Shown here one piece after another: positions 1 to 64,000 of a stretch of DNA of 64,000 nucleotides. The stretch is taken from positions 806,001 to 870,000 of the forward strand of contig NZ_PGFH01000001.1 of the NCBI RefSeq assembly GCF_002797685.1, in the 5' to 3' direction. This DNA is from Salinibacterium amurskyense (GTDB lineage Bacteria > Actinomycetota > Actinomycetes > Actinomycetales > Microbacteriaceae). Position numbers and translations under genes: made by a program. Each line of letters begins with the position of its first letter. Within the stretch, counting starts at the first letter, position 1. The notes under the pieces were generated by a model. It worked only from the letters and a program-made list of their open reading frames with translations, did not search any database and was not told where the DNA came from.

Positions 1-911
<911 letters not shown>

Positions 912-965
912 TAACGGCACACTCGCTGGCGTTTATGCCCGCGAGTGAGCGGTTGAGACACGCAG

Positions 966-1001
966 AAGGCCTGCGGAGAGCACTAGCTTTCCGCAGGCCT
1001 T
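966..1001. terminator. Bidirectional terminator between guaB and the ABC permease
   Basis: A perfect 12-bp inverted repeat (AAGGCCTGCGGA at 966-977 and its complement at 990-1001) encloses a 12-base loop and is followed by short T runs. It sits between two convergent genes and can serve both strands. Confidence 0.8.
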
Positions 1002-1029
1002 TGCTGTTTGTGCAGGGGGTGTGTGCTGC

Positions 1030-1845
1030 CTACGCGGAGACGTCGCGGCGGGTGAACACGAACCCGCCGATTACGAGTGCGAGGGCCGAGATGCCGAACA
1101 GGAGCCCGAGAGCGCCCGCGTCGGCGCCGTTGCTGAGCGGTGAGTTTCCGAAGGCCCAGTGGTAGGGCGACAGGGTGTGCAGCCACTCGACGTCAGCGCT
1201 CTGATTGCCGAGCGAATTGAGCACATAGCCGAGCAGCGAGATTCCGGCTGCTGCCGCGGAGGCGTAAGCGCGGCGACCCGTGGTGGCGCCGACGGCGAGG
1301 CCGAAGCTGGCCGCGAGTACTCCGAGTGCCAGGAGTGTGAGACATCCGCCAATCACGTTGATCGGTTCAAGCTCGATTCCCGACGAGTCGTTGAGCGCGA
1401 GAATCAGCAACGCAGAAACCGTCGCGAGCCAGACGAGACGAAGGATTACCCCGAGACTGCGCTCGACCATCACCTGCACTCGCGAGACTCCATGCGCGAG
1501 CGTGAGTTCGAGCGAGCCTGACTCTTCATCGCCAGCAATCGCTGCCGAGCTCCAGAGCGTCGCGGCGATCGTGAAGAGCACGAATCCGATCAAACCCAAG
1601 TAGGTAGCCTGCACATAACCGGCGCCGCTCGAGAGGTCTTCGAACCCGAGCGTGCTCGCGAGCCCCTCGGGCAGTGAGGCGATGATGTCGTCGAAGCCCG
1701 CGTTCTCACCCGAGAACGATGAGTAGAGCGGCACATAGAGGAAGATCGCGCCGGTGACTCCGGCGGTCCACCCCAGAAGCCCACGCCACGAGTCAGCAAG
1801 GTTGCGGCGGGTGAGCGGAAGGATGGTGCGGGGCGACTGGCTCAT
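1030..1845 (-). CDS. ABC-2 type transporter permease
   Basis: This is a 271-residue polytopic membrane protein with about six hydrophobic segments. The first follows the N-terminal RRNLADSWRGLLGW stretch, and a large external loop comes before the second. Layout and size match ABC-2 family permeases that pair with a separate ATPase. Its ATG overlaps the stop of the upstream ATPase gene by four bases, so the two are translationally coupled and probably form one exporter. The operon starts with a TetR regulator, which suggests drug or toxic-metabolite efflux, but the substrate cannot be read from the sequence. Confidence 0.88.
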   Translation of the reverse strand: MSQSPRTILPLTRRNLADSWRGLLGWTAGVTGAIFLYVPLYSSFSGENAGFDDIIASLPEGLASTLGFEDLSSGAGYVQATYLGLIGFVLFTIAATLWSSAAIAGDEESGSLELTLAHGVSRVQVMVERSLGVILRLVWLATVSALLILALNDSSGIELEPINVIGGCLTLLALGVLAASFGLAVGATTGRRAYASAAAAGISLLGYVLNSLGNQSADVEWLHTLSPYHWAFGNSPLSNGADAGALGLLFGISALALVIGGFVFTRRDVSA

Positions 1846-2756
1846 TTGTTTGCCTCTTTCGAGTAGAGGTCGATGACCGAGGATTCAAGGTCCTGCTCTT
1901 CGACCCGCAGATCGACTACGTGGAAGGGAGCAATCGCCTTGACGAGCGCATCGATGTGGCCCTCGACGGTGCCCGTGACCTGCACGACAGCGCCATCGGT
2001 CACGGTGAGGTGGTCAAGGTTCGGCAGTGCAGCCAGTGTTGATTGGATGCTCGCGGCCGAGGCATCCGCAAAGTCGACGAAGACGCGGCGCACAGCGCTG
2101 GCCCGCAGGCTCGCCACATCGCCGACCTTCACGATCACGCCGTTGCGTAGAACGGCGACCTTGTCGGCCGCATTCTGGATTTCGCTCAGCACGTGGGAGC
2201 TAAGGAACACGGTTTGGCCATTGTGTTGGGCTTCGCGCACCATGCTCAAGAACTCTTGCTGCACGAGGGGATCGAGCCCGCTGGTGGGTTCGTCGAGCAC
2301 GAGAAGCTTCGGTTCGTGCATGAACGCTTGAACGAGGCCGAGCTTTTGTTTGTTGCCCTTGGAGAGTTTGCGCACGTGGCGACTGAGGTCGAGCCCCAGC
2401 CGTTCGGCGAGCTCATCGATGCGACCAGGAGCAACGGGGCCACTGATTTCGGCGTAGTGCTTGAGCAACGAGCGACCGGTCACGCGGCCTTCGAGAAGGA
2501 GTTCTCCGGGGAGAAAGCCGATCTCGCGGCGCAGCGCAGCACCGCCGCTGATGGGGGAGCGACCGAGAACGGTAGCGTCGCCCGAGGTGGGGCGGATGAT
2601 GTCGAGCAGTAGCCGCATTGCGGTCGTCTTGCCGGCGCCGTTGGGGCCGATCATGCCGAACACGCTGCCCGTCTCGACGGCGAGATCCATGCCGTCGAGC
2701 GCAGTATGGCGGCCGTAGCGCTTCGTAAGCGCTCGGGTTTCTATAGCAAGAGTCAT
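1842..2756 (-). CDS. ABC transporter ATP-binding protein
   Basis: This 304-residue ATPase is the energising partner of the permease encoded just downstream. Walker A GPNGAGKT is at residues 37-44, the signature is LSKGN at 131-135 (an LSGGQ variant usual in ABC-2 ATPases), and Walker B LLVLDE is at 151-156, followed by a switch His in FLSSHVL. After the roughly 220-residue catalytic core comes a C-terminal extension of about 80 residues, as in drug-export ATPases of the DrrA type. It lies 50 bases downstream of tetR on the same strand and overlaps the permease start by four bases. Confidence 0.92.
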   Translation of the reverse strand: MTLAIETRALTKRYGRHTALDGMDLAVETGSVFGMIGPNGAGKTTAMRLLLDIIRPTSGDATVLGRSPISGGAALRREIGFLPGELLLEGRVTGRSLLKHYAEISGPVAPGRIDELAERLGLDLSRHVRKLSKGNKQKLGLVQAFMHEPKLLVLDEPTSGLDPLVQQEFLSMVREAQHNGQTVFLSSHVLSEIQNAADKVAVLRNGVIVKVGDVASLRASAVRRVFVDFADASAASIQSTLAALPNLDHLTVTDGAVVQVTGTVEGHIDALVKAIAPFHVVDLRVEEQDLESSVIDLYSKEANK

Positions 2757-2806
2757 GAGGGAGGCTGGGGCCTCGTCCTTTCGTGGGGCAAATCAGAGGG
2801 AAGTGA

Positions 2807-3514
2807 CTAGGGGGTGGGGATGTCGGCGGCCATCGCAGGCGGATCGGGATCTTGCACGTGCTGGCGCATGTCTGCGGCTTCGCGAGTGGCTTCGGCGACG
2901 GCTTCGCGAGTGGCGTCGAGGGTCGAGCTGTCGGTGTAAACACCGTGCGTGTAAATCTCGACAGCAGCGTTGCCCATACGACTCAGGCTGTCGAGGCTGA
3001 GTCGTGCGCTGTTCAGGCTGCGAGCGATGTGGCTCTGCAGGGTGAGCATCGACAGGCTGTGGGTCACGAGGAGCACCGCTCGCGCGTGTTCGTCGTTGCT
3101 GGGATGCACGGCTCCGCTTGCGACGCCCTGCTCGAGCATCTCGCGGGAGAGTTCGACGAAGCGATCGAAGAGGTGGGCTCCGGCATCCGAATCATCGGTG
3201 AAGAGGCGACCCAGGTAGCTAAGCCAGGGTTCGTAGGTGTCGAGGTCGGCGTACCACTCGCTCACGGCGGCGCTCACATCGCCTTCGCCCATGCCCGCTT
3301 TGCGGTGGGTGACTTCGTTGATGATGAAGTCGTCGCACGCTGTCTTGAGGTCTCGCATGCTGCCGAAGTGGTGGATGACGAGGCCGGCACTGACTCCGGC
3401 CTCGGCCGCGACGGCACGGGCGCTCGTCGCGGCGAAACCGTTGCGGCCGATAAGGCGAATCGCGGCATCGCGAATACGGGCTTTGGTGGTGGAGTCATCC
3501 GCACTTGAACGCAT
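2807..3514 (-). CDS. TetR family transcriptional regulator
   Basis: The protein has 235 residues. The N-terminal helix-turn-helix occupies about residues 10-57 (ARIRDAAIRLIGRNGF, then AVAAEAGVSAGLVIHHFGS), a clear TetR DNA-binding domain. The rest is a helical ligand-binding region. The frame stays open for 1 kb upstream, but the ATG at 3514 gives the standard TetR start. That ATG also lies in a palindromic operator candidate, so autoregulation is likely. The gene heads the operon with the ABC ATPase and permease, which it probably represses. The C-terminal tail is short and proline/acid-rich. The inducer is unknown. Confidence 0.9.
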   Translation of the reverse strand: MRSSADDSTTKARIRDAAIRLIGRNGFAATSARAVAAEAGVSAGLVIHHFGSMRDLKTACDDFIINEVTHRKAGMGEGDVSAAVSEWYADLDTYEPWLSYLGRLFTDDSDAGAHLFDRFVELSREMLEQGVASGAVHPSNDEHARAVLLVTHSLSMLTLQSHIARSLNSARLSLDSLSRMGNAAVEIYTHGVYTDSSTLDATREAVAEATREAADMRQHVQDPDPPAMAADIPTP

Positions 3515-3540
3515 GTTTAACAAGCTAAACAGTTGTTCAG
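3514..3540. promoter_or_regulatory. Two overlapping palindromes, candidate TetR operator
   Basis: TGTTTA at 3514-3519 is the exact complement of TAAACA at 3526-3531. Overlapping it, CTAAACA at 3525-3531 pairs with TGTTCAG at 3534-3540 with one mismatch. The site covers the tetR start codon and lies 56 bases before guaB3, so it could affect both divergent transcripts. Binding by the adjacent regulator is inferred. Confidence 0.6.
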
Positions 3541-3595
3541 CAAATGTCAATGACGCACTGGTTCCGCCCCATCCCATGCGCGGTAGGCTGGAGTA

Positions 3596-4717
3596 GTGAA
3601 TGATTTCGAGATTGGCCGTGCCAAGCGCGCTCGCCGCGTCTACTCCTTTGATGACATCGCTATTGTGCCCTCGCGCCGTACGCGTGACCCGCGCGATGTT
3701 TCTGTGAACTGGACGATTGACGCTTACACCTTCGACATCCCCGTTATCGCGGCTCCCATGGACTCCGTGGTCTCGCCCGCAACCGCAATTGCGATGGGTA
3801 AGCTCGGCGGTCTCGGCGTGCTCGACCTCGAAGGTCTCTGGACCCGCTACGAGAACCCCGAGCCCGTGCTCGAGGAGATCCGCTCGCTTCCCGCCGACCA
3901 GGCGACTGCGCGTATGCAAGAGCTGTACGCCGAGCCGATCAAGCCGGCGCTCGTCACGCAGCGTCTCGCTGAGATTCGCGAAGCCGGAGTACCCGTTGCC
4001 GGAGCGCTCAGTCCGCAGCGCACGAAAGAACTCCACCAGACCGTTGTGGATGCCGGAGTCGACCTGTTCGTCATCCGCGGCACGACCGTCAGCGCTGAGC
4101 ACGTCTCCAAGACGAGCGAACCCCTCAACCTCAAGGAGTTCATCTACGAACTCGATGTTCCCGTGATCGTGGGAGGCGCCGCAACGTACACCGCGGCGCT
4201 GCACCTCATGCGCACTGGAGCAGCCGGTGTGCTCGTAGGCTTCGGCGGCGGTGCCTCGAGCACTACTCGCACTGCCCTCGGCATCCACGCTCCCATGGCA
4301 ACAGCAGTGGCGGATGTCGCCGGCGCTCGCCGTGACTACATGGACGAGTCGGGCGGCCGTTACGTTCACGTCATCGCTGATGGCGGACTCGGAACGAGCG
4401 GTGACATCGTCAAGGCCATCGCGGTCGGTGCTGACGCCGTCATGCTGGGTAGCGCGCTTGCCCGCGCTACGGATGCTCCTGGTGGCGGTTACCACTGGGG
4501 TCAAGAAGCTCACCACTCCGAGTTGCCTCGCGGCAACCGGGTTGAGGTCGGGCAGCTTGCTCCTCTCGCCGAGATTCTCAACGGACCGTCATCTCACCCC
4601 AACGGTCAGTCGAACCTCGTCGGTGCACTTCGCCGCTCGATGGCGACGACCGGATACTCCGATCTCAAAGAATTCCAACGGGTCGACGTGGTTGTCGCTC
4701 CGTACAACACGCTGTAG
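3596..4717 (+). CDS. guaB3: GuaB3 family IMP dehydrogenase-related protein
   Basis: This 373-residue protein belongs to the actinobacterial GuaB3 family, a paralogue of IMP dehydrogenase. It keeps the barrel (IVPSRRTRDP, then IAAPMDSVVSPATA) and the phosphate-binding region IADGGLGTSGDIVKAI, but has no CBS domains. The loop corresponding to the IMPDH catalytic Cys reads GFGGGASSTTR, with no Cys, so a classical IMPDH reaction by this chain is doubtful. It starts with GTG at 3596. Its divergent neighbour is tetR, and glpD follows 52 bases downstream. Confidence 0.9.
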   Translation: MNDFEIGRAKRARRVYSFDDIAIVPSRRTRDPRDVSVNWTIDAYTFDIPVIAAPMDSVVSPATAIAMGKLGGLGVLDLEGLWTRYENPEPVLEEIRSLPADQATARMQELYAEPIKPALVTQRLAEIREAGVPVAGALSPQRTKELHQTVVDAGVDLFVIRGTTVSAEHVSKTSEPLNLKEFIYELDVPVIVGGAATYTAALHLMRTGAAGVLVGFGGGASSTTRTALGIHAPMATAVADVAGARRDYMDESGGRYVHVIADGGLGTSGDIVKAIAVGADAVMLGSALARATDAPGGGYHWGQEAHHSELPRGNRVEVGQLAPLAEILNGPSSHPNGQSNLVGALRRSMATTGYSDLKEFQRVDVVVAPYNTL

Positions 4718-4769
4718 CTGATACCGCGCGCTGAGCACACGCTCACCGCCAGACGCTGGAGGAAAAACA

Positions 4770-6497
4770 ATGGTCAAGTCCCGATCGATTGCCCCGACAG
4801 CACCGCTGAGTGCCGAACAGCGCGCGGCCGCAATTGCTGCGCTGCGCGAAACAGAGCTTGACGTTCTGGTGATCGGTGGCGGCATTGTTGGTACCGGAAG
4901 CGCTCTGGATGCCGCGACGCGCGGCCTGAGCGTCGGCATGGTTGAGGCGCGTGACTGGGCCTCGGGTACGTCGAGCCGTTCCTCGAAGCTCGTGCACGGC
5001 GGCATCCGCTATCTGGAACAGCTCGATTTTCGGCTTGTGCGAGAAGCGCTGAAAGAGCGCGGCTTGCTGCTGCAGCGCCTGGCGCCGCATCTTGTGCGCC
5101 CCGTGCGGTTCCTCTATCCGGTGACCAAGCCAGTGTTCGAACGCCTATATATCGGCGCGGGAATGTTGCTCTATGACCTCTTGAGCTACACGGGCGGACG
5201 ACCTCCCGGAGTGCCTCACCACCGTCATTTGACGCGCACGCAAATGCTGCGTGCAGCGCCGAGCCTTCGGGGCGACGCGTTCCGCGGTGGCCTCACCTAC
5301 TACGACGCTCAAGTGGATGACGCTCGTTACGTGTCGACGCTCGCACGCACGGCGAGCCACTATGGGGCTCACGTGGCATCGCGCGTTCAGGTCGAAGACT
5401 TCATCAAAGTGGGGGAGCGCGTTGTCGGCGTGATGGCCCATGACCGGGAGACCGGCGAGCGTTTTGAGATTCGCGCCAAGCAGGTCGTGAACGCGACCGG
5501 AGTGTGGACCGACGACACTCAAGCGATGGTGGGCGAGCGCGGCCAGTTCAAGGTTCGTGCCTCCAAAGGCGTTCACCTCGTGGTGCCGCGCGACCGTTTC
5601 CAGTCGAAGCTCGGGCTCTTGTTGCGCACCGAGAAGAGCGTGCTGTTTGTGATTCCGTGGGGCCGGCACTGGCTGATCGGCACGACCGATACTGACTGGG
5701 ATCTCGACAAAGCGCATCCCGCAGCCACAGCGGCGGACATCGACTATTTGCTCGAACACGTCAATAAAGTGCTGGCGGTGCCGCTGACGCGCGACGACGT
5801 CGAAGGCGTCTATGCCGGGCTTCGGCCGCTACTGGCGGGGGAGTCTGACCTCACCTCTAAGCTCAGTCGCGAACACATCGTAGCCCACACCGTTCCCGGC
5901 CTCGTGGTCGTCGCTGGCGGCAAGTGGACGACGTACCGCATCATGGCGAAGGATGCCGTGGATGCCGCCGTCGATGCGCTCGACGGCAAAATTTCTGCGA
6001 GCATCACCGAGGACGTCGCGCTGCTCGGCGCGGAAGGGTACAAGGCCGCGTGGAACAAGCGCTCGGCGCTCGCCCGTACCTATGGCGTGCACAAGTCGCG
6101 CGTCGAACACCTTCTGAACCGCTACGGAGTGCTTGCGACCGAGGTGCTCGATCTCGTGCGCGAGAAGCCCGCGCTAGCGGAAACGCTGCCCGGTGCCGAT
6201 GACTACATTGCGGCCGAAGTCGTCTACGGGGCCACTGCCGAGGGGGCACTTCATCTCGATGATGTACTGGCCCGCCGCACTCGTATATCGATTGAGGCAT
6301 GGGATCGAGGCGTCTCTGCCGCGCCCGTCGCCGCGAAGCTGATGGCGGATGTTTTGGGTTGGGATGCCGCCCGTACCACCACCGAAGTCGAACGCTACCT
6401 GCAGCGTGTTGATGCCGAACTCGCGAGCCAACTGGAGCCTGACGATGAGTCGGCTGACAGGGTTCGCCTCGCAGCACCAGATATCGTTAGCGAGTGA
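4770..6497 (+). CDS. glpD: Glycerol-3-phosphate dehydrogenase
   Basis: This 575-residue FAD enzyme oxidises sn-glycerol 3-phosphate to dihydroxyacetone phosphate at the membrane face and passes electrons to quinone. The dinucleotide motif GGGIVGTG is at residues 36-43, followed by the family signature SSRSSKLVHGGIRYLE. The C-terminal helical domain characteristic of GlpD is present. The length is normal for the family. A good GGAGG ribosome site precedes the ATG. Its TGA overlaps the GTG of the SURF1 gene by four bases. It connects functionally with the GDPD gene in this window, which supplies glycerol 3-phosphate. Confidence 0.96.
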   Translation: MVKSRSIAPTAPLSAEQRAAAIAALRETELDVLVIGGGIVGTGSALDAATRGLSVGMVEARDWASGTSSRSSKLVHGGIRYLEQLDFRLVREALKERGLLLQRLAPHLVRPVRFLYPVTKPVFERLYIGAGMLLYDLLSYTGGRPPGVPHHRHLTRTQMLRAAPSLRGDAFRGGLTYYDAQVDDARYVSTLARTASHYGAHVASRVQVEDFIKVGERVVGVMAHDRETGERFEIRAKQVVNATGVWTDDTQAMVGERGQFKVRASKGVHLVVPRDRFQSKLGLLLRTEKSVLFVIPWGRHWLIGTTDTDWDLDKAHPAATAADIDYLLEHVNKVLAVPLTRDDVEGVYAGLRPLLAGESDLTSKLSREHIVAHTVPGLVVVAGGKWTTYRIMAKDAVDAAVDALDGKISASITEDVALLGAEGYKAAWNKRSALARTYGVHKSRVEHLLNRYGVLATEVLDLVREKPALAETLPGADDYIAAEVVYGATAEGALHLDDVLARRTRISIEAWDRGVSAAPVAAKLMADVLGWDAARTTTEVERYLQRVDAELASQLEPDDESADRVRLAAPDIVSE

Positions 6498-7306
6498 GTA
6501 CGAGCCCTTCCCCCCTGACTGACCCGGCTTCTGACACCGCACCGGCCACGATGTGGCAGATTGCCCGTCGGCCGCGCTGGATCGGCGCGCTCATCCTGGC
6601 TCTCGCCATCGCAGCGAGCTTTGCGGCTCTCGGGCAGTGGCAGCTCAGCCGCAGCCTCGAAGGTGGCGAGATCACCGAGCAGCAGAGCGAGACAATCGTG
6701 GCGCTCGATTCCGTCGCCACGGCTCAGGCTCCGCTCTCGTATCTGACGACCGGTCAAGCGGTGACATTTGAGGCCGAGCTGATTGCCGGTGACTACATCG
6801 TGCTCTCCGACCGCAACAACGATGTTGAAGGGCGCGGCTACTGGGTCGTGGGCCACGCCGTTGAGCCGAGCGGTGCCAGTGTGGCGGTTGCGCTCGGCTG
6901 GGCTGCGACATCGGATGCCGCGGCATCCGCTATTTCACAGCTTCAGGCTTCGCCACTCGCCGCCACCATCACGGGTCGCCTGCTGCCGACGGAGTCGCCG
7001 CAACAGTCCGACTTCGAGCAGGGGCAGCGCAGCGCTCTTGCCGTCTCCGAACTCGTGAACCTGTGGTCCGAGGTGCCCGCCGGAACCTACGGCGGCTACG
7101 TGGTTAGTTTCGAAGCCCCGGCTGGGCTCGAAGCAATCGATTCCCCGCCGCCGTCGACCGAAGTCTCACTCAACTTGCTCAACGTGTTCTACGCCGTGGA
7201 GTGGGTCGTGTTCGCCGGCTTTGCCGTCTTCCTCTGGTGCCGCCTCGTGCGGGATGTGTGGGAAGAAGAGCGCGAAGTTTCGACCCCTGACCCGGCCGTA
7301 GACTAG
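6494..7306 (+). CDS. SURF1 family protein
   Basis: This 270-residue protein has the SURF1 layout: one transmembrane helix near the N terminus (after RRPRWIGA), a long external domain, and a second helix near the C terminus (YAVEWVVFAGFAVFLW). SURF1 proteins assist assembly of heme-copper cytochrome c oxidase. Translation starts at a GTG overlapping the glpD stop. The DUF3817 gene begins four bases after its end, so it probably shares a transcript running into guaA. Confidence 0.88.
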   Translation: MSTSPSPLTDPASDTAPATMWQIARRPRWIGALILALAIAASFAALGQWQLSRSLEGGEITEQQSETIVALDSVATAQAPLSYLTTGQAVTFEAELIAGDYIVLSDRNNDVEGRGYWVVGHAVEPSGASVAVALGWAATSDAAASAISQLQASPLAATITGRLLPTESPQQSDFEQGQRSALAVSELVNLWSEVPAGTYGGYVVSFEAPAGLEAIDSPPPSTEVSLNLLNVFYAVEWVVFAGFAVFLWCRLVRDVWEEEREVSTPDPAVD

Positions 7307-7310
7307 AACC

Positions 7311-7769
7311 ATGGCTCTCGGTCCCCGGCTTTCAGATATCCCCAACATTCGTCGCACCCTCACGTTCTACAAGGTGTCGTCGATCATCACCGGTACCTTC
7401 CTGCTCGTGCTGTGCCTCATGATGGTGTTCCGCTACGGACTGGGCGGCGACATCGAGCTGAACGGCCCCTCCGCTTTCTTGACGCTCACACCGAAAGAGC
7501 TCGTGCAGGGCATCAACGTCTCGACAATCATCCTGATCGTTCACGGCTGGCTTTACGTGTTCTACGTCGCGGCCGACTTCATCCTCTGGCGCCTGACGCG
7601 ATTCTCCTTCTTGCGCTTCCTCTACATCGCCCTCGGCGGTGTCATCCCCTTCCTGTCGTTCTTCCTCGAACGTCAGGTGCCTCGACTCGTTGAGGCGAAG
7701 ATCGCGACACTCGAATCCGCTGCAGCTGCGAAAGCGGCCGGCGCTGACTCCGCAAAGGCAACTGCATGA
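7311..7769 (+). CDS. DUF3817 domain membrane protein
   Basis: This 152-residue protein has three predicted membrane helices and the DUF3817 pattern ([19 protein letters not shown] near the start, [19 protein letters not shown] near residue 115), ending in an alanine-rich cytosolic tail. The function of the family is unknown. It is tightly packed between SURF1 and guaA, and its stop overlaps the guaA ATG by four bases, an arrangement typical of this bacterial family. Confidence 0.88.
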
Positions 7770-9361
7770 CCGACTCCACGGCCACATCCGCAGACACGAA
7801 CGCTCGCCCCGTTCTCGTCGTCGACTTTGGCGCTCAGTATGCGCAATTGATCGCACGCCGTGTGCGCGAAGCCAACGTGTACAGCGAGATTGTTCCTCAC
7901 ACCATCACCGCTGAAGAGATTGCGGCCAAGAACCCGGCCGGCATCGTTCTGAGCGGTGGCCCGTCGAGTGTCTACGAGCCTGGCTCGCCCGACCTCGACC
8001 CCGGCATCCTCAAGCTCGGCGTTCCGGTCTTTGGTATTTGCTACGGCTTCCAGGTGATGGCCCGCCAGCTCGGCGGCACCGTTGCTAAGACCGGATTGCG
8101 TGAATACGGCGCTACCGACATGACGGTTCAGGGTGGCGGCGGCTCGCTGCTCGCCGACCAGCCGAGTGAGCAGACGGTGTGGATGAGCCACGGCGATGCT
8201 GTGACCGAAGCCCCGGAGGGCTTCGAGGTTCTCGCCAGCAGCGATGCGACTCCGGTTGCCGCCTTCGCGAGCAAGGAACGCGGTCTCTACGGAGTGCAGT
8301 GGCACCCCGAGGTGAAGCACTCCACTCACGGTCAAGATTTGCTCGAGAACTTCTTGCACGATGCTGCGGGCATCCCCGCCGACTGGAACAGCGGCAACGT
8401 GATCGCTGAGCAGGTCGAGCGTATCCGCGAGCAGGTTGGTTCAGCCCGCGTGATCTGTGGTCTTTCTGGTGGAGTTGACTCCGCTGTTGCTGCCGCCATC
8501 GTGCACAAGGCCGTCGGCGACCAGCTCGTCTGCATCTTTGTCGACCACGGTCTGCTGCGTCAGGATGAGCGTCGCCAGGTTGAAGAAGACTACGTCGCTT
8601 CCACGGGTGTGCGTCTCGTCACCGTCGACGCCGTTGATCAGTTCATGGATGCCCTCGCCGGAGTCACTGACCCCGAGACGAAGCGCAAGATCATCGGCCG
8701 CGAATTCATCCGCAGCTTTGAGAACGCCGCTGAGGCGCTCGTGCTCGAAGCTCAGGGTGGCGAAGAGCCCGTCAAGTTCTTGGTGCAGGGAACCCTGTAT
8801 CCGGATGTCGTGGAAAGTGGCGGCGGAACCGGCACGGCCAACATCAAGAGCCACCACAACGTGGGCGGCCTGCCCGAAGACTTGCAGTTCGAGCTCGTTG
8901 AACCGCTGCGCACCCTATTCAAGGATGAGGTTCGTGCGATCGGTCGCGAGCTCGGATTGCCGGAGGTCATTGTTGGCCGCCAGCCGTTCCCTGGCCCCGG
9001 CCTCGGCATCCGCATCATCGGTGAAGTCACTCACGACCGTCTCGAACTGCTGCGCAAGGCTGACGCGATCGCTCGCGCCGAGCTCACCGCCGCGGGTCTC
9101 GACGACTCGATCTGGCAGTGCCCCGTTGTTCTGCTCGCCGACGTTCGTTCGGTGGGCGTTCAGGGCGACGGCCGCACCTACGGTCACCCGATCGTGTTGC
9201 GCCCGGTGTCGTCGGAAGATGCGATGACCGCCGACTGGACTCGCTTGCCCTACGACGTTCTTGCCAAGATTTCTAACCGCATCACCAATGAGGTAGATGG
9301 GGTGAACCGCGTGGTTCTCGACGTCACGTCGAAGCCGCCAGGAACCATCGAGTGGGAATAA
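7766..9361 (+). CDS. guaA: GMP synthase (glutamine-hydrolysing)
   Basis: This 531-residue enzyme converts XMP to GMP using glutamine and ATP. The class I amidotransferase domain is N-terminal, with nucleophile Cys92 in VFGICYGFQ and the His/Glu pair in QWHPEV. The ATP pyrophosphatase domain follows, with its P-loop SGGVDS at about residues 234-239. The C-terminal dimerisation domain ends in the family tail PPGTIEWE. The length is standard. It is the last gene of the glpD-SURF1-DUF3817-guaA run and is followed by a very strong terminator. Confidence 0.98.
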
Positions 9362-9367
9362 GGGTTT

Positions 9368-9422
9368 AACAACAAAGCCCCCGTCACCCGGCTAATGCCG
9401 AGGTGACGGGGGCTTTGTTGTT
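9368..9422. terminator. Strong bidirectional terminator after guaA
   Basis: A perfect 21-bp inverted repeat (arms 9368-9388 and 9402-9422, GC-rich core, AT-rich outer ends) encloses a 13-base loop. It separates guaA from the convergent Bax1-like gene and can terminate in both directions. Confidence 0.9.
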
Positions 9423-9436
9423 ACGAGACGGTGGCG

Positions 9437-10240
9437 CTAGTCGCGAAGGATCGCGAAGAAGCGCAGCATTTCGAGGTACAGCCACACGACGGTGACCATG
9501 ATGCCGAAGGTGCCCTTCCAACCGAACGCGCGGGGTGCACCGTTGGCAGCGCCCCGTTGAATGAAGTCAAAGTCGAGTACGAGCGAGTACGCGGCCATGA
9601 TCACGACGAGCACACCAAGTACGGCACCGAACGGGAGTCCGATGAACGGAATCTCAGCGCTGCGGAGACCAAACGCATCATCGGTCGCTCCGGTGAGCAT
9701 CATGACCATGTTCACGAGGGCGAAGACCATGTAACCGACCATGGCAATGAGGAAGACCTTGGTGGCCTTCTTCGACGCACGAATCTTGCCGCTGGCGAAG
9801 AGAGCGAGCGTGACGCCGACGACAACAAGCGTTGCAATGACGGCCTGAGTAACGACGCCATTGAACTGGGTCTCATAGAAACGCGAGATGCCGCCAACGA
9901 AGACACCTTCGACCGCCGAGTAGGCGAGAACAAGGGCGCCGGAGGGCTGCTTCTTGAAGATGTTGACGAGCGCGAGGACGAAACCGACAAGGCCGGCTCC
10001 GATCCAGAGCAGCGGCATGTCGGCGATCCAGCCGATGGCGGCGCCGACGAGCAGGAGCGCGAAGGCTCCGGCAGTCTTAGCAATGGTGTCTTCGACGGTC
10101 ATGACATCACCGGAGTCGGGAGCCGACTCGCGGTTGTACATGTCGTTAAGTTTTTGGGTGGATACCTGGTTCGCTACGGCGATTCCGCCGCGCGAGCTAA
10201 ACGCAGCATCGCGGGAGAAAGCGGGGTTATTGAGTGCCAT
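9437..10240 (-). CDS. Bax inhibitor-1/YccA family membrane protein
   Basis: This 267-residue protein has an N-terminal cytosolic segment of about 60 residues followed by seven hydrophobic helices, matching the bacterial Bax1-I (YccA-like) family. Members are pH-sensitive Ca2+-leak or membrane-stress proteins in other organisms; the role here is unknown. The strong ribosome site AGAGGAA precedes the ATG at 10240. A long hairpin lies immediately upstream of that site. Confidence 0.85.
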   Translation of the reverse strand: MALNNPAFSRDAAFSSRGGIAVANQVSTQKLNDMYNRESAPDSGDVMTVEDTIAKTAGAFALLLVGAAIGWIADMPLLWIGAGLVGFVLALVNIFKKQPSGALVLAYSAVEGVFVGGISRFYETQFNGVVTQAVIATLVVVGVTLALFASGKIRASKKATKVFLIAMVGYMVFALVNMVMMLTGATDDAFGLRSAEIPFIGLPFGAVLGVLVVIMAAYSLVLDFDFIQRGAANGAPRAFGWKGTFGIMVTVVWLYLEMLRFFAILRD

Positions 10241-10251
10241 GATTCCTCTGC

Positions 10252-10286
10252 TTGGGGTGGTGTCACACTTTTGTGACGCACCCCAA
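10252..10286 (-). promoter_or_regulatory. Long hairpin in the leader of the Bax1-like gene
   Basis: TTGGGGTG at 10252-10259 pairs with CACCCCAA near 10286, and an inner GTCACA/TGTGAC stem brings the total to 14 pairs with one bulge. It sits between two minus-strand genes, about ten bases before the ribosome site. There is no T tract, so it may be a terminator for the upstream gene or a leader structure. Confidence 0.5.
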
Positions 10287-10319
10287 AACTACCGGAGTTC
10301 GCTGAGAAATGCCGGACTT

Positions 10320-10829
10320 TCAGCGCCGCATGGCTGCGCTCTGAGCGATCAGCTGGGCAACCCACGCTGCGGCCACGAGAGCGACCGCCGAAATCGCGAG
10401 TGCTTGAGGCATCGAGGAGTACTCCTGATAGAAGCGCGTCAGCACAATCCCGTTCGCGACTGGGATGGTGAGCGCGAGGTAGGAGATCAGCGGTCGGTGT
10501 CGCACGATAAGCCAACAGAGCAGCGGAATGGCGAGAGTCCACATCGACATGGGGCCGGTGAGCATGATCCAGATCTGGCTGACCGCGGGCAGGGCCACGA
10601 TCATCCGGCGCCAGCCCTTCGCGGGCATGATCGACCAACCGACGACCGTTGCAGTGGTGCCGATCAGCAAAATTATGAGGGTGTAGTTATTGGCACCCTG
10701 CAAATGCACGGCGCCCGCAATGATGAGCACGAGCCCCGCAAAATAGCGGTCGGCGTAGTGACCCCACTTGAGCGGGAGCCGCCGGGTGGGTTCCCAGTCG
10801 CGGGCGAGCGAGAACCGGTTAGCTGACAT
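10320..10829 (-). CDS. Hypothetical membrane protein
   Basis: I do not recognise a named family. The 169-residue protein has about five hydrophobic segments (starting at RYFAGLVLIIAGAVHL) and a basic N terminus and C terminus. It starts inside the end of the upstream zinc-ribbon gene (11-base overlap), so the two are probably cotranscribed. Composition is like its neighbours. Confidence 0.75.
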   Translation of the reverse strand: MSANRFSLARDWEPTRRLPLKWGHYADRYFAGLVLIIAGAVHLQGANNYTLIILLIGTTATVVGWSIMPAKGWRRMIVALPAVSQIWIMLTGPMSMWTLAIPLLCWLIVRHRPLISYLALTIPVANGIVLTRFYQEYSSMPQALAISAVALVAAAWVAQLIAQSAAMRR

Positions 10830-11139
10830 TGGTCAGCAGCGAGTACAGCAGGATGCCCCACACGACCAACCACACATAACCGAGCGCCGTAGCGATGCGG
10901 GCCATGATCATGCCGCGTTCGCCATTCTCTTTGATCTGTCGCATCGCGAGATGACCGAAGATCAGCGCGGGCGCTCCGCCGAAAGCGGCGAGAATGAGCG
11001 CGAGAATCGCGATGGGGTTCGTTCGCGGCGCTGCTAACGGCGCCGGGCGCGCTGCATCCGCCGAGGTGGGTTCTCCGCAATAGATGCAGAATTTCCACTC
11101 CGGTTGCACTTGGGCAGCGCATGACGAACATTCGGGCAT
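10819..11139 (-). CDS. Zinc-ribbon and DUF4190 domain protein
   Basis: This small protein of 106 residues begins with a treble-clef zinc ribbon: two CxxC pairs (CSSC near residue 4, CIYC near 18). Two membrane helices follow in the DUF4190 pattern (NPIAILALILAAFGG, then ALGYVWLVVWGILL). The family has no established function. It is divergent from the GDPD gene, with only 45 bases between start codons. Confidence 0.82.
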   Translation of the reverse strand: MPECSSCAAQVQPEWKFCIYCGEPTSADAARPAPLAAPRTNPIAILALILAAFGGAPALIFGHLAMRQIKENGERGMIMARIATALGYVWLVVWGILLYSLLTNVS

Positions 11140-11184
11140 GTCCCAATATTAGTGGGAGCCGATGAAACGCATATTCTTGACTCA

Positions 11185-12186
11185 ATGAGCACCACCATTC
11201 GCCCGCTTGTGATCGGGCACCGCGGGGCAAGCGGCTATCGCCCAGAGCACACTAGAGCCGCCTACGAACTTGCGTTCACGCTGGGGGCGGATGCCGTCGA
11301 ACCCGACATCGTGGCGACTCGGGATGGCGTGCTGGTGCTGCGCCACGAGAACGAGATCTCGGGCACAACGAACGTGGCCGAGCATCCGGAATTTGCGGAT
11401 CGGCGTACCTCCAAGACGATCGATGGCGACGCGATCACAGGATGGTTCACCGAGGACTTCACGTGGGACGAACTCTCGACGTTGCGGGCCCGCGAGCGGC
11501 TGCCCGAAGTTCGGCAAGCGAGCACGACCCACAACGACGGATCGCCGATTCTGCGCTTGAGCGACCTGCTGGAGATTGTTGACCAGCACCCGGAGGCGGC
11601 GCGTCGCCCGCTGAAGATCGTTGCCGAGATCAAGCACGCGAGTTACTTTGCGTCGATCGGGTTGCCGCTCGACGAACTCTTTGCGCGCGACGTGCGGGAG
11701 TGGGCCACGGCCGACAACTTGATCATCGAATCATTCGAGCAGAGCGTGCTGCACCGCATCCGGGATCGAGGGATTCCGGGGCAGTTGGTGTTCTTGCTCG
11801 AGTCGAGCGGTGCACCTTCTGATCTGATCGCCCAACACGGTTCGAAGGCGCGCAGCTATGCCGATCACCTCAGTGACGAGGGGCTCGCTCAGCTCGCGCG
11901 CGAAGTCGACGGCATCAGCGTGGACAAGAAAATGCTCATGCTCAAGGATCTGGCCGGCAACCTCACGGGGACGAACGACCTGGTTGACCGTGCTCACGCC
12001 GCCGGTCTCCTCGTTTTCTGCTGGACCCTGCGCGCCGAGAATCGGTTCTTGCCGAAGAACCTGCGCTCGAGCAAGCAGCCTGAACAACACGGAGACTGGC
12101 TCGCAGAGTTTCGCACCCTCATGGATTCCGGTCTCGATGGTGTCTTTGCCGACCAACCCGACCTCGCGGTCACTGCGCGCGGGTAG
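11185..12186 (+). CDS. Glycerophosphodiester phosphodiesterase
   Basis: This 333-residue enzyme of the GDPD family hydrolyses glycerophosphodiesters to glycerol 3-phosphate and an alcohol. Catalytic HRGASG begins at residue 12, metal-binding EPDIVATRDGVLVLRHE follows around residues 37-53, and the C-terminal FCWTLR segment is conserved. No signal peptide is seen, so it is probably cytosolic. An in-frame GTG at 11152 is possible, but the ATG at 11185 gives the usual short N terminus. It stops 12 bases before pcrA. Its product could feed GlpD. Confidence 0.9.
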   Translation: MSTTIRPLVIGHRGASGYRPEHTRAAYELAFTLGADAVEPDIVATRDGVLVLRHENEISGTTNVAEHPEFADRRTSKTIDGDAITGWFTEDFTWDELSTLRARERLPEVRQASTTHNDGSPILRLSDLLEIVDQHPEAARRPLKIVAEIKHASYFASIGLPLDELFARDVREWATADNLIIESFEQSVLHRIRDRGIPGQLVFLLESSGAPSDLIAQHGSKARSYADHLSDEGLAQLAREVDGISVDKKMLMLKDLAGNLTGTNDLVDRAHAAGLLVFCWTLRAENRFLPKNLRSSKQPEQHGDWLAEFRTLMDSGLDGVFADQPDLAVTARG

Positions 12187-12198
12187 AGTCGAGGGGCG

Positions 12199-14604
12199 AT
12201 GACGACAGCTCTTGACTCTCACGACCCTGGCCGTTCTGACGACGGCAATCCCGTTGGCGACCCTCTGCTCGATGGGCTGAATCCGCGCCAACGCGAAGCC
12301 GTTGAGTACCGCGGCCCCTCGCTGCTGATCGTGGCGGGTGCCGGTTCGGGCAAAACGAGCGTGCTCACGCGTCGTATCGCCGGGTTGTTGCGCTCGCGCG
12401 AAGCGTGGCCGAGCCAGATTCTGGCCATCACCTTCACCAATAAGGCTGCCGCCGAAATGCGCGAGCGCGTCGGGGCGATCGTCGGCGACTCGGCTGAGGG
12501 CATGTGGATCTCCACCTTCCACTCCGCGTGTGTGCGCATCTTGCGGCGCGAAGCGGAAGCCTTCGGGTTCTCCAAGAACTTCACCATTTACGACTCGGCC
12601 GACAGCAAAGCGCTACTCAAGCGAATTCTCAAAGAGCTCGACGCCGATATGTTTGGCCTCACCGTCAGCAAGGCCGCTAATCGCATCTCGCAGCTCAAGA
12701 ACGAGCTAACCGACGTCGAAGGTTTCGCGCGGGATGCCAACCTGAACGACCCGACAGAGAAGAAGTTTCTTGAGGTCTTCCGCCGCTACACGCGCGGTCT
12801 CAGCGATGCCAACGCTTTCGACTTTGACGACCTCATCGGTCAGACGGTCTACTTGTTCCGGGCGTTCCCGCACATTGCGGCAACGTACCAGCGCCGCTTC
12901 AAGCACATCCTTGTCGACGAGTACCAAGACACGAACCACGCGCAGTACTCGCTGATTCGTGAGCTGACCAAGCCGCCGACTCCCGAGCAATTCGAGACCT
13001 CGCCTGGCGTACTCGTGCAGGGGCAGTCCAACGAACTCGAGGCCGCGTCGCTCACGGTGGTCGGCGACAGCGATCAGTCGATCTATGCGTTCCGCGGGGC
13101 CGACATCCGCAACATCGTGGAATTTGAGCGCGACTTTCCCCGCTCGACAGTGATTCTGCTTGAGCAGAACTACCGTTCGACCCAGACGATTCTGGATGCC
13201 GCTAACGCGGTGATCTCTCACAACTTTGACCGCAAAGACAAAAAGCTCTTCACGACGGTCGGTGCTGGCGACAAGATCGTCGGATTCACCGGGTACTCGG
13301 GGCACGACGAAGCGCAGTTTGTGGCGGATGAAATCCAGAAGCTGCACGATGAAGGCGTCGCTTACAAAGACATTGCCGTCTTCTATCGCACTAACTCGCA
13401 GACACGTGCGCTGGAAGAGATCTTCATTCGTGCGGCTCTGCCGTACCGAGTTCTCGGGGGCACGAAGTTCTACGAGCGCGCCGAAATCAAGGATGCCTTC
13501 GGTTACCTGATTGCGGTTGCTAACCCGGCGGATCCGCTGGCGCTGCGTCGCATCATGAACACCCCGAAACGTGGCATTGGTCCGGCGACCGAAGCGGCGC
13601 TTCAGGCGTGGGCGGATGACCGGGGAATGACCCTGCGCGATGCGATGCGCAACGCCTCCGAACTCGGCCTCGGCCCCAAAGTGACGAAAGCGATCGTCGG
13701 TTTGGCTGAGGTGCTCGACGAGGTAATGGCGAAGGTAGAAACATCCAAGCCCGCAGACATCTTGACCGAACTGCTCGAACGCTCGGGCTACCTTGCTGCG
13801 CTGCGCGCCTCGCAAGACCCACAGGATGAAGCTCGCGCCGAGAACGTGGATGAGCTCGTGGCCGTGACCAAGGAGTTCGGTAAGAACAACCCCGATGGCA
13901 CCCTGCTCGACTTCCTCACCGAGGTGTCGCTCGTGGCCGCGGCGGATGACCTTGATGACTCGAGCGGAACTGTGTCGCTCATGACACTGCACACCGCGAA
14001 GGGCCTCGAGTACGACTCCGTGTTCCTTACCGGTGTCGAAGAAGACCTGCTGCCTCACCGTATGTCGGCCAACGAGCCCGGTGGCCCCGCCGAAGAGCGG
14101 CGCCTGTTCTATGTAGGCATCACGCGTGCCCGCAAGCGACTGTTCCTCTCGCTCGCGATGACTCGCGCGCAGTTCGGTGAGGTCAACGTGGCAATGCCGA
14201 GCCGCTACCTGCAAGAGATTCCGACCGAACTCATCGAGTGGAAGCAGTCGCCGGGAATGGCGAACTCGCGCGGCGGTACTCAATCGAGGGCGCTCAACGC
14301 TCGCCGCGATGGCAACAGCGGTGGCGGCTCGTGGTCCGGTTCGCTCCGGGCGGCGGCAGCGGGCGGACTGCCGCCGGCACCTCCACGCGCTAAGACCGAA
14401 TGGGCTAACCCCGTCACGGCAACCGTGCGCGACAATGGCGACCTCACTCTGGCGGCGGGCGACCGCATCCGTCACACTGACTTTGGTGACGGAACCGTGA
14501 ATCAGGTCACGGGCGCTGGCCCGAAGAGCATTGCTGACGTTCAATTCGACACCGCAGGGCGCAAGCGCCTGCTGATCAAGATTGCTCCCATTGAGAAACT
14601 TTGA
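12199..14604 (+). CDS. pcrA: ATP-dependent DNA helicase PcrA/UvrD
   Basis: This 801-residue superfamily 1 3'-5' helicase acts in nucleotide excision repair and in removing recombinase from DNA. The Q motif LNPRQREAV is at 27-35, Walker A AGAGSGKT at 46-53, motif II DEYQDTN near 238, motif III GDSDQSIYAFRGA near 290, and motif IV QNYRST. Motif V/VI is LMTLHTAKGLEYDSVFLTG and FYVGITRARKRLFL. After a glycine/serine linker, the C terminus (about 750-801) forms the PcrA-type Tudor-like RNA polymerase-binding domain (GDRIRHTDFGDGTV). A GAGGGG ribosome site precedes the ATG. Confidence 0.95.
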   Translation: MTTALDSHDPGRSDDGNPVGDPLLDGLNPRQREAVEYRGPSLLIVAGAGSGKTSVLTRRIAGLLRSREAWPSQILAITFTNKAAAEMRERVGAIVGDSAEGMWISTFHSACVRILRREAEAFGFSKNFTIYDSADSKALLKRILKELDADMFGLTVSKAANRISQLKNELTDVEGFARDANLNDPTEKKFLEVFRRYTRGLSDANAFDFDDLIGQTVYLFRAFPHIAATYQRRFKHILVDEYQDTNHAQYSLIRELTKPPTPEQFETSPGVLVQGQSNELEAASLTVVGDSDQSIYAFRGADIRNIVEFERDFPRSTVILLEQNYRSTQTILDAANAVISHNFDRKDKKLFTTVGAGDKIVGFTGYSGHDEAQFVADEIQKLHDEGVAYKDIAVFYRTNSQTRALEEIFIRAALPYRVLGGTKFYERAEIKDAFGYLIAVANPADPLALRRIMNTPKRGIGPATEAALQAWADDRGMTLRDAMRNASELGLGPKVTKAIVGLAEVLDEVMAKVETSKPADILTELLERSGYLAALRASQDPQDEARAENVDELVAVTKEFGKNNPDGTLLDFLTEVSLVAAADDLDDSSGTVSLMTLHTAKGLEYDSVFLTGVEEDLLPHRMSANEPGGPAEERRLFYVGITRARKRLFLSLAMTRAQFGEVNVAMPSRYLQEIPTELIEWKQSPGMANSRGGTQSRALNARRDGNSGGGSWSGSLRAAAAGGLPPAPPRAKTEWANPVTATVRDNGDLTLAAGDRIRHTDFGDGTVNQVTGAGPKSIADVQFDTAGRKRLLIKIAPIEKL

Positions 14605-16069
14605 TTCCGAAGGAACACCGCAGTCGGGTACGCCGCGTCATTGGGAGCCCCGGCTGGTTGTTCCGCGCGTTCGACCGCTCGATACCGACGATGAGCTCGC
14701 GAAGGCGCTCGCAGCAGTGCGCGTGGAGCTCAAGCTGCCCACCGAGTTCAGTGCTGAAGTCGAAGAAGCGGCTGCGGCTGCTGTAGCTGCATTCGAGCCG
14801 CCTGAGCTCGACCTCACCGCCATTCCCTTCGTCACGATCGACCCCGAGGGCGCCACAGATCTCGATCAGGCGCTCTACCTCGAACGCACCGGCGAAACGC
14901 TGCGCGTGATGTACGCGATCGCTGAAGTGCCCGCCTTCGTGCTGCCCGGTTCCGTCGTTGATGCGGAAGCCCGCAAGCGCGGCCAAACCTTGTACGGTCC
15001 CGATGACCGGGTGCCGTTGCATCCGACGATCATCAGTGAAGATGCCGCATCGCTGCTGGCTGGTGCGACGCGACCCGCTTTCGTGTGGACCTTCGACTTG
15101 GATGCCACGGGCGAGGTCATCGCGACAACTCTCGTGCGTGCGCAAGTGCGTAACCGTCGCCAGTTCAACTATGTCGAAGTGCAGGAGTTGCTCGACAACG
15201 ACCGCGCGGACGAATCGCTCTCGCTACTGCCGGAGTTTGGGCGCCTGCGTACCGAGCTCGAACGCCAGCGCGGGGGAGCGAGCCTCAACCGTCCCGACGA
15301 AGAAGTGGCTGTCGTTGATGGCCAGTATGTGATCGAGCGCCGAGCTTCGCTACCCGTCGAGGACTACAACGCCCACGTCTCGCTCATGACCGGCATGGAG
15401 GCCGCGCGCATCATGCTCGAGGGCAAGGTGGGCATTCTGCGCACGATGCCCGCGCCCGATGACGAGACGCTTGAGCAGTTCCGCCGTCAGGTAGCGAGCC
15501 TCGGATGCCCGTGGCCCGAGAACCAAGACTATGGCGAGTACTTGCGCACCCTCGACCACTCCGACCCTCGCGCCCTCGCGGCGACCCACGCCGCCACGTC
15601 TCTCTTTCGCGGAGCCGGTTACACGCCCTTCGACGGCGAACTGCCCGAAGACACCATCCAGGCCGCCGTTGCAGCGCCCTACGCCCACGCCACAGCGCCG
15701 CTGCGTCGACTCGTCGACCGCTTCGTGCTTGTCGCGTGTGAAGCGATTGTCGCGGGGCGCGAAGTACCGAAATGGGTGCGCGAAGCTCTTCCGCAACTGC
15801 CCAAGATCATGGGCCGCACGAGTCAGCTGGCGTCGCAGTTCGACCGCTCGTCGGTTGACGTGATCGAAGCGGCACTGTTGCGGCCGCGAGTGGGCGAGGA
15901 GTTCGAGGCAACAGTGGTTTCGGAGCGCGCCGAGGGTGGCGTCATCCAGATCGCTGAACCGGTAATCACGGCCCGCATCTCCGGCACGGTTTCGGCCGGA
16001 GACACGGTGCGTGTGCGACTCGTTTCTGCCGAGATTGCGACAGGAACGATCGAGTTCGAACTCGCGTAG
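14582..16069 (+). CDS. RNB domain ribonuclease (RNase II/R type)
   Basis: This protein of up to 495 residues carries a central RNB catalytic domain. The metal-binding Asp cluster is in TIDPEGATDLDQAL, and the conserved APLRRLVDRFV region is near residue 370. An S1-like/OB C-terminal part (GEEFEATVVSERAEGG) follows. It lacks the N-terminal cold-shock domains of RNase R and RNase II, as is usual for the shorter actinobacterial RNB proteins. It probably degrades RNA 3' to 5'. The start is uncertain: TTG at 14582 or 14591, overlapping the end of pcrA, has no clear ribosome site, and the conserved region begins only around 14670. Confidence 0.85.
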   Translation: MLPLRNFDSEGTPQSGTPRHWEPRLVVPRVRPLDTDDELAKALAAVRVELKLPTEFSAEVEEAAAAAVAAFEPPELDLTAIPFVTIDPEGATDLDQALYLERTGETLRVMYAIAEVPAFVLPGSVVDAEARKRGQTLYGPDDRVPLHPTIISEDAASLLAGATRPAFVWTFDLDATGEVIATTLVRAQVRNRRQFNYVEVQELLDNDRADESLSLLPEFGRLRTELERQRGGASLNRPDEEVAVVDGQYVIERRASLPVEDYNAHVSLMTGMEAARIMLEGKVGILRTMPAPDDETLEQFRRQVASLGCPWPENQDYGEYLRTLDHSDPRALAATHAATSLFRGAGYTPFDGELPEDTIQAAVAAPYAHATAPLRRLVDRFVLVACEAIVAGREVPKWVREALPQLPKIMGRTSQLASQFDRSSVDVIEAALLRPRVGEEFEATVVSERAEGGVIQIAEPVITARISGTVSAGDTVRVRLVSAEIATGTIEFELA

Positions 16070-16084
16070 TTCGCTTCAGTAGGT

Positions 16085-16849
16085 CTAGAACTTGCCGGAG
16101 TTGACCCAGGTGCTCGGGTCGGTGATCTCTTCGGAGACAACCCAGTGCTCAGCGATGAGGCCATTCTCGACGCGGTAGAGGTCGATCAGGGCGGTAGCAG
16201 TGCCCGCGATCTCGGCTTCGGCGAGCACAGCCACAAAGTTGCCCGAGCCGATGACTTTGTGAATCTGCTTGTAGACGAGACCATTCGCGGTGGCGTAGCT
16301 CACGAAGGCGTCGAGGCCGTCGGCAATGCGAGCGTCGTGCTGAGCAAGGTCAGCGTGAACGTAGGTGGAGGTAAGGGCGAGGTCTGCACCGACGAGAACC
16401 TTCGCGGCGAACTCCGACACGAGGTGCTTGTTGACCTCAGTCTTGTCGAGATCGGTGACCTCGGTTGGGCCATCGATCGGCGTGCGGCCGCTCACGCTCG
16501 TGGGCTCCACTTCGGCGATCATGTCCCAGTGCTCGACGATCTTGGCGTCATCGTCGGTGTCGAAGATGTCGGCGGTCACATAGGCGAACTCACCATTGTT
16601 GAGCTTCTGGTGCGCCTGGACGAAGACGAAATGGCCGTCTTCAAAACCGCGGATGATTTCGATGTCGCGAATCGGGTTGCGATCGATGAAGTCGGCGAAG
16701 AACTCGATGAAGCCATCCTTGCCATCGCGCACCGGGGTGGAGTGCTGGGTGTACCGCTGGCCGACGTACTTGTTCACGGCGACTTCGTAGTCACCGTCGC
16801 GGATGCCCTCAAGGTAGATGGCCTTGGCGTTGTCGAGTCGTTGTCCCAT
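16085..16849 (-). CDS. Tandem SnoaL-like (NTF2 fold) protein
   Basis: This 254-residue protein consists of two SnoaL-like halves. The first (about 10-125) contains YTQHSTPVRDGKDGF and KIVEHWDMIAE; the second (about 135-250) contains YVHADLAQHDARIADGLDAF and LIAEHWVVSEE. Each half repeats the H/D and EHW pattern of small polyketide-cyclase-like or ester-binding proteins. The reaction is unknown. AGGAG precedes the ATG. The upstream AraC regulator on the same strand, 92 bases away, is a plausible controller. It converges with the RNB gene with 15 bases between stops. Confidence 0.85.
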   Translation of the reverse strand: MGQRLDNAKAIYLEGIRDGDYEVAVNKYVGQRYTQHSTPVRDGKDGFIEFFADFIDRNPIRDIEIIRGFEDGHFVFVQAHQKLNNGEFAYVTADIFDTDDDAKIVEHWDMIAEVEPTSVSGRTPIDGPTEVTDLDKTEVNKHLVSEFAAKVLVGADLALTSTYVHADLAQHDARIADGLDAFVSYATANGLVYKQIHKVIGSGNFVAVLAEAEIAGTATALIDLYRVENGLIAEHWVVSEEITDPSTWVNSGKF

Positions 16850-16941
16850 GGGATGCTCCTAGAAGTGTGGTGAGGGGGTGCGATTGAGTACTTCAAGCAT
16901 CCCGCGCAGCGAGAAGCGAGCACAGGTGCGACCGCGACCGC

Positions 16942-17805
16942 TTATGGTGCAAAGTGGACAAGGCTGCGACGAAACTCCGCCGGAGAGGTGCCGACCACTC
17001 GCTCGAAGAACTTCGCAAAGTTGGAGGGCTCGCTGAATCCGAGTGCCGTCGAGATGGATGCCACGGTGCCGTCGGTGTGCGCCAGCAGCCGTTGTGCTTC
17101 GAGCATGAGCCGCTCATCCAGCAGCGCTTTGGCGGTGAGGCCTGTGACGGTTTGGCAGGCGCGACTGACGGTGCGCTCGGAATAGCCGAGGCCGGTGACG
17201 TAGTCGCGAACATTGCGGCTGCGAGTGAGGTCGCGTTCGAGGGCCGCGCGGAAGGCGAGGTAGGCGTGGGGGAGAGCGCCGCGGCCGGGCTCGCTACTCG
17301 CGCGCTGATAGAGAGCGACGAGTGCGGCGAACAGCGCGGTGAGCAGGGTGACGGAGTGTTCGTCAGCCGTGAATCGCTGTTGTTCCCGCTCAATCGCGGT
17401 GACGAGATCGAGTGCGGTCGCAAGCGAGTGCTCGCCCAGGTCGGCGTGAGTCGGATCGCCGGGAAGCCAGGGCGCTGTTCTTGTGGCGGTGGGCGATGCC
17501 ACGACCACACTGGCGCTGAGGTCGTTTTCGACGTGCCACTGCTGCACTTGCCCGGGTCGCACGAACAGCACGCGGCCGGGGTGCAGAGCGATCGTCTGAA
17601 AGTCGACGGTGTGCGAGCCGCTGCCACTGCGGATGACAATCATGAGTTCGAAGGAGGGCCGCTGCGCGCGTTCGAAATAGGTCGGGCCCATTCGCTCGAC
17701 GAGCGCCGCGTAGTCGAGCACCTCCGCGGGAAGCGCCAGTCCGTGCTCGCTCGCGAAGTCGACCGGCAGCACGGTCCCGTCGCGTTCGTCGTCCATAGTG
17801 GTCAC
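16942..17805 (-). CDS. AraC family transcriptional regulator
   Basis: This 287-residue protein has an N-terminal cupin-like effector domain (SHTVDFQTIALHPGRVLFVR around residue 60) and a C-terminal double helix-turn-helix of about 100 residues (RNVRDYVTGLGYSERTVSR, then SISTALGFSEPSNFAKFFERVVGTSP). This is the classic AraC/XylS layout. The start is GTG at 17805; an internal ATG at 17796 is an alternative. The MpaB-like oxygenase gene ends nine bases upstream, so the two are likely cotranscribed, with the SnoaL gene downstream. Confidence 0.9.
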   Translation of the reverse strand: MTTMDDERDGTVLPVDFASEHGLALPAEVLDYAALVERMGPTYFERAQRPSFELMIVIRSGSGSHTVDFQTIALHPGRVLFVRPGQVQQWHVENDLSASVVVASPTATRTAPWLPGDPTHADLGEHSLATALDLVTAIEREQQRFTADEHSVTLLTALFAALVALYQRASSEPGRGALPHAYLAFRAALERDLTRSRNVRDYVTGLGYSERTVSRACQTVTGLTAKALLDERLMLEAQRLLAHTDGTVASISTALGFSEPSNFAKFFERVVGTSPAEFRRSLVHFAP

Positions 17806-17814
17806 ACGCCGATG

Positions 17815-18579
17815 CTAGCGCTGCCGCTTTCGAAAGGCAGCCAGATACCGGCGCTGCGCCGCGAAGCGCACCCAGCGGGGAAGGTGCGGGTACACCGCGC
17901 GCGTGACCCGCATGATCCGGTCGAAGCGTTTCTGGTGGTGGGGTAGCGCATAGGCCTCGCGCAAGTCAGGGCTCAGTAACCCGGCGGTCAGCACGCGCAC
18001 GAGCGGCATTGAGGCGCGTAACCACCACGGTCCGCCGGTCGGATGTAGCAACTGCTGGGCAACGTGTTGGCTCGCGTCCGTGACGCGCAACGAAGCCACG
18101 CTCTCGTTCCAGTAGGCAGCGAACGCCGCGCGGTCGGTCGGCCACAGCGCGCGGGGAACGCCCAGCGCGGTCGCAATCACGGCGTAGTCGGCGAGCAGGG
18201 TTTCGGCATCCACTTCGCGCAGCGGCCCGAAAACCAGCTCGCGCACCCGCATCGCCGTGTCGTACAGCGTGGCAGCTACCCACAACTGCAGCTGCGGGTC
18301 GCGGGCGTCGTAGCTGTCGGCCCGCACCGGTCGGTGAGCCGCGCCCACTCGCCGCGCGACCTCGGCAGCCTCAGCCGGCGTGCCATAGACGGTGACGTAG
18401 AGATACGTGAGGGTGCCGTTGAGGCGATCCAAGGGGCGCCGCGCAAAGTCACTGTGCTCGGCGACCGCCTGCCCCACAGCAGGGTGCGCGATTTGCAACA
18501 GGATCGCCGCCCCACCGCCGGCCAACAGAGCGACGTCGGCAGAGACATCCGCAATTCTGAGAGGGGCGGATGCGGGCAT
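17815..18579 (-). CDS. Oxygenase MpaB family protein (DUF2236)
   Basis: This 254-residue protein carries the DUF2236 signature near its start (LLQIAHPAVGQAVAEHSDF, residues about 27-46), with the conserved YVTVYGTPAEA segment and a trailing helical region. Family members resemble heme-dependent oxygenases such as the fungal MpaB cleavage enzyme and latex-clearing proteins. The substrate here is unknown. It is divergent from sucC across a 189-base gap holding a weak palindrome (AAGAT...ATCTT, 18607-18622), and cotranscribed with the AraC gene. Confidence 0.87.
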   Translation of the reverse strand: MPASAPLRIADVSADVALLAGGGAAILLQIAHPAVGQAVAEHSDFARRPLDRLNGTLTYLYVTVYGTPAEAAEVARRVGAAHRPVRADSYDARDPQLQLWVAATLYDTAMRVRELVFGPLREVDAETLLADYAVIATALGVPRALWPTDRAAFAAYWNESVASLRVTDASQHVAQQLLHPTGGPWWLRASMPLVRVLTAGLLSPDLREAYALPHHQKRFDRIMRVTRAVYPHLPRWVRFAAQRRYLAAFRKRQR

Positions 18580-18768
18580 GAAGCCAGTTTAGGAGCGTGT
18601 AAACACAAGATTTACTGATCTTTCGCCCTGTACAGCCCGCTATCGGAAAACCCACAACGTTAGGCACGGTAAGGTTTTCTATTGGCGCGCGACTCTTGGA
18701 GCCGACCAACTTGGCACCGTTTCGCCGCCTTCCCCACTCACCATTACGCGCGGATTGGAATGAGCAGC

Positions 18769-19938
18769 GTGGATCTATATGAGTACCAGGCCAGAGATGT
18801 ATTTGAGTCTTATGGCGTACCAGTACTTGCCGGCCTAATTGCCGACACCCCAGAAGAAGCCAAAGCAGCAGCCGAGAAAATCGGTGGAACCGTTGTAGTC
18901 AAGGCTCAGGTCAAGACCGGCGGTCGCGGCAAGGCGGGTGGTGTCAAGGTCGTTCACAACGCCGACGACGCTTACGCCGCAGCCGAGCAGATCCTTGGTC
19001 TCGACATCAACGGCCACACGGTCAAGCGAGTAATGATTGCTGCCGGTGCTCGCATCGCGCAGGAGTTCTACTTCTCCGTGCTGCTCGACCGAGCAAACCG
19101 CTCCTACCTTTCGCTCTGCAGCGTTGAGGGTGGAGTGGAGATCGAGGTGCTTGCTGTTGAGCGCCCCGAGGCTCTCGCCAAGATCGAGATCAACCCGATG
19201 CAGGGTATTGACCTCGCCAAGGCCACCGAAATCGCCAAGGCTGCGAACTTCCCGGCCGAGCTCGTTGACAAGGTGGCCCCTGTCTTCGTGAAGCTCTACG
19301 ACGTGTACAAGGGCGAAGACGCAACTCTCGTTGAGGTCAACCCCCTCGTGCTCACCGAAGACGGCCAGATCCTGGCTCTCGACGGCAAGGTATCGCTCGA
19401 CGAGAACGCTGAGTTCCGTCACCCCAAGCACGCCGCTCTCGAAGATGCTGCAGCGGCTGACCCGCTTGAGGCGAAGGCTAAGGCCAACGACCTCAACTAC
19501 GTCAAGCTCGACGGTGAAGTAGGTGTCATCGGTAACGGTGCCGGCCTCGTCATGTCGACGCTGGATGTTGTTGCCTACGCTGGCGAAAACCACGGCAACG
19601 TGAAGCCCGCCAACTTCCTCGACATCGGTGGTGGAGCCTCCGCTGAGGTCATGGCCGCCGGGCTCGACGTTATTCTCAACGACCCTCAGGTCAAGAGCGT
19701 ATTCGTCAACGTCTTCGGTGGAATCACCGCGTGTGACGCTGTTGCTAAGGGAATTGTGGGTGCGCTCGCAGAACTCGGCAGCTCAGCCAACAAGCCTCTC
19801 GTTGTCCGCCTCGACGGCAACAAGGTCGAGGAGGGTCGCGCGATTCTCGCCGAAGCGAACCACCCCCTCGTGACGCTAGCCGCATCTATGGACGAGGGCG
19901 CCGACAAGGCTGCCGAACTCGCCAACGCCGCGAAGTAA
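18769..19938 (+). CDS. sucC: Succinate-CoA ligase, beta subunit
   Basis: This subunit of succinyl-CoA synthetase interconverts succinyl-CoA and succinate with ATP or GTP formation in the TCA cycle. It has 389 residues from GTG at 18769, which gives the family N terminus [12 protein letters not shown] at 18760 is an equally open alternative. The ATP-grasp domain ([16 protein letters not shown]) and the C-terminal CoA-ligase fold ([13 protein letters not shown], then [16 protein letters not shown]) are complete. sucD follows after ten bases. A TAAGGT element at 18670-18675 may be the -10 region. Confidence 0.95.
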
Positions 19939-19948
19939 GGAACCGAGC

Positions 19949-20836
19949 ATGTCAATTTTCCTCAACAAGGATTCCAAGGTCATCGTTCAGGGCATCACCG
20001 GCGGTGAGGGCACCAAGCACACCGCTCTCATGCTCGCTGCTGGCACCCAGGTCGTTGGCGGCGTCAACGCACGCAAGGCCGGCACGACGGTAGTTCACGG
20101 CGACGTTGAACTGCCCGTGTTTGGCACTGTTGCTGAAGCAATGGAGAAGACGGGAGCGGATGTTTCGATCGCTTTTGTTCCTCCGGCCTTCACCAAGGAT
20201 GCCGTTGTCGAAGCTATCGACGCTGAGATCCCGCTGCTCGTCATCATCACCGAGGGTGTTCCCGTCGGTGACTCGGCTGAGTTCTGGGCTTACGCACAGG
20301 AGAAGGGCAACAAGACCCGCATCATCGGTCCGAACTGCCCCGGAATCATCACGCCCGGTGAAGCACTCGTCGGCATCACGCCCGCGAACATCACCGGCAA
20401 GGGCCCGATCGGTCTCGTATCTAAGTCGGGAACGCTTACGTACCAGATGATGTACGAACTCCGTGACCTCGGATTCTCGACCGCAATCGGTATCGGTGGC
20501 GACCCCATCATCGGCACGACGCACATCGACGCTCTTGAAGCGTTCGAAGCTGACCCCGAGACCAAGGCAATCGTGATGATTGGTGAGATCGGTGGAGACG
20601 CTGAAGAGCGCGCCGCTGACTACATCAAGGCTCACGTCACGAAGCCTGTTGTGGGCTACGTTGCTGGCTTCACGGCGCCCGAGGGTAAGACCATGGGTCA
20701 CGCCGGTGCGATCGTTTCTGGCTCTGCCGGAACCGCTCAGGCCAAGAAGGAAGCGCTTGAAGCTGCTGGTGTGAAGGTCGGCAAGACGCCGTCTGAAGCT
20801 GCCAAGCTCATGCGCGAAATTCTCGAAACTCTGTAG
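19949..20836 (+). CDS. sucD: Succinate-CoA ligase, alpha subunit
   Basis: This 295-residue partner of SucC carries the phosphorylated His in [12 protein letters not shown] near residue 250 and the CoA-binding Rossmann part at the N terminus ([15 protein letters not shown]). The conserved [11 protein letters not shown] is around residue 125. The length is standard. An AAGGAA ribosome site precedes the ATG. A strong terminator lies 35 bases after the stop. Confidence 0.97.
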
Positions 20837-20871
20837 CACGCAGAGGCCCTAACGGGCACTTCTCGCTACTC

Positions 20872-20909
20872 CAAGCGCCGCTCGTCTTCGTGACGAGCGG
20901 CGCTTGTTT
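20872..20909. terminator. Terminator after sucD
   Basis: A perfect 15-bp stem (20872-20886 with 20892-20906) encloses a five-base TTCGT loop and is followed by TTTCGTT. It also serves the convergent small membrane gene that ends at 20912. Confidence 0.9.
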
Positions 20910-20911
20910 CG

Positions 20912-21166
20912 TTATTGAGAGTTTTCGGATGATGATGCCGATGCAGCTCTTCTGGTCGCGTAGCTGGCTGACAGCGCGACGCTCTGCACGAAACTCAAGG
21001 TCAAGACGGTGACGCCCGAGTATGCCGCTATGTAGTAGCTCGGTGGGGTAACGATCGCGCCAAGTAATGGCTCTTCATAGAACCAGATGGTTTGTCCGGC
21101 AAACACGCCCAGCACCGCGATCAAGGCTGTCACTAGCCACGATGAAATCAAAAAATAGACTCTCAT
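20912..21166 (-). CDS. Small hypothetical membrane protein
   Basis: This 84-residue protein has two clear membrane helices (YFLISSWLVTALIAVLGVFAG and SYYIAAYSGVTVLTLSFVQSV) and a serine-rich C-terminal tail. No family is recognised. It ends directly at the sucD terminator. Hydrophobic pattern and regular codon use favour a real gene, but evidence is limited. Confidence 0.6.
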   Translation of the reverse strand: MRVYFLISSWLVTALIAVLGVFAGQTIWFYEEPLLGAIVTPPSYYIAAYSGVTVLTLSFVQSVALSASYATRRAASASSSENSQ

Positions 21167-21211
21167 GCGATGCAGGCTATGTTCCTTTGACTCTTTAGTC
21201 GATGCCTCGCG

Positions 21212-22090
21212 CTAGGCGTGCGGCGCAGGGTCGAGTTCGGGCGCGGGCGTGCGAGTTCCGCTGCGTTGGGCCGCGGCTCCTGCGAGCACGACGAGGCCGA
21301 TGCCGATCCACTGTACGAATGACGGAATCTGGTGCAGCACGATGAGTCCGACGAGCACTCCGAAAGCTGGTTCGAGCGCCATGAGCGTGCCGAACGCGGT
21401 GTGGGTCATCCGGCGCAGCGCCAGCATCTCAAGCCCGAATGGCAGCACGGGGGAGAGCAGTGCAAGGCCGAGCGCGATCGGCAATACGCGCCAGTCGAAG
21501 TCGGGAATGACCTGGGGTGCTCCGACGAAGGTCGCCATGAGCGCAGCAATCGGGATAGTCATTGACAGCGAGCTGATGCCCGTGAAGCGATCGCCGACCT
21601 TTTGCGTGAGCAAGATGTAGGTGCCCCAGCCCGCTCCGGCCAGCAGTGCGAAGCCGACGCCGATGAGGTTCGTTTCGCCCTCCCACGGCTCGGTGAGCAG
21701 CACAACGCCGACCAGCGCCAGAGCGGGCCAGGCGAGCATCCGCGCGCTACCGCTTCGAATGGCGGCGACGGCGAGCGGTCCCAAGAATTCGATGGCCACA
21801 GCGGTGCCGAGCGGGATGTGTTCGAGCGCCGAGAGGAAGGCGACCGACATGACTGCGGTGGCGACACCCAGCCCGAGAATCGGCGCAACGTCTTGCCGAC
21901 GGATGCGACGAAACTGCGGGCGCGCGATCATCAAGAAGATGACGCCGCCAAACACCAACCGCAGCCACGCGGTTCCGCCGGCGCCAACTTGCTCGATGAG
22001 CCCCACTGAGAACGCCGAGCTCAGTTGGATCATCATCATGGCGGCGACCGCCATTGACCAAGCGGGCAGCGGCTCGCGCGTCTCACGCAT
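21212..22090 (-). CDS. EamA family exporter (RhtA-like)
   Basis: This 292-residue protein has ten membrane helices arranged as two repeated EamA halves, resembling RhtA-type amino acid/metabolite exporters (GAGGTAWLRLVFGGVIFL in the first repeat, FGTLMALEPAFGVLVGLIVL in the second). It overlaps the end of the upstream XRE-cupin regulator gene by eight bases, so that regulator very likely controls it. The substrate is unknown. Confidence 0.9.
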   Translation of the reverse strand: MRETREPLPAWSMAVAAMMMIQLSSAFSVGLIEQVGAGGTAWLRLVFGGVIFLMIARPQFRRIRRQDVAPILGLGVATAVMSVAFLSALEHIPLGTAVAIEFLGPLAVAAIRSGSARMLAWPALALVGVVLLTEPWEGETNLIGVGFALLAGAGWGTYILLTQKVGDRFTGISSLSMTIPIAALMATFVGAPQVIPDFDWRVLPIALGLALLSPVLPFGLEMLALRRMTHTAFGTLMALEPAFGVLVGLIVLHQIPSFVQWIGIGLVVLAGAAAQRSGTRTPAPELDPAPHA

Positions 22091-22688
22091 GAGAAGTTTC
22101 CGTTCGGTGTGATGCGCCGACGCCCGGTTCGAGCACGGTCAAGACGAATCGTGTGGGCGCGGGGCTTTGGTTGTTGTAGGTGTGGTCTTCGTCGCCGGGG
22201 AACGCCAGCGAATCTCCGGTGCCGAGAACGAAGGTCTCACTGGCGACGGTCATCGTGAGCTCGCCCTCGAGCACGTGCAGTAATTCTTGAGTGCCCGCGC
22301 TGTGCGCTTCGCTCGAATGTGAGTCGCCGGGCATGAACGTCCATTCCCACAGCTCAAGGGCTTCGGGGGTATTGCTGGAGGCCATCAGGATGCCGCGACC
22401 GCCGTGCTCTCCCGTCCAGAGTGCTGCGCCAGCACCGGCGCGCGTGACCTTCGCCTTCTGGGCTCTTGGTGGCTCCACGAGGGCGGGCAGGCTCACGCCG
22501 AGGGCTTCGCTGAGGCGCAGCAGGGTTCCCACGCTGGGGTTCGCCATGCCCTGCTCGACGTTGACGACCATCCGGCGGCTGACTCCCGCATTCTCGGCGA
22601 GTTGGTCGAGGGTCAACTTGCGTGCTTGGCGCTCGTTCTTGACGCGGGCGCCGATCGTACGTGCAAGGAGCTCGGTGGGTTCATCCAT
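22083..22688 (-). CDS. XRE family regulator with cupin domain
   Basis: This 201-residue protein (from ATG 22688) has an N-terminal helix-turn-helix (LTLDQLAENAGVSRRMVVNVEQG, residues about 23-45) and a C-terminal cupin domain holding the sensing pocket (HSAGTQELLHVLEGELTMTV, then GDEDHTYNN). This is the common layout of small-molecule-sensing repressors that control adjacent transporters. The frame could start six codons earlier at GTG 22706, but that lies within an operator-like repeat. It is cotranscribed with the EamA exporter. Confidence 0.88.
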   Translation of the reverse strand: MDEPTELLARTIGARVKNERQARKLTLDQLAENAGVSRRMVVNVEQGMANPSVGTLLRLSEALGVSLPALVEPPRAQKAKVTRAGAGAALWTGEHGGRGILMASSNTPEALELWEWTFMPGDSHSSEAHSAGTQELLHVLEGELTMTVASETFVLGTGDSLAFPGDEDHTYNNQSPAPTRFVLTVLEPGVGASHRTETSHA

Positions 22689-22698
22689 GAGTGCAGCA

Positions 22699-22717
22699 TA
22701 GTGCACTTATAGTGCAC
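22699..22717. repeat. Direct repeat TAGTGCAC, candidate operator
   Basis: Two exact copies of TAGTGCAC (22699-22706 and 22710-22717) are spaced 11 bases start to start, one helical turn. Each contains the palindrome GTGCAC. They lie just upstream of the XRE-cupin gene start and are a good candidate for its own binding site. Confidence 0.6.
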
Positions 22718-22788
22718 CCCGTCAACGACGGTGCGTCGACGCCGGGATGCCACCAGGCCGCGTCCCCCAAAGAGCGGACAATATGTCA

Positions 22789-22948
22789 CGTTAAGGTAAC
22801 GCTGATAGGGAGAGACCCCCTGTAAAGGGGTAGAACGCACATATAGTGGCTCGTGGTGAGTGCCCGACCACCGGCTTCGCAAACACGCTCTGATCAGCGT
22901 GTGCACGTCAATAAAGCAAGTCCCATTCACAGAAGAATAGGAACATTC
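22789..22948 (+). promoter_or_regulatory. Leader and promoter region of the subtilisin-like protease
   Basis: The region holds a short palindrome CGTTA-AGG-TAACG (22789-22801), an ACCCC/GGGGT hairpin near 22815-22831 and a -10-like TATAGT at 22842-22847. A perfect 7-bp stem-loop (ACACGCT/AGCGTGT, 22883-22902) and the ribosome site AGGAA just before the GTG start follow. No good -35 is seen. Confidence 0.45.
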
Positions 22949-25900
22949 GTGAGCATTCGAAGAGTCATATCGGTGGTGGCAACGACAACTCTTGTCGCCA
23001 CTTCCTTGGTTACCGGCGCCGCACTCGGCGCCACAGCTGCACCAGCATCCATTGGTGGCGGCGGCCAAACTGAATTTACCCCGGGGCGTTACATCGTCAC
23101 GATGGTGGATCAGGCTGCCGCAACCTACGACGGTGGTGTGCGCGGTTTTGACGCAACAACCCCACCCGATGGCGAGCAACTCGACACTCGCCGCCAAGTA
23201 GTGCAGGACTACACCGAGTATCTGGAAGAGAAGCAAGAGGACGCTGCGGCATCCGTCGGCGCTGACATCGACTACTCCTACACGCTTGCGACAAACGGCT
23301 TCTCGGCCGATCTGACCGCAGCTCAAGCGGCGGAGCTTTCGGCGAACAAACTTGTTGCCTCCATCGTTCCGGATGAGCTGAAGAAGATCACCGCAGCGCA
23401 GCGGTCAACTGAATTCCTCGGCCTCGAAGGCGCAGACGGACTCTGGGCCTCCATCGGTGGCGCAGAAACCGCCGGTGAGGGAATCGTTGTCGGCGTGCTC
23501 GACACCGGATTCGCTCCCGAAAACCCGGCCTTCGCCGGTGACGCTCTCGGTAGCACGCCGGGTGTAGATCCCTACCGCGATGGTGACTCCATCGTCTTCG
23601 AGAAGTCAGACGGCCAAACCTTCACGGGTGTCTGCACCGAAGGCGAACAGTTCACCGCCGATGACTGCACGACCAAGGTCATCAGCGCTCGCTACTTCGT
23701 TGACGGCTTCGGCGCCGGCAACCTCGGCGACGCCAGCGTCGGCGAATACGTTTCGCCGCGTGACGGTGATGGCCACGGCTCGCACACCGCGAGCACCGCA
23801 GCCGGCAACCTCGAAGTTGACGCCAACGTGGGCGGCAACGCTCTCGGTTACTTCTCCGGTGTTGCCCCCGCCGCCAAGATCGCTGCCTACAAGGTGTGCT
23901 GGAGCGGACCAGACCCGGTCGCTACGACCGACGACGGCTGTGCATCCACTGACCTTCTCGCTGCTATCGACCAGGCTGTCGCTGACGGCGTTGACGTGAT
24001 CAACTACTCGATCGGTGGAGGCGCTGCCACCAGCACCGTTTCGCCCACCGACCAGGCCTTCCTGGGTGCGGCTGCTGCCGGCGTCTTCGTCGCTGCCTCT
24101 GCCGGAAACGATGGCCCGGGCGCAACAACGCTCGACAACGCTGCACCGTGGATCACCACAGTTGCCGCCAGCACCATCCCGAACTACGAAGCTACGGTCA
24201 CCCTCGGTGACGGCCAGGAGTTCGCCGGTGCGTCGATCACGGTTGACCTCGACCCGGCCGCGGAACCGCTGACCGGCGAGCTCGTTTACGCTGCGGATGT
24301 CGCCCTCGAGGGCGCCGTTGACCCCGACCTGTGCCTCGCAGACACTCTCGACCCCGCTCTCGTTGAGGGCAAGATCGTGGTCTGTGACCGCGGAGTCATC
24401 GCTCGCGTCGACAAGTCGGCCGAGGTTGCTCGCGCCGGTGGTATCGGCTCGATTCTCGTGAACGTCACACCGAGTTCGACTGACCTCGACACTCACGTGA
24501 TTCCGGCCATCCACTTGGATGCTCAGTACCGCGATGCCGTTGTTGCGTACGCCTCGACCGAAGGCGCCACGGCGACCTTCACGCCGGGCAACGAAACCGC
24601 GTACCAGCCGCCGACACCTCAGGTCGCTGGCTTCTCGTCGCGTGGTCCCGTTGAAGCTGACGGTAGCGACATCATCAAGCCCGACGTGTCGGCCCCCGGC
24701 GTAGGAATTCTTGCCGCTGCGGCAAACGCGCAGGGTGCAGAACCGACGTTCAAGCTGCTCTCCGGCACCTCGATGTCGTCGCCGCACGTTGCCGGTCTCG
24801 CCGCGCTATACCTCGGGGAGCGCCCCAACGCGACTCCTGCCGAGATCAAGTCGGCGTTCATGACAACCGCCTACGACACCGTGGATGGCGACGGAAACCC
24901 CGTCACCGATCCCTTCACGCAGGGCTCCGGCCACGTTGACCCCACCAAGTTCTTTGAACCTGGACTGCTTTACCTGAACGACATCAACGACTGGCTGTCC
25001 TACATTGAGGGCGCTGGCTACGACGTGCTCGACCCCGCGGTCGAAGCGATCGATCCCAGCAACCTCAACCTGGCATCCATCGGTATCGGTTCGCTGACGG
25101 CGCCCGAAACGATTACTCGTACCGTGACCTCCACTCAGGCGGGCACATTCGAGGCATCCATCTCGGTTCCCGGCATCGACGCCACGGTATCGCCCTCCAC
25201 GCTGACCTTCGGTGCGGCAGGCGAAACTCAGAGCTACGAAGTGACGATTAGCCGAACGGATGCTCCGCTCGACCAGTTCACGACCGGTGCTCTCACGTGG
25301 ACCAGCGGCGACACTGTCGTGCACAGCCCCATCGCAGTACGCCCCGTCACGATCCTGGCGCCGGACACAGCTAGCGGAACCGGCACTTACGGCGCCGTCG
25401 AAGTGACGGTCACGCCCGGCGGAACCGGCGACATCCCGCTGACCTCGACCGGGCTCACCGCTGGTGTCTTCTATGAAGACCCCACGGGCACCGAAACCGA
25501 TCACTCGGGTTCTGGCGTCGCTGGTGACGAGTTCGAGTACGCAGCAACAGTGCCCGAGGGCACGACCTACGCGCGCTTCGATCTCGACTCGATCGACGAC
25601 ACGGCAGACCTCGACCTCGTCGTGTACCTGCTTGATGACGCGGGAACGCCTATTGCCGGGTGGCAGTCAGCCACGGGTGCTGCGGATGAGCGAGTGAACC
25701 TTGCTGATCCGACTCCGGGTAACTACCTCGTGCTCGCCTCGGTCTACGCGGCCAACCCCGCTACCGCATTCGACGTGCGAACCTTCGCCGTTGTTCCGGG
25801 TGCCGGAGAGCCGCTGGGTCTCGACCCTGCGGTGTTGTCGGGTGTTCAGGGCGAAGCCGTGAGCTACACCGCATCGTGGGAGGGCCTCGCCCCGTTCACG

Positions 25901-26548
25901 AACTACCTCGGTCTCGTGAGCTATGGCGACACGGGTGCGACCACCGCAATTGAGGTTGTGACGCAGGAGGACGTTCTGCCGGGAACTCCGGTAAACACCG
26001 TTCTGCCCACGATCTCGGGCAACCCCCTGGTCGGTAAGAAGCTCACGGCTAACCCCGGCGAGTGGGATGTTGACGGGCTGAAGTTCAGCTACCAGTGGCA
26101 GGCGAACGGCGAGAACATCGCCGGCGCCGACAAGCGCAAGTACACGGTCACGAAGGCTGACGAGGGCAAGGCGATTACCGTCGTTGTCACCGCCAGCAAG
26201 AAGGACCTGCCGAGCGCGAGCGCAACCTCCGAGGCCGTGATGATCAACTACAGCTCGAGCGTGAGCCTGTCGGTGAGCAAGCACATCGCGTTCTCATGGA
26301 ACACCGTGAGCGCCACCATCCGCGTCGCTACTGGCGAGGATGCTGCCGCGACCGGAACGGTCAAGGTAACCGTCGACGGCAAGAAGGTCGACACGATCAC
26401 GCTCGACGAGTCGGACAACGGAAAGGTGACGGTGAAGCTGCCGAAGCTTGATCGTGGCCTGCACCAGGTTCGCGCGGAGTTCACGCCGGCCGGCGACAAC
26501 GTCACGGGCTCAAAGAGCAGTAACGACTGGGTTTGGATCGTCTTCTAG
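22949..26548 (+). CDS. Secreted subtilisin-like serine protease (S8) with PA and Ig-like domains
   Basis: This secreted endopeptidase has 1199 residues from GTG 22949, chosen because AGGAA precedes it and a clean signal peptide follows (basic SIRR, hydrophobic VVATTTLVATSLVTG, cleavage near ATAAPA). An inhibitor I9-like propeptide comes next (RYIVTMVD). The S8 triad is Asp185 (GVLDTGF), His276 (DGHGSHTA) and Ser608 (SGTSMSSPH). A PA domain is inserted at about residues 385-490 (IVVCDRGVIARVDKS). C-terminal parts are a fibronectin-III-like domain, a PPC-like region (DTADLDLVVYL), the actinobacterial surface repeat PTISGNPLVGKKLTANPGEW, and a Big_3-type Ig domain. No sortase motif or membrane anchor is visible, so it is probably released or loosely attached. 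Confidence 0.93.
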   Translation: MSIRRVISVVATTTLVATSLVTGAALGATAAPASIGGGGQTEFTPGRYIVTMVDQAAATYDGGVRGFDATTPPDGEQLDTRRQVVQDYTEYLEEKQEDAAASVGADIDYSYTLATNGFSADLTAAQAAELSANKLVASIVPDELKKITAAQRSTEFLGLEGADGLWASIGGAETAGEGIVVGVLDTGFAPENPAFAGDALGSTPGVDPYRDGDSIVFEKSDGQTFTGVCTEGEQFTADDCTTKVISARYFVDGFGAGNLGDASVGEYVSPRDGDGHGSHTASTAAGNLEVDANVGGNALGYFSGVAPAAKIAAYKVCWSGPDPVATTDDGCASTDLLAAIDQAVADGVDVINYSIGGGAATSTVSPTDQAFLGAAAAGVFVAASAGNDGPGATTLDNAAPWITTVAASTIPNYEATVTLGDGQEFAGASITVDLDPAAEPLTGELVYAADVALEGAVDPDLCLADTLDPALVEGKIVVCDRGVIARVDKSAEVARAGGIGSILVNVTPSSTDLDTHVIPAIHLDAQYRDAVVAYASTEGATATFTPGNETAYQPPTPQVAGFSSRGPVEADGSDIIKPDVSAPGVGILAAAANAQGAEPTFKLLSGTSMSSPHVAGLAALYLGERPNATPAEIKSAFMTTAYDTVDGDGNPVTDPFTQGSGHVDPTKFFEPGLLYLNDINDWLSYIEGAGYDVLDPAVEAIDPSNLNLASIGIGSLTAPETITRTVTSTQAGTFEASISVPGIDATVSPSTLTFGAAGETQSYEVTISRTDAPLDQFTTGALTWTSGDTVVHSPIAVRPVTILAPDTASGTGTYGAVEVTVTPGGTGDIPLTSTGLTAGVFYEDPTGTETDHSGSGVAGDEFEYAATVPEGTTYARFDLDSIDDTADLDLVVYLLDDAGTPIAGWQSATGAADERVNLADPTPGNYLVLASVYAANPATAFDVRTFAVVPGAGEPLGLDPAVLSGVQGEAVSYTASWEGLAPFTNYLGLVSYGDTGATTAIEVVTQEDVLPGTPVNTVLPTISGNPLVGKKLTANPGEWDVDGLKFSYQWQANGENIAGADKRKYTVTKADEGKAITVVVTASKKDLPSASATSEAVMINYSSSVSLSVSKHIAFSWNTVSATIRVATGEDAAATGTVKVTVDGKKVDTITLDESDNGKVTVKLPKLDRGLHQVRAEFTPAGDNVTGSKSSNDWVWIVF

Positions 26549-26576
26549 GCGGCACTCACTCAGTAGCTAACCCACG

Positions 26577-26622
26577 ACAACAACGGCTGGTCACCTCCCC
26601 ACGGGTGGCCAGTCGTTGTTGT
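26577..26622. terminator. Terminator between the protease and iclR genes
   Basis: A 19-bp stem (26577-26595 with 26604-26622) has two G-T pairs and an eight-base loop; its outer ends are AT-rich. It lies between convergent genes and can serve both. Confidence 0.85.
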
Positions 26623-26645
26623 GTTAAGCGCGCTGTGGTGGGGTG

Positions 26646-27419
26646 TTAGTCGTCGAGCGGGCGGCGCACGACGGGCGGCGGCCACGCGGTGTAGCCGAGC
26701 TCGCGAGAGATGTTGCGCGCGGTCTCGCGGAGTACGTTCAGTACGTTGTCTTCTGGCGGCCATTCGCTCGACGGCATCACGACCGCGACGGCGGCGATGA
26801 CGCTGCCATTGCGGTCGGCGATCGGTGCCGCGATAGACGATTCGCCGAGAACGGCCTCGTCTTCCTCCGTGGCAATGCCGCGCTCGGCGATCTGCGCAAA
26901 CTGCAGAATGAGTTTGGAGGGGTCGGTGATGGTGTCGCCGGTGAGGCTACGCAGGGGGTTCTCGAAAAGCTGGTCCGCGGCATCCGCGTTGTAGGTCAGC
27001 AAGATTTTGCCGAGGGCTGAGGCGTGCACGGGAATTGACAGCCCGGTTTCGGGCATTTGCTCGCTGCCATCCGGCCGGCTGTTGTGGTGGATGACGATGA
27101 CTTCGTCGAACAGCTCAGCACCCAGGCGAACAGCGAGCCCCGTGCGCCGCGAAAGTTCTTGGGTCCAGCGCATGGCTCGCGCCCGTACGTCGAGGGTGTC
27201 GAGGTACACGTTCGAGAGTTTGAGTAGAGCCGGGCCGAGCATGTAGCGGTTGCCGTTGGGCTCTTTAGCGACCAGGCCGTGGGCCTGCAGCGACTTGACG
27301 ATGCCGTGAACGGTCGACGGCGGGAGTCCAAGATGGCCAGCGAGCTCGGTGATTCCGAGATGGCGCGCGCCCTGAAGCGATGAGAGCACTTGTGCTGCTC
27401 GATCAATCGATTGGATCAA
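26646..27419 (-). CDS. IclR family transcriptional regulator
   Basis: This 257-residue protein has an N-terminal winged helix (SIDRAAQVLSSLQGARHLGITELAGHLGLPPSTV, given here by residues about 3-36 in two parts) and a C-terminal effector-binding domain (SALGKILL, then RGIATEEDEAVLGESSIAAPI). It starts with TTG at 27419 and is divergent from the channel-dhaKLM operon, which it most likely controls in response to glycerol or dihydroxyacetone, as GylR-type regulators do. Two palindromes lie in the shared promoter region. Confidence 0.88.
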   Translation of the reverse strand: MIQSIDRAAQVLSSLQGARHLGITELAGHLGLPPSTVHGIVKSLQAHGLVAKEPNGNRYMLGPALLKLSNVYLDTLDVRARAMRWTQELSRRTGLAVRLGAELFDEVIVIHHNSRPDGSEQMPETGLSIPVHASALGKILLTYNADAADQLFENPLRSLTGDTITDPSKLILQFAQIAERGIATEEDEAVLGESSIAAPIADRNGSVIAAVAVVMPSSEWPPEDNVLNVLRETARNISRELGYTAWPPPVVRRPLDD

Positions 27420-27489
27420 CGCTGTTCCCCGTCGGTAGGCCGGTATTCATTATGTCTGCAGTCGGCGTTTACTTTCGCCGCATCCCCGC

Positions 27490-27519
27490 TTGACAAGATG
27501 ATAGTGAACGTAGCATATT
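27490..27519 (+). promoter_or_regulatory. Promoter of the glpF-dhaKLM operon
   Basis: A consensus -35 TTGACA at 27490-27495 is followed by an 18-base spacer and a -10-like CATATT at 27514-27519. The -10 overlaps the first palindrome, and the AAGGAG ribosome site of glpF is at 27591-27596. Confidence 0.65.
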
Positions 27520-27553
27520 CGACATTATCGAATAACGTTCCGATATTACGGAA
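27516..27553. promoter_or_regulatory. Two palindromes, candidate IclR operators
   Basis: TATTCGA (27516-27522) and TCGAATA (27528-27534) form a perfect 7-bp inverted repeat around CATTA. A second, TTCCG (27538-27542) and CGGAA (27549-27553), follows four bases later. Both share a TTC...GAA frame. The first overlaps the -10 region, consistent with repression by the divergent IclR protein (inferred). Confidence 0.6.
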
Positions 27554-27601
27554 TGCGGCGACACCCGGTCGCGCGAATAAATCGAGTTCAAAGGAGAACT
27601 A

Positions 27602-28360
27602 ATGGATGAGAACAAGCAGTGGCAGAAGCTAGCTGCAGAGTTTCTAGGAACCGCTTTTCTTGTATTCGTCGGTGTCGGCTCCGTGCCTGCGACCTTCATC
27701 CTGAATGGTGACGAGCCCTTCACGATGGCGAGCCTCGGAATCATTTCCTTCGCCTTCGGACTCATCGTCGTCGTCACGGTGTACGTGTTCGGTTACATCT
27801 CCGGCAACCACATCAACCCGGCCGTCACCCTGGGGCTCGCCGTCTCCGGCAAGTTCCCCTGGCGTGAAGTTCCCGGCTACCTCGTGGCTCAGCTTCTCGG
27901 TGCTATCGCCGGTGCCTTCGCAATCGTCGGTGTTCTCGGCCAAGCCGCGGTAGACGCCGGCTTGGGCGTTGCCGCCTTCAACCCGGACACGATCCCCGTG
28001 GGTCAGGCATTCTTCGCTGAGTTCATCGGAACGTTCATCCTCGTCTTCACCGTCTTCGGTGTTATCCACCGCAAGGCAGCCCCCGGCTTCGCCGGACTCG
28101 CCATCGGTTTCGTCGTCTTCGCCGCCATCATTCCTGTTGGCCCGATCACCGGCGCCTCCATCAACCCGGCGCGCACCACCGGCCCGATGCTCGTTCAGCA
28201 GATCATGGGCGGCCAAGTCGCATGGGAGCAGCTGTGGGTTTACCTCGCCGCTGAACTGCTCGCCGGCGTACTCGCAGCCCTCGCGTTCGGCTTCATCTCG
28301 AAGACCGCCGCAGACAACACCACCCTCACCGAGGCACTCACGGAAGAGAAGGCCAAGTAA
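27602..28360 (+). CDS. glpF: MIP family channel (glycerol/dihydroxyacetone facilitator)
   Basis: This 252-residue protein has six membrane helices and two half-helix loops with NPA motifs (NHINPAVTLG and ASINPARTTGP), so it is an aquaporin-superfamily channel. Its place at the head of a dhaKLM operon implies a three-carbon polyol or dihydroxyacetone as permeant. The residue after the second NPAR is Thr, not the Asp typical of glycerol facilitators. By hand alignment the selectivity filter is Phe/Ile/Ala/Arg, matching neither GlpF nor AqpZ. The symbol is therefore positional. The stop overlaps the dhaK start by one base. Confidence 0.87.
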   Translation: MDENKQWQKLAAEFLGTAFLVFVGVGSVPATFILNGDEPFTMASLGIISFAFGLIVVVTVYVFGYISGNHINPAVTLGLAVSGKFPWREVPGYLVAQLLGAIAGAFAIVGVLGQAAVDAGLGVAAFNPDTIPVGQAFFAEFIGTFILVFTVFGVIHRKAAPGFAGLAIGFVVFAAIIPVGPITGASINPARTTGPMLVQQIMGGQVAWEQLWVYLAAELLAGVLAALAFGFISKTAADNTTLTEALTEEKAK

Positions 28361-29358
28361 TGAAGAAACTGATCAACACCCCCGAGTCGGTACTCGCCGA
28401 CGCGCTCGCCGGAATCGACGCCGCGCATCCCGAGCTCAAGGTCGACCACGTCAACCGCGTGATCTACCGTGCAGAACCCACCCGCGCTGGCAAGGTCGCT
28501 CTGATCTCCGGTGGCGGCTCGGGCCACGAACCGCTCCACGGCGGCTTCGTAGGCCTCGGGATGCTCGACGCCGCGTGTGCTGGCGAAGTCTTCACCTCGC
28601 CCACCCCCGACCAGATGCAGGAAGCTACCAAGGTCGCTGACTCTGGTGCTGGCGTACTGCACATCGTCAAGAACTACACCGGCGACGTCATGAACTTCGA
28701 GATGGCCGCCGAAATGGCTGAAGCCGAAACAGGAGTGAAGGTGGCCTCGATCGTCGTCAACGACGACGTTGCCGTTCAGGACTCGCTCTACACGGCAGGC
28801 CGCCGAGGCGTTGGCCTCACCGTTCTGCTCGAGAAGATCGTCGGCGCAGCAGCTGAAGAGGGGCAAGACCTCGCCGCGGTCACCGCACTGGCACACCGCG
28901 TCAACGACTCCGGCCGCTCCATGGGAATGGCTCTCACGAGCTGCACCGTTCCCGCGGCAGGAAAGCCAACCTTCGACCTGCCCGACGACATGATGGAAAT
29001 CGGCGTCGGCATCCACGGAGAACCCGGTCGCCACCGCGAAAAGCTGGCGGATGCCGCCTCCATCGCCAAGCAACTGGTCGACCCGATCCTTGCCGACATG
29101 GACTTCACAGGCTCACCCGCCATCGTGATGATGAACGGTATGGGTGGAACCCCGCAGATCGAGCTGTACATCATGTACAACGAGGTCGCGAAGCTGCTGA
29201 AGGCCGCCGGCGTTGAGGTTGTGCGCAACCTCGTCGGTGACTACATCACGAGCCTCGACATGGCTGGCTGCTCGGTCACCATCCTCAAGGCTGACGAAGA
29301 AATGTTGAAACTATGGGATGCCCCGGTGAACACCGCCGGGCTCCGCTGGGGAGTCTAA
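28360..29358 (+). CDS. dhaK: Dihydroxyacetone kinase subunit DhaK
   Basis: This 332-residue subunit binds dihydroxyacetone covalently through a His, seen in EIGVGIHGEPGRHR around residue 215, and receives phosphate from DhaL-bound ADP/ATP. The N-terminal signature LISGGGSGHEPLHGGFVG and the IVKNYTGDVMNFEMA segment are typical. It is a full-length PTS-type DhaK, not the fused ATP-dependent enzyme. It is translated from an ATG overlapping the channel gene stop and followed by dhaL. Confidence 0.96.
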   Translation: MKKLINTPESVLADALAGIDAAHPELKVDHVNRVIYRAEPTRAGKVALISGGGSGHEPLHGGFVGLGMLDAACAGEVFTSPTPDQMQEATKVADSGAGVLHIVKNYTGDVMNFEMAAEMAEAETGVKVASIVVNDDVAVQDSLYTAGRRGVGLTVLLEKIVGAAAEEGQDLAAVTALAHRVNDSGRSMGMALTSCTVPAAGKPTFDLPDDMMEIGVGIHGEPGRHREKLADAASIAKQLVDPILADMDFTGSPAIVMMNGMGGTPQIELYIMYNEVAKLLKAAGVEVVRNLVGDYITSLDMAGCSVTILKADEEMLKLWDAPVNTAGLRWGV

Positions 29359-29363
29359 GAACT

Positions 29364-30005
29364 ATGTCTACAAGCACCATCACTCTCGACCAACTGATCG
29401 CCTGGCTTTCGCGTTTTCGCGATCTCGTGACCGAGAAGCAGAGCTACCTGACCGAACTTGATTCGGCCATCGGCGACGCTGACCACGGATCGAACATGAC
29501 CCGCGGAATGAGCGCAGTAATCGAGAAGGTTGGTGCTGCACCCGCGACCGCCGCCGACGAACTGCTCAAGTCAGTAGGAATGACTTTGGTTACCTCCGTC
29601 GGCGGCGCGAGCGGCCCCCTCTACGGCACGCTCTTCTTGCGCATGGGCGTCAACGCTGGTCCCGTCACCGAACTCGACGGAGCAGCCTTCGGCGCCGCTC
29701 TGCGGGCCGGTCTCGACGGCGTCGTAGCGCGCGGCAAGGCCGAAGCGGGCGACAAGACCATGTTCGACGCGCTCTCTCCGGCACTGGATGCGTGGGATGC
29801 TGCCGTCGCTGGCGGCGCCGACATCAGTGCTGCGGCGTCCGCGGCTTTCGCTGCCGCCGAAAAGGGTCGCGACGCGACCGAGCCTCTCGTCGCCCGCAAG
29901 GGTCGCGCGAGCTACCTCGGAGAACGCAGCGCCGGACACCTTGACCCCGGCGCCACCTCGAGCACGCTGTTGCTTCAGGCGCTCGCCGAAACCGTAGCGA
30001 GCTGA
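29364..30005 (+). CDS. dhaL: Dihydroxyacetone kinase subunit DhaL
   Basis: This 213-residue nucleotide-binding subunit keeps its ADP tightly bound and is rephosphorylated by DhaM. The Mg-binding Asp cluster is in LDSAIGDADHGSNM (about residues 32-45), and the lid region VGGASGPLYGT follows. The start at ATG 29364, five bases after the dhaK stop, gives a normal N terminus (TITLDQLIAWL); the frame extends upstream into dhaK but without support. dhaM follows after two bases. Confidence 0.95.
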   Translation: MSTSTITLDQLIAWLSRFRDLVTEKQSYLTELDSAIGDADHGSNMTRGMSAVIEKVGAAPATAADELLKSVGMTLVTSVGGASGPLYGTLFLRMGVNAGPVTELDGAAFGAALRAGLDGVVARGKAEAGDKTMFDALSPALDAWDAAVAGGADISAAASAAFAAAEKGRDATEPLVARKGRASYLGERSAGHLDPGATSSTLLLQALAETVAS

Positions 30006-30007
30006 CC

Positions 30008-30784
30008 ATGATCGGCATTGTGGTGGTGAGCCACAGCCCTGCGCTCGCGCGGGCTGCTGTGGATCTTGCCTTAGAAATGGTGGGGGAGACCCCGCCGCCG
30101 ATCGCCATTGCGGCCGGTGCCGGCGACGGCATCATCGGTACGGATGCCGTGAAGGTTGCCGAGGCAATCGACGAGGTTGCCAGCGGAGAAGGCGTTCTCG
30201 TTTTCATGGATCTCGGGTCTGCGGTGCTGAGCGGCACCATGGCCACCGAGTTCATGACCACGAGCGACGAAGTTCGACTGACGGATGCTCCCTTCGTGGA
30301 GGGCCTCATCGCCGCGATTGTGCTGGCTAACGCTGGTGCTTCGCTCGACGAGGTCGACCGCGAAGCCCGGGGCGCTATGGGCCCGAAGCAGAGCCAGCTC
30401 GCCGATCAGGGCGGGGCTGTGCCTGCGGCAGAAAGCGAAGATTCTGCCTCGGATGCTGCGCCTGCGGTAGCCGCTGCGGCATCCGCTGCTGATGGCCCAG
30501 CGGCGCTGACCGCGGAAGCCACTCTTGTGAATCCCGACGGGCTGCACTCTCGCCCGGCCGCCGCGATCGTTCAGACGCTCGCAGGCATCGATGCGAAAGT
30601 GACGATCCGCGACGTGACGACGGGTAAAGGCCCAGTTGGCGCGAACAGTTTGATTGGAATCATGTCGCTCGGCGCCAAAAAGGATGAGGTTGTCGCATTC
30701 TCGGCAACCGGCGCTGCAGCCCAGCAGGCAATCGACACGCTGCTGGAGATGACGCGCGACGGCTTCGGCGAACTCGCGAGCTAA
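30008..30784 (+). CDS. dhaM: Phosphocarrier DhaM (EIIA-HPr fusion)
   Basis: This 258-residue phosphotransfer protein passes phosphate from the PTS to DhaL-ADP. The mannose-type EIIA domain carries the phosphorylatable His9 (VVSHSPALA). An alanine-rich linker (about 135-165) leads to an HPr domain with His180 in NPDGLHSRPAA and the C-terminal NSLIGIMSLGA. The enzyme I-like domain of E. coli DhaM is absent, so a chromosomal enzyme I outside this window must supply phosphate. It ends the operon before a strong terminator. Confidence 0.94.
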   Translation: MIGIVVVSHSPALARAAVDLALEMVGETPPPIAIAAGAGDGIIGTDAVKVAEAIDEVASGEGVLVFMDLGSAVLSGTMATEFMTTSDEVRLTDAPFVEGLIAAIVLANAGASLDEVDREARGAMGPKQSQLADQGGAVPAAESEDSASDAAPAVAAAASAADGPAALTAEATLVNPDGLHSRPAAAIVQTLAGIDAKVTIRDVTTGKGPVGANSLIGIMSLGAKKDEVVAFSATGAAAQQAIDTLLEMTRDGFGELAS

Positions 30785-30808
30785 TAGCGTTCACGCGCTC
30801 ACTCACGA

Positions 30809-30841
30809 AAAGCCCGCCGAGATTCGTTCTCGGCGGGCTTT
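30809..30841 (+). terminator. Terminator of the dha operon
   Basis: A perfect 14-bp stem (AAAGCCCGCCGAGA at 30809-30822 with 30828-30841) encloses a five-base TTCGT loop, starting 25 bases after dhaM and ending in a short T run. Confidence 0.9.
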
Positions 30842-30931
30842 CTGCGTGCGGGCAATCTCCGCCGTGAGATCGCCGCTTTGCGGTAGGCCGCAGCGCGCTT
30901 GTGGGTGCCGCGGGGTACTCTCGGCAACGAC

Positions 30932-32146
30932 ATGAATCGCCAGCTCACCCTCCTCTTCGCCGCCTTCGAGGCGCTGCTCGTTGTCGCTATCGGGATTGCG
31001 ATTCCGCTGGTTCCGCTGACGCTGCTGTGGGGCATCCACTACGGTCTGGCGATTGACTGGACGGTGTTCTGGCGCACGGCGGTCGACATTTGGCTCGTCG
31101 GTCATGGCGCCGACATCACCGTCGTCCTTGATCCGGCAGTGGCGAGTTCGGTCGGCCTTGCCGCCGCGAGCACTCCCGTCACGATCACGATGGCGCTCTT
31201 GGGCTTTGCCCTGCTCACTCTTCTCTTGGGGGTGCGCGCTGGTCGCCGCGTCGCCGAGACTTCGCATGTGCTGTTGGGCACGCTCGCGTCCCTTGCGACG
31301 TTCGGGTTGGCGTCGCTCGTACTGACGCTGTCGGCGCTGCACCCGGTGGCGCGTCCGTCGCTGTGGCAGGGCACTCTGTTGCCGACCCTCGTCTTTGCGC
31401 TCGGCCTGCTGATCGGCAGCCAGATCGTGTCGGCAAGCAATCCCGTATCTGGGGGCATCCGTCGCTGGATTTCTGGATGGCCGGCTCACGTGCGCACGAT
31501 CGTCTCGACCTCTCTGCGCGGTGGCGCCATCGCGGCTGCCGGGTTGTTCGCAGTCGCTTCGCTCATCACGACGGCGGCGATTGTCACGTCGTTCGCCGAC
31601 ATCATCACGCTCTACGAAGGGCTTCACACCGAGGTGCTGGGTGGCGTCGCGGTCACGATCGGCCAACTCGCTCTTCTCCCCAACGTCGTCATCTGGGCGG
31701 CCTCGTGGCTCGTCGGCCCCGGCTTTGCGATCGGCACCGGCTCGGCGGTCTCACCGCTGGCGACCACGCTCGGGCCCGTTCCCGCGATCCCGCTGTTGGG
31801 CGCGCTACCCGGGGGAGATTTCGCTTTCGGTTTCGTAGGGCTACTTGCTCCGATCGTGGTGGGCTTCTTGGTCGCTGCCGTTCTTGGCCCGCGCATCGCC
31901 GGCGAACTTCGTCGCCGCGAGCTGGCGATAGTGGCGCTGGGAATAGGTGTCACGGCCGCGGTGATTGTGGGCGGGCTGGCCTGGGCATCCGCTGGTTCAG
32001 CTGGTCCTGGCCGTTTGGTGGATGTCGGCCCCCAGCCCTGGATCGTTGCCGCGTGGGCTGCGCTTGAGTTCTCGGTCGCGGCGGGGCTCGGCCTCTTGGC
32101 GGCTGCTCGCCCGGAACGCGCTGACGACGGGTTCACTGAGCGCTAG
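30932..32146 (+). CDS. DUF6350 (PerM-like) membrane protein
   Basis: This 404-residue polytopic protein has about ten hydrophobic segments and matches the actinobacterial DUF6350 family, often labelled cell division protein PerM. The start MNRQLTLLFAAFEALLVVAIG at 30932 is the family N terminus (quoted as 21 residues in two recognisable parts, MNRQLTLLFAAF and EALLVVAIG); an upstream GTG at 30899 is open but unlikely. It lies directly ahead of purN-purH (nine-base gap), a conserved arrangement in actinobacteria. In mycobacteria PerM stabilises divisome function; here that is an inference. Confidence 0.87.
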   Translation: MNRQLTLLFAAFEALLVVAIGIAIPLVPLTLLWGIHYGLAIDWTVFWRTAVDIWLVGHGADITVVLDPAVASSVGLAAASTPVTITMALLGFALLTLLLGVRAGRRVAETSHVLLGTLASLATFGLASLVLTLSALHPVARPSLWQGTLLPTLVFALGLLIGSQIVSASNPVSGGIRRWISGWPAHVRTIVSTSLRGGAIAAAGLFAVASLITTAAIVTSFADIITLYEGLHTEVLGGVAVTIGQLALLPNVVIWAASWLVGPGFAIGTGSAVSPLATTLGPVPAIPLLGALPGGDFAFGFVGLLAPIVVGFLVAAVLGPRIAGELRRRELAIVALGIGVTAAVIVGGLAWASAGSAGPGRLVDVGPQPWIVAAWAALEFSVAAGLGLLAAARPERADDGFTER

Positions 32147-32155
32147 GCTGGGTGG

Positions 32156-32740
32156 GTGCTCACACTCGTTGTCTTGATCTCTGGGGGCGGGTCTAACCTC
32201 GCTGCCCTGCTCGAAGCGGCCGAGAGTGCCGACTTTCCCGCTCGTGTCATCGCCGTCGGCGCCGACCGGGCTGCGGACGGTTTTGATCATGCCGAGCACT
32301 ACGGCATCCCGACCTTCTCGGTGGCGATGTCAAACTTCGAGAACCGCGACGAGTGGGGCGATGAACTGCTCGAGCAGATTCAGTTCTGGAACGCCGACCT
32401 TGTGGTGCTGAGCGGCTTCATGAAGCTGTTGCCGCCGCGTGTTGTTGAAGCGCTCTCGCCCAACATCATCAACACGCATCCGGCGTACCTTCCCGAGTTT
32501 CCGGGAGCGCACGCGGTTCGCGATGCTCTTACGGCGGGGGCAACCCAGACCGGTGCCAGTGTTATCAAGGTCGACAACGGTGTCGATAGCGGTCCGATCA
32601 TCGTGCAAGAGCGCGTTGCGATCGAGCCGGGGGATACCGAAGAACACCTGCATGCTCGCATCAAGCCGGTGGAACGGCGCTTGCTCGTGCAGACGATCGA
32701 AGACATTGCCACCAATCGCATCAACCTAAAGGAACTCTGA
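32156..32740 (+). CDS. purN: Phosphoribosylglycinamide formyltransferase
   Basis: This 194-residue enzyme transfers the formyl group of 10-formyltetrahydrofolate to GAR in purine synthesis. The phosphate loop [11 protein letters not shown] is at residues 9-19, catalytic Asn/His are in [10 protein letters not shown] near 105, and the catalytic Asp is in [13 protein letters not shown] near 142. It starts with GTG at 32156 and sits between the PerM-like gene and purH (five-base gap). Confidence 0.97.
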
Positions 32741-32745
32741 ATCCC

Positions 32746-34347
32746 ATGAGCGGCCCCCGTCACAATCCTGCCGATTTCCGCGAACGCAATGTCGTTCCGA
32801 TCCGCCGCGCGCTTATCTCCGTGAGTGACAAGTCGCGACTTCTCGACCTTGCCGGCGCGCTTGCCGACGCGGGCGTCGAACTCGTCTCGACCGGTTCGAC
32901 CGCGAAGACGATTGCTGAAGCGGGCTACGACGTCACCGAGGTATCGAGCGTCACTGGTTTCCCCGAGTCGCTCGACGGTCGCGTCAAGACACTGCACCCC
33001 GCCGTGCATGCCGGCATTCTGGCCGACCTCCGCCTCGAATCGCACGAAGCTCAGCTCGCTGACCTCGGTATCAAGGCCTTCGACCTCGTCGTTGTCAACC
33101 TTTACCCCTTCGTCGAGACCGTAGCTTCGGGTGCCGCTCCCGCCGACATCGTGGAGCAGATCGACATCGGCGGCCCCGCCATGGTGCGCGCTTCTGCCAA
33201 GAACCACGCCAACGTCGCCATCGTCACAAGCCCCGACAGCTACGACGAGATCATCGCAGCCGCCGCGGGCGAGGGCACAACCTTCGCGCAGCGCTACGCG
33301 CTCGCTTCGCAAGCCTTTGCGCACACCGCCGCCTACGACACCGCGGTGTCGCAGTGGTTCATGACCGGCGCTCTGCTGGGCGACGACGCTGCCGCGGCAT
33401 CCGTTCCCACCACGCCGGCCCACCTCGACGTTGCTGCCGACCAGCTCGCCGTACTCCGCTATGGCGAGAACGCTCACCAAGAAGCAGCCCTCTACGGTGT
33501 TGCCGCTCAGCCCGGAATCGCTCAGGCCACGCAGCTCGGTGGCAAAGAGATGTCGTACAACAATTACGTGGATGCCGACGCCGCTTTGCGCGCCGCTTTC
33601 GACCACGAGACTCCCGCTGTTGCGGTCATCAAGCACGCTAACCCGTGCGGAATCGCCACGGCGGCCAGCATCGCAGAAGCCCACGTGTTGGCGCACGCCT
33701 GCGACCCCATCTCGGCCTACGGCGGAGTTATCGCGGCCAACGGAATCATCACGAAGGCTGCAGCAGAGTCGATCGCCCCGATCTTTACCGAGGTTGTCGT
33801 TGCTCCCGGCTTCGAGCCCGAAGCACTTGAGATCTTGAAGGCTAAAAAGAACCTGCGCTTGCTGCAGCTGCCCGAGGGCTACGCCCGCGACAGCCGCGAA
33901 CTGCGCCAGATCTCGGGCGGCATGCTTGTGCAAGAACTCGACGCGCACTTCTCGCCGGCATCGGCGTGGACGCTCGCTGCGGGCGACGCCGCCGATGCCG
34001 AGACCCTCGCTGACCTTGAGTTCGCGTGGCGTGCAGTGCGCGCAGTGAAGTCGAACGCTATCTTGCTTGCCGACGGCGGAGCATCCGTGGGTGTCGGTAT
34101 GGGGCAGGTGAACCGTGTTGACTCGTGCCAGCTCGCAATTTCGCGTGCGGGTGACCGGGCCAAGGGTTCGGTTGCGGCCAGCGACGCGTTCTTCCCCTTT
34201 GCTGACGGACTGCAGTTGCTGCTCGATGCCGGTGTTCGTGCGGTCGTTCAGCCCGGTGGTTCCATTCGTGATGAAGAGGTCATTGCGGCAGCGATCGAAG
34301 CTGGCGTGACGATGTACTTCACCGGAGAGCGCCACTTCTTCCACTAA
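32746..34347 (+). CDS. purH: Bifunctional AICAR formyltransferase/IMP cyclohydrolase
   Basis: This 533-residue enzyme catalyses the last two steps of IMP synthesis. The N-terminal cyclohydrolase domain has [16 protein letters not shown] and the loop GGRVKTLHP-like segment [16 protein letters not shown]. The C-terminal formyltransferase domain carries [12 protein letters not shown] and ends in the conserved [10 protein letters not shown]. The AAGGAA ribosome site and short gap show coupling with purN. The antisense strand is open for nearly 2 kb here, but that is a composition artefact. Confidence 0.97.
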
Positions 34348-34470
34348 GCGCGACACTCAGCGCGACCGCAGCGCGGCACTCGCTCGCGTTACGGGCGCTG
34401 ACGCGCGGTTGAGAAGCGCTCGGGTGCGCTCAAGGCAAAAACATAGATTGATACAGATAGGTTTGGGCGC

Positions 34471-35670
34471 ATGATTAGTGTGGGAACGCGTTTCGGCGCA
34501 GCTTTTATTTCAGGACTTGCCGTTGCCGGCACCGTGTACCTCGCAACTGGGTTGGCGTTCTTCACGGCGAACGGTGCCGCGGCCGAGAACCTTCCGGCGA
34601 TTGCCGAGTACTTCTTGCCGATGGCGCTCGTGCTGTTCGTGTTGTACTCCCTGGCGGCAGCGCTGGAAATCAACCGGTTCTGGTACACCGCCGCGGTCAC
34701 GGGCCTCGTGCTGGGTATTGCTGCGGCATTCTTCGGAACCGCACTGGGGATCATCGCGTCAGGCGCCGAGTGGAACCCCGAGGCAATGACCTTCATCTTG
34801 GCCAGTCTGCTGGGTACCAACCTCATCTTTGTCGTTGCCACCATCATCGCGGCTGTCACCGTTGGTCGTCGTGTCTGGGCAGCAATTGCCCGGCCGGTTC
34901 ACCAGCCGACCACCCTCACCGCTCTGGTTCGTGCGCCGTCGTCACGTATGGCCGACGGCGAGCTCACGCACCTTGACCGTGTTCCCGTCGACGCCGAACT
35001 CGCGGATGCTCAGTGGGAAGGCTATGTCGCAGCGCTCCAGGCCAACGGCTTCGAGACCATCGAGGTACCCGCTGCCGATGAGCTTGCTGACTCGGTCTTC
35101 ATCGAAGACACCGTCGTGATGTTCGGCGAGGTTGCCGTGCTCACGAGCCCCGGCGCCGAAAGCCGCCAGCCCGAGATCGATGCAGTTCGCGCCAGTATCA
35201 CTGACATGGGCCTCGAGCTTCGCGAGATCACTCAGCCCGGAACGCTCGACGGCGGCGACGTTCTCAAGGTCGGCTCCACGGTCTATGTGGGCCGCGGTGG
35301 TCGCACTAATGCTGAAGGCATCCGCCAGCTGCGCGCGATCGTAACGCCCCTGGGCTACACCCTCATTGCCGTGCCGGTCGAGAAAGTGCTGCACCTCAAG
35401 AGCGGTGTCACGGCACTTCCCGACGGCACGATCATTGGGTACCCCGATCTCGTCGACAATGTCGACCTCTATGACCGTTTCTTGGCCGTGCCCGAGGCCG
35501 AAGGTGCCGCTGTTGTGGTGCTGTCGGATGACGCGGTGCTGATGTCATCGTCGGCCCCGAAAACCGCGGCTCTCATCGAGAACCTCGGGTATCGCGTCGT
35601 GACTGTTGACGTGTCAGAGTTTGAGAAGATGGAGGGCTGCGTCACATGCCTCTCCGTCCGCATCCGCTGA
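34471..35670 (+). CDS. Membrane-anchored dimethylargininase-like protein
   Basis: The 399-residue protein joins an N-terminal domain of four membrane helices (residues about 8-135) to a cytosolic amidinotransferase-fold domain (about 150-399) of the dimethylarginine dimethylaminohydrolase family. DDAH features are SVFIEDTVVM, LDGGDVLKVG, the catalytic His in VLHLKSGVTALPDGT and the catalytic Cys393 in EGCVTCLSVR. DDAH releases citrulline and methylamines from methylated arginine. The fusion is unusual compared with soluble DDAH, although similar proteins occur in related actinobacteria. Substrate assignment is by family only. Confidence 0.88.
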   Translation: MISVGTRFGAAFISGLAVAGTVYLATGLAFFTANGAAAENLPAIAEYFLPMALVLFVLYSLAAALEINRFWYTAAVTGLVLGIAAAFFGTALGIIASGAEWNPEAMTFILASLLGTNLIFVVATIIAAVTVGRRVWAAIARPVHQPTTLTALVRAPSSRMADGELTHLDRVPVDAELADAQWEGYVAALQANGFETIEVPAADELADSVFIEDTVVMFGEVAVLTSPGAESRQPEIDAVRASITDMGLELREITQPGTLDGGDVLKVGSTVYVGRGGRTNAEGIRQLRAIVTPLGYTLIAVPVEKVLHLKSGVTALPDGTIIGYPDLVDNVDLYDRFLAVPEAEGAAVVVLSDDAVLMSSSAPKTAALIENLGYRVVTVDVSEFEKMEGCVTCLSVRIR

Positions 35671-35705
35671 GTTGAGACTCTGTCAAAAAATTTAGCTTCT
35701 AACGA

Positions 35706-35852
35706 TTGTGGTTAGGTCGGAGCAGGCATATTCTAAAAAGCTGTCTGCTCCGCGTCTGGCTGACGAATTGCAGCGGTTCACGGTCGCGCCGTAGCGACCC
35801 GCAGTAATCACGATCACCGTTCGCGGTGATCCCTTTTCGTCAAGGAACCACG
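35706..35852 (+). promoter_or_regulatory. Structured leader and promoter of the ABC exporter operon
   Basis: A promoter-like pair TTGTGG (35706-35711) and TATTCT (35729-35734), spaced 17, is embedded in inverted repeats CTAAC/GTTAG (35699-35715) and CGGAGCAG/CTGCTCCG (35718-35752). The expected leader RNA then holds a perfect hairpin GGTCGC/GCGACC (35782-35799) and a terminator-like hairpin (35812-35831) just before the ribosome site AAGGAA. This layout suggests attenuation (inferred). Confidence 0.5.
35812..35835 (+). terminator. Terminator-like hairpin before the ABC exporter
   Basis: A perfect 8-bp stem (GATCACCG with CGGTGATC) closes a TTCG tetraloop and is followed by CCTTTT. It could end the upstream dimethylargininase transcript or act as an attenuator for the exporter genes 18 bases downstream. 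Confidence 0.6.
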
Positions 35853-37649
35853 TTGTCTCACGAGTCTGTCCAGCCCCCGCGCGCTAAAGCCGTGGGCACC
35901 TTTGCGGCCATCCGCCGTGTATACCCGTACGCCAAACCGGCGATGCCTCACATCTATCTCGGCATGGCGGCTGCGCTCGCGGCCGGCATTGTTGCGCTGC
36001 TGATCCCGCAAGTGTTGCGTTCGCTCGTGGATGGCCCGCTGCAGTCGGGTGACTCCGGCGAAATCTGGCCCGCTTTCTTTATCGTCCTCGGGCTCGGCAT
36101 TGTCGAAGCGATCATGATCGCACTGCGCCGCTACTTCGTGCTCACGCCCGGAACCCACGTTGAAGCGCGCATGCGCAACACGCTCTACATGACCTTGCAG
36201 CACTTGCCGGTGAGCTTCCACGATCGCTGGCCGAGTGGGCAGTTGCTGTCGCGCGCCGTGAGTGACCTGAGCCTCATCCGCCGGTGGCTGTCATTCGGGC
36301 TCGTGCTGCTCGTGGTCAACGTGCTTACGATCATCGTGGGGTTGATCTTTCTCGTCAACATCTCCTGGATTCTCGGCGTGATCTTCATCGTCACCTCGAT
36401 TCCGCTCTGGATCTACGGCTACGTGTTCGAAAAGAAGTACTCGATTGTGGCTCGCCGCAGTCAAGACCAGACCGGTGACTTGGCGACGGCCGTTGAAGAG
36501 TCGGTTCACGGCATCCGTGTTCTCAAGGCATTCGGTCGCGGCAAGCACGCGCTCGTTGGATTCTCGGCTCAGGCCGAGAGCTTGCGCGGCACCGAGATTG
36601 AGAAAGCTCGCGCCATTGCAGGCATCTGGTTGTGGCTGTTGCTCGTACCCGATGTCATGTTCGCCCTCGGCCTGCTGGGCGGCGTCTGGCTCGTTGTCGA
36701 AGGAAACATCTCGGCCGGCGACCTCGTCGCTTTCTTCGCGACCGCGACCGTATTGCGCTTCCCCGTGGAATCGATCGGTTTCTTGCTCTCGATGACGTTC
36801 GACGCGCGCACCGCGGCCGACCGCTTCTTCGAAGTCATGGACTCCGACAACCCGATCACGGATCCCGAGAACCCGGAGACGATCACGGAGAGCAAGGGGC
36901 ACCTGCAGTTCACGAACGTGCACTTCCGCTACCCGGATTCGCCCGCGAACGTTCCCGACCTCGTCAATGGTGTCGACCTCAGCATCGAGCCGGGGGAGAC
37001 GATGGCTCTTGTCGGTCTCACCGGTTCGGGCAAGTCCACGATCACGGCGCTCACAACACGGTTGTACGACGTGACAGAAGGCTCGATCAGTATCGACGGC
37101 GTCGACATCCGCAGCCTCACTCTGTTGGAGCTGCGTCGTCACCTGGCAATGGCGTTCGAGGATGCCACGCTGTTCTCGTCGAGCGTGCGCGAGAACGTGC
37201 TCATGGGGCGCCCCGACTCGAGCGAAGAGCAATTGCGCGAAGCGCTCAGCATCGCGCAGGCCGACTTTGTTTACGACCTGCCGAACGGCCTCGACACCCT
37301 CGTGGGCGAGGAGGGTTTGAGCCTCTCGGGTGGTCAACGCCAGCGACTTGCGCTCGCTCGTGCCGTTGCGGCGAAGCCCGCGGTACTCGTGCTCGACGAC
37401 CCGCTCTCCGCGCTCGACGTGGACACTGAAGCGCTCGTCGAGGCAGCGTTGCGCAAAGTGCTGAGCTCCACCACGGCACTCATCGTTGCTCACCGGCCAT
37501 CGACCGTGATGCTCGCCGACCGGGTTGCTCTTCTCGAAGATGGCAAGGTAACCGCAGTCGGAAAGCACTCCGAGCTGCTCGCCACGAGCGACCATTACCG
37601 GTACGTCATATCCAGTCTCGAAGAGGAAGAACAGGAGGTCAGCTCATGA
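35853..37649 (+). CDS. ABC exporter half-transporter, subunit 1 (degenerate Walker B)
   Basis: This 598-residue half-transporter has a six-helix membrane domain (about 30-310) fused to an ATPase. Motifs are Walker [10 protein letters not shown], signature LSGGQRQR, and Walker [12 protein letters not shown], where the catalytic Glu is Asp, as in the degenerate site of heterodimeric exporters such as TM287/288 and BmrCD. The start is TTG 35853, supported by AAGGAA; a GTG at 35826 lies inside the hairpin. It overlaps the partner gene by four bases. Multidrug or lipid export is likely, but the substrate is unknown. Confidence 0.92.
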
Positions 37650-39451
37650 GCGTGATGGGAACCTCCGGCGAAGAGCGTAACGACTACACCAAGGATGAGA
37701 GCCGCCAGATTCGTCAGCGTTCGCTGCGACTGCTTGGTTCGCTGATTGCGCCGCTGCGCGCCCGCGTGATCCTCACGATGGTCGTCGTTGTCGTCAGTAC
37801 CGCCGCTCAAGTTGCGGGCCCCGCACTGATCGCCTTCGGCATCGACCGAGCCCTGCCCGCCCTCATCGACGGCGATGCGCTGCCCCTCGGACTCACCGTG
37901 GGCGCCTACCTGCTCACGGGCATCGTCGGCGCCTCGATGATCGCCTGGTACACCGTGCTCAGCGCACGCGTGAGCCAAGCGATTCTGTTCGACCTGCGCA
38001 AGCGCGTGTTCTTGCACACCCAGCGCTTGAGTCTCGAATTCCACGAGAGCTACACCTCGGGCCGCATTATCGCGCGCCAGACGAGCGACCTCGATGCGAT
38101 TCGTGAACTGCTAGACTCGGGCATCAACCAGCTCGTTCAGGGCGCGCTCTACATGGGGTTCATCGCGATCGCGATGTTCTCGCTCGACTGGGTGAGTGGC
38201 GTGATTCTGTTCTGCGCCCTCGTTCCGCTTGGCTTCCTCACGCGCTGGTTCCAGTTGCGGTCGCAATTGCACTTCCGCGAGACGCGCACCACCTCGGCCA
38301 AACTGATCGTGCACTTCGTTGAGACCATGACCGGCATCCGTGCGGTCAAAGCATTCCGCAAGGAAGAGCGCAACCGCGAACAGTTCGGTGGGCTCGTCGA
38401 GAACTACCGGGATGCCAACGCCCGCGTCATCCAACTGTTCGGAATCTTCGACCCGGGTCTCGTTCTCATCGGAAACGTCGCCCTCGCAATGATTCTGCTC
38501 GTGGGCGGACTGCGGGTTTCGACCGGCGACCTCGCGATCGGTGCCCTGCTCGGTGCGCTGTTGTACGCGCGTCAGTTCTTCGCTCCGGCGCAAGAGATGG
38601 CGATGTTCTACAACTCGTACCAGTCGGCTGCAGCGGCACTCGAAAAGATTTCGGGAGTGCTCGAAGAGCGCCCGACGGTTGCCGACCCCACGACGCCTAT
38701 CAATCTGCGCAAGGCCAAGGGCACCGTGAAGTTCGACGGCGTGGAGTTCGCGTACAACTCGGAGAAAGTGATTCTGCCGAAGTTCGATCTCGAGCTGCCG
38801 GCCGGTCAAACTGTCGCGATGGTGGGAACAACGGGCGCGGGTAAATCCACGCTCGCGAAGCTCATCTCGCGGTTCTACGACCCGAGCCAAGGCACGGTCT
38901 CGCTCGACGGCGTTGACCTGCGCAAACTGCACCCGAAAGACCTGCGTCGTGCGATCGTCATGGTCACGCAAGAGGCGTACCTGTTCTCGGGCAACGTGGC
39001 CGACAACATCGCCCTCGGCAAGCCCGATGCCACGCGCGATGAGATCATCGCGGCCGCGAAGGCGGTTGGCGCGCACGAGTTCATCGAAGCGCTACCCAAC
39101 GGCTACGACACCGACGTGAACAAACGAGGTGGTCGCGTGAGTGCGGGGCAGCGACAACTGCTGTCGTTCGCGCGCGCGTTTATTGCCGACCCCGTTGTAT
39201 TGATTCTGGATGAGGCTACTGCGTCGCTCGACATTCCGAGCGAGCGACTCGTGCAGGCCGGTCTTCAAACGCTGCTCGCCGATCGCACTGCTGTCATCAT
39301 TGCGCACCGTCTCTCGACGGTCGCGATTGCTGACCGCGTGCTCGTGATGGAACACGGTCGCGTGATCGAAGACGGCACCCCGCAAGAACTCATTTCGGGC
39401 TCCGGCAAGTTTGCGCAATTGCACGCGGCTTGGCGTAACTCGCTCGTTTAG
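37646..39451 (+). CDS. ABC exporter half-transporter, subunit 2
   Basis: This 601-residue half-transporter is the partner of the preceding gene, with which it shares the ATGA overlap. Its six membrane helices (about 35-330) are followed by an ATPase with Walker [10 protein letters not shown], signature VSAGQRQ (instead of LSGGQ) and a canonical Walker [12 protein letters not shown]. The complementary pattern of consensus and non-consensus residues in the two subunits supports one asymmetric heterodimer. Its stop overlaps the convergent MGMT-like gene by four bases. Confidence 0.93.
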
Positions 39452-39759
39452 GGGTGGTGCCGCGCTAACCGCAGGTTGACGCGGTACTCGCCGTCGGGCA
39501 TCCATTTCAGTGGCGTTGATTCGGCTTCGTAGTGCACGAGCGCTCGATCTTCGTGACTTAGGGGTGGATGCCCGCCCGAACGGATGACGCGCCACCACGC
39601 CACCTCGGAGCCGTAGCGAGCCATTACGGTGCCGACAGCGCGCGCGGCTCGCGAGCCGATCGTGGCAGCCACTTCGCCGTAGGTCATCACGCGCCCGGGT
39701 GGGATCGATTCAACGACCTCGAGAACGCGGCTCACGAAATCGTCGCTGGGAGCGGGCAT
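39448..39759 (-). CDS. Alkyltransferase-like (MGMT fold) protein
   Basis: This 103-residue protein is the DNA-binding domain of the O6-alkylguanine transferase family ([20 protein letters not shown], then [14 protein letters not shown]). The active-site PCHRV motif is replaced by [10 protein letters not shown], so there is no acceptor Cys. This is the hallmark of ATL proteins, which bind alkylated guanine and flag it for nucleotide excision repair instead of reversing it. It converges with the ABC exporter gene; its 3' end overlaps that stop. Confidence 0.9.
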
Positions 39760-39832
39760 CGTGAGCGTTTAGTCAGCGAGCGTTGGGTTGGCGAGCGAGA
39801 GTGCGGGAAAGGAGCAGGGGAGAGGTCACGCT

Positions 39833-40285
39833 CTAGAGCGTGTACTCGCCCAGCTTCTCGCCATATTGGGTTTCGCCGACAATCTGGAAGCCCACTTTGA
39901 GGAAGAACTGCTCGGGGCCGTCGTCGCCCTCTTCCCAAATGGCCGTGATGCGGTCGAAGCCGCGACTGCGAGCTTCTTCGGCGAGAGCCTTGACCGCGAA
40001 GCGGCCGATTCCCTGACCCTGCTCATCACCGGCAACATTGACGCGCCAGATGCAGCTGCGGAACTCTTCTTGGGAAGCGTTGGGGTCGAAGTTGCCGCGG
40101 ACGAATCCCACGACCTTGTCGCCGTCAAGGACAACGCGCGGCCAGGAGGTTAGCGGATCGATATACGCATCTGCGATCGCGTAGGAGGGCGGTGTGACGA
40201 ATTGCTCCTGCCCGCGACGCAGCGAGAGGTTGTTGGCAGCCACGATGGTGCTTGCCGATAATTCTTCAAGTCTTAGCTCACCCAT
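39833..40285 (-). CDS. GNAT family N-acetyltransferase
   Basis: This 150-residue protein has a GNAT fold. The acetyl-CoA pyrophosphate loop is GDEQGQGIGRFAVKAL around residues 87-102, preceded by the beta strand LDGDKVVGFVRG. C-terminal FFLKVGFQIVGETQYG is the usual last strand. The acceptor is unknown. It is divergent from icd over a 105-base region containing a long palindrome and shares a strand with the MGMT-like gene downstream. Confidence 0.85.
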   Translation of the reverse strand: MGELRLEELSASTIVAANNLSLRRGQEQFVTPPSYAIADAYIDPLTSWPRVVLDGDKVVGFVRGNFDPNASQEEFRSCIWRVNVAGDEQGQGIGRFAVKALAEEARSRGFDRITAIWEEGDDGPEQFFLKVGFQIVGETQYGEKLGEYTL

Positions 40286-40322
40286 GAATACAGGCTAACC
40301 CGCGGTAGACAGATGCGCCAAG

Positions 40323-40342
40323 GTATCTCGATGTCGAGATAC
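40323..40342. promoter_or_regulatory. 20-bp palindrome upstream of icd
   Basis: GTATCTCGA (40323-40331) and TCGAGATAC (40334-40342) are exact complements around TG. A -10-like TAAGCT (40356-40361) places the palindrome over the -35 region of icd, so it is a candidate operator. The cognate regulator is not in this window and is not identified. Confidence 0.65.
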
Positions 40343-40390
40343 TTAGGAAAAAGAGTAAGCTGGTAGAGGCCACTAACTAAGGAGCAAAGC

Positions 40391-41605
40391 TTGTCCAAGA
40401 TCAAGGTAGAAGGCACCGTCGTCGAACTCGACGGCGACGAAATGACGCGAATCATTTGGCAGCGGATCAAGGACACCCTGATCCACCCGTACATCGACGT
40501 TAACCTCGAGTACTACGACCTCGGCATCGAAAGCCGTGACGCAACTGACGACCAGATCACCATCGATGCGGCTCACGCCATCCAAAAGCATGGTGTTGGC
40601 GTCAAGTGCGCAACCATCACCCCCGACGAAGCCCGTGTTGAAGAATTCGGCCTCAAGAAGATGTGGCGCAGCCCTAACGGCACCATCCGCAACATTCTTG
40701 GTGGCGTCATCTTCCGCGAGCCGATCATCATCTCGAACATCCCGCGTCTGGTTCCGGGCTGGAACAAGCCGATCATCATCGGCCGTCACGCCTTCGGCGA
40801 CCAGTACCGCGCCACCGACTTCCTCTTCAAGGGCAAGGGAAAGCTGACCGTGGAGTTCGCTCCCGAAGACGGCTCCGAGCCCATGAAGTTTGAGGTCTAC
40901 GACGCCCCCGGCGACGGAATCGCCCAGGTTCAGTACAACCTCGACGACTCGATCGTTGACTTCGCTCGCGCGAGCCTCAACTACGGTCTCTCGCGTAACT
41001 ACCCCGTGTACCTCTCGACGAAGAACACGATCCTCAAGGCCTACGACGGTCGCTTCAAGGACATCTTTGAAGAGATCTTCCAGACCGAGTTCAAGGACAA
41101 GTTCGAAGCTGCCGGCCTCACCTACGAGCACCGGCTCATCGACGACATGGTCGCATCGGCCATGAAGTGGGAGGGCGGCTACGTCTGGGCGTGCAAGAAC
41201 TATGACGGCGACGTTCAGTCTGACACCGTAGCTCAGGGCTTCGGCTCGCTCGGCCTCATGACCTCCGTTCTGGCCACGCCAGACGGAAAGGTTGTTGAAG
41301 CAGAGGCTGCTCACGGCACCGTGACGCGTCACTACCGCCAGCACCAGCAGGGCAAGCCCACCTCCACGAACCCGATCGCCTCGATCTACGCGTGGACCCG
41401 TGGACTCGCTCACCGTGGACTGCTCGACAACAACCAGGAGCTCATCGAGTTCGCCTCGACCCTGGAAGATGTCGTCATCAAGTCGGTGGAGGGCGGTCAC
41501 ATGACCAAGGACCTCGCGCTGCTCGTCGGACCGGACCAGAAGTGGGAAACCACCGAAGAGTTCCTCGACACGCTCGACAAGAACCTCGCCGCACGCCTCG
41601 CATAA
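40391..41605 (+). CDS. icd: Isocitrate dehydrogenase (NADP+)
   Basis: This 404-residue dimeric isocitrate dehydrogenase of the eukaryote-like type oxidises isocitrate to 2-oxoglutarate, producing NADPH. Conserved are [11 protein letters not shown] at the N terminus, [21 protein letters not shown] around residue 125 (split here: [12 protein letters not shown] and FGDQYRATD) and [12 protein letters not shown] near the coenzyme site. The start is TTG 40391 with AAGGAG six bases upstream. The gene stands alone, with a strong terminator downstream and a palindrome upstream. Confidence 0.96.
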
Positions 41606-41651
41606 TCTGCGTCTCACGCGGTAACTGACTGGCGTACGCCACGACGTTCAC

Positions 41652-41685
41652 GAAGGGCCCGAAAGCTTCGGCTTTCGGGCCCTTC
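41652..41685 (+). terminator. Terminator after icd
   Basis: A perfect 14-bp stem (GAAGGGCCCGAAAG at 41652-41665 with 41672-41685) has a six-base loop and a short pyrimidine tail. Confidence 0.88.
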
Positions 41686-41811
41686 TGCGTGGGCGCACAC
41701 GCGGGAAAACACCCAGCTCGCTCTGGCTATTCTTGAGCGGCGGGTGCTGTGCGGTGCTCGCTTGTGCAGAACGCGACAGCGTGCCGCGCGGTGCATAGTG
41801 AGGAGACAACA

Positions 41812-42663
41812 GTGACGGTCGTCATAGCCGGATGCGGTGACCTGGGTATCGAAACTGGGCTCCGCTTTGCGGCGCTGGGGCATTCTGTAGTGGGCCTACG
41901 TCGCTCGATCGAAAAGTTGCCGCCCGAAATCGCTGGGCAAGCGGTCGACTTGTCAGCGCGGATGCCAGTTCTTCCCCCAGACACCAGCATCGTAGTGATT
42001 GCTGTCAGCCCCGACGAGCGCACGCGCGAGGGCTATCGCGCGACCTACGTCGACAGTGTGCGGAATATCGCCGCGGCTATCGAGCGAGACTGCGCCACCG
42101 CACCGAGAGTCATCTATGTCTCATCGACCGCCGTCTATGGCGTCAGCGACGGCTCGTGGGTCGACGAATCTACACCGGCGACGCCAACGACGGAGACAGC
42201 GTCCGTATTGCGAGAAGCCGAAGAGTTGTTGCTCGAGAGCGTCGCCAATTCGACGGTTCTTCGCTTGGCAGGCATCTACGGGCCGGGCCGCACCCGTCAG
42301 ATCGACCGCATCCGTGCCGGCGACGAAACGGTGGCATCCACCCCTTACTTCACCAATCTGATCCATCGGGATGACGCCGCAGCGGCCATCGTGCACCTCG
42401 CGACGATGGCCTCCTCGCCCGCCAGCATCTATGTCGGTGTCGATGATGAACCGGCCGATCAGCGCGAGGTCATCGAGTTCCTCGCTCGCGGTATCGGGCG
42501 ACCCGTTCCGTTCGAACGTGCAGGTGGTGTCACCGGTGGCAGGGGCCGCGGTAAGCGCTGTCGCAATGCGCTACTAAAAAGCACAGGCTTCTCGTTTACC
42601 TATCCGAGCTACCGCGAAGGGTATGCGGCGGTGCTCGGGGGGGAAGGCGCTCGTCATCGCTGA
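41812..42663 (+). CDS. NAD-dependent epimerase/dehydratase-like protein
   Basis: This 283-residue Rossmann protein of the extended SDR type has the dinucleotide motif GCGDLG (residues about 6-11) and VIYVSSTAVYGVSDG, with LRLAGIYGPGR further on. The C-terminal part is short. These features fit the YeeZ-like/NAD(P)-dependent oxidoreductase group; the substrate is unknown. The start is GTG 41812 because AGGAG lies eight bases upstream; the frame extends 21 codons further without support. Confidence 0.85.
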   Translation: MTVVIAGCGDLGIETGLRFAALGHSVVGLRRSIEKLPPEIAGQAVDLSARMPVLPPDTSIVVIAVSPDERTREGYRATYVDSVRNIAAAIERDCATAPRVIYVSSTAVYGVSDGSWVDESTPATPTTETASVLREAEELLLESVANSTVLRLAGIYGPGRTRQIDRIRAGDETVASTPYFTNLIHRDDAAAAIVHLATMASSPASIYVGVDDEPADQREVIEFLARGIGRPVPFERAGGVTGGRGRGKRCRNALLKSTGFSFTYPSYREGYAAVLGGEGARHR

Positions 42664-42790
42664 CGCCGTTCACAGAGTGAGCGTCTTGGCTCTCACCTAA
42701 CGTTCGGCTAGCACTCGGCCAGTGTTGAGGATCGCTCCCTAGCGTCGAAGCGCAGCACAACTGCGCAACCGTCGACGAATTGGAGACACA

Positions 42791-43285
42791 ATGTCATCTC
42801 ACAGCCACGCAACAGCAGACCAGCTCGACACCATCCGCTCCATCATGAAGAGCACCCGAATTGCGATGCTGACCACGGTCGCCGCGAGCGGTGCTCTGCA
42901 CAGCCACCCCATGACGGTTCAGCAGGCTGAGTTCGACGGCGACTGCTGGTTCCTTGCCTCCGACACCGCGGATGCCGTGCAGCAGCTTCAGGCCCACCCT
43001 CACGTGAACGTCTCCTACTCGGGCTCCTCGCAGTGGCTGTCGCTCGCCGGCACCGCCGAAGTCGTGCGCGACCAGGCGAAGAAGTCGGAGCTATGGGGTT
43101 CGTTCACCGATGTGTGGTTTGAGGGTGGCGAAACCGACCCCTCGGTCGTCTTGATTCACGTCAAGGGCGAATCGGCCCAGTATTGGGAGAGCCCAGGCAA
43201 GGTCGCGACTCTCGTCGGCGTCGTTGCCGCGAAGGTGACCGGAGACCAGCCTCAGACCGGATCCTCTGAGTCGGTCACGGTCTAA
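42791..43285 (+). CDS. Pyridoxamine 5'-phosphate oxidase-like general stress protein
   Basis: This 164-residue protein has the split-barrel flavin-binding fold (IRSIMKSTRIAMLTTVAASG, then CWFLASDTADAVQQLQAHPHVN) of the general stress protein 26/PNPOx-like family. Members bind FMN, F420 or heme; the ligand here is not evident. GGAG precedes the ATG. The 127-base upstream gap has a GTGAG/CTCAC hairpin (42677-42696) and a TAGCACTC half-site. The Rieske gene follows 35 bases later, suggesting cotranscription. Confidence 0.86.
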   Translation: MSSHSHATADQLDTIRSIMKSTRIAMLTTVAASGALHSHPMTVQQAEFDGDCWFLASDTADAVQQLQAHPHVNVSYSGSSQWLSLAGTAEVVRDQAKKSELWGSFTDVWFEGGETDPSVVLIHVKGESAQYWESPGKVATLVGVVAAKVTGDQPQTGSSESVTV

Positions 43286-43320
43286 CTCTTTCAAACGCAC
43301 TTGCCAGGGACGAGGAACTG

Positions 43321-44199
43321 ATGAAACGACTGCCCGTATTACGAAACGTTGATCGCCTCGAGGAGGCGACATCGCTTGATCCCGCCGTCGAAAAGACGCG
43401 GGGCGTCGTCGATGCAGTACTTCGCCCTCGGTGGTTGCGAGATGTACTTCATGGCGTGCCGATGGGGCACCCCGTGCATCCGCTCGGCGTGCATGTTCCG
43501 CTGGGAGCGTGGATCTCAGCCGGAGTGCTCGACGCCGTGCCAGGCACCGAACAAGCATCGCGTGCCCTGGTCGGAGTCGGAGTGCTGGGCGCGAGCGGCA
43601 CGGCAGTCGCTGGCTTTGCCGATTGGTCGCAGCTCGACGAGAAGCAGCAGCGCGTGGGCATCGTGCATGCCGCGGTCAATATCGTGGCCACGGGTTTCTT
43701 CGCGGCATCCTTCGTGCAGCGCTCCCGCGGAAAGCACACGAGCGGCAAAGTGCTGAGCTATGCCGGGCTTGCGATTGCCTCGGGTGGCGGCTACCTCGGT
43801 GGGCACCTGACCTATCGGCAGGCCGCGGGCGTCAGTCACGCGCCGGATGTCGAAGCCACCTTCCCCAGCGGCTGGCAGCAGCTAGCGCCACTCACTGACT
43901 TGCCGGAAGGCGCTCTCGAGAAGCGCGTCGTTGCAGACACTGAAGTAGTGGTCTTCCGGCGGGGTGAGCGGGTCTCGGTGCTCTCCAACACGTGCAGCCA
44001 TCTCGGGGCCGAGCTTCACGATGGCTACGTCGTCGAGGATGATTCCGCTCCGGGCGGCGCGTGTGTGGAATGCCCCTGGCATCAGAGTGCGTTCTCGCTC
44101 GATACAGGCGAGGTCATCCACGGACCGGCGACGAGTCCGCAGCCGCGCTTTGAGAGCCGCGTCGTCGACGGCACGGTCGAGATTCGGTTGCCGCGCTAG
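43321..44199 (+). CDS. DUF2231 and Rieske [2Fe-2S] domain protein
   Basis: This 292-residue protein combines an N-terminal DUF2231 membrane domain of four helices (HPLGVHVPLGAWISAG near residue 60) with a C-terminal Rieske domain (about 195-292). The cluster ligands are visible as CSHLG and CPWHQS, the CxH and CxxH pairs. It is probably a membrane-attached electron-transfer protein, and its partner may be the flavin-type protein encoded upstream. GAGGAA lies before the ATG. The stop overlaps that of the convergent DUF805 gene. Confidence 0.9.
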   Translation: MKRLPVLRNVDRLEEATSLDPAVEKTRGVVDAVLRPRWLRDVLHGVPMGHPVHPLGVHVPLGAWISAGVLDAVPGTEQASRALVGVGVLGASGTAVAGFADWSQLDEKQQRVGIVHAAVNIVATGFFAASFVQRSRGKHTSGKVLSYAGLAIASGGGYLGGHLTYRQAAGVSHAPDVEATFPSGWQQLAPLTDLPEGALEKRVVADTEVVVFRRGERVSVLSNTCSHLGAELHDGYVVEDDSAPGGACVECPWHQSAFSLDTGEVIHGPATSPQPRFESRVVDGTVEIRLPR

Positions 44200-44708
44200 T
44201 CGAAGCGCAGGCCCTCCGGGCGCGAACTGCGCAGAGCGAGTCCCAGCACTATGAAGGCTCCGAGTGGGAACACCGCGAGGAATGCCCATCCGCCCGAGAG
44301 GTTTGAGTCGTGCAGGCGGCGTACGGCAATCGCGATCCCGGGGATTGCGGTGAGCAGTACCCAGCCTCCGACGATGAAGGAGAGAGAGACGAGCACCGTG
44401 GAGTCCGCCGTCATCTCTCCATTCCAACTCGCAATGCTCACCGTGGGATAGACAAAAGAGCCGAACGGGCCGAATGTGAGTTGATCACCCATCGGGCGAC
44501 CCGCGACCAGAAGAGGCGCGACCACCTGAAGTGCGGTCACGATGATGATGTTCACGAGCATCCACCACCAGTATTCGCTGCGACTGGCGCGACCGCGCAT
44601 CCGGAACGATCGATCGAAGAACCGGCGCATCGCCACGCGCATCGACGCTCCGGGCAGCGGGGCGCTCTTGGGGTCTAGGGTGAGCGCTGCCGCGGCGGTG
44701 GAGGTCAT
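44196..44708 (-). CDS. DUF805 family membrane protein
   Basis: This 170-residue membrane protein has the DUF805 pattern: RFFDRSFRMRGRASRSEYWWW, given here as its two halves RFFDRSFRMRGRA and SRSEYWWW near residues 27-48, then four hydrophobic segments and the RRLHDSNLSGGW box. The role of the family is unknown. ATG 44708 is preferred over GTG 44714. It is cotranscribed with the potassium channel gene upstream (nine-base gap). Confidence 0.85.
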   Translation of the reverse strand: MTSTAAAALTLDPKSAPLPGASMRVAMRRFFDRSFRMRGRASRSEYWWWMLVNIIIVTALQVVAPLLVAGRPMGDQLTFGPFGSFVYPTVSIASWNGEMTADSTVLVSLSFIVGGWVLLTAIPGIAIAVRRLHDSNLSGGWAFLAVFPLGAFIVLGLALRSSRPEGLRFD

Positions 44709-44717
44709 GCCCACAGC

Positions 44718-45521
44718 TTAGGTGAGCGGTTGTCGCTTTGAAAGGGGATCGGATGCCCCGGATGCCGAGGTCGGCGACGAGGGCGCGGGCGTCCCTGACG
44801 ATGCGGCCATCTGAGTCGCGTGCTCAAGCAGCACATGCTTGAGCTGGTTCACCTGGTCGGTGAGTTCGGTCACTTCGCGACGAGTGGCAACGTGCGAGAG
44901 TTCATCTTGAGCCGCAACTCGTTCCACGATCCACGAGGCGAGCGTTGCCGTGACGACACCGAGTAGGGCGATACCGGCCACCATGACGCCGGCGGCGATG
45001 ACGCGGCCGAGAGCGGTGGCGGGATAGATATCTCCATAGCCGACCGTGGTAATCGTGACGAAAGCCCACCAGATGCCGTCGCCCAGGTTGGTGATTTGGC
45101 TGCCCGTGATGCTGCGCTCGGTATCCAGAATCGCGAGCCCGGCCACAAACACGAGCAACAACGAGGAGCCAACCGCGTAGGTGAGCACCCCACCGCGCAC
45201 CGCCGTTCCCGCCCGCCGTTGCAGCACATTCAGCAGGGTGACTAGACGCAGAAGACGCAGCGGGCGCAGCATCGGCAGCACAACGACAAAGAGATCGAAG
45301 ATGTGCTTGCGGAACCAGAACCACCGGTGTTCAGCGAGAACAAGATTCACGGCGTAGTCGAACACGAAAACGACCCACGTCACGGCGATGATGATCTCAG
45401 CAATCAGCATCGGAACACCGTTGAGATTTGCGATCACTTCCCACGCATACGCAATCAAGAAAATCACTGCGGCAACGGTGAGGGGAATGTCCATGATCTG
45501 TTGCCAGCGCCGTTGAGTCAT
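44718..45521 (-). CDS. Voltage-gated-type potassium channel
   Basis: This 267-residue ion channel of the six-helix type has the K+ selectivity filter TTVGYGD (encoded near 45031-45051) and an arginine-rich S4-like helix (LRPLRLLRLVTLLNVLQRR). The C-terminal helix (REVTELTDQVNQLKHVLLEH) is a probable coiled coil for tetramer assembly, followed by a disordered Ser/Pro tail. The start ATG 45521 is chosen because it gives a normal short N terminus; 42 further upstream codons are open but lack features. Confidence 0.9.
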   Translation of the reverse strand: MTQRRWQQIMDIPLTVAAVIFLIAYAWEVIANLNGVPMLIAEIIIAVTWVVFVFDYAVNLVLAEHRWFWFRKHIFDLFVVVLPMLRPLRLLRLVTLLNVLQRRAGTAVRGGVLTYAVGSSLLLVFVAGLAILDTERSITGSQITNLGDGIWWAFVTITTVGYGDIYPATALGRVIAAGVMVAGIALLGVVTATLASWIVERVAAQDELSHVATRREVTELTDQVNQLKHVLLEHATQMAASSGTPAPSSPTSASGASDPLSKRQPLT

Positions 45522-45624
45522 GCTGTCGAGCCTAGCGACCCGGCCCCGAACATTGCCCCGAGCCACTGCTAAGGGGAGCCTGTGCTGGCTGGCCGGATGC
45601 CGCGAACGAGAGTAGAACGAAGGT

Positions 45625-47520
45625 ATGGCTACTTCTCGCTCCATCACGCTGGGCTCGGCGGTGCGCCGCTATCCGCTCGTTGCGCTCACGGTTGTGGCTG
45701 GCGTCGTGGGGCTGGCATTGAACTGGACTGCGGCATCCGCCGTTGTGCCCTGGCTGCTCTCGCTCTACGCGCTCGCGGTGGCGGCGCGCGAAGCGGTGTC
45801 GATGGTGGGCAAACTTCTGAAACGCGAGTTCGGGCTCGATGTACTGGCGGTCACCGCCATCGTCGCGACCGTTGTGGTGGGCGAGTACTGGGCAAGCATC
45901 GTGATCGTGCTGATGCTGACCGGTGGAGAAGCTCTCGAAGATTTCGCGGCGGGGCGGGCCAAGCGCGAGCTGAATGCGCTGCTGGGTCGCGTTCCGCAAA
46001 CTGCGCATCAGGTGACGGCGTCCGGCGACATCGCTGACGTTCCCGCCACCGAGGTCGCCGTGGGGGATCGCCTCGTGGTGCGTCCCTCGGAGATCGTGCC
46101 GGTGGATGCCGTGCTGGTCTCTGCCGCGACATCCGTCGATGAATCGTCGCTCACGGGCGAGAGCATGCCCGTGGAAAAAGTGACCGGAGACCTCCTCTTG
46201 AGTGGGTCGGTGAATGGGCCAGAAGCTGTCACGGTGCAGGCGAGCGCCCGCGCATCCGACAGCCAATACCAACGCATCGTGCAGCTCGTCACCGAGGCGG
46301 CGGCGAGCAAGGCGCCCATCGTGCGGTTGGCCGATCGCTACGCCGTGCCCTTCACGTTCGTGTCGATTGGGCTCGCCGCAATCGCCTGGTGGATCTCGGG
46401 TGACCCCGTGCGCTTCGCCGAAGTTCTCGTGGTGGCGACGCCGTGTCCGCTGCTGATTGCGGCCCCGGTGGCGTTCATGGCGGGAATGTCGAGCGCCTCG
46501 ACCTACGGCGTCGTCGTCAAGAACGCGGGCACTCTTGAGGTTCTTGCCCGCGCGAAAACTGTCGTGTTCGACAAGACCGGAACCCTCACGAGCGGGCGAC
46601 CCGTGGTCGTCGAGGTGCGGCCCGAGGGCGCGCTCAGCGCCGACGAACTGCTGGCCTTGGTCGCTGCTGCCGAGCAGTATTCGTCTCACGTGCTCGCGGC
46701 ATCCCTCGTTGAGGCGGCGAAGCAACGCTCGCTCGATCTGCCCGAGGTGGCGGATGCCCGCGAAGTCGCCACGCACGGCGTGCAGGCCCGCGTCGGGGCT
46801 CGGCTTGTGACGGTGGGCAAGCCCGCCTTCGTGGCGCAGCAGGCGCCCGCGCTGACTCGCATCGACCTCGCGAGCGGCGAGGCTGCGGTGTACGTGAGCG
46901 TCGATGATCAGTACGCCGGCGCTATTGTGCTGCGCGATGCGGTGCGGCCCGAAGCAGCGCGCACGCTCACGGAGTTGGGCGAGCTGGGCATCCAGAACAC
47001 TCTGATGCTGACAGGCGATGTGGAAGAGACGGCGCGCAAGGTGGCCGACGAACTCCACATCAGCGAAGTGCACGCCGAGTGTCTTCCCGAAGACAAGGTG
47101 CGGCTCGTGCACGCGACCTCGCCGCATCCGGTGGTGATGGTCGGCGATGGCGTGAACGATGCGCCAGTGCTGGGAGCCGCCGACGTCGGCATCGCGATGG
47201 GCGCGAAAGGCTCAACGGCGGCGAGCGAATCGGCCGATGTCGTGATCCTGGTCGACGATCTGCACCGGGTCGTTTCCGCGGTGCAGGTCAGTCAGCGCAC
47301 CGTGCAGATCGCGTTGCAGAGCATCTGGATCGGAATCGCCATCAGCATCGGGCTCATGCTCTTTGCCATGACGGGCGCGCTGCCCGCCGTGGTGGGCGCT
47401 GCGCTGCAAGAAGTGGTTGACCTCGTGACGATTCTCAACGCGTTGCGGGCGTTGAGCCTTAAGCGTCGTTTGCGCGGCTCACCACGTTCGACCGCGGAGC
47501 GCGTGCAGGCGCCGAGCTAG
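45625..47520 (+). CDS. P1B-type heavy-metal ATPase with TPCP motif
   Basis: This 631-residue metal-translocating P-type ATPase has the actuator motif LTGES near 177, the transmembrane metal motif TPCP at 272-275, the phosphorylation site DKTGT from Asp316, and GDGVNDAP from about 507. It has no N-terminal HMA or His-rich metal-binding domain and fewer N-terminal helices than CopA. The TPC motif differs from the CPC of Cu/Zn/Cd pumps and resembles the SPC/TPC subgroups linked to Co, Ni or Fe; the substrate is therefore uncertain. It converges with the redox cluster by four bases. Confidence 0.9.
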   Translation: MATSRSITLGSAVRRYPLVALTVVAGVVGLALNWTAASAVVPWLLSLYALAVAAREAVSMVGKLLKREFGLDVLAVTAIVATVVVGEYWASIVIVLMLTGGEALEDFAAGRAKRELNALLGRVPQTAHQVTASGDIADVPATEVAVGDRLVVRPSEIVPVDAVLVSAATSVDESSLTGESMPVEKVTGDLLLSGSVNGPEAVTVQASARASDSQYQRIVQLVTEAAASKAPIVRLADRYAVPFTFVSIGLAAIAWWISGDPVRFAEVLVVATPCPLLIAAPVAFMAGMSSASTYGVVVKNAGTLEVLARAKTVVFDKTGTLTSGRPVVVEVRPEGALSADELLALVAAAEQYSSHVLAASLVEAAKQRSLDLPEVADAREVATHGVQARVGARLVTVGKPAFVAQQAPALTRIDLASGEAAVYVSVDDQYAGAIVLRDAVRPEAARTLTELGELGIQNTLMLTGDVEETARKVADELHISEVHAECLPEDKVRLVHATSPHPVVMVGDGVNDAPVLGAADVGIAMGAKGSTAASESADVVILVDDLHRVVSAVQVSQRTVQIALQSIWIGIAISIGLMLFAMTGALPAVVGAALQEVVDLVTILNALRALSLKRRLRGSPRSTAERVQAPS

Positions 47521-49025
47521 TAGCCCGAGAAATAGTCGGTGTGGATGCGGCGGGTGCCGTTTGCTCGCAACGTCGCCTTCAGGTCGTTGACGAGCGCGGG
47601 CGGGCCCGAAAGGTAAGCCCGGCGGTCGGCTAGATCGGGCACGAGTGCGGAGAGGGCGTCGCCGTTCAGGCGCCCCTCGCTGCCGAGAACCCAGCCTGCC
47701 GGAAGGGCGTCGGCGGGCTGCGGCCCGAACACGATGACGCGTACACCGGCCGCGGTGAGAACATCGGTGAAGGGCAGCGGTGCCGAGCTCGAGGTGGCGT
47801 AGATGACCACGATGTCACGCTCTTCGTCGTGACGGTGAGCGTGCGCGATCTGGCTCGCAAAGGGCGTCATGCCGATGCCGCCGGCGACGAGCAAGAGCGG
47901 CTCGCTCGTTTTGCGGGGGAGTACAAAGTCGCCCCAGATTCCCGTCGCGTTCACTTGAGAACCGCGCGGCAACGCCAAGAGGGCAGCCTTGAAGCTGCTG
48001 GAGTTTTCGGCGACCGTGAACGTCACCGTCAGGGTGGCCCCGGCATCCGGTGCTGACGAGATCGTGAAGTAGCGCCGCACTCCGCGGAAGTCCGGGGAGG
48101 AATGTGGGAGTGACAGCTCGATGTACTGGCCCGCCCGAAAGAGGATCGGGCGGTGCGGGGCAAAAGTGAGTTGCCACGTTCCGGGAGCGATCTCGTCGGT
48201 CTCGGTGAGCGACATCCGAATGGTGCGGCGCTGGGTGAACGCGAAGGCGACGAGGTTACCGATGAGCAGCGCCAGCAACGGGTCGCTGTAGAAGTTGCCG
48301 ATCGAGAACGGGATGGCGAAGAGCAGGGCGACGAGCACCGCGAGGCTGAGGCGTTGCCAGCGTCGCGGCGGCAAAGTGAGTGGTTCGCTCAGCATGAAGC
48401 CGGCGAAGAAGATCATCTGAGATGACAAGAACGTGAAGCTGAGTGCCTCGGTCAGGTCGCCACCGTTAGCGAGCGTAAGCGCAATGCGGATGCCGGCCGC
48501 GAATACCACGAACGTGAGCCCGAGATCGAGGCGTTGCGTGCGGTACAGGATGAGGAATGCAGCGATCAGAACGAGCGGCTGCAGCCACGGGGTTCCGACC
48601 CACCACGTCGGAAAACCGAGTGGCACAAAGATGAACACGTACGCGCCCAGTGCCGCCGGGTTGAAGATATGGCGCCCACGGAATGCAAGGAGAAACTTGG
48701 ATGCCGCGGCGATAGTCGAGGCCAGCGCAATGGCGAGGAGCCCAGTCAGTTGCAGGCTCGGCGCCATGATGAAGAACACGAGCAGACCCGTGATGAGCGA
48801 CGATTCGAGGTGTGCTCGCTGACCAACGATGCGGGCTCCGAGCCAACTGGCGCCGTAGCTAAACGCGACCGCGACCGGCAAACTGGCAAGCAGCGCGAAG
48901 GGGTCAGGCGAGACGAGGCCGACGAACGCGAGCGCTATCGACACGACAGCGAGTGCGGCGAGACTGCCGAGCACCAGCTTGTACATGGCGACGGCGCCGA
49001 GGGTTCGATCGAGCCAACGTTTCAT
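47517..49025 (-). CDS. NqrB/RnfD-like membrane domain fused to an FAD/NAD(P) reductase domain
   Basis: The 502-residue protein has about nine membrane helices (1-265) of the NqrB/RnfD type, with the RHIFNPAA segment at 118-125. A ferredoxin-NADP reductase-like module follows (about 270-502), with FAD motif RRYFT at 317-321 and nucleotide motif GGIGMTP at 382-388. No SGAT flavinylation motif is seen in the membrane part. It should move electrons between cytosolic NAD(P)H and the extracytoplasmic side. ATG 49025 overlaps the apbE stop by four bases. The direction of electron flow and the cofactors are inferred. Confidence 0.88.
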   Translation of the reverse strand: MKRWLDRTLGAVAMYKLVLGSLAALAVVSIALAFVGLVSPDPFALLASLPVAVAFSYGASWLGARIVGQRAHLESSLITGLLVFFIMAPSLQLTGLLAIALASTIAAASKFLLAFRGRHIFNPAALGAYVFIFVPLGFPTWWVGTPWLQPLVLIAAFLILYRTQRLDLGLTFVVFAAGIRIALTLANGGDLTEALSFTFLSSQMIFFAGFMLSEPLTLPPRRWQRLSLAVLVALLFAIPFSIGNFYSDPLLALLIGNLVAFAFTQRRTIRMSLTETDEIAPGTWQLTFAPHRPILFRAGQYIELSLPHSSPDFRGVRRYFTISSAPDAGATLTVTFTVAENSSSFKAALLALPRGSQVNATGIWGDFVLPRKTSEPLLLVAGGIGMTPFASQIAHAHRHDEERDIVVIYATSSSAPLPFTDVLTAAGVRVIVFGPQPADALPAGWVLGSEGRLNGDALSALVPDLADRRAYLSGPPALVNDLKATLRANGTRRIHTDYFSGY

Positions 49026-49882
49026 AGAAATACTTCTCCGGTGAGGTGTGCCGAGTGCTCCACTCGGCCGGTGGCGTGCATCCGCACCCACTGAAAGTCG
49101 AACTCGGCTTCGAGCTCCGCAGGTTCGGCAAAGAACAGTGCGGTGGCGAGGCCGTCGGCCTCGAGGGCAGTGCGGGCGATGGCCCACGTCGCGATGATGC
49201 GGTCGGTGGGCAGTCCGGTGCGAGCATCCAGAATATGGTGCAGCCCGGCCCACGCTCGGCGGTTGGGGGCAGAGGCGCAGATCGCTTCGTTGCTCACCTT
49301 CACCACGCCGATCGCTTTGCTGGTGTCGAGCGGATGCTCCAGCGCGACCCGTAGTTCGCCAGCGCCGCGGTGCAGAATGTCTCCGCTCGCATCCACCGTG
49401 CTGGTTGTGACTCCGTGCTCGGCGAGCACCTCCGCCACGAGATCGACGAGGTAGCCCTTGCCCGCGGCGCCCACGTCGAGCACTGCCGGGGTGAGTGCGG
49501 TGAGCGCACTGCCGTTCCAGCTGATGGCTTCGCTCCAGTCGGGAACGCGCGTGCGGCTGGCAGCGGGCTGCAGCGAGTAGGTGCGGTCGTAGCCGAGCTC
49601 TTCCAGAGCGCGGCCCACGAGCGGACTGAGCGCTCCGTTCGTCGCGTCGTAAAGTCGGCGGTAAAGGTCAAACAGCGGGGGAGCATCCGCCGGAAAAGTG
49701 TAGGTGCCGGGCGTGCGTGCGATCGCGGTGACGAGGGAGTCGTCGCGAAACCGCGAGTAGGTACGGTCGAACAGCTCGATTCGGTGCGCTACGGCAGCCT
49801 CTACGTCAGAGCCGAGGGGCTCCGCAGTGTCGATCTGCCAGGGCGCACCGATGGCATCAAACTGTTTACTCGGCGAGGGCAT
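49022..49882 (-). CDS. apbE: FAD:protein FMN transferase
   Basis: This 286-residue ApbE-family enzyme covalently attaches FMN to Ser/Thr residues of target proteins. Conserved are FDRTYSRFRDDS, the nucleotide-binding LDVGAAGKGYLVD, VDASGDI and DARTG-like HHILDARTG. No signal peptide or lipobox is visible, unlike classic periplasmic ApbE, so it may act on the cytosolic side or be exported otherwise. ATG 49882 overlaps the FMN-binding lipoprotein gene by 17 bases. The obvious substrate is that lipoprotein. Confidence 0.93.
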   Translation of the reverse strand: MPSPSKQFDAIGAPWQIDTAEPLGSDVEAAVAHRIELFDRTYSRFRDDSLVTAIARTPGTYTFPADAPPLFDLYRRLYDATNGALSPLVGRALEELGYDRTYSLQPAASRTRVPDWSEAISWNGSALTALTPAVLDVGAAGKGYLVDLVAEVLAEHGVTTSTVDASGDILHRGAGELRVALEHPLDTSKAIGVVKVSNEAICASAPNRRAWAGLHHILDARTGLPTDRIIATWAIARTALEADGLATALFFAEPAELEAEFDFQWVRMHATGRVEHSAHLTGEVFL

Positions 49883-50306
49883 CAGCCTTGATCGCGTCGA
49901 CAGCCTTGTTGAAGCCACCGCTCGTGAGCGAGGAACCGGCTACCTTGTCGACGGAAAGCTCGTCGATGTTCTTACCCACGACTTCGTCGGCAATTCCGTC
50001 GATGAACTCGCCCTGAAACTGGATCGAGTTGGGGTTCTCGCCGTAGCCGACGACCGTGACGTCGGTGACGGTGTTGCTCTCGAGGGTGAGCGTGACATCC
50101 ACCTTCTCGGCGCCGTTGGGAGAGGTGTAGTCGCCCGACTCCGTGTAGGTGCCATCGGTGTAGTCGGCGCCGGCGTCGGGGGCATTCACATCGGCGGTTC
50201 CGCTGTCCGTGCCGGTGCTGGGCGACGAGCAGGCGGAAAGTGCACCCACGAGGGTGACACCGGCAAAGAGGGCTACGGCAGTCTTGTTGTCGGTGAGGTT
50301 ACGCAT
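49866..50306 (-). CDS. FMN-binding domain lipoprotein
   Basis: The 146-residue protein has a lipoprotein signal (LVGALSAC, lipid-attachment Cys26), a Ser/Thr/Asp-rich linker and an FMN_bind domain (about 55-146; DGTYTESGDY, IQFQGEFIDGI). The flavin attachment site aligned with SGAT reads AGSS (123-126), so Ser126 would replace the usual Thr. It is predicted to be flavinylated by the adjacent ApbE and anchored outside the membrane as an electron carrier. A GGGAG ribosome site precedes ATG 50306. Confidence 0.88.
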   Translation of the reverse strand: MRNLTDNKTAVALFAGVTLVGALSACSSPSTGTDSGTADVNAPDAGADYTDGTYTESGDYTSPNGAEKVDVTLTLESNTVTDVTVVGYGENPNSIQFQGEFIDGIADEVVGKNIDELSVDKVAGSSLTSGGFNKAVDAIKADALAE

Positions 50307-50407
50307 GGGGCTCCCAGAGGTTGGCGAGTGTTCAGTATGCCCGAGCAACCCTGACGAGAAGCTGGAATCTCAGGGCTTTCAGTGCTCTCAGCGACGATTG
50401 CCAGACG

Positions 50408-50959
50408 CTAGTCGTTGCGCGAGCTGGTGTCGTCGGTGTCGAGAGGATCGCGGGTCGTCGGAACGCTCGTGGGCTGCGCGGTGTCGTCTGCGTCAGCAGC
50501 GGAACCGTCGGAGGCGGGGTCGTCCGAACTCTCTTCGGTGGCATCCGCAGTTGCAGAGGGATCGTCGGCCCCTTCTGTCTCAGCCCCTTCTGTCTCAGAG
50601 TCGTCGAATTCGGGCGCCGCATCAATGGCCTGCTCCAGTTCGTCGACGAGCAGCGAATTGGGTGCGATGATTCCGCCTCGGTAGCCGGCGCGAGCGATCA
50701 TGTGAGCGGAAACGGGCGCGGTGATCATCTGGAAGATCAGGAGAAAGAGCAACAGCAGAATCGTCGAGAGCTGACGGTTCTGCAGGGCGATGGCTAAGAG
50801 CACGAACGTGAGGCCCAGAATCTGGGGTTTGGTGGTGGCGTGCAGTCGCGCGATCGCATCGGGAAAGCGTAAGAGCCCCACCCCGGCCGCGGCCGAGAGG
50901 AAGCCGCCGAGCAGAAGGAAAATGCCAGTGAGAACGTCGAGGATCGTGTCGAGGGTCAT
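50408..50959 (-). CDS. mnhG: Mrp Na+/H+ antiporter subunit G
   Basis: This 183-residue subunit of the multi-subunit cation/proton antiporter has three N-terminal helices (GIFLLLGGFLSAAAGVGLLR, LHATTKPQILGLTFVLLAIAL), a complete MnhG domain of about 110 residues. A highly acidic Ser/Thr/Asp/Glu tail of about 70 residues follows, with a duplicated ETEGA from a 15-bp tandem repeat. ATGA overlap with mnhF. It is the last gene of the operon; the FMN lipoprotein gene begins 101 bases further on. Confidence 0.92.
   Translation of the reverse strand: MTLDTILDVLTGIFLLLGGFLSAAAGVGLLRFPDAIARLHATTKPQILGLTFVLLAIALQNRQLSTILLLLFLLIFQMITAPVSAHMIARAGYRGGIIAPNSLLVDELEQAIDAAPEFDDSETEGAETEGADDPSATADATEESSDDPASDGSAADADDTAQPTSVPTTRDPLDTDDTSSRND
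50568..50597. repeat. 15-bp tandem repeat within mnhG
   Basis: GCCCCTTCTGTCTCA occurs twice back to back (50568-50582, 50583-50597). It encodes a duplicated five-residue acidic unit in the MnhG tail and keeps the frame. Confidence 0.9.
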
Positions 50960-51222
50960 GAGTTGGTCCTCCGCGACACGTAGCGCGCGACCACGACAGA
51001 ACCGAGAAATGCGGTGGTGGCAAGCACGAGCATCGCCGGCAGGCTGCGGGTGTGACCGTTATAAACCATCTCCGCGCCGAGCGCACAAATGATTGTCGTG
51101 AGCAGCATGTCTGAGGCGATCATGCGGTCAAGAATCGAGGGGCCGCGGATGATGCGGTAGAGCGCCAGAAGGGCCGCGAAGAGCAGCATCAGCCCGACGG
51201 CGATGAAGACCCATTCGTTCAT
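50956..51222 (-). CDS. mnhF: Mrp antiporter subunit F
   Basis: This 88-residue membrane subunit has three helices, with the family segment RIIRGPSILDRMIASDMLLT around residues 25-45. The ATGA overlaps on both sides (mnhE, mnhG) show translational coupling within the Mrp operon. The length is normal. Confidence 0.93.
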   Translation of the reverse strand: MNEWVFIAVGLMLLFAALLALYRIIRGPSILDRMIASDMLLTTIICALGAEMVYNGHTRSLPAMLVLATTAFLGSVVVARYVSRRTNS

Positions 51223-51854
51223 CGGGTGGCCTCCGTCTCGTGAATGCGGGCAAGGTCATCTTTCGACCCGATGGCGCGAACGATGCGCGCTTCAACGACG
51301 AGCACCTTGGTGCGCATCGCTTCAACATCGGCGGCGGTAGTCGTATCGAAAGTGTGGAAGTACAGGATGGCGCGCTCGCGGTCGACTTCAACGACGATCG
51401 ATCCGGGAACCAATGACATCGCAATCGCGTCCAACGTCATGACGAAGTCAGAACGCGTGCGTAGTTGAACGGCGATAACGGATGATGTGGGAATCGGTCG
51501 CGGGTTGAGCGCTTGGAAGGCGACCGTGAACGATGCCACCGTGACATCCACAATGAAGTGCGCAAGAAAGACGAGCGAGTACCAGACGTTCAGTCGCCCC
51601 GAGATATCGGCCGGGGGCAGGTAGAGCACGCGAGTGACCAGAATCGCGACGATGAAACCGGTCAGGATGTTCAGCCAGGAGAACTGCCCCCAGAGAACGG
51701 CCCACAGCACCACGAGACCGAGCAGCAGTGGTAGTTGCTGCCAGACTCGGCCGCGTACTTCGGAGCGCGATGCTCGGTGTTCGGTCACGGGTTGGTTCAC
51801 GGCGGACGTAGTGGACGCTGCCGCGGAAGTGGGCTGGCTGTCGTGGGCGCTCAT
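51219..51854 (-). CDS. mnhE: Mrp antiporter subunit E
   Basis: This 211-residue subunit has an unstructured N-terminal extension of about 40 residues rich in Ser, Thr and Ala, then the MnhE domain: two or three helices, VTVASFTVAFQALNPRP and the soluble beta-rich region with AIAMSLVPGSIVVEVD. It lies within the overlapping mnhD-mnhE-mnhF block. Confidence 0.92.
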   Translation of the reverse strand: MSAHDSQPTSAAASTTSAVNQPVTEHRASRSEVRGRVWQQLPLLLGLVVLWAVLWGQFSWLNILTGFIVAILVTRVLYLPPADISGRLNVWYSLVFLAHFIVDVTVASFTVAFQALNPRPIPTSSVIAVQLRTRSDFVMTLDAIAMSLVPGSIVVEVDRERAILYFHTFDTTTAADVEAMRTKVLVVEARIVRAIGSKDDLARIHETEATR

Positions 51855-53407
51855 TCGAGACCTCCCGGGAAGACAGTGTTCACGTAGTACGCCGGGCCGT
51901 CAATGTTCTCGCCGGCATTCGCGCTCAGGTCGAAGAGCGGAGTCGCGAACACGGTGAGCGCAACGCTCACGGCAACCATCGCTACCGTCGCGCCGACCAT
52001 GATGCGCGGCGTCGTGCGTACGGACTCGACCGTGGCAGAGCTGCTGTTTTCGGAGGACATCGCGAGCGGGTTTTCGTAGTCGGCGACCTCTTCGGCGTCA
52101 CGCCAGAAGATCATGCTCCAGGCGCGAGCGAGGGCATACAGCGTGAGTAGCGATACGGCTGCACCACAGCCGATGAGCACCCACGCGAGCGTGGAGCCGT
52201 TGTTGGCGCCTGCCTCGAACAGGGCGAGCTTGCCGAGGAATCCGGAGAACGGAGGGATGCCACCGAGGTTCAGCAGAGGGATGAAGAACAGCACCGCTAT
52301 GAGGGGACTGGCCTTGAGCATCCCACCCAGTTTGTTGATGCCGGTCGTGCCGCCCTGGCGTTCCACGAGCCCGGTGGCCAAGAACAGGGTCGTCTGCACG
52401 GTGATGTGGTGGACGATGTAATACGTTGCTGCCGCGAGCCCCGCCGCGGTATCGATGCCGATGCCGAACAGCATGTAGCCAATGTGGCTGATGAGCGTGA
52501 ACGACAGCAGTCGCTTGATGTCGGACTGCGCTACCGCTCCCAGGATTCCGACCACCATAGTGAGCGCGGCCACAATCAGCAGCACAGTGTTGAGTTCGCC
52601 ATCCGGGAAGATGATCATTTCGGTGCGGATGATCGCGTAGACACCAACTTTGGTGAGCAACCCGGCGAAGACGGCCGTGACGGGTGCTGGCGCCATCGGG
52701 TAGGAGTCAGGTAGCCAGAAGGAGAGCGGGAAGACGGCAGCCTTGATGCCGAATCCGATGAGCAACATGACGTGCAGCGTGAGTTGAACGTCGGCGGGAA
52801 GCTCGGCGAGGCGCACCGTGAGCTGAGCAATGTTGACGGTGCCGGTTGCGCCATAGATCATGGCGATCGCCGCGAGGAAAATGGCGGATGACACCAAACT
52901 GACGACGATGTACACCGTGCCCGCGCGGATGCGGGGTTCGGTGCCGCCCAGCGTGATCAGCACGTAGCTGGCCACGAGAAGAATCTCGAAGCTGACATAG
53001 AGGTTGAACAGGTCACCCGCGACGAAAGCGTTGAACACACCGGTCGCCAAGATCAAGTAGGTCGGGTAGTAGATCGAGACGGGGGTTTCTCGGTCGCCAT
53101 CGGCGAGGCCTTGGCCCACCGAGAATACGAGAACGGCCAACAGTACGGCTGCGGACACCACGATCATGAGCGCCGAGAGTCGATCGACTACGAGCACGAT
53201 GCCATAGGGCGCGGGCCAGCCGCCGACCTCGACCGCAATCGCACCGTTGGTATCGACAGCGACGAGCAGCGCGGCACCAATCGCGAGAACAGCGGTGAGC
53301 ACGCCCACGGTGATGAGCGTTTGCACCCGGGGGCGCTTGGCTTGAGTCAGCGCTGCTGCTGCACCGAGCAAGGGCAGGAGAACTACGAGAGTGGTGAGGG
53401 CGCTCAT
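51851..53407 (-). CDS. mnhD: Mrp antiporter subunit D
   Basis: This 518-residue proton-antiporter subunit is homologous to respiratory complex I ND2/ND4 proteins, with about fourteen helices. The core motif region DLFNLYVSFEILLVASYVLI carries the conserved Glu near residue 135, and PLSFWLPDSYPMAPAPVTAVFAG carries the conserved Lys-equivalent/His region (quoted as PLSFWLPDSYPMAP and APVTAVFAG). It probably forms one of two ion paths. ATGA overlaps with mnhC and mnhE. Confidence 0.95.
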   Translation of the reverse strand: MSALTTLVVLLPLLGAAAALTQAKRPRVQTLITVGVLTAVLAIGAALLVAVDTNGAIAVEVGGWPAPYGIVLVVDRLSALMIVVSAAVLLAVLVFSVGQGLADGDRETPVSIYYPTYLILATGVFNAFVAGDLFNLYVSFEILLVASYVLITLGGTEPRIRAGTVYIVVSLVSSAIFLAAIAMIYGATGTVNIAQLTVRLAELPADVQLTLHVMLLIGFGIKAAVFPLSFWLPDSYPMAPAPVTAVFAGLLTKVGVYAIIRTEMIIFPDGELNTVLLIVAALTMVVGILGAVAQSDIKRLLSFTLISHIGYMLFGIGIDTAAGLAAATYYIVHHITVQTTLFLATGLVERQGGTTGINKLGGMLKASPLIAVLFFIPLLNLGGIPPFSGFLGKLALFEAGANNGSTLAWVLIGCGAAVSLLTLYALARAWSMIFWRDAEEVADYENPLAMSSENSSSATVESVRTTPRIMVGATVAMVAVSVALTVFATPLFDLSANAGENIDGPAYYVNTVFPGGLE

Positions 53408-53928
53408 GCGTCTCCCTCCTTCTTGTCGAGTTCCTGTTGTCGGCGTTCGGCAGCGAGGCTCTCTTGCTCTTCGCGTTCCTCTTGTTTTTCGAGGTCGACT
53501 GCGGTGGAGATAGCGGCGGCCGCGCGAGTACCGAATTCGGTGTCATCCCCATCAACCGGGCGGTCGGTCGTGACCGAGGTGCGGCGCCGGCCCATTGCGA
53601 GGTCTTCCGTATCGTCATAGACCACGTCGGCATTGGCCAAGCGCCACGAGCGGTAGATCAGGGCAAGCAAGAACGCGGAGACGCCGAACGTGATCACGAT
53701 CGCTGTCAGGATGAACGCCTGCGGCAAGGGATCGGCGGTAGCGGCATCCTCACCATAGAACGCAGCGGCGCCGGAGGGGCCCGACACGATGAGGATTAGA
53801 AGGTTCGTCGCGTTGCCCACGAGCAAGAAGCCCAACAGCACGCGGGTCATGCTGCGCTCAAGGAGCAGGTAGACGCCGACTGAGTAGAGCACGACCATGA
53901 TGATCACGAGGGTAAGAGAGGCGTTCAT
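53404..53928 (-). CDS. mnhC: Mrp antiporter subunit C
   Basis: This 174-residue NuoK-like subunit has three helices (TLVIIMVVLYSVGVYLLLER, FLLVGNATNLLILIVSG, AFILTAIVITFGVSAFLLAL). A charged Glu/Gln/Arg-rich C-terminal tail of about 60 residues makes it longer than the usual 110-120 residues. ATGA overlaps with mnhA and mnhD. Confidence 0.93.
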   Translation of the reverse strand: MNASLTLVIIMVVLYSVGVYLLLERSMTRVLLGFLLVGNATNLLILIVSGPSGAAAFYGEDAATADPLPQAFILTAIVITFGVSAFLLALIYRSWRLANADVVYDDTEDLAMGRRRTSVTTDRPVDGDDTEFGTRAAAAISTAVDLEKQEEREEQESLAAERRQQELDKKEGDA

Positions 53929-56837
53929 ATGGTGCTTCCGCTCTCGAGAGATTCAGAGGACTCTTCGCGCTGACGATCGATCTCGGCGCCCAAGCTGCGG
54001 AGGACATCGAGCACCATTCCGATGACCACGAGGTACACCCCGATGTCGAAAATGGTGGAGGTGGAGAACTCAACGTGGCCGAGGAGGGGGATGGTCGTTT
54101 CGAAGAACGTGGAGGTGAGAGCATCCGCCCCCAGCAGCAGCGGTACGGTCGCAGTGCCGGCGGCGAGCACGAGACCGACACCCAGGATGCGCCCGGCGTC
54201 GAAGGGAGCGGCGGCGCCGAGTTCGTAGCGTCCGCCAGCAAGGTAGCGACCGGCCAGAGCGAGACCCGCAACGAGCCCCGCAGCGAAACCGCCGCCGGGG
54301 AGGTTGTGGCCGGCGAACAAGAGATAGAGCGAAAGCACGATCAGCGGGTGGAAGAGCAAGCGAATGACAACTTCGAGCAAGATCGACCGGTTTTCGGGAG
54401 CCAGCTTGCGCCCCGCGAGCAACCACGCGTTGCGAGTGGAGGGGTCTTGAACGCCCGGCACGTACTCGGACGAGACGATCTCGCGCGACGGCTTGAGGCG
54501 CGCGCGGATCGTTCCGCGGGCACGGGCCTCTGAGACGCGCGGCAGGTTGTCGGTGCGGCTGCGCAAGAACACGAGGCTCGCAACACCGGTTGCGGCGGCG
54601 ACGATCACGGAGAGCTCACCGAGAGTGTCCCAGCCGCGGATGTCGACGAGCACAACGTTCACGACGTTGCGACCGTGACCAATCTCGTACGCGAGGTCGG
54701 GCAGCGACGCCGAGATGGGGTCGGCGCTTCGGGCGCCGAGCGCGACGATGGCGACGATGCCCATGAGCAGCCCCACCGAGAGGCCAACGGCAGCACGCAG
54801 CACGCGGCGTGAACTGCCGTGGGCCTTGCCGAGGCGAGCGGGCAGACGACGAAGCACCAACACGAAGGCGATGAGGGTGACGGTCTCGACCAGAACTTGA
54901 GTGAGGGCGATATCGGGCGCACCGTGGAACGCGAAGAGCGCCGCCATTCCGTAGCCAACGACGCCGACGAGAACCGCCGCTTGGAAGCGCTTCTTGGCCG
55001 CTACAAGTGCGAGCGCGGCCACGATCATGACGGCACCGATCGCGAGTTGGCCGGCACTATCGAAGAGTCGGATGGAGTCGGGCCAGCTGCGATTGAGCGC
55101 GAGCGTGCTGCCTACCGAACCCACCATCACGAGCAGGATCACGGTGAGGTAGAAGGGCAGCGAACCACGCTGCGTGGTCGCCGTCACCCGCAACGCGACG
55201 CGGTCGAGCGTGCGCAACGTGGAGCGATACAACTTGTTCGAATCGACGATCGCCGGCACGAGCGACTGCAGCGCGAAGACCTGCGTGCGAGCCCAGAACA
55301 GCGCCAGACCGATGAGCAGCGTGGCGGCAGAGATGAAGAACGCGGCATCAAACCCGTGCCAGAGCTTGAGCGAGTAGTCGTATCCCTCGGAGACGAATTG
55401 CGTTGAATAGCCCTCGAGCACGGTTCCAACAGTGCCAAAGAATGGTGCGAGAACCAGGCTGCTGGCGGCGAGAATGGCGGGTGACGACAGGAACCACACG
55501 TTCTCATGTAGCGGCCGCACGGTTTCAACACCGTTCTTGCTCGCAAACGCGCCCCAGACGAAGCGGGCGCTGTAGACGACCGTGAGGGTGGAGCCGACGG
55601 CGACGCCGACGATGGCGATCCAGCCGAGCGCTGAGCCCGCGCTCGCGCTCTCGATGAAGCTCGCGAGCACCGACTCTTTGGCCACGAAGCCGGCGGTGAA
55701 CGGGATGCCTGCCATGGATGCCGTGGCAATTACCGCAATAGTCGTGAGGAAGGGAGCTTCCCGGCCAAGCCCACTGAGCTTGGTGAGGTCACGGGTTCCG
55801 ACGCGGTGGTCGATGAGGCCAACGACCAAGAACAACGCCGCCTTGAAGAGGGCGTGGGCAAGAAGCAACGCGACTCCGGCAAGAGCCGCGGTACGCGTGC
55901 CAAAACTCACGACCGTGAGCAAGAACCCGAGCTGACTGACGGTGCCATAGGCAAGCAGAAGTTTGAGGTCGACCTGCGTGAGCGCGCGCCATCCGCCCAC
56001 CAGCATCGTGAACACACCCAAGCCGAGCAGCAACGGTTGCCAGCCCGGGGTCTGGGCAAAGCCGGGCGCGAGCCTGGCGATGAGGTAGATGCCGGCCTGC
56101 ACCATCGCGGCCGCGTGCAGGTAGGCGCTCACGGGAGTGGGGGCGGCCATGGCGGAAGGCAGCCAGAACTGGAACGGAACGATCGCCGACTTGCTGAGCG
56201 CGCCGACGAGAATCAGCATGATCGCGATCGTGACTGCGGTGCCCTCGGGGGCGAGGTCGATGAGCCGCGCCAAGCTGGCAGTGCCGGTGCGCTCGGCGAG
56301 CATCACAAGACCGACCAGCATCACGAGGCCACCGGCGGTCGTGACGATCAGAGCCTGCATCGCAGCAATGCGACTCGCGAGTCGACCGGTGTTGTGGCCG
56401 ATGAGCAGGAAGGAGAACACCGTCGTGGCTTCCCACAGGATGAAGAGCAAGTAGACGTTGTCGGCAATCACGAGGCCGTACATCGTGCCGGTGAAGGCGA
56501 GGAAGACCGCAGCGAAGCGACCAAGGCCCTCTTCGGAAGCGGCGAAGTACTTAATGCAGTAGAGCATCACGAGCGTGCCGACGCCGGTGACGACGAGAGC
56601 AAGCAGCCACGAAAGGGTGTCTACACGGAAGCTGAGATCGAGGTTCAGCTGCGAGATCCAGGGGATGCTCTCGGTCGGTGGGGTATCCGCGAGAACAGCG
56701 GGAGTCTGCAGCAGGGTGTAGATAAATGCCGCAGCAGGAATGAGAGCCGTGACAAAGAAGACACGAGTGTGCAGGCGACGCGTGAGCGCAGGGATCACCA
56801 AGGACACGAGCGCAAACGCTGCGAGCAGCACTATCAC
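53925..56837 (-). CDS. mnhA: Mrp antiporter subunit A (fused A-B)
   Basis: This 970-residue subunit is homologous to complex I NuoL/ND5, with an added C-terminal NuoJ-like part and a MnhB domain (about 830-970: HPLIVLSLYLLFAGHNLPGG, FSTSTIFDIGVYLVVIGMV). A and B are therefore one polypeptide, and no separate mnhB exists in the operon. The core has FILWEATTVFSFLLIG and FWLPSAMAAPTPVSAYLHAA. It starts with GTG at 56837 preceded by GGAGAG and heads the A-C-D-E-F-G operon. The complex exports Na+ in exchange for H+. Confidence 0.95.
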   Translation of the reverse strand: MIVLLAAFALVSLVIPALTRRLHTRVFFVTALIPAAAFIYTLLQTPAVLADTPPTESIPWISQLNLDLSFRVDTLSWLLALVVTGVGTLVMLYCIKYFAASEEGLGRFAAVFLAFTGTMYGLVIADNVYLLFILWEATTVFSFLLIGHNTGRLASRIAAMQALIVTTAGGLVMLVGLVMLAERTGTASLARLIDLAPEGTAVTIAIMLILVGALSKSAIVPFQFWLPSAMAAPTPVSAYLHAAAMVQAGIYLIARLAPGFAQTPGWQPLLLGLGVFTMLVGGWRALTQVDLKLLLAYGTVSQLGFLLTVVSFGTRTAALAGVALLLAHALFKAALFLVVGLIDHRVGTRDLTKLSGLGREAPFLTTIAVIATASMAGIPFTAGFVAKESVLASFIESASAGSALGWIAIVGVAVGSTLTVVYSARFVWGAFASKNGVETVRPLHENVWFLSSPAILAASSLVLAPFFGTVGTVLEGYSTQFVSEGYDYSLKLWHGFDAAFFISAATLLIGLALFWARTQVFALQSLVPAIVDSNKLYRSTLRTLDRVALRVTATTQRGSLPFYLTVILLVMVGSVGSTLALNRSWPDSIRLFDSAGQLAIGAVMIVAALALVAAKKRFQAAVLVGVVGYGMAALFAFHGAPDIALTQVLVETVTLIAFVLVLRRLPARLGKAHGSSRRVLRAAVGLSVGLLMGIVAIVALGARSADPISASLPDLAYEIGHGRNVVNVVLVDIRGWDTLGELSVIVAAATGVASLVFLRSRTDNLPRVSEARARGTIRARLKPSREIVSSEYVPGVQDPSTRNAWLLAGRKLAPENRSILLEVVIRLLFHPLIVLSLYLLFAGHNLPGGGFAAGLVAGLALAGRYLAGGRYELGAAAPFDAGRILGVGLVLAAGTATVPLLLGADALTSTFFETTIPLLGHVEFSTSTIFDIGVYLVVIGMVLDVLRSLGAEIDRQREESSESLESGSTI

Positions 56838-57050
56838 GGGGCTCTCCGCTTCGAGCTGGGGCTGGAACCTTGCGGATTCAGTGCAGTTCTCCCTTAGGGG
56901 TGCTCGATCTGGTGGTCGAGTGCTGCAGCACAGCCAAGGCGAATGGCGTTGCGACAGAATGGCGAGATGGTCGGTGTCTTCGTCACGAACATTCTACCGG
57001 ACGGATATCTGGACAGCTCGTGAAGATTCGGCCCCGAATGTGTGGAGCGC

Positions 57051-57059
57051 TAAGACCAC
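57051..57059. promoter_or_regulatory. Half-site AGACCACTT upstream of nagB
   Basis: The nonamer AGACCACTT, 49 bases before nagB, also occurs at 61837-61845 upstream of nagA. Its complement contains TGGTCT, the half-site of the DasR/NagR-type consensus TGGTCTAGACCA. The rest of the 270-base gap holds a 12-bp palindrome (56920-56931) and no gene. Confidence 0.4.
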
Positions 57060-57107
57060 TTCGGCAATCTTCCCTCGATCGCGCCGGAGCGCTCTACAGT
57101 CGATGGC

Positions 57108-57881
57108 ATGGCAGAAGTAGTTATCGTCGATTCACCAGAGGCGGCGGGCGAAGTCGCTGCCGACTTCATCGAAGCGCTCGTGCGTCAGACCCCGGATGCC
57201 GTACTCGGCCTAGCGACCGGGTCAACGCCCTTATCAACGTGGGCTGCGCTCGCGGCTCGAGACCTCGACCTCTCTGCTGTGCGGGGATTCGCTCTCGATG
57301 AATATATCGGATTGCCTGCCGGGCATCCCGAAAGCTACCGCTCGGTGATCACGCGCGAAGTTGTTGAACCGCTCGGGTTGACGCCCGAGCTGGTGCAGGT
57401 GCCGGCCGAGAGTGGGCCCATCGAAACGGCGGGGGATGACTATGAGCGCGCGATTGTCGCGGCCGGTGGCGTTGACCTGCAGATTCTCGGGATCGGCTCG
57501 ACGGGGCACATCGGCTTCAACGAGCCCGGATCCTCGTTCGCCTCACTCACCCGCGTAAAGACCCTGACCCAGCAGACCCGGCTCGACAATGCGCGCTTCT
57601 TTGATTCGCCCGCCGACGTGCCCAAGCACTGCATCACGCAGGGACTCGGCACCATCCAACGTGCGGGGCACCTTGTCTTGCTCGCGTTCGGCGAAGCGAA
57701 GGCAGCCGCGCTCGCGGGCGCTGTCGAGGGGCCGGTCACGGCGAGCCTGCCGGGATCGGCAATTCAGTTGCACTCAACCGTCACGGTGATTGTGGACGAA
57801 GCTGCGGCATCCGAGCTGAAGTACGCCGACTACTACCGCTACTCCTGGGAGAACCGGCTTGACTGGGAACGGCTGCGCTGA
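57108..57881 (+). CDS. nagB: Glucosamine-6-phosphate deaminase
   Basis: This 257-residue enzyme converts glucosamine 6-phosphate to fructose 6-phosphate and ammonia. Conserved are the phosphate loop GLATGSTP (about 36-43), FALDEYIGLP with the catalytic Asp near 65, and GIGSTGHIGFNEPGSS with His and Glu near 127-132. The length is typical of the short NagB without an allosteric tail. It stands alone, divergent from the Mrp operon; nagA is 3 kb away on the other strand. Confidence 0.95.
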   Translation: MAEVVIVDSPEAAGEVAADFIEALVRQTPDAVLGLATGSTPLSTWAALAARDLDLSAVRGFALDEYIGLPAGHPESYRSVITREVVEPLGLTPELVQVPAESGPIETAGDDYERAIVAAGGVDLQILGIGSTGHIGFNEPGSSFASLTRVKTLTQQTRLDNARFFDSPADVPKHCITQGLGTIQRAGHLVLLAFGEAKAAALAGAVEGPVTASLPGSAIQLHSTVTVIVDEAAASELKYADYYRYSWENRLDWERLR

Positions 57882-57940
57882 GGCTCCCGGCTTGGCCAGC
57901 GGCGATGCCTTGTGTCGGTCCTCCGTGCCATCGTTAGCTC

Positions 57941-58492
57941 ATGGCGAACTACGTAGCGCTGCTTCGAGGCATCAATGTGGGCGGTTCGAATGTGATCAGC
58001 ATGGCGGCGCTGAAGGAGTGCTTCGCCGCTGCCGGCTTCGGAGACGTGTGCACCTACATCCAGAGCGGCAACGTGGTGTTCGCCTCAGAGGCGACGACTA
58101 GCGCCGAGCTCGAGGTCACGATCGAGCGGATGCTGCGCGAGCGCTTGGGTGCAGACATTCTCACTGTCGTGAGATCCCGCGACGAGTTCGCGGCGACGGT
58201 CGCGGCCGCTCCGAGCGATCACGGTTCCGCCGAGCTGCTGAGCGATGTGCTCTTTCTCAAGCGCCCTCTCACTGCAGCGGAAGCGCTCACTCTCGTGCCC
58301 GAACTCAACGAACAGGTTGACTCTGTCTCAGCAGGCCCAGACGCGCTCTACTTTTCGCGCACGGTCATCGACTCAGCGAAATCGCGCATCGACCGCCTGC
58401 GCGCTAATCGCCTCTCGAAGCGAATGACGGTGCGCAACTGGCGCACGACGCTGAAGCTGCGCGACTTGCTTGACGGGCCTAGCGGAAGATAA
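57941..58492 (+). CDS. DUF1697 domain protein
   Basis: This 183-residue protein has the DUF1697 N-terminal signature YVALLRGINVGGSNVISM and TYIQSGNVVF (about residues 3-50). The function of the family is unknown; it is a widespread cytosolic protein. Its last 14 bases overlap the end of the convergent purU gene. Confidence 0.9.
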   Translation: MANYVALLRGINVGGSNVISMAALKECFAAAGFGDVCTYIQSGNVVFASEATTSAELEVTIERMLRERLGADILTVVRSRDEFAATVAAAPSDHGSAELLSDVLFLKRPLTAAEALTLVPELNEQVDSVSAGPDALYFSRTVIDSAKSRIDRLRANRLSKRMTVRNWRTTLKLRDLLDGPSGR

Positions 58493-59333
58493 TCGTGCGG
58501 GCCCCATCGAGCAGCACGCGATCTTCGGCGAACCACTTCACGGCCTGCGTGAGGGTGCGGCTTTCTTCGTCCTGACCGATCGACCTGAGTTCACTTGAGG
58601 TGCTCGCGTGATCCACGCGCACGACGTTCTGTTCGATGATCGGGCCCTCGTCGAGGTCACTCGTCACGAAGTGCGCGGTAGCCCCGATGAGCTTCACGCC
58701 ACGCGCGTGAGCCTGCTTGTAGGGGTTCGCGCCCTTGAAGCCGGGCAAGAAGGAGTGGTGGATGTTGATGATCTTGCCGCTCAACTGTTCGCACAGTTCG
58801 GGGGAGAGAATCTGCATGTAGCGGGCAAGCACAACGAGCTCGATATCGTGCTCTTCGACAACTTCGAGGATGCGCTCTTCGAAAGCTAACTTTTGGCCGG
58901 GCGTCGTGACCGCGTGCGACTCGAACGGCACCTCATAAAACTCGGCAAGCGAGCCCAAATCGGGGTGGTTGCTCATGATGAGCGGCATCTCGATTGGTAG
59001 CTGGCCAGCACGCTGGCGGTAGAGAAGGTCGTTGACGCAGTGTCCGGCCTTGGATGCCAACACGAGGGTGCGCAGCGGGCGCCCCACAACGTCGAGTTGC
59101 CATTCCATTGCGTACCGCTCGGTCACGGGAGCGAGGGCTTGCTCGAAGACTTCGCGCGGAGCATCCGACTCCACTTGAAGGCGCATGAAGAAGCGCCCCG
59201 TGTCGTCGCTGGAGAACTGTTGCGACTCGGTGATGTTGCCGCCGGCCTCAACGATGGCGCCACTGATGGCGTGAACGATGCCGGGCTTGTCATCACACGT
59301 GAGGGTTACGATCCAGTGCATTGAGGTGGTCAC
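58479..59333 (-). CDS. purU: Formyltetrahydrofolate deformylase
   Basis: This 284-residue enzyme hydrolyses 10-formyltetrahydrofolate to formate and tetrahydrofolate. The N-terminal ACT domain (WIVTLTCDDKPGIVHAISG) is followed by a formyltransferase-type catalytic domain with VLARYMQILS, the NxHHS motif in KIINIHHSFLPGFKGA and the catalytic Asp in HFVTSDLDEGPII. The start is GTG 59333 or ATG 59321; neither has a clear ribosome site, so a short or absent leader is possible. It is divergent from the MFS gene. Confidence 0.95.
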   Translation of the reverse strand: MTTSMHWIVTLTCDDKPGIVHAISGAIVEAGGNITESQQFSSDDTGRFFMRLQVESDAPREVFEQALAPVTERYAMEWQLDVVGRPLRTLVLASKAGHCVNDLLYRQRAGQLPIEMPLIMSNHPDLGSLAEFYEVPFESHAVTTPGQKLAFEERILEVVEEHDIELVVLARYMQILSPELCEQLSGKIINIHHSFLPGFKGANPYKQAHARGVKLIGATAHFVTSDLDEGPIIEQNVVRVDHASTSSELRSIGQDEESRTLTQAVKWFAEDRVLLDGARTIIFR

Positions 59334-59373
59334 TGATTTAGCGTACCGGTGCTGACGGTAGAGTTAGTCAAAC

Positions 59374-60627
59374 ATGAGCACGCCACACACTTCTGCGCCC
59401 ACCTCCTCTCAGGCTTTTCCGTGGGCGGGCCTCTTCACTCTTTCCGCGCTGATCTTCACCTCGGTCACGAGCGAATGGTTGCCCACCGGGTTGCTGCCGG
59501 AGATCGCCGCTGAGCTTTCCGTCTCGGAGTCGCAGGTGGGGTTGCTCATCACGATCTTCGCCGCGACTGTCGTTATCTCTACGGCTCCGCTCGCCGCGCT
59601 CACGCGTAACCAGCCCCGCAAGAAGCTCGTCATCATCGTGCTCGTCGTCTTTGTGATCGGCAACCTGCTTGCTGCCGTGGCGCCCAACTATGCGGTGCTC
59701 GTGATTGCCCGCATCATCGGTGGGCTGTCACACGGACTGTTCTGGGCCGTGGTCGGTGCCTACTCGGCTCACCTCGTTCCCCCTCACCAGGTTGGCCGCG
59801 CCGTTGCCGTCACGAGTGCGGGCGCGACTGCCGCCTTCGTACTCGGAGTGCCCGTGGGTACCGCTCTCGGTCACGCCCTCGGCTGGCGCCTGGCCTTCGT
59901 GGTTATCGCGATCATCATCGCGGCCCTCACGATCATGGTCGTGCGGATTCTGCCGCCGGTTGATCACCAGCAGCCCCTCGCCACCGGCGAGATCTCGATC
60001 CCGCTGCGCAAAGACCGGTCCGTTCCCGGCGTCATTTACGTGTGCATCTTGGTTGCTCTCGTGATGCTCGGCCACAACCTCTTCTATACCTACATCGTTC
60101 CGTACCTGATCGGCCCGGCCGGAATCGACACCGGTGCCGTCGCCGGCGTACTGCTGATCTTCGGTGCCGCTGGTGCACTCGGTCTCGCGCTCGCGGGCCT
60201 CTTGGTCGACCGCTTCCCGCGCAGCATCATCCCCGTCACCGTCGCCCTCGTCGCTATCTGCGCCGTGCTGCTCGCCCTGTTCCCCGCCGAGCCCGCCATC
60301 ATGTTCACCGTCATCGTCGTCTGGGGAACCGCCTTTGGTGGCGTTCCCGCGATGATGCAAACACGACTCTTGCAGCTGGCCTCCCCGCGTATGCGCGACG
60401 TCGGCTCGGCTTACCTCACGACCTCGTTCAACATCGGTATCGGTGGCGGTGCGCTCGTGGGTGGCATCCTGCTCGACAACTACGGGGTCATCTCGTTGCC
60501 CTACGTTGACGCCGCCATTCTGGGCGTTGCCGTGGTCTTCGCGATCATCGGCGGCGAACTGCTCAGGCGTCGAGCTGCTCGGACTGCGGCAATTCGCGAC
60601 CAGCAGCCCACACCGCCCGCACCCTAA
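59374..60627 (+). CDS. MFS transporter (DHA1/AraJ-like)
   Basis: This 417-residue protein has twelve membrane helices of the major facilitator superfamily. After SEWLPTGLLPEIAAELSVS comes the motif A-like loop between helices 2 and 3 (AALTRNQPRKK) and GGLSHGLFWAVVGAYSAHL, typical of sugar/drug efflux members such as AraJ and YdhP. The substrate is unknown. A TAGAGT element 17 bases upstream of ATG suggests a nearly leaderless transcript. Its 3' end overlaps that of nagA by 65 bases, tail to tail. Confidence 0.9.
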   Translation: MSTPHTSAPTSSQAFPWAGLFTLSALIFTSVTSEWLPTGLLPEIAAELSVSESQVGLLITIFAATVVISTAPLAALTRNQPRKKLVIIVLVVFVIGNLLAAVAPNYAVLVIARIIGGLSHGLFWAVVGAYSAHLVPPHQVGRAVAVTSAGATAAFVLGVPVGTALGHALGWRLAFVVIAIIIAALTIMVVRILPPVDHQQPLATGEISIPLRKDRSVPGVIYVCILVALVMLGHNLFYTYIVPYLIGPAGIDTGAVAGVLLIFGAAGALGLALAGLLVDRFPRSIIPVTVALVAICAVLLALFPAEPAIMFTVIVVWGTAFGGVPAMMQTRLLQLASPRMRDVGSAYLTTSFNIGIGGGALVGGILLDNYGVISLPYVDAAILGVAVVFAIIGGELLRRRAARTAAIRDQQPTPPAP

Positions 60628-61735
60628 AGTCGGCGTCGAGCAACACGGCATCAGCGGCGAATCCGGGAGCAAGCGAGCCCAGGTCGCTCTCGCGCCCAAT
60701 GGCCCGGGCAGGAACAACGGTGGCCGCGGCAACGGCCTGCGGCACGCTCAAGCCCACTTCGGTGATGGCACGGCGCGCCGCGGCATCCATTGTGAGGGTC
60801 GACCCAGCGATCGAGCCGTTGTCGCTGAGGCGGGCGACGCCGTCGGTCACGGTGACGTCGAGCGACCCTAGCTCGTAGTGGCCATCGCCAGCGCAGGCTG
60901 CAGCCATGGCATCGGTTACGAGCGCGATGCGGCCGGGCGCCGAAGCGAACAGCATTTTGACGACATCCGGATGCACGTGAACGCCGTCGTTGATGACTTC
61001 GAGCGTGACGCCGGGGGAGTGGAACGCGGCTGCTACCGGGCCAGGGGCGCGGTGGTGGATCTCGCGCATCGCGTTGAAAGCATGCGTCAGAATGCTCGCG
61101 CCGGCGTCGAACGCCGCCCGGGTCTCGGCGTAGGTGGCGGCGGTGTGCCCTACGGCCACGCGAACTCCAGCAGCCACGAAGGTGGTGATGGCCTCGGTGC
61201 CACCGGGTAGTTCCGGCGCAAGGGTGATCTGGCGCAGCGTGCCGTTGGCGGCCGCGAGGAGGTGGTCGATTTCGGCAGCGGACGGCGATCGCAGAATGGC
61301 GGGGTCATGAGCGCCGCGGAACTCCTGATCGATGAAGGGTCCCTCAAGGTGGCTGCCCAGAATTAGGGGATCGTGCTGAGCCAGTTCTGCCACCGTTGCA
61401 AGATTCGTCAGTAGCTTCTCGGGTGAGGCGCTGATGAGAGAGATGACGGAGCGCGTCGTGCCATGGCGGCGGTGCGCATCAAGCGCCTGAGCGATAGCAG
61501 CGGGGCCATCGTCGAAGGCCGCTCCTGCCGCTCCATGCGAGTGGATGTCGATGAAACCCGGAGCGAGATAGTCGCCGCCAGCGTCGACAACGTCAGTCGC
61601 GGCATCCGCTCGCGAACGCCACGAGTCGCCCGTGCCGGTGGCTGCCACCGTTGCTCCGTCGAAGCCAACCCACGCATCCTGCTGTGAAACACCATCGCTC
61701 ACGAGGTTCGCGGAGTGAATCAGGCGGGTAAACAT
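60563..61735 (-). CDS. nagA: N-acetylglucosamine-6-phosphate deacetylase
   Basis: This 390-residue amidohydrolase removes acetate from GlcNAc-6-phosphate and feeds NagB. The metal motif is APGFIDIHSHG (about 55-65), with the ligand Glu in LEGPFID, His in VGHTAATY and HAFNAM, and the catalytic Asp in LVTDAMAAA. The start ATG 61735 gives the family N terminus; thirteen codons upstream are open. Two operator-like sites lie in the 223-base gap to glyA. The 3' overlap with the MFS gene is 65 bases. Confidence 0.94.
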   Translation of the reverse strand: MFTRLIHSANLVSDGVSQQDAWVGFDGATVAATGTGDSWRSRADAATDVVDAGGDYLAPGFIDIHSHGAAGAAFDDGPAAIAQALDAHRRHGTTRSVISLISASPEKLLTNLATVAELAQHDPLILGSHLEGPFIDQEFRGAHDPAILRSPSAAEIDHLLAAANGTLRQITLAPELPGGTEAITTFVAAGVRVAVGHTAATYAETRAAFDAGASILTHAFNAMREIHHRAPGPVAAAFHSPGVTLEVINDGVHVHPDVVKMLFASAPGRIALVTDAMAAACAGDGHYELGSLDVTVTDGVARLSDNGSIAGSTLTMDAAARRAITEVGLSVPQAVAAATVVPARAIGRESDLGSLAPGFAADAVLLDADFRVRAVWAAGRELPQSEQLDA

Positions 61736-61786
61736 GGGGTCCGTTCGAGGGGATGGGAGCGCTCTACCGCGCACGTCTCGCGCCGC

Positions 61787-61842
61787 TGGTGTAGTCCAAA
61801 GTCTGACAGAAACAGCGGGATTTTCAAGGGTGCTTTAGACCA
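61787..61842. promoter_or_regulatory. Two DasR/NagR-like sites upstream of nagA
   Basis: TGGTGTAGTCCA (61787-61798) and, on the minus strand, TGGTCTAAAGCA (61831-61842) each match 10 of 12 positions of the known dre core TGGTCTAGACCA. They lie 52-107 bases upstream of the nagA start. Control by a GntR-family amino-sugar regulator is inferred; no such gene is in the window. Confidence 0.5.
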
Positions 61843-61958
61843 CTTAGGGTGCAGACCTTCTTCCGCCCCGGCGGAAAGTTGTAGGGCATCCACTGCGCGA
61901 CTCCAGCCTTCAGGCGGTATCTTGGGAGTATCCACCACCTGTCGCAAGGAGATCATCT

Positions 61959-63242
61959 GTGTCCTCGTTCCTTTCGCCTCTTTCTGAGGTAGACCCCGAG
62001 ATCGCTGCGGTGCTCGCTCAAGAGCTCGACCGCCAGCGCAATACGCTTGAGATGATCGCGAGTGAGAACTTTGTTCCGCGCGCTGTTCTCGAGGCGCAGG
62101 GCTCGGTTCTCACCAACAAGTACGCCGAGGGTTACCCGGGGCGTCGCTACTACGGTGGATGCGAATTCGTTGACGTTGCAGAGAAGCTCGCTATCGAGCG
62201 CGCCAAGAGCCTGTTCGGCTCGGCGTACGCCAACGTTCAGCCTCACTCGGGAGCCTCGGCTAACGCTGCAGTGCTGTCGGCTATCGCTCAGCCCGGCGAC
62301 CGCATCCTCGGCCTCTCGCTCGACCACGGTGGACACCTCACGCACGGCATGCGTTTGAACTTCTCGGGCAAGCTCTACGAAGCTCACGCGTACGGGGTGA
62401 ACGAAGAGACCGGCGTTCTTGACATGGCGGATGTTCGTGCCAAGGCCCTCGAGGTCAAGCCTCACGTCATCATCGCTGGCTGGTCGGCGTACACCCGCCA
62501 GCTCGACTTCGCCGAGTTCCGCTCGATCGCTGACGAGGTCGGAGCCGTGCTCTGGGTTGACATGGCGCACTTCGCCGGACTCGTTGCCGCAGGCCTGCAC
62601 CCCAACCCCGTTCCCTTTGCGGATGTCGTGTCGTCGACCGTTCACAAGACCATCGGTGGTCCTCGCTCGGGCTTCATCCTCACCAACAACGTTGACATCG
62701 CTAAGAAGATCAACTCCAACGTGTTCCCCGGTCAACAGGGTGGACCACTCATGCACGTGATCGCCGCCAAGGCGACCGCGTTCATGCTCGCGGCATCCGA
62801 CGACTTCAAGGACCGCCAGGAGCGCACCCTTCGTGGCGCCAAGCTTCTCGCTGAGCGTCTTGTTCAAGACGACATGACCTCGCTCGGCGTAGACGTTCTC
62901 ACGGGTGGCACCGACGTGCACCTCGTGCTCGTTGACCTGCGCAAGTCGGAGATCAACGGTCAAGAGGGTGAAGATCTGCTGCACTCTGTGGGTATCACTG
63001 TGAACCGCAACTCGGTTCCCGCTGACCCGCGCCCGCCCATGACCACCTCGGGGCTCCGCATCGGTACGCCGGCGCTCGCCACTCGTGGTTTCGGCGATGT
63101 TGAATTCACCGAGGTTGCCGACATCATCGCCGAGGCCCTCAAGCCCGGTGCCGACACGGCCGCGCTCAGCGCCCGCGTTCGCGCGCTCGCCGACGCCTTC
63201 CCGCTCTACGAAGGTCTCGAAAGCCCCGGTAGCTGGGCCTAA
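61959..63242 (+). CDS. glyA: Serine hydroxymethyltransferase
   Basis: This 427-residue PLP enzyme interconverts serine and glycine while loading tetrahydrofolate with a one-carbon unit. The N-terminal [17 protein letters not shown], the PLP Lys in [15 protein letters not shown] (near residue 230) and [12 protein letters not shown] are diagnostic. The start is GTG 61959 with AAGGAG nearby. folD, the next step of one-carbon metabolism, follows beyond a terminator-like hairpin. Confidence 0.97.
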
Positions 63243-63277
63243 AGAACCCAGAACCGGGCTGAAACAGCCTGAAGCTC

Positions 63278-63315
63278 AAGAGCCCATCACCGTGTGAACA
63301 CGGAGGTGGGCTCTT
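63278..63315 (+). terminator. Terminator between glyA and folD
   Basis: A 17-bp stem (63278-63294 with 63299-63315) with one mismatch and one G-T pair closes a TGAA tetraloop. It is located 36 bases after glyA and may separate or attenuate expression of folD. Confidence 0.75.
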
Positions 63316-63385
63316 TAGCGTTTAATGGAGATGGCAGTTGTGTAGGTGGCCGATCAGCGCATGGGCCCGATTCGAACGGAAAACG

Positions 63386-64000
63386 ATGACCGCAGTAAAG
63401 CTTGATGGTGTCGCTACGGCCACCGCCGTAAAGAACGAACTGCGCGAGCGCGTGGATGCCCTGAAGGCTCGCGGCATCACTCCGGGGCTCGGCACCCTTC
63501 TCGTGGGCGATGACCCCGGAAGTCGTTCCTACGTAGCAGGCAAGCACCGTGACTGCGCCGAAGTGGGCATTGAATCTATTCGGGTCGATCTGCCAGCCAC
63601 GGCATCCGCAGACGATGTTCGGGATGCCATTGTGGCGTTGAACGAGAACCCTGCCGTTACCGGCTACATCATTCAGCTGCCGCTGCCGGCCGGTCTCGAT
63701 GAGAACGCGATGCTCGAACTCATGGACCCCGCTAAAGATGCGGATGGCTTGCACCCCACCAACCTCGGCCGCCTCGTGCTGGGCGTGGGCACGAAGCTCG
63801 ATTCGCCGCTGCCCTGCACCCCGGCCGGAATCGTCGAGATGCTGGAACGCTATGACGTTCCCATCGCAGGTAAGCACGTTGTTGTTGTCGGTCGCGGCCT
63901 GACGGTCGGTCGCCCGATCGGGCTGCTCCTCACGAATAAGGGACTGGATGCCACAGTCACCCTCACCCATTCCCGCACCACCCAGCTAGAGACTCACGTT
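63386..64000 (+). CDS. folD: Methylenetetrahydrofolate dehydrogenase/cyclohydrolase, 5' part
   Basis: The first 205 codons of folD are present; the frame runs off the window end. The enzyme oxidises methylene-THF and hydrolyses methenyl-THF to 10-formyl-THF. Visible are [17 protein letters not shown] with the catalytic Lys in AGKHRDC, the GYIIQLPLP segment, KDADGLHP, and the nucleotide-binding [15 protein letters not shown]. Together with glyA it supplies the formyl donor used by PurN and PurH in this window. Confidence 0.96.

Follow-up and report, generated by a model that had tools for sequence, protein, structure and literature searches.

The closest described relatives of the locus studied here belong to the NQR/RNF-like flavinylation system (Meheust et al. 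2021, Huang et al. 2024; PMC8238504, PMC11334425; here and below, PMC articles are cited for the excerpts consulted). In this system, which occurs in Actinobacteria and the candidate phyla radiation, an NqrB/RnfD-like membrane domain without the covalent-flavin Thr motif is fused to an NAD-binding reductase and accompanied by an FMN_bind partner, and electrons are proposed to flow one way, outwards from NAD(P)H. The published count is 127 clusters in 127 genomes, obtained with genome sets and criteria that differ from those behind the counts given below. The three-gene cluster (triad) of Salinibacterium amurskyense described here shares these features and is a member of this system, not a new kind. 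We found no experiments on this cluster in the literature searched.

Other systems resemble the triad in part. Na+-NQR and RNF have a membrane domain of the same fold and an FMN_bind partner, NqrC or RnfG, but the triad provides one chain and one lipoprotein, with no Fe–S or other subunits in the cluster, its reductase is fused to the membrane domain, and the path proposed for it is one-way. The MsrQ-like system of Actinobacteria (PMC8238504) also has an FMN_bind protein, an ApbE and an NAD(P)H-linked membrane protein, but the latter is of the haem type and does not have the NqrB/RnfD fold. At the MsrQ-like loci that we tested, the membrane protein matched PF01794 and PF00175 in 6/6 cases, and the FMN protein matched PF04205 in the five tested. 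The Listeria FmnB/PplA/EetB system shares a flavinylated surface protein through which cytosolic electrons reach external acceptors; unlike what we propose for the triad, FmnB is located outside the cytosol, and the system needs EetB/FmnA to export FAD (PMC9973259). A cytosolic ApbE of Klebsiella likewise has no signal peptide, but its substrate, a soluble fumarate reductase, stays in the cytosol (PMC12052999).

The window, i.e., the whole 64,000-nucleotide stretch that was analyzed, contains the triad at the position given by an earlier sequence-only reading: an FMN_bind lipoprotein, an ApbE and an NqrB/RnfD–FNR fusion, encoded by three overlapping or adjacent genes (Table 1). The lipoprotein and ApbE genes overlap by 17 bases, including the apbE ATG, while the overlap between the ApbE and fusion genes is ATGA. 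The genome (2.78 Mb, 99.99% complete) has a single FMN_bind, a single ApbE and a single PF03116 match, all in the triad, and no match to DUF2271 or DUF3570, which are further ApbE substrate families (PMC8238504). With only three genes, the cluster does not contain the full Na+-NQR/RNF subunit set with a flavinylated NqrB/RnfD, in agreement with the earlier claim that the other Nqr/Rnf subunits are missing. Like the published NQR/RNF-like clusters, which contain FMN_bind or ApbE, at least one of them with a signal or lipidation site, the triad combines the fusion with both, the lipoprotein carrying the signal, and a C-terminal NAD-binding domain is identified by the FNR matches, although PF00175 itself fell under its cut-off.

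Table 1. Features of the triad; positions are those of the window.
Feature	Position	Strand	Basis
FMN_bind lipoprotein, 146 aa	49866..50306	-	PF04205 E 2.8e-6; sole FMN_bind match of the genome
Sec/lipoprotein signal, residues 1–26, lipobox LSAC, no twin arginine	50229..50306	-	Sequence; lipobox in 76/77 relatives
AGSSLT, residues 123–128, probable flavinylation motif	49923..49940	-	[ASG]GSSLT in 76/77 relatives
ApbE flavin transferase, 286 aa	49022..49882	-	PF02424; solved ApbEs such as 7esa (E 3e-11)
NqrB/RnfD–FNR fusion, 502 aa	47517..49025	-	Pfam, fold and FNR matches
Fusion membrane domain, residues 1–265, RnfD/NqrB fold, about 10 membrane segments	48231..49025	-	AlphaFold2 and Foldseek
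FAD/NAD(P)-binding FNR domain, residues 268–502	47517..48224	-	NCBIfam, PDB sequences, Foldseek

The triad is conserved well beyond this genome. Its gene order is kept in 77 of the 80 named relatives' loci, as a neighborhood survey suggested by the sequence-only reading bore out, and the triad is thus more than a chance arrangement. ApbE also adjoins the fusion in 20/20 more distant loci, one of which has an interrupted fusion. In the family sample, 118 of the 299 genomes contained matches at E ≤ 4.5e-62, four of which were partial or split; in another phylum, 44 of 286 genomes contained matches of nearly full length. Clustering of the flanking ORFs revealed no additional group as widespread as the triad; the one next in size (65 loci) appeared by eye to mix shadow frames with unrelated neighbors. 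Control by iron was considered and rejected: a DtxR-type box upstream of the FMN gene had at least six mismatches in 77/77 loci, no better than shuffled sequences, of which 2/77 reached five mismatches. A VIT1 iron transporter was not found beside the triad in the 80 loci, using one Deinococcus VIT1 as the query, a promoter scan gave no site, and a PHROGs search gave no match.

Sequence profiles matched both halves of the fusion below their cut-offs: PF03116 at E 1e-5 and 25.5 bits (cut-off 27.7; 31 bits in the genome search, where frame-neighboring sequence was included), and PF00175 at E 9.6e-4 and 20.2 bits (cut-off 22). The FNR half nevertheless had clear to strong matches in NCBIfam, PDB sequences and Foldseek, and carries the conserved elements GQ, RR, GGIG.TP and a C-terminal D.F.GY. 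Since the Foldseek hits listed for a full-length model were mostly reductases, residues 1–265 were modeled alone (AlphaFold2, pLDDT 86.4). All 13 hits of this model at E ≤ 0.001 were RnfD or NqrB (TMq 0.54–0.70), whereas the match to RnfD by sequence was weak (E 0.46). The predicted structure settles the first half of the fusion as an RnfD/NqrB-type membrane domain. The domain assignment of the earlier reading agrees with these tests, but its roughly nine helices become about 10 segments when the helices of the model are counted by eye. The SGAT flavinylation motif is absent from the membrane domain of the window and was present in only 1 of 81 membrane domains overall (L077).

The lipoprotein scored 28.3 bits against PF04205, above the cut-off of 22, and an export signal was detected by a hydrophobicity screen in the FMN protein of 77/77 relatives. 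AGSSLT probably represents the flavinylation motif, with Thr128 as the acceptor, judging by its conservation: the Thr, 18 residues from the C-terminus here and 16–18 from the end across relatives, is kept in 76 of 77, the exception (L046) having Ala. General export by Tat was considered and rejected on a looser motif count, as the signal has RR in its n-region in only 9/77 relatives and a Tat-like [RK]Rx-hydrophobic motif in 4/77 (L044, L092, L099 and L101), with none in the window; in those few relatives, the motif would be compatible with Tat export of a folded holoprotein. One FMN frame (L190) fails the Pfam FMN_bind model, yet matches a profile of the triad proteins at 3.5e-45. P0003 had no convincing match among PDB sequences.

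The window ApbE matched PF02424 at E 2.5e-37 and has no recognizable signal peptide or membrane segment, these calls being based on a hydrophobicity rule and inspection by eye, not on SignalP. By this rule, it lacks an export signal like that of the ApbEs known to serve exported substrates, though the family as such also includes cytosolic members. The same screen flagged just one of the 77 triad ApbEs, within the ApbE fold, compared to 77/77 FMN proteins and 79/80 fusions; by a looser measure, the N-terminus of one triad ApbE (L094) is mildly hydrophobic. Sixty non-triad ApbEs of the class, hand-picked among the matches listed and not a random sample, had no convincing signal, with two ambiguous cases. 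The screen flagged 3/40 and 4/20 of these, six of the seven flags reading as inside the ApbE frame and the seventh (L248) being ambiguous; the other ambiguous case (L165) has a frame opening with CTG and a hydrophobic stretch, and was kept unflagged by an Asn. No clear signal was seen in ApbEs of MsrQ-like clusters in the class, and none in nine ApbEs of the Saccharibacteria group. Among control ApbEs belonging to the phylum's other classes, namely the 30 best-scoring of the matches listed, 27 had a signal, five of them called by eye. The earlier reading took the ApbE as the probable flavinylating enzyme but overlooked the site of action: the enzyme has no recognizable signal, and its substrate is exported. 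We did not find this mismatch in print, and it is not discussed in the excerpts of PMC8238504 and PMC11334425. A programmed frameshift joining lipoprotein and ApbE was considered because the reading frame of ApbE frequently begins within the lipoprotein gene and a number of its starts are atypical, but was rejected as a general explanation, since several loci (L083, L099 and L111) have a same-frame ApbE after a stop, with its own start.

We propose that the triad is an NQR/RNF-like unit whose lipoprotein is loaded by a cytosolic ApbE before Sec export, a reading that we consider probable as a whole. The cytosolic FNR domain would transfer hydride from NAD(P)H to FAD, and electrons would cross the NqrB/RnfD-like domain, probably through a flavin that is not covalently bound, and reach the covalent FMN on Thr128 of the lipoprotein at the cell surface. 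The lipoprotein would then pass them to an external acceptor, the best guess for which is ferric iron. This path, already suggested by the sequence-only reading, agrees with the sequence and structure tests and corresponds to the published NQR/RNF-like model. Since electrons have no way back and the cluster encodes none of the other Nqr/Rnf subunits, the unit should not pump ions as NQR and RNF do. If the ApbE is cytosolic, FMN is most likely attached to the precursor, near its C-terminus, prior to Sec export; cytosolic FAD would serve as the flavin donor, making an FAD exporter unnecessary. Seven-residue terminal tags are enough for ApbE upon co-expression (PMC12052999), and E. coli Sec exports preproteins that were modified in the cytosol (PMC3418276). 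On the other hand, the ApbEs that have been studied together with exported proteins are said to be exported too, and an ApbE expressed in the cytosol did not complement an apbE mutant (PMC12052999).

It is also conceivable, but unlikely, that the ApbE leaves the cell by an unrecognized signal or with a partner and acts outside, as in Listeria and Salmonella. The well-studied exported substrates are reported to be flavinylated outside by signal-bearing ApbEs (PMC12052999, PMC9973259, PMC5928378), and extracellular flavin transferases are presumed for a Streptomyces substrate (PMC10339131). However, none of the candidate starts in the 77 triads yields a signal-like N-terminus, inspection of the 20 distant loci revealed none either, and the lack of a twin arginine in the window's lipoprotein, with their rarity among relatives, makes a Tat-mediated ride of a folded ApbE with the lipoprotein hardly possible. 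Quite improbable is a cytosolic ApbE that serves another, cytosolic protein, as with the Klebsiella fumarate reductase, leaving the lipoprotein with loose FMN or none. Such a division is at odds with the near-invariant acceptor Thr, with the overlap of the lipoprotein and ApbE genes in the window, and with the lack of a second FMN_bind protein and of any DUF2271 or DUF3570 protein, these being the substrate families searched for in the genome. The adjoining Na+/H+ (Mrp) antiporter operon, which is real, had raised the question of ion coupling. Mrp genes also lie near the triad in three of the 80 loci, all Salinibacterium, but none were found in the other 77, including the close relatives L037 and L038 (both flanks span 8.5 kb or more in 66/80 loci; 14/80 have a short one). 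Together with the missing NQR/RNF subunits, this leaves the suggestion unsupported, and an ion-coupled unit working with Mrp very unlikely. A NOX- or MsrQ-like haem ferric reductase is a scarcely credible reading of the fusion: its FNR half does resemble NOX and flavohaemoglobin reductases, and MsrQ-like systems are the commoner ones in PMC8238504, but the fold of its membrane half contradicts a haem reading, and a PF01794 search up to E 1 does not pick it up, whereas MsrQ-type proteins beside other ApbEs do match this family.

The cluster itself, one more member of a system already published, matters less than the mismatch in localization. According to a current account, the cofactor of a Sec-exported flavoprotein has to be provided on the outside of the cell (PMC9973259); flavin transferases, the one for the Streptomyces substrate included, are regarded as extracellular (PMC10339131). 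For Actinomycetes and the fusion-bearing Saccharibacteria-type bacteria, we lean towards the view that a signal-less ApbE flavinylates exported FMN_bind proteins while they are in the cytosol, and that these then pass through Sec unfolded, with FMN attached. Should FMN be attached ahead of export in a large bacterial class, the current picture would need a second branch. This would be a third route of cofactor loading, beside loading outside the cell and Tat export of a folded holoprotein, and an FAD exporter would no longer be required. The triad would offer a ready-made cassette for secreted covalent flavoproteins.

The three genes lie on the minus strand where the sequence-only reading had placed them. 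The reductase half of the fusion is certainly an FNR, as NCBIfam, PDB sequence matches and Foldseek agree. For the membrane half, a profile search reached RnfD (8ahx_D) only at E 0.46, which is weak evidence from sequence alone; the alignment was collinear in two halves, with about 70 extra residues between them in RnfD. An AlphaFold2 model of this half (pLDDT 86.4, pTM 0.84) gave 13 Foldseek matches in the PDB at E ≤ 0.001. Because every one of these was RnfD or NqrB (TMq 0.54–0.70), with urea transporters coming next, the proposed NqrB/RnfD membrane domain was borne out. About ten membrane segments were counted among the model's helices, rather than the nine or so claimed from the sequence. 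Since the N-terminus is basic and basic residues follow the last segment, both ends of the domain should lie on the cytosolic side. An alignment of 81 fusions showed at least 95% conservation for residues of GRHxxNPAA, WW, FMLSEPLTLPP, GQ, RR, GGIGxTP and the terminal DxFxGY.

Genes of the FMN_bind–ApbE–fusion triad and their domain matches
Gene	Position	Strand	Domain evidence
FMN_bind lipoprotein	49866–50306	-	PF04205 match
ApbE	49022–49882	-	PF02424 match
NqrB/RnfD–FNR fusion, 502 residues	47517–49025	-	PF03116 and PF00175, both slightly below cut-offs

In the family sample, 196/299 genomes gave some match, many by the reductase half alone, and 118/299 matched at E ≤ 4.5e-62 (own genome counted; four partial or split); the class sample gave 28/394 at E ≤ 1e-40. 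The neighborhood survey proposed earlier was carried out on the best 80 of 528 relatives, drawn from genome contigs: chiefly Microbacteriaceae, with Micrococcaceae, Aeromicrobium, one Cellulomonas, two Saccharibacteria MAGs and one MAG labelled Acidobacteria. The order FMN_bind–ApbE–fusion on a single strand held at 77 of these loci; the exceptions were two cut contigs (L047, L057) and L102, without either partner inside 2.4 kb. The FMN gene was close to apbE in 76/77 triads and ≈2.4 kb away in L059. At twenty more distant loci, ApbE was always found, and the FMN protein in 19 (all but L132). The fusion was likewise unbroken in 19; in the class member L127 a TAA interrupts it, while ApbE and the FMN protein appear intact. 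Of 286 genomes from the phylum to which the Saccharibacteria MAG belongs, 72 matched at E ≤ 1e-30; near full-length matches occurred at 45 places, spread over 44 genomes. Some genomes there (G964:C2:187712–189228 and G719:C70:17248–18030) have the membrane half as a separate reading frame, directly followed in G964 by a separate reductase frame; these are possibly unfused ancestors or splits. A complete triad also occurs on a 19 kb record (L178, NZ_CP081947.1, "Pseudomonas sp. DR48 plasmid pDR48-1"), probably a contaminating contig and not a Pseudomonas plasmid, as its neighbors, read by eye, look actinobacterial.

In eleven of the 77 apbE genes (L037–L039, L042, L048, L072, L089, L091, L104–L106), the stretch from the preceding stop to the conserved core contains no ATG, GTG or TTG: eight offer CTG only, one ATT/ATC/ATA only, and two (L038, L091) none of these. 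The ATG at the overlap in the window is ACG in L037, L038 and L091. Judging by these sequences, non-AUG, translationally coupled starts are possible.

The neighboring Na+/H+ antiporter operon was confirmed as Mrp genes. Ion coupling, raised as a question in the sequence-only reading, is not supported: Mrp genes were found beside only 3/80 loci (L034–L036; up to 9 kb searched per side, 66 loci having at least 8.5 kb on both), and the adjacency looks confined to some Salinibacterium. A DUF2231 membrane domain joined to a C-terminal Rieske [2Fe-2S] domain is encoded at 43321–44199 (+), 3.3 kb past the triad's end, with a P-type ATPase and an ion channel in between. Regarding the electron acceptor, one report (PMC5449479) describes a Bifidobacterium breve apbE transposon mutant that ferrous iron chelators impair, as well as an FMN_bind gene within this species' iron-uptake cluster, which points to iron. 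No VIT1 was found by the triad at 80 loci with one Deinococcus VIT1 as query, nor a DtxR box upstream of the FMN gene at 77.

The window's lipoprotein has a lipoprotein signal of the Sec type. The partner ApbE, by contrast, starts seven residues ahead of the conserved FDAIG core. Among the relatives, 76/77 FMN proteins have a lipobox, replaced by a membrane anchor in the Saccharibacteria protein L067. A signal screen accepting any ATG, GTG, TTG or CTG start, and leaving out two cut contigs, was positive for 77/77 FMN proteins and 79/80 fusions, but for only 1/77 ApbEs (L036), where the stretch lies within the ApbE fold; a looser hydrophobicity measure flagged L094 alone among 79. By inspection, no ApbE signal was found at the 20 distant loci, or in the nine ApbEs present at 11 Saccharibacteria-type loci, which include a short ApbE type differing from the window's and FMN frames in eight, some weak. 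Hand-picked non-triad ApbEs of the class (40 + 20) showed no clear signal, L165 and L248 being ambiguous. At the half-type ApbE loci, a membrane-anchored ORF with an SGA[ST]xT motif lies upstream in 13/20; FMN_bind was above cut-off in 6/6 tested, and the next membrane gene was PF01794 + PF00175 in 6/6, which identifies the tested loci, by domain content, as MsrQ-like clusters.

Within the limits of hand-picked samples, the missing ApbE signal probably does not stem from the method or the phylum, because the 30 best-scoring ApbEs from other classes of the phylum had a signal or membrane anchor in 27 cases (22 automatic, 5 by inspection; L209, L218 and L221 without), and a Rhizobium NosX also has its Tat-like signal. 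ApbEs 48–53% identical to the window's occur on alphaproteobacterial plasmids of Agrobacterium (L176, L177) and Ensifer (L189). In L176 and L177, ApbE, again without a signal, lies beside a small protein with a Sec-type signal matching the triad FMN profile, with no fusion within the stretch read, suggesting a transferred signal-less ApbE paired with an exported substrate.

We favor flavinylation before export, because of the terminal motif, short-tag precedent, Sec passage of modified preproteins and gene closeness. The acceptor motif [ASG]GSSLT was present in 76/77 FMN proteins, 16–18 residues before the C-terminus; L046 (Salinibacterium soli) has AGSSLA, with Ala at the otherwise conserved acceptor Thr, a natural test of use of the neighboring Ser. 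According to a review (PMC12052999), a seven-residue tag suffices for flavinylation with ApbE co-expressed, best at a terminus, so a folded FMN_bind domain is perhaps not required. The E. coli Sec system passes biotinyl and phosphopantetheinyl groups attached in the cytosol (PMC3418276). With overlapping or close genes, ApbE would be made beside the nascent lipoprotein. Tat export could apply to a few relatives, 4/77 FMN signals having a Tat-like motif, but not to the window's lipoprotein. Less probably, ApbE is exported by some other route, or the lipoprotein stays unmodified.

Among the papers listed in searches of the open-licence literature, we found none stating flavinylation before export for Actinobacteria. 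The filter of Meheust et al. (2021, PMC8238504) kept clusters with a signal on at least one target gene; signal-less ApbEs could escape remark, because only one such gene needs a signal. The electron-transfer idea itself is already published, since that paper, which gives six NQR/RNF-like systems with VIT1, and Huang et al. (2024, PMC11334425) describe such systems; the window adds one more case. The Ktedonobacter racemifer complex, modelled in the latter, lacks a flavinylation site in the membrane domain. This fits the present case: the window's membrane domain has no SGAT motif, which occurs in 1/81 domains overall (L077). The three-gene cluster is thus confirmed and of a known kind; what merits an experiment is the place of flavinylation.
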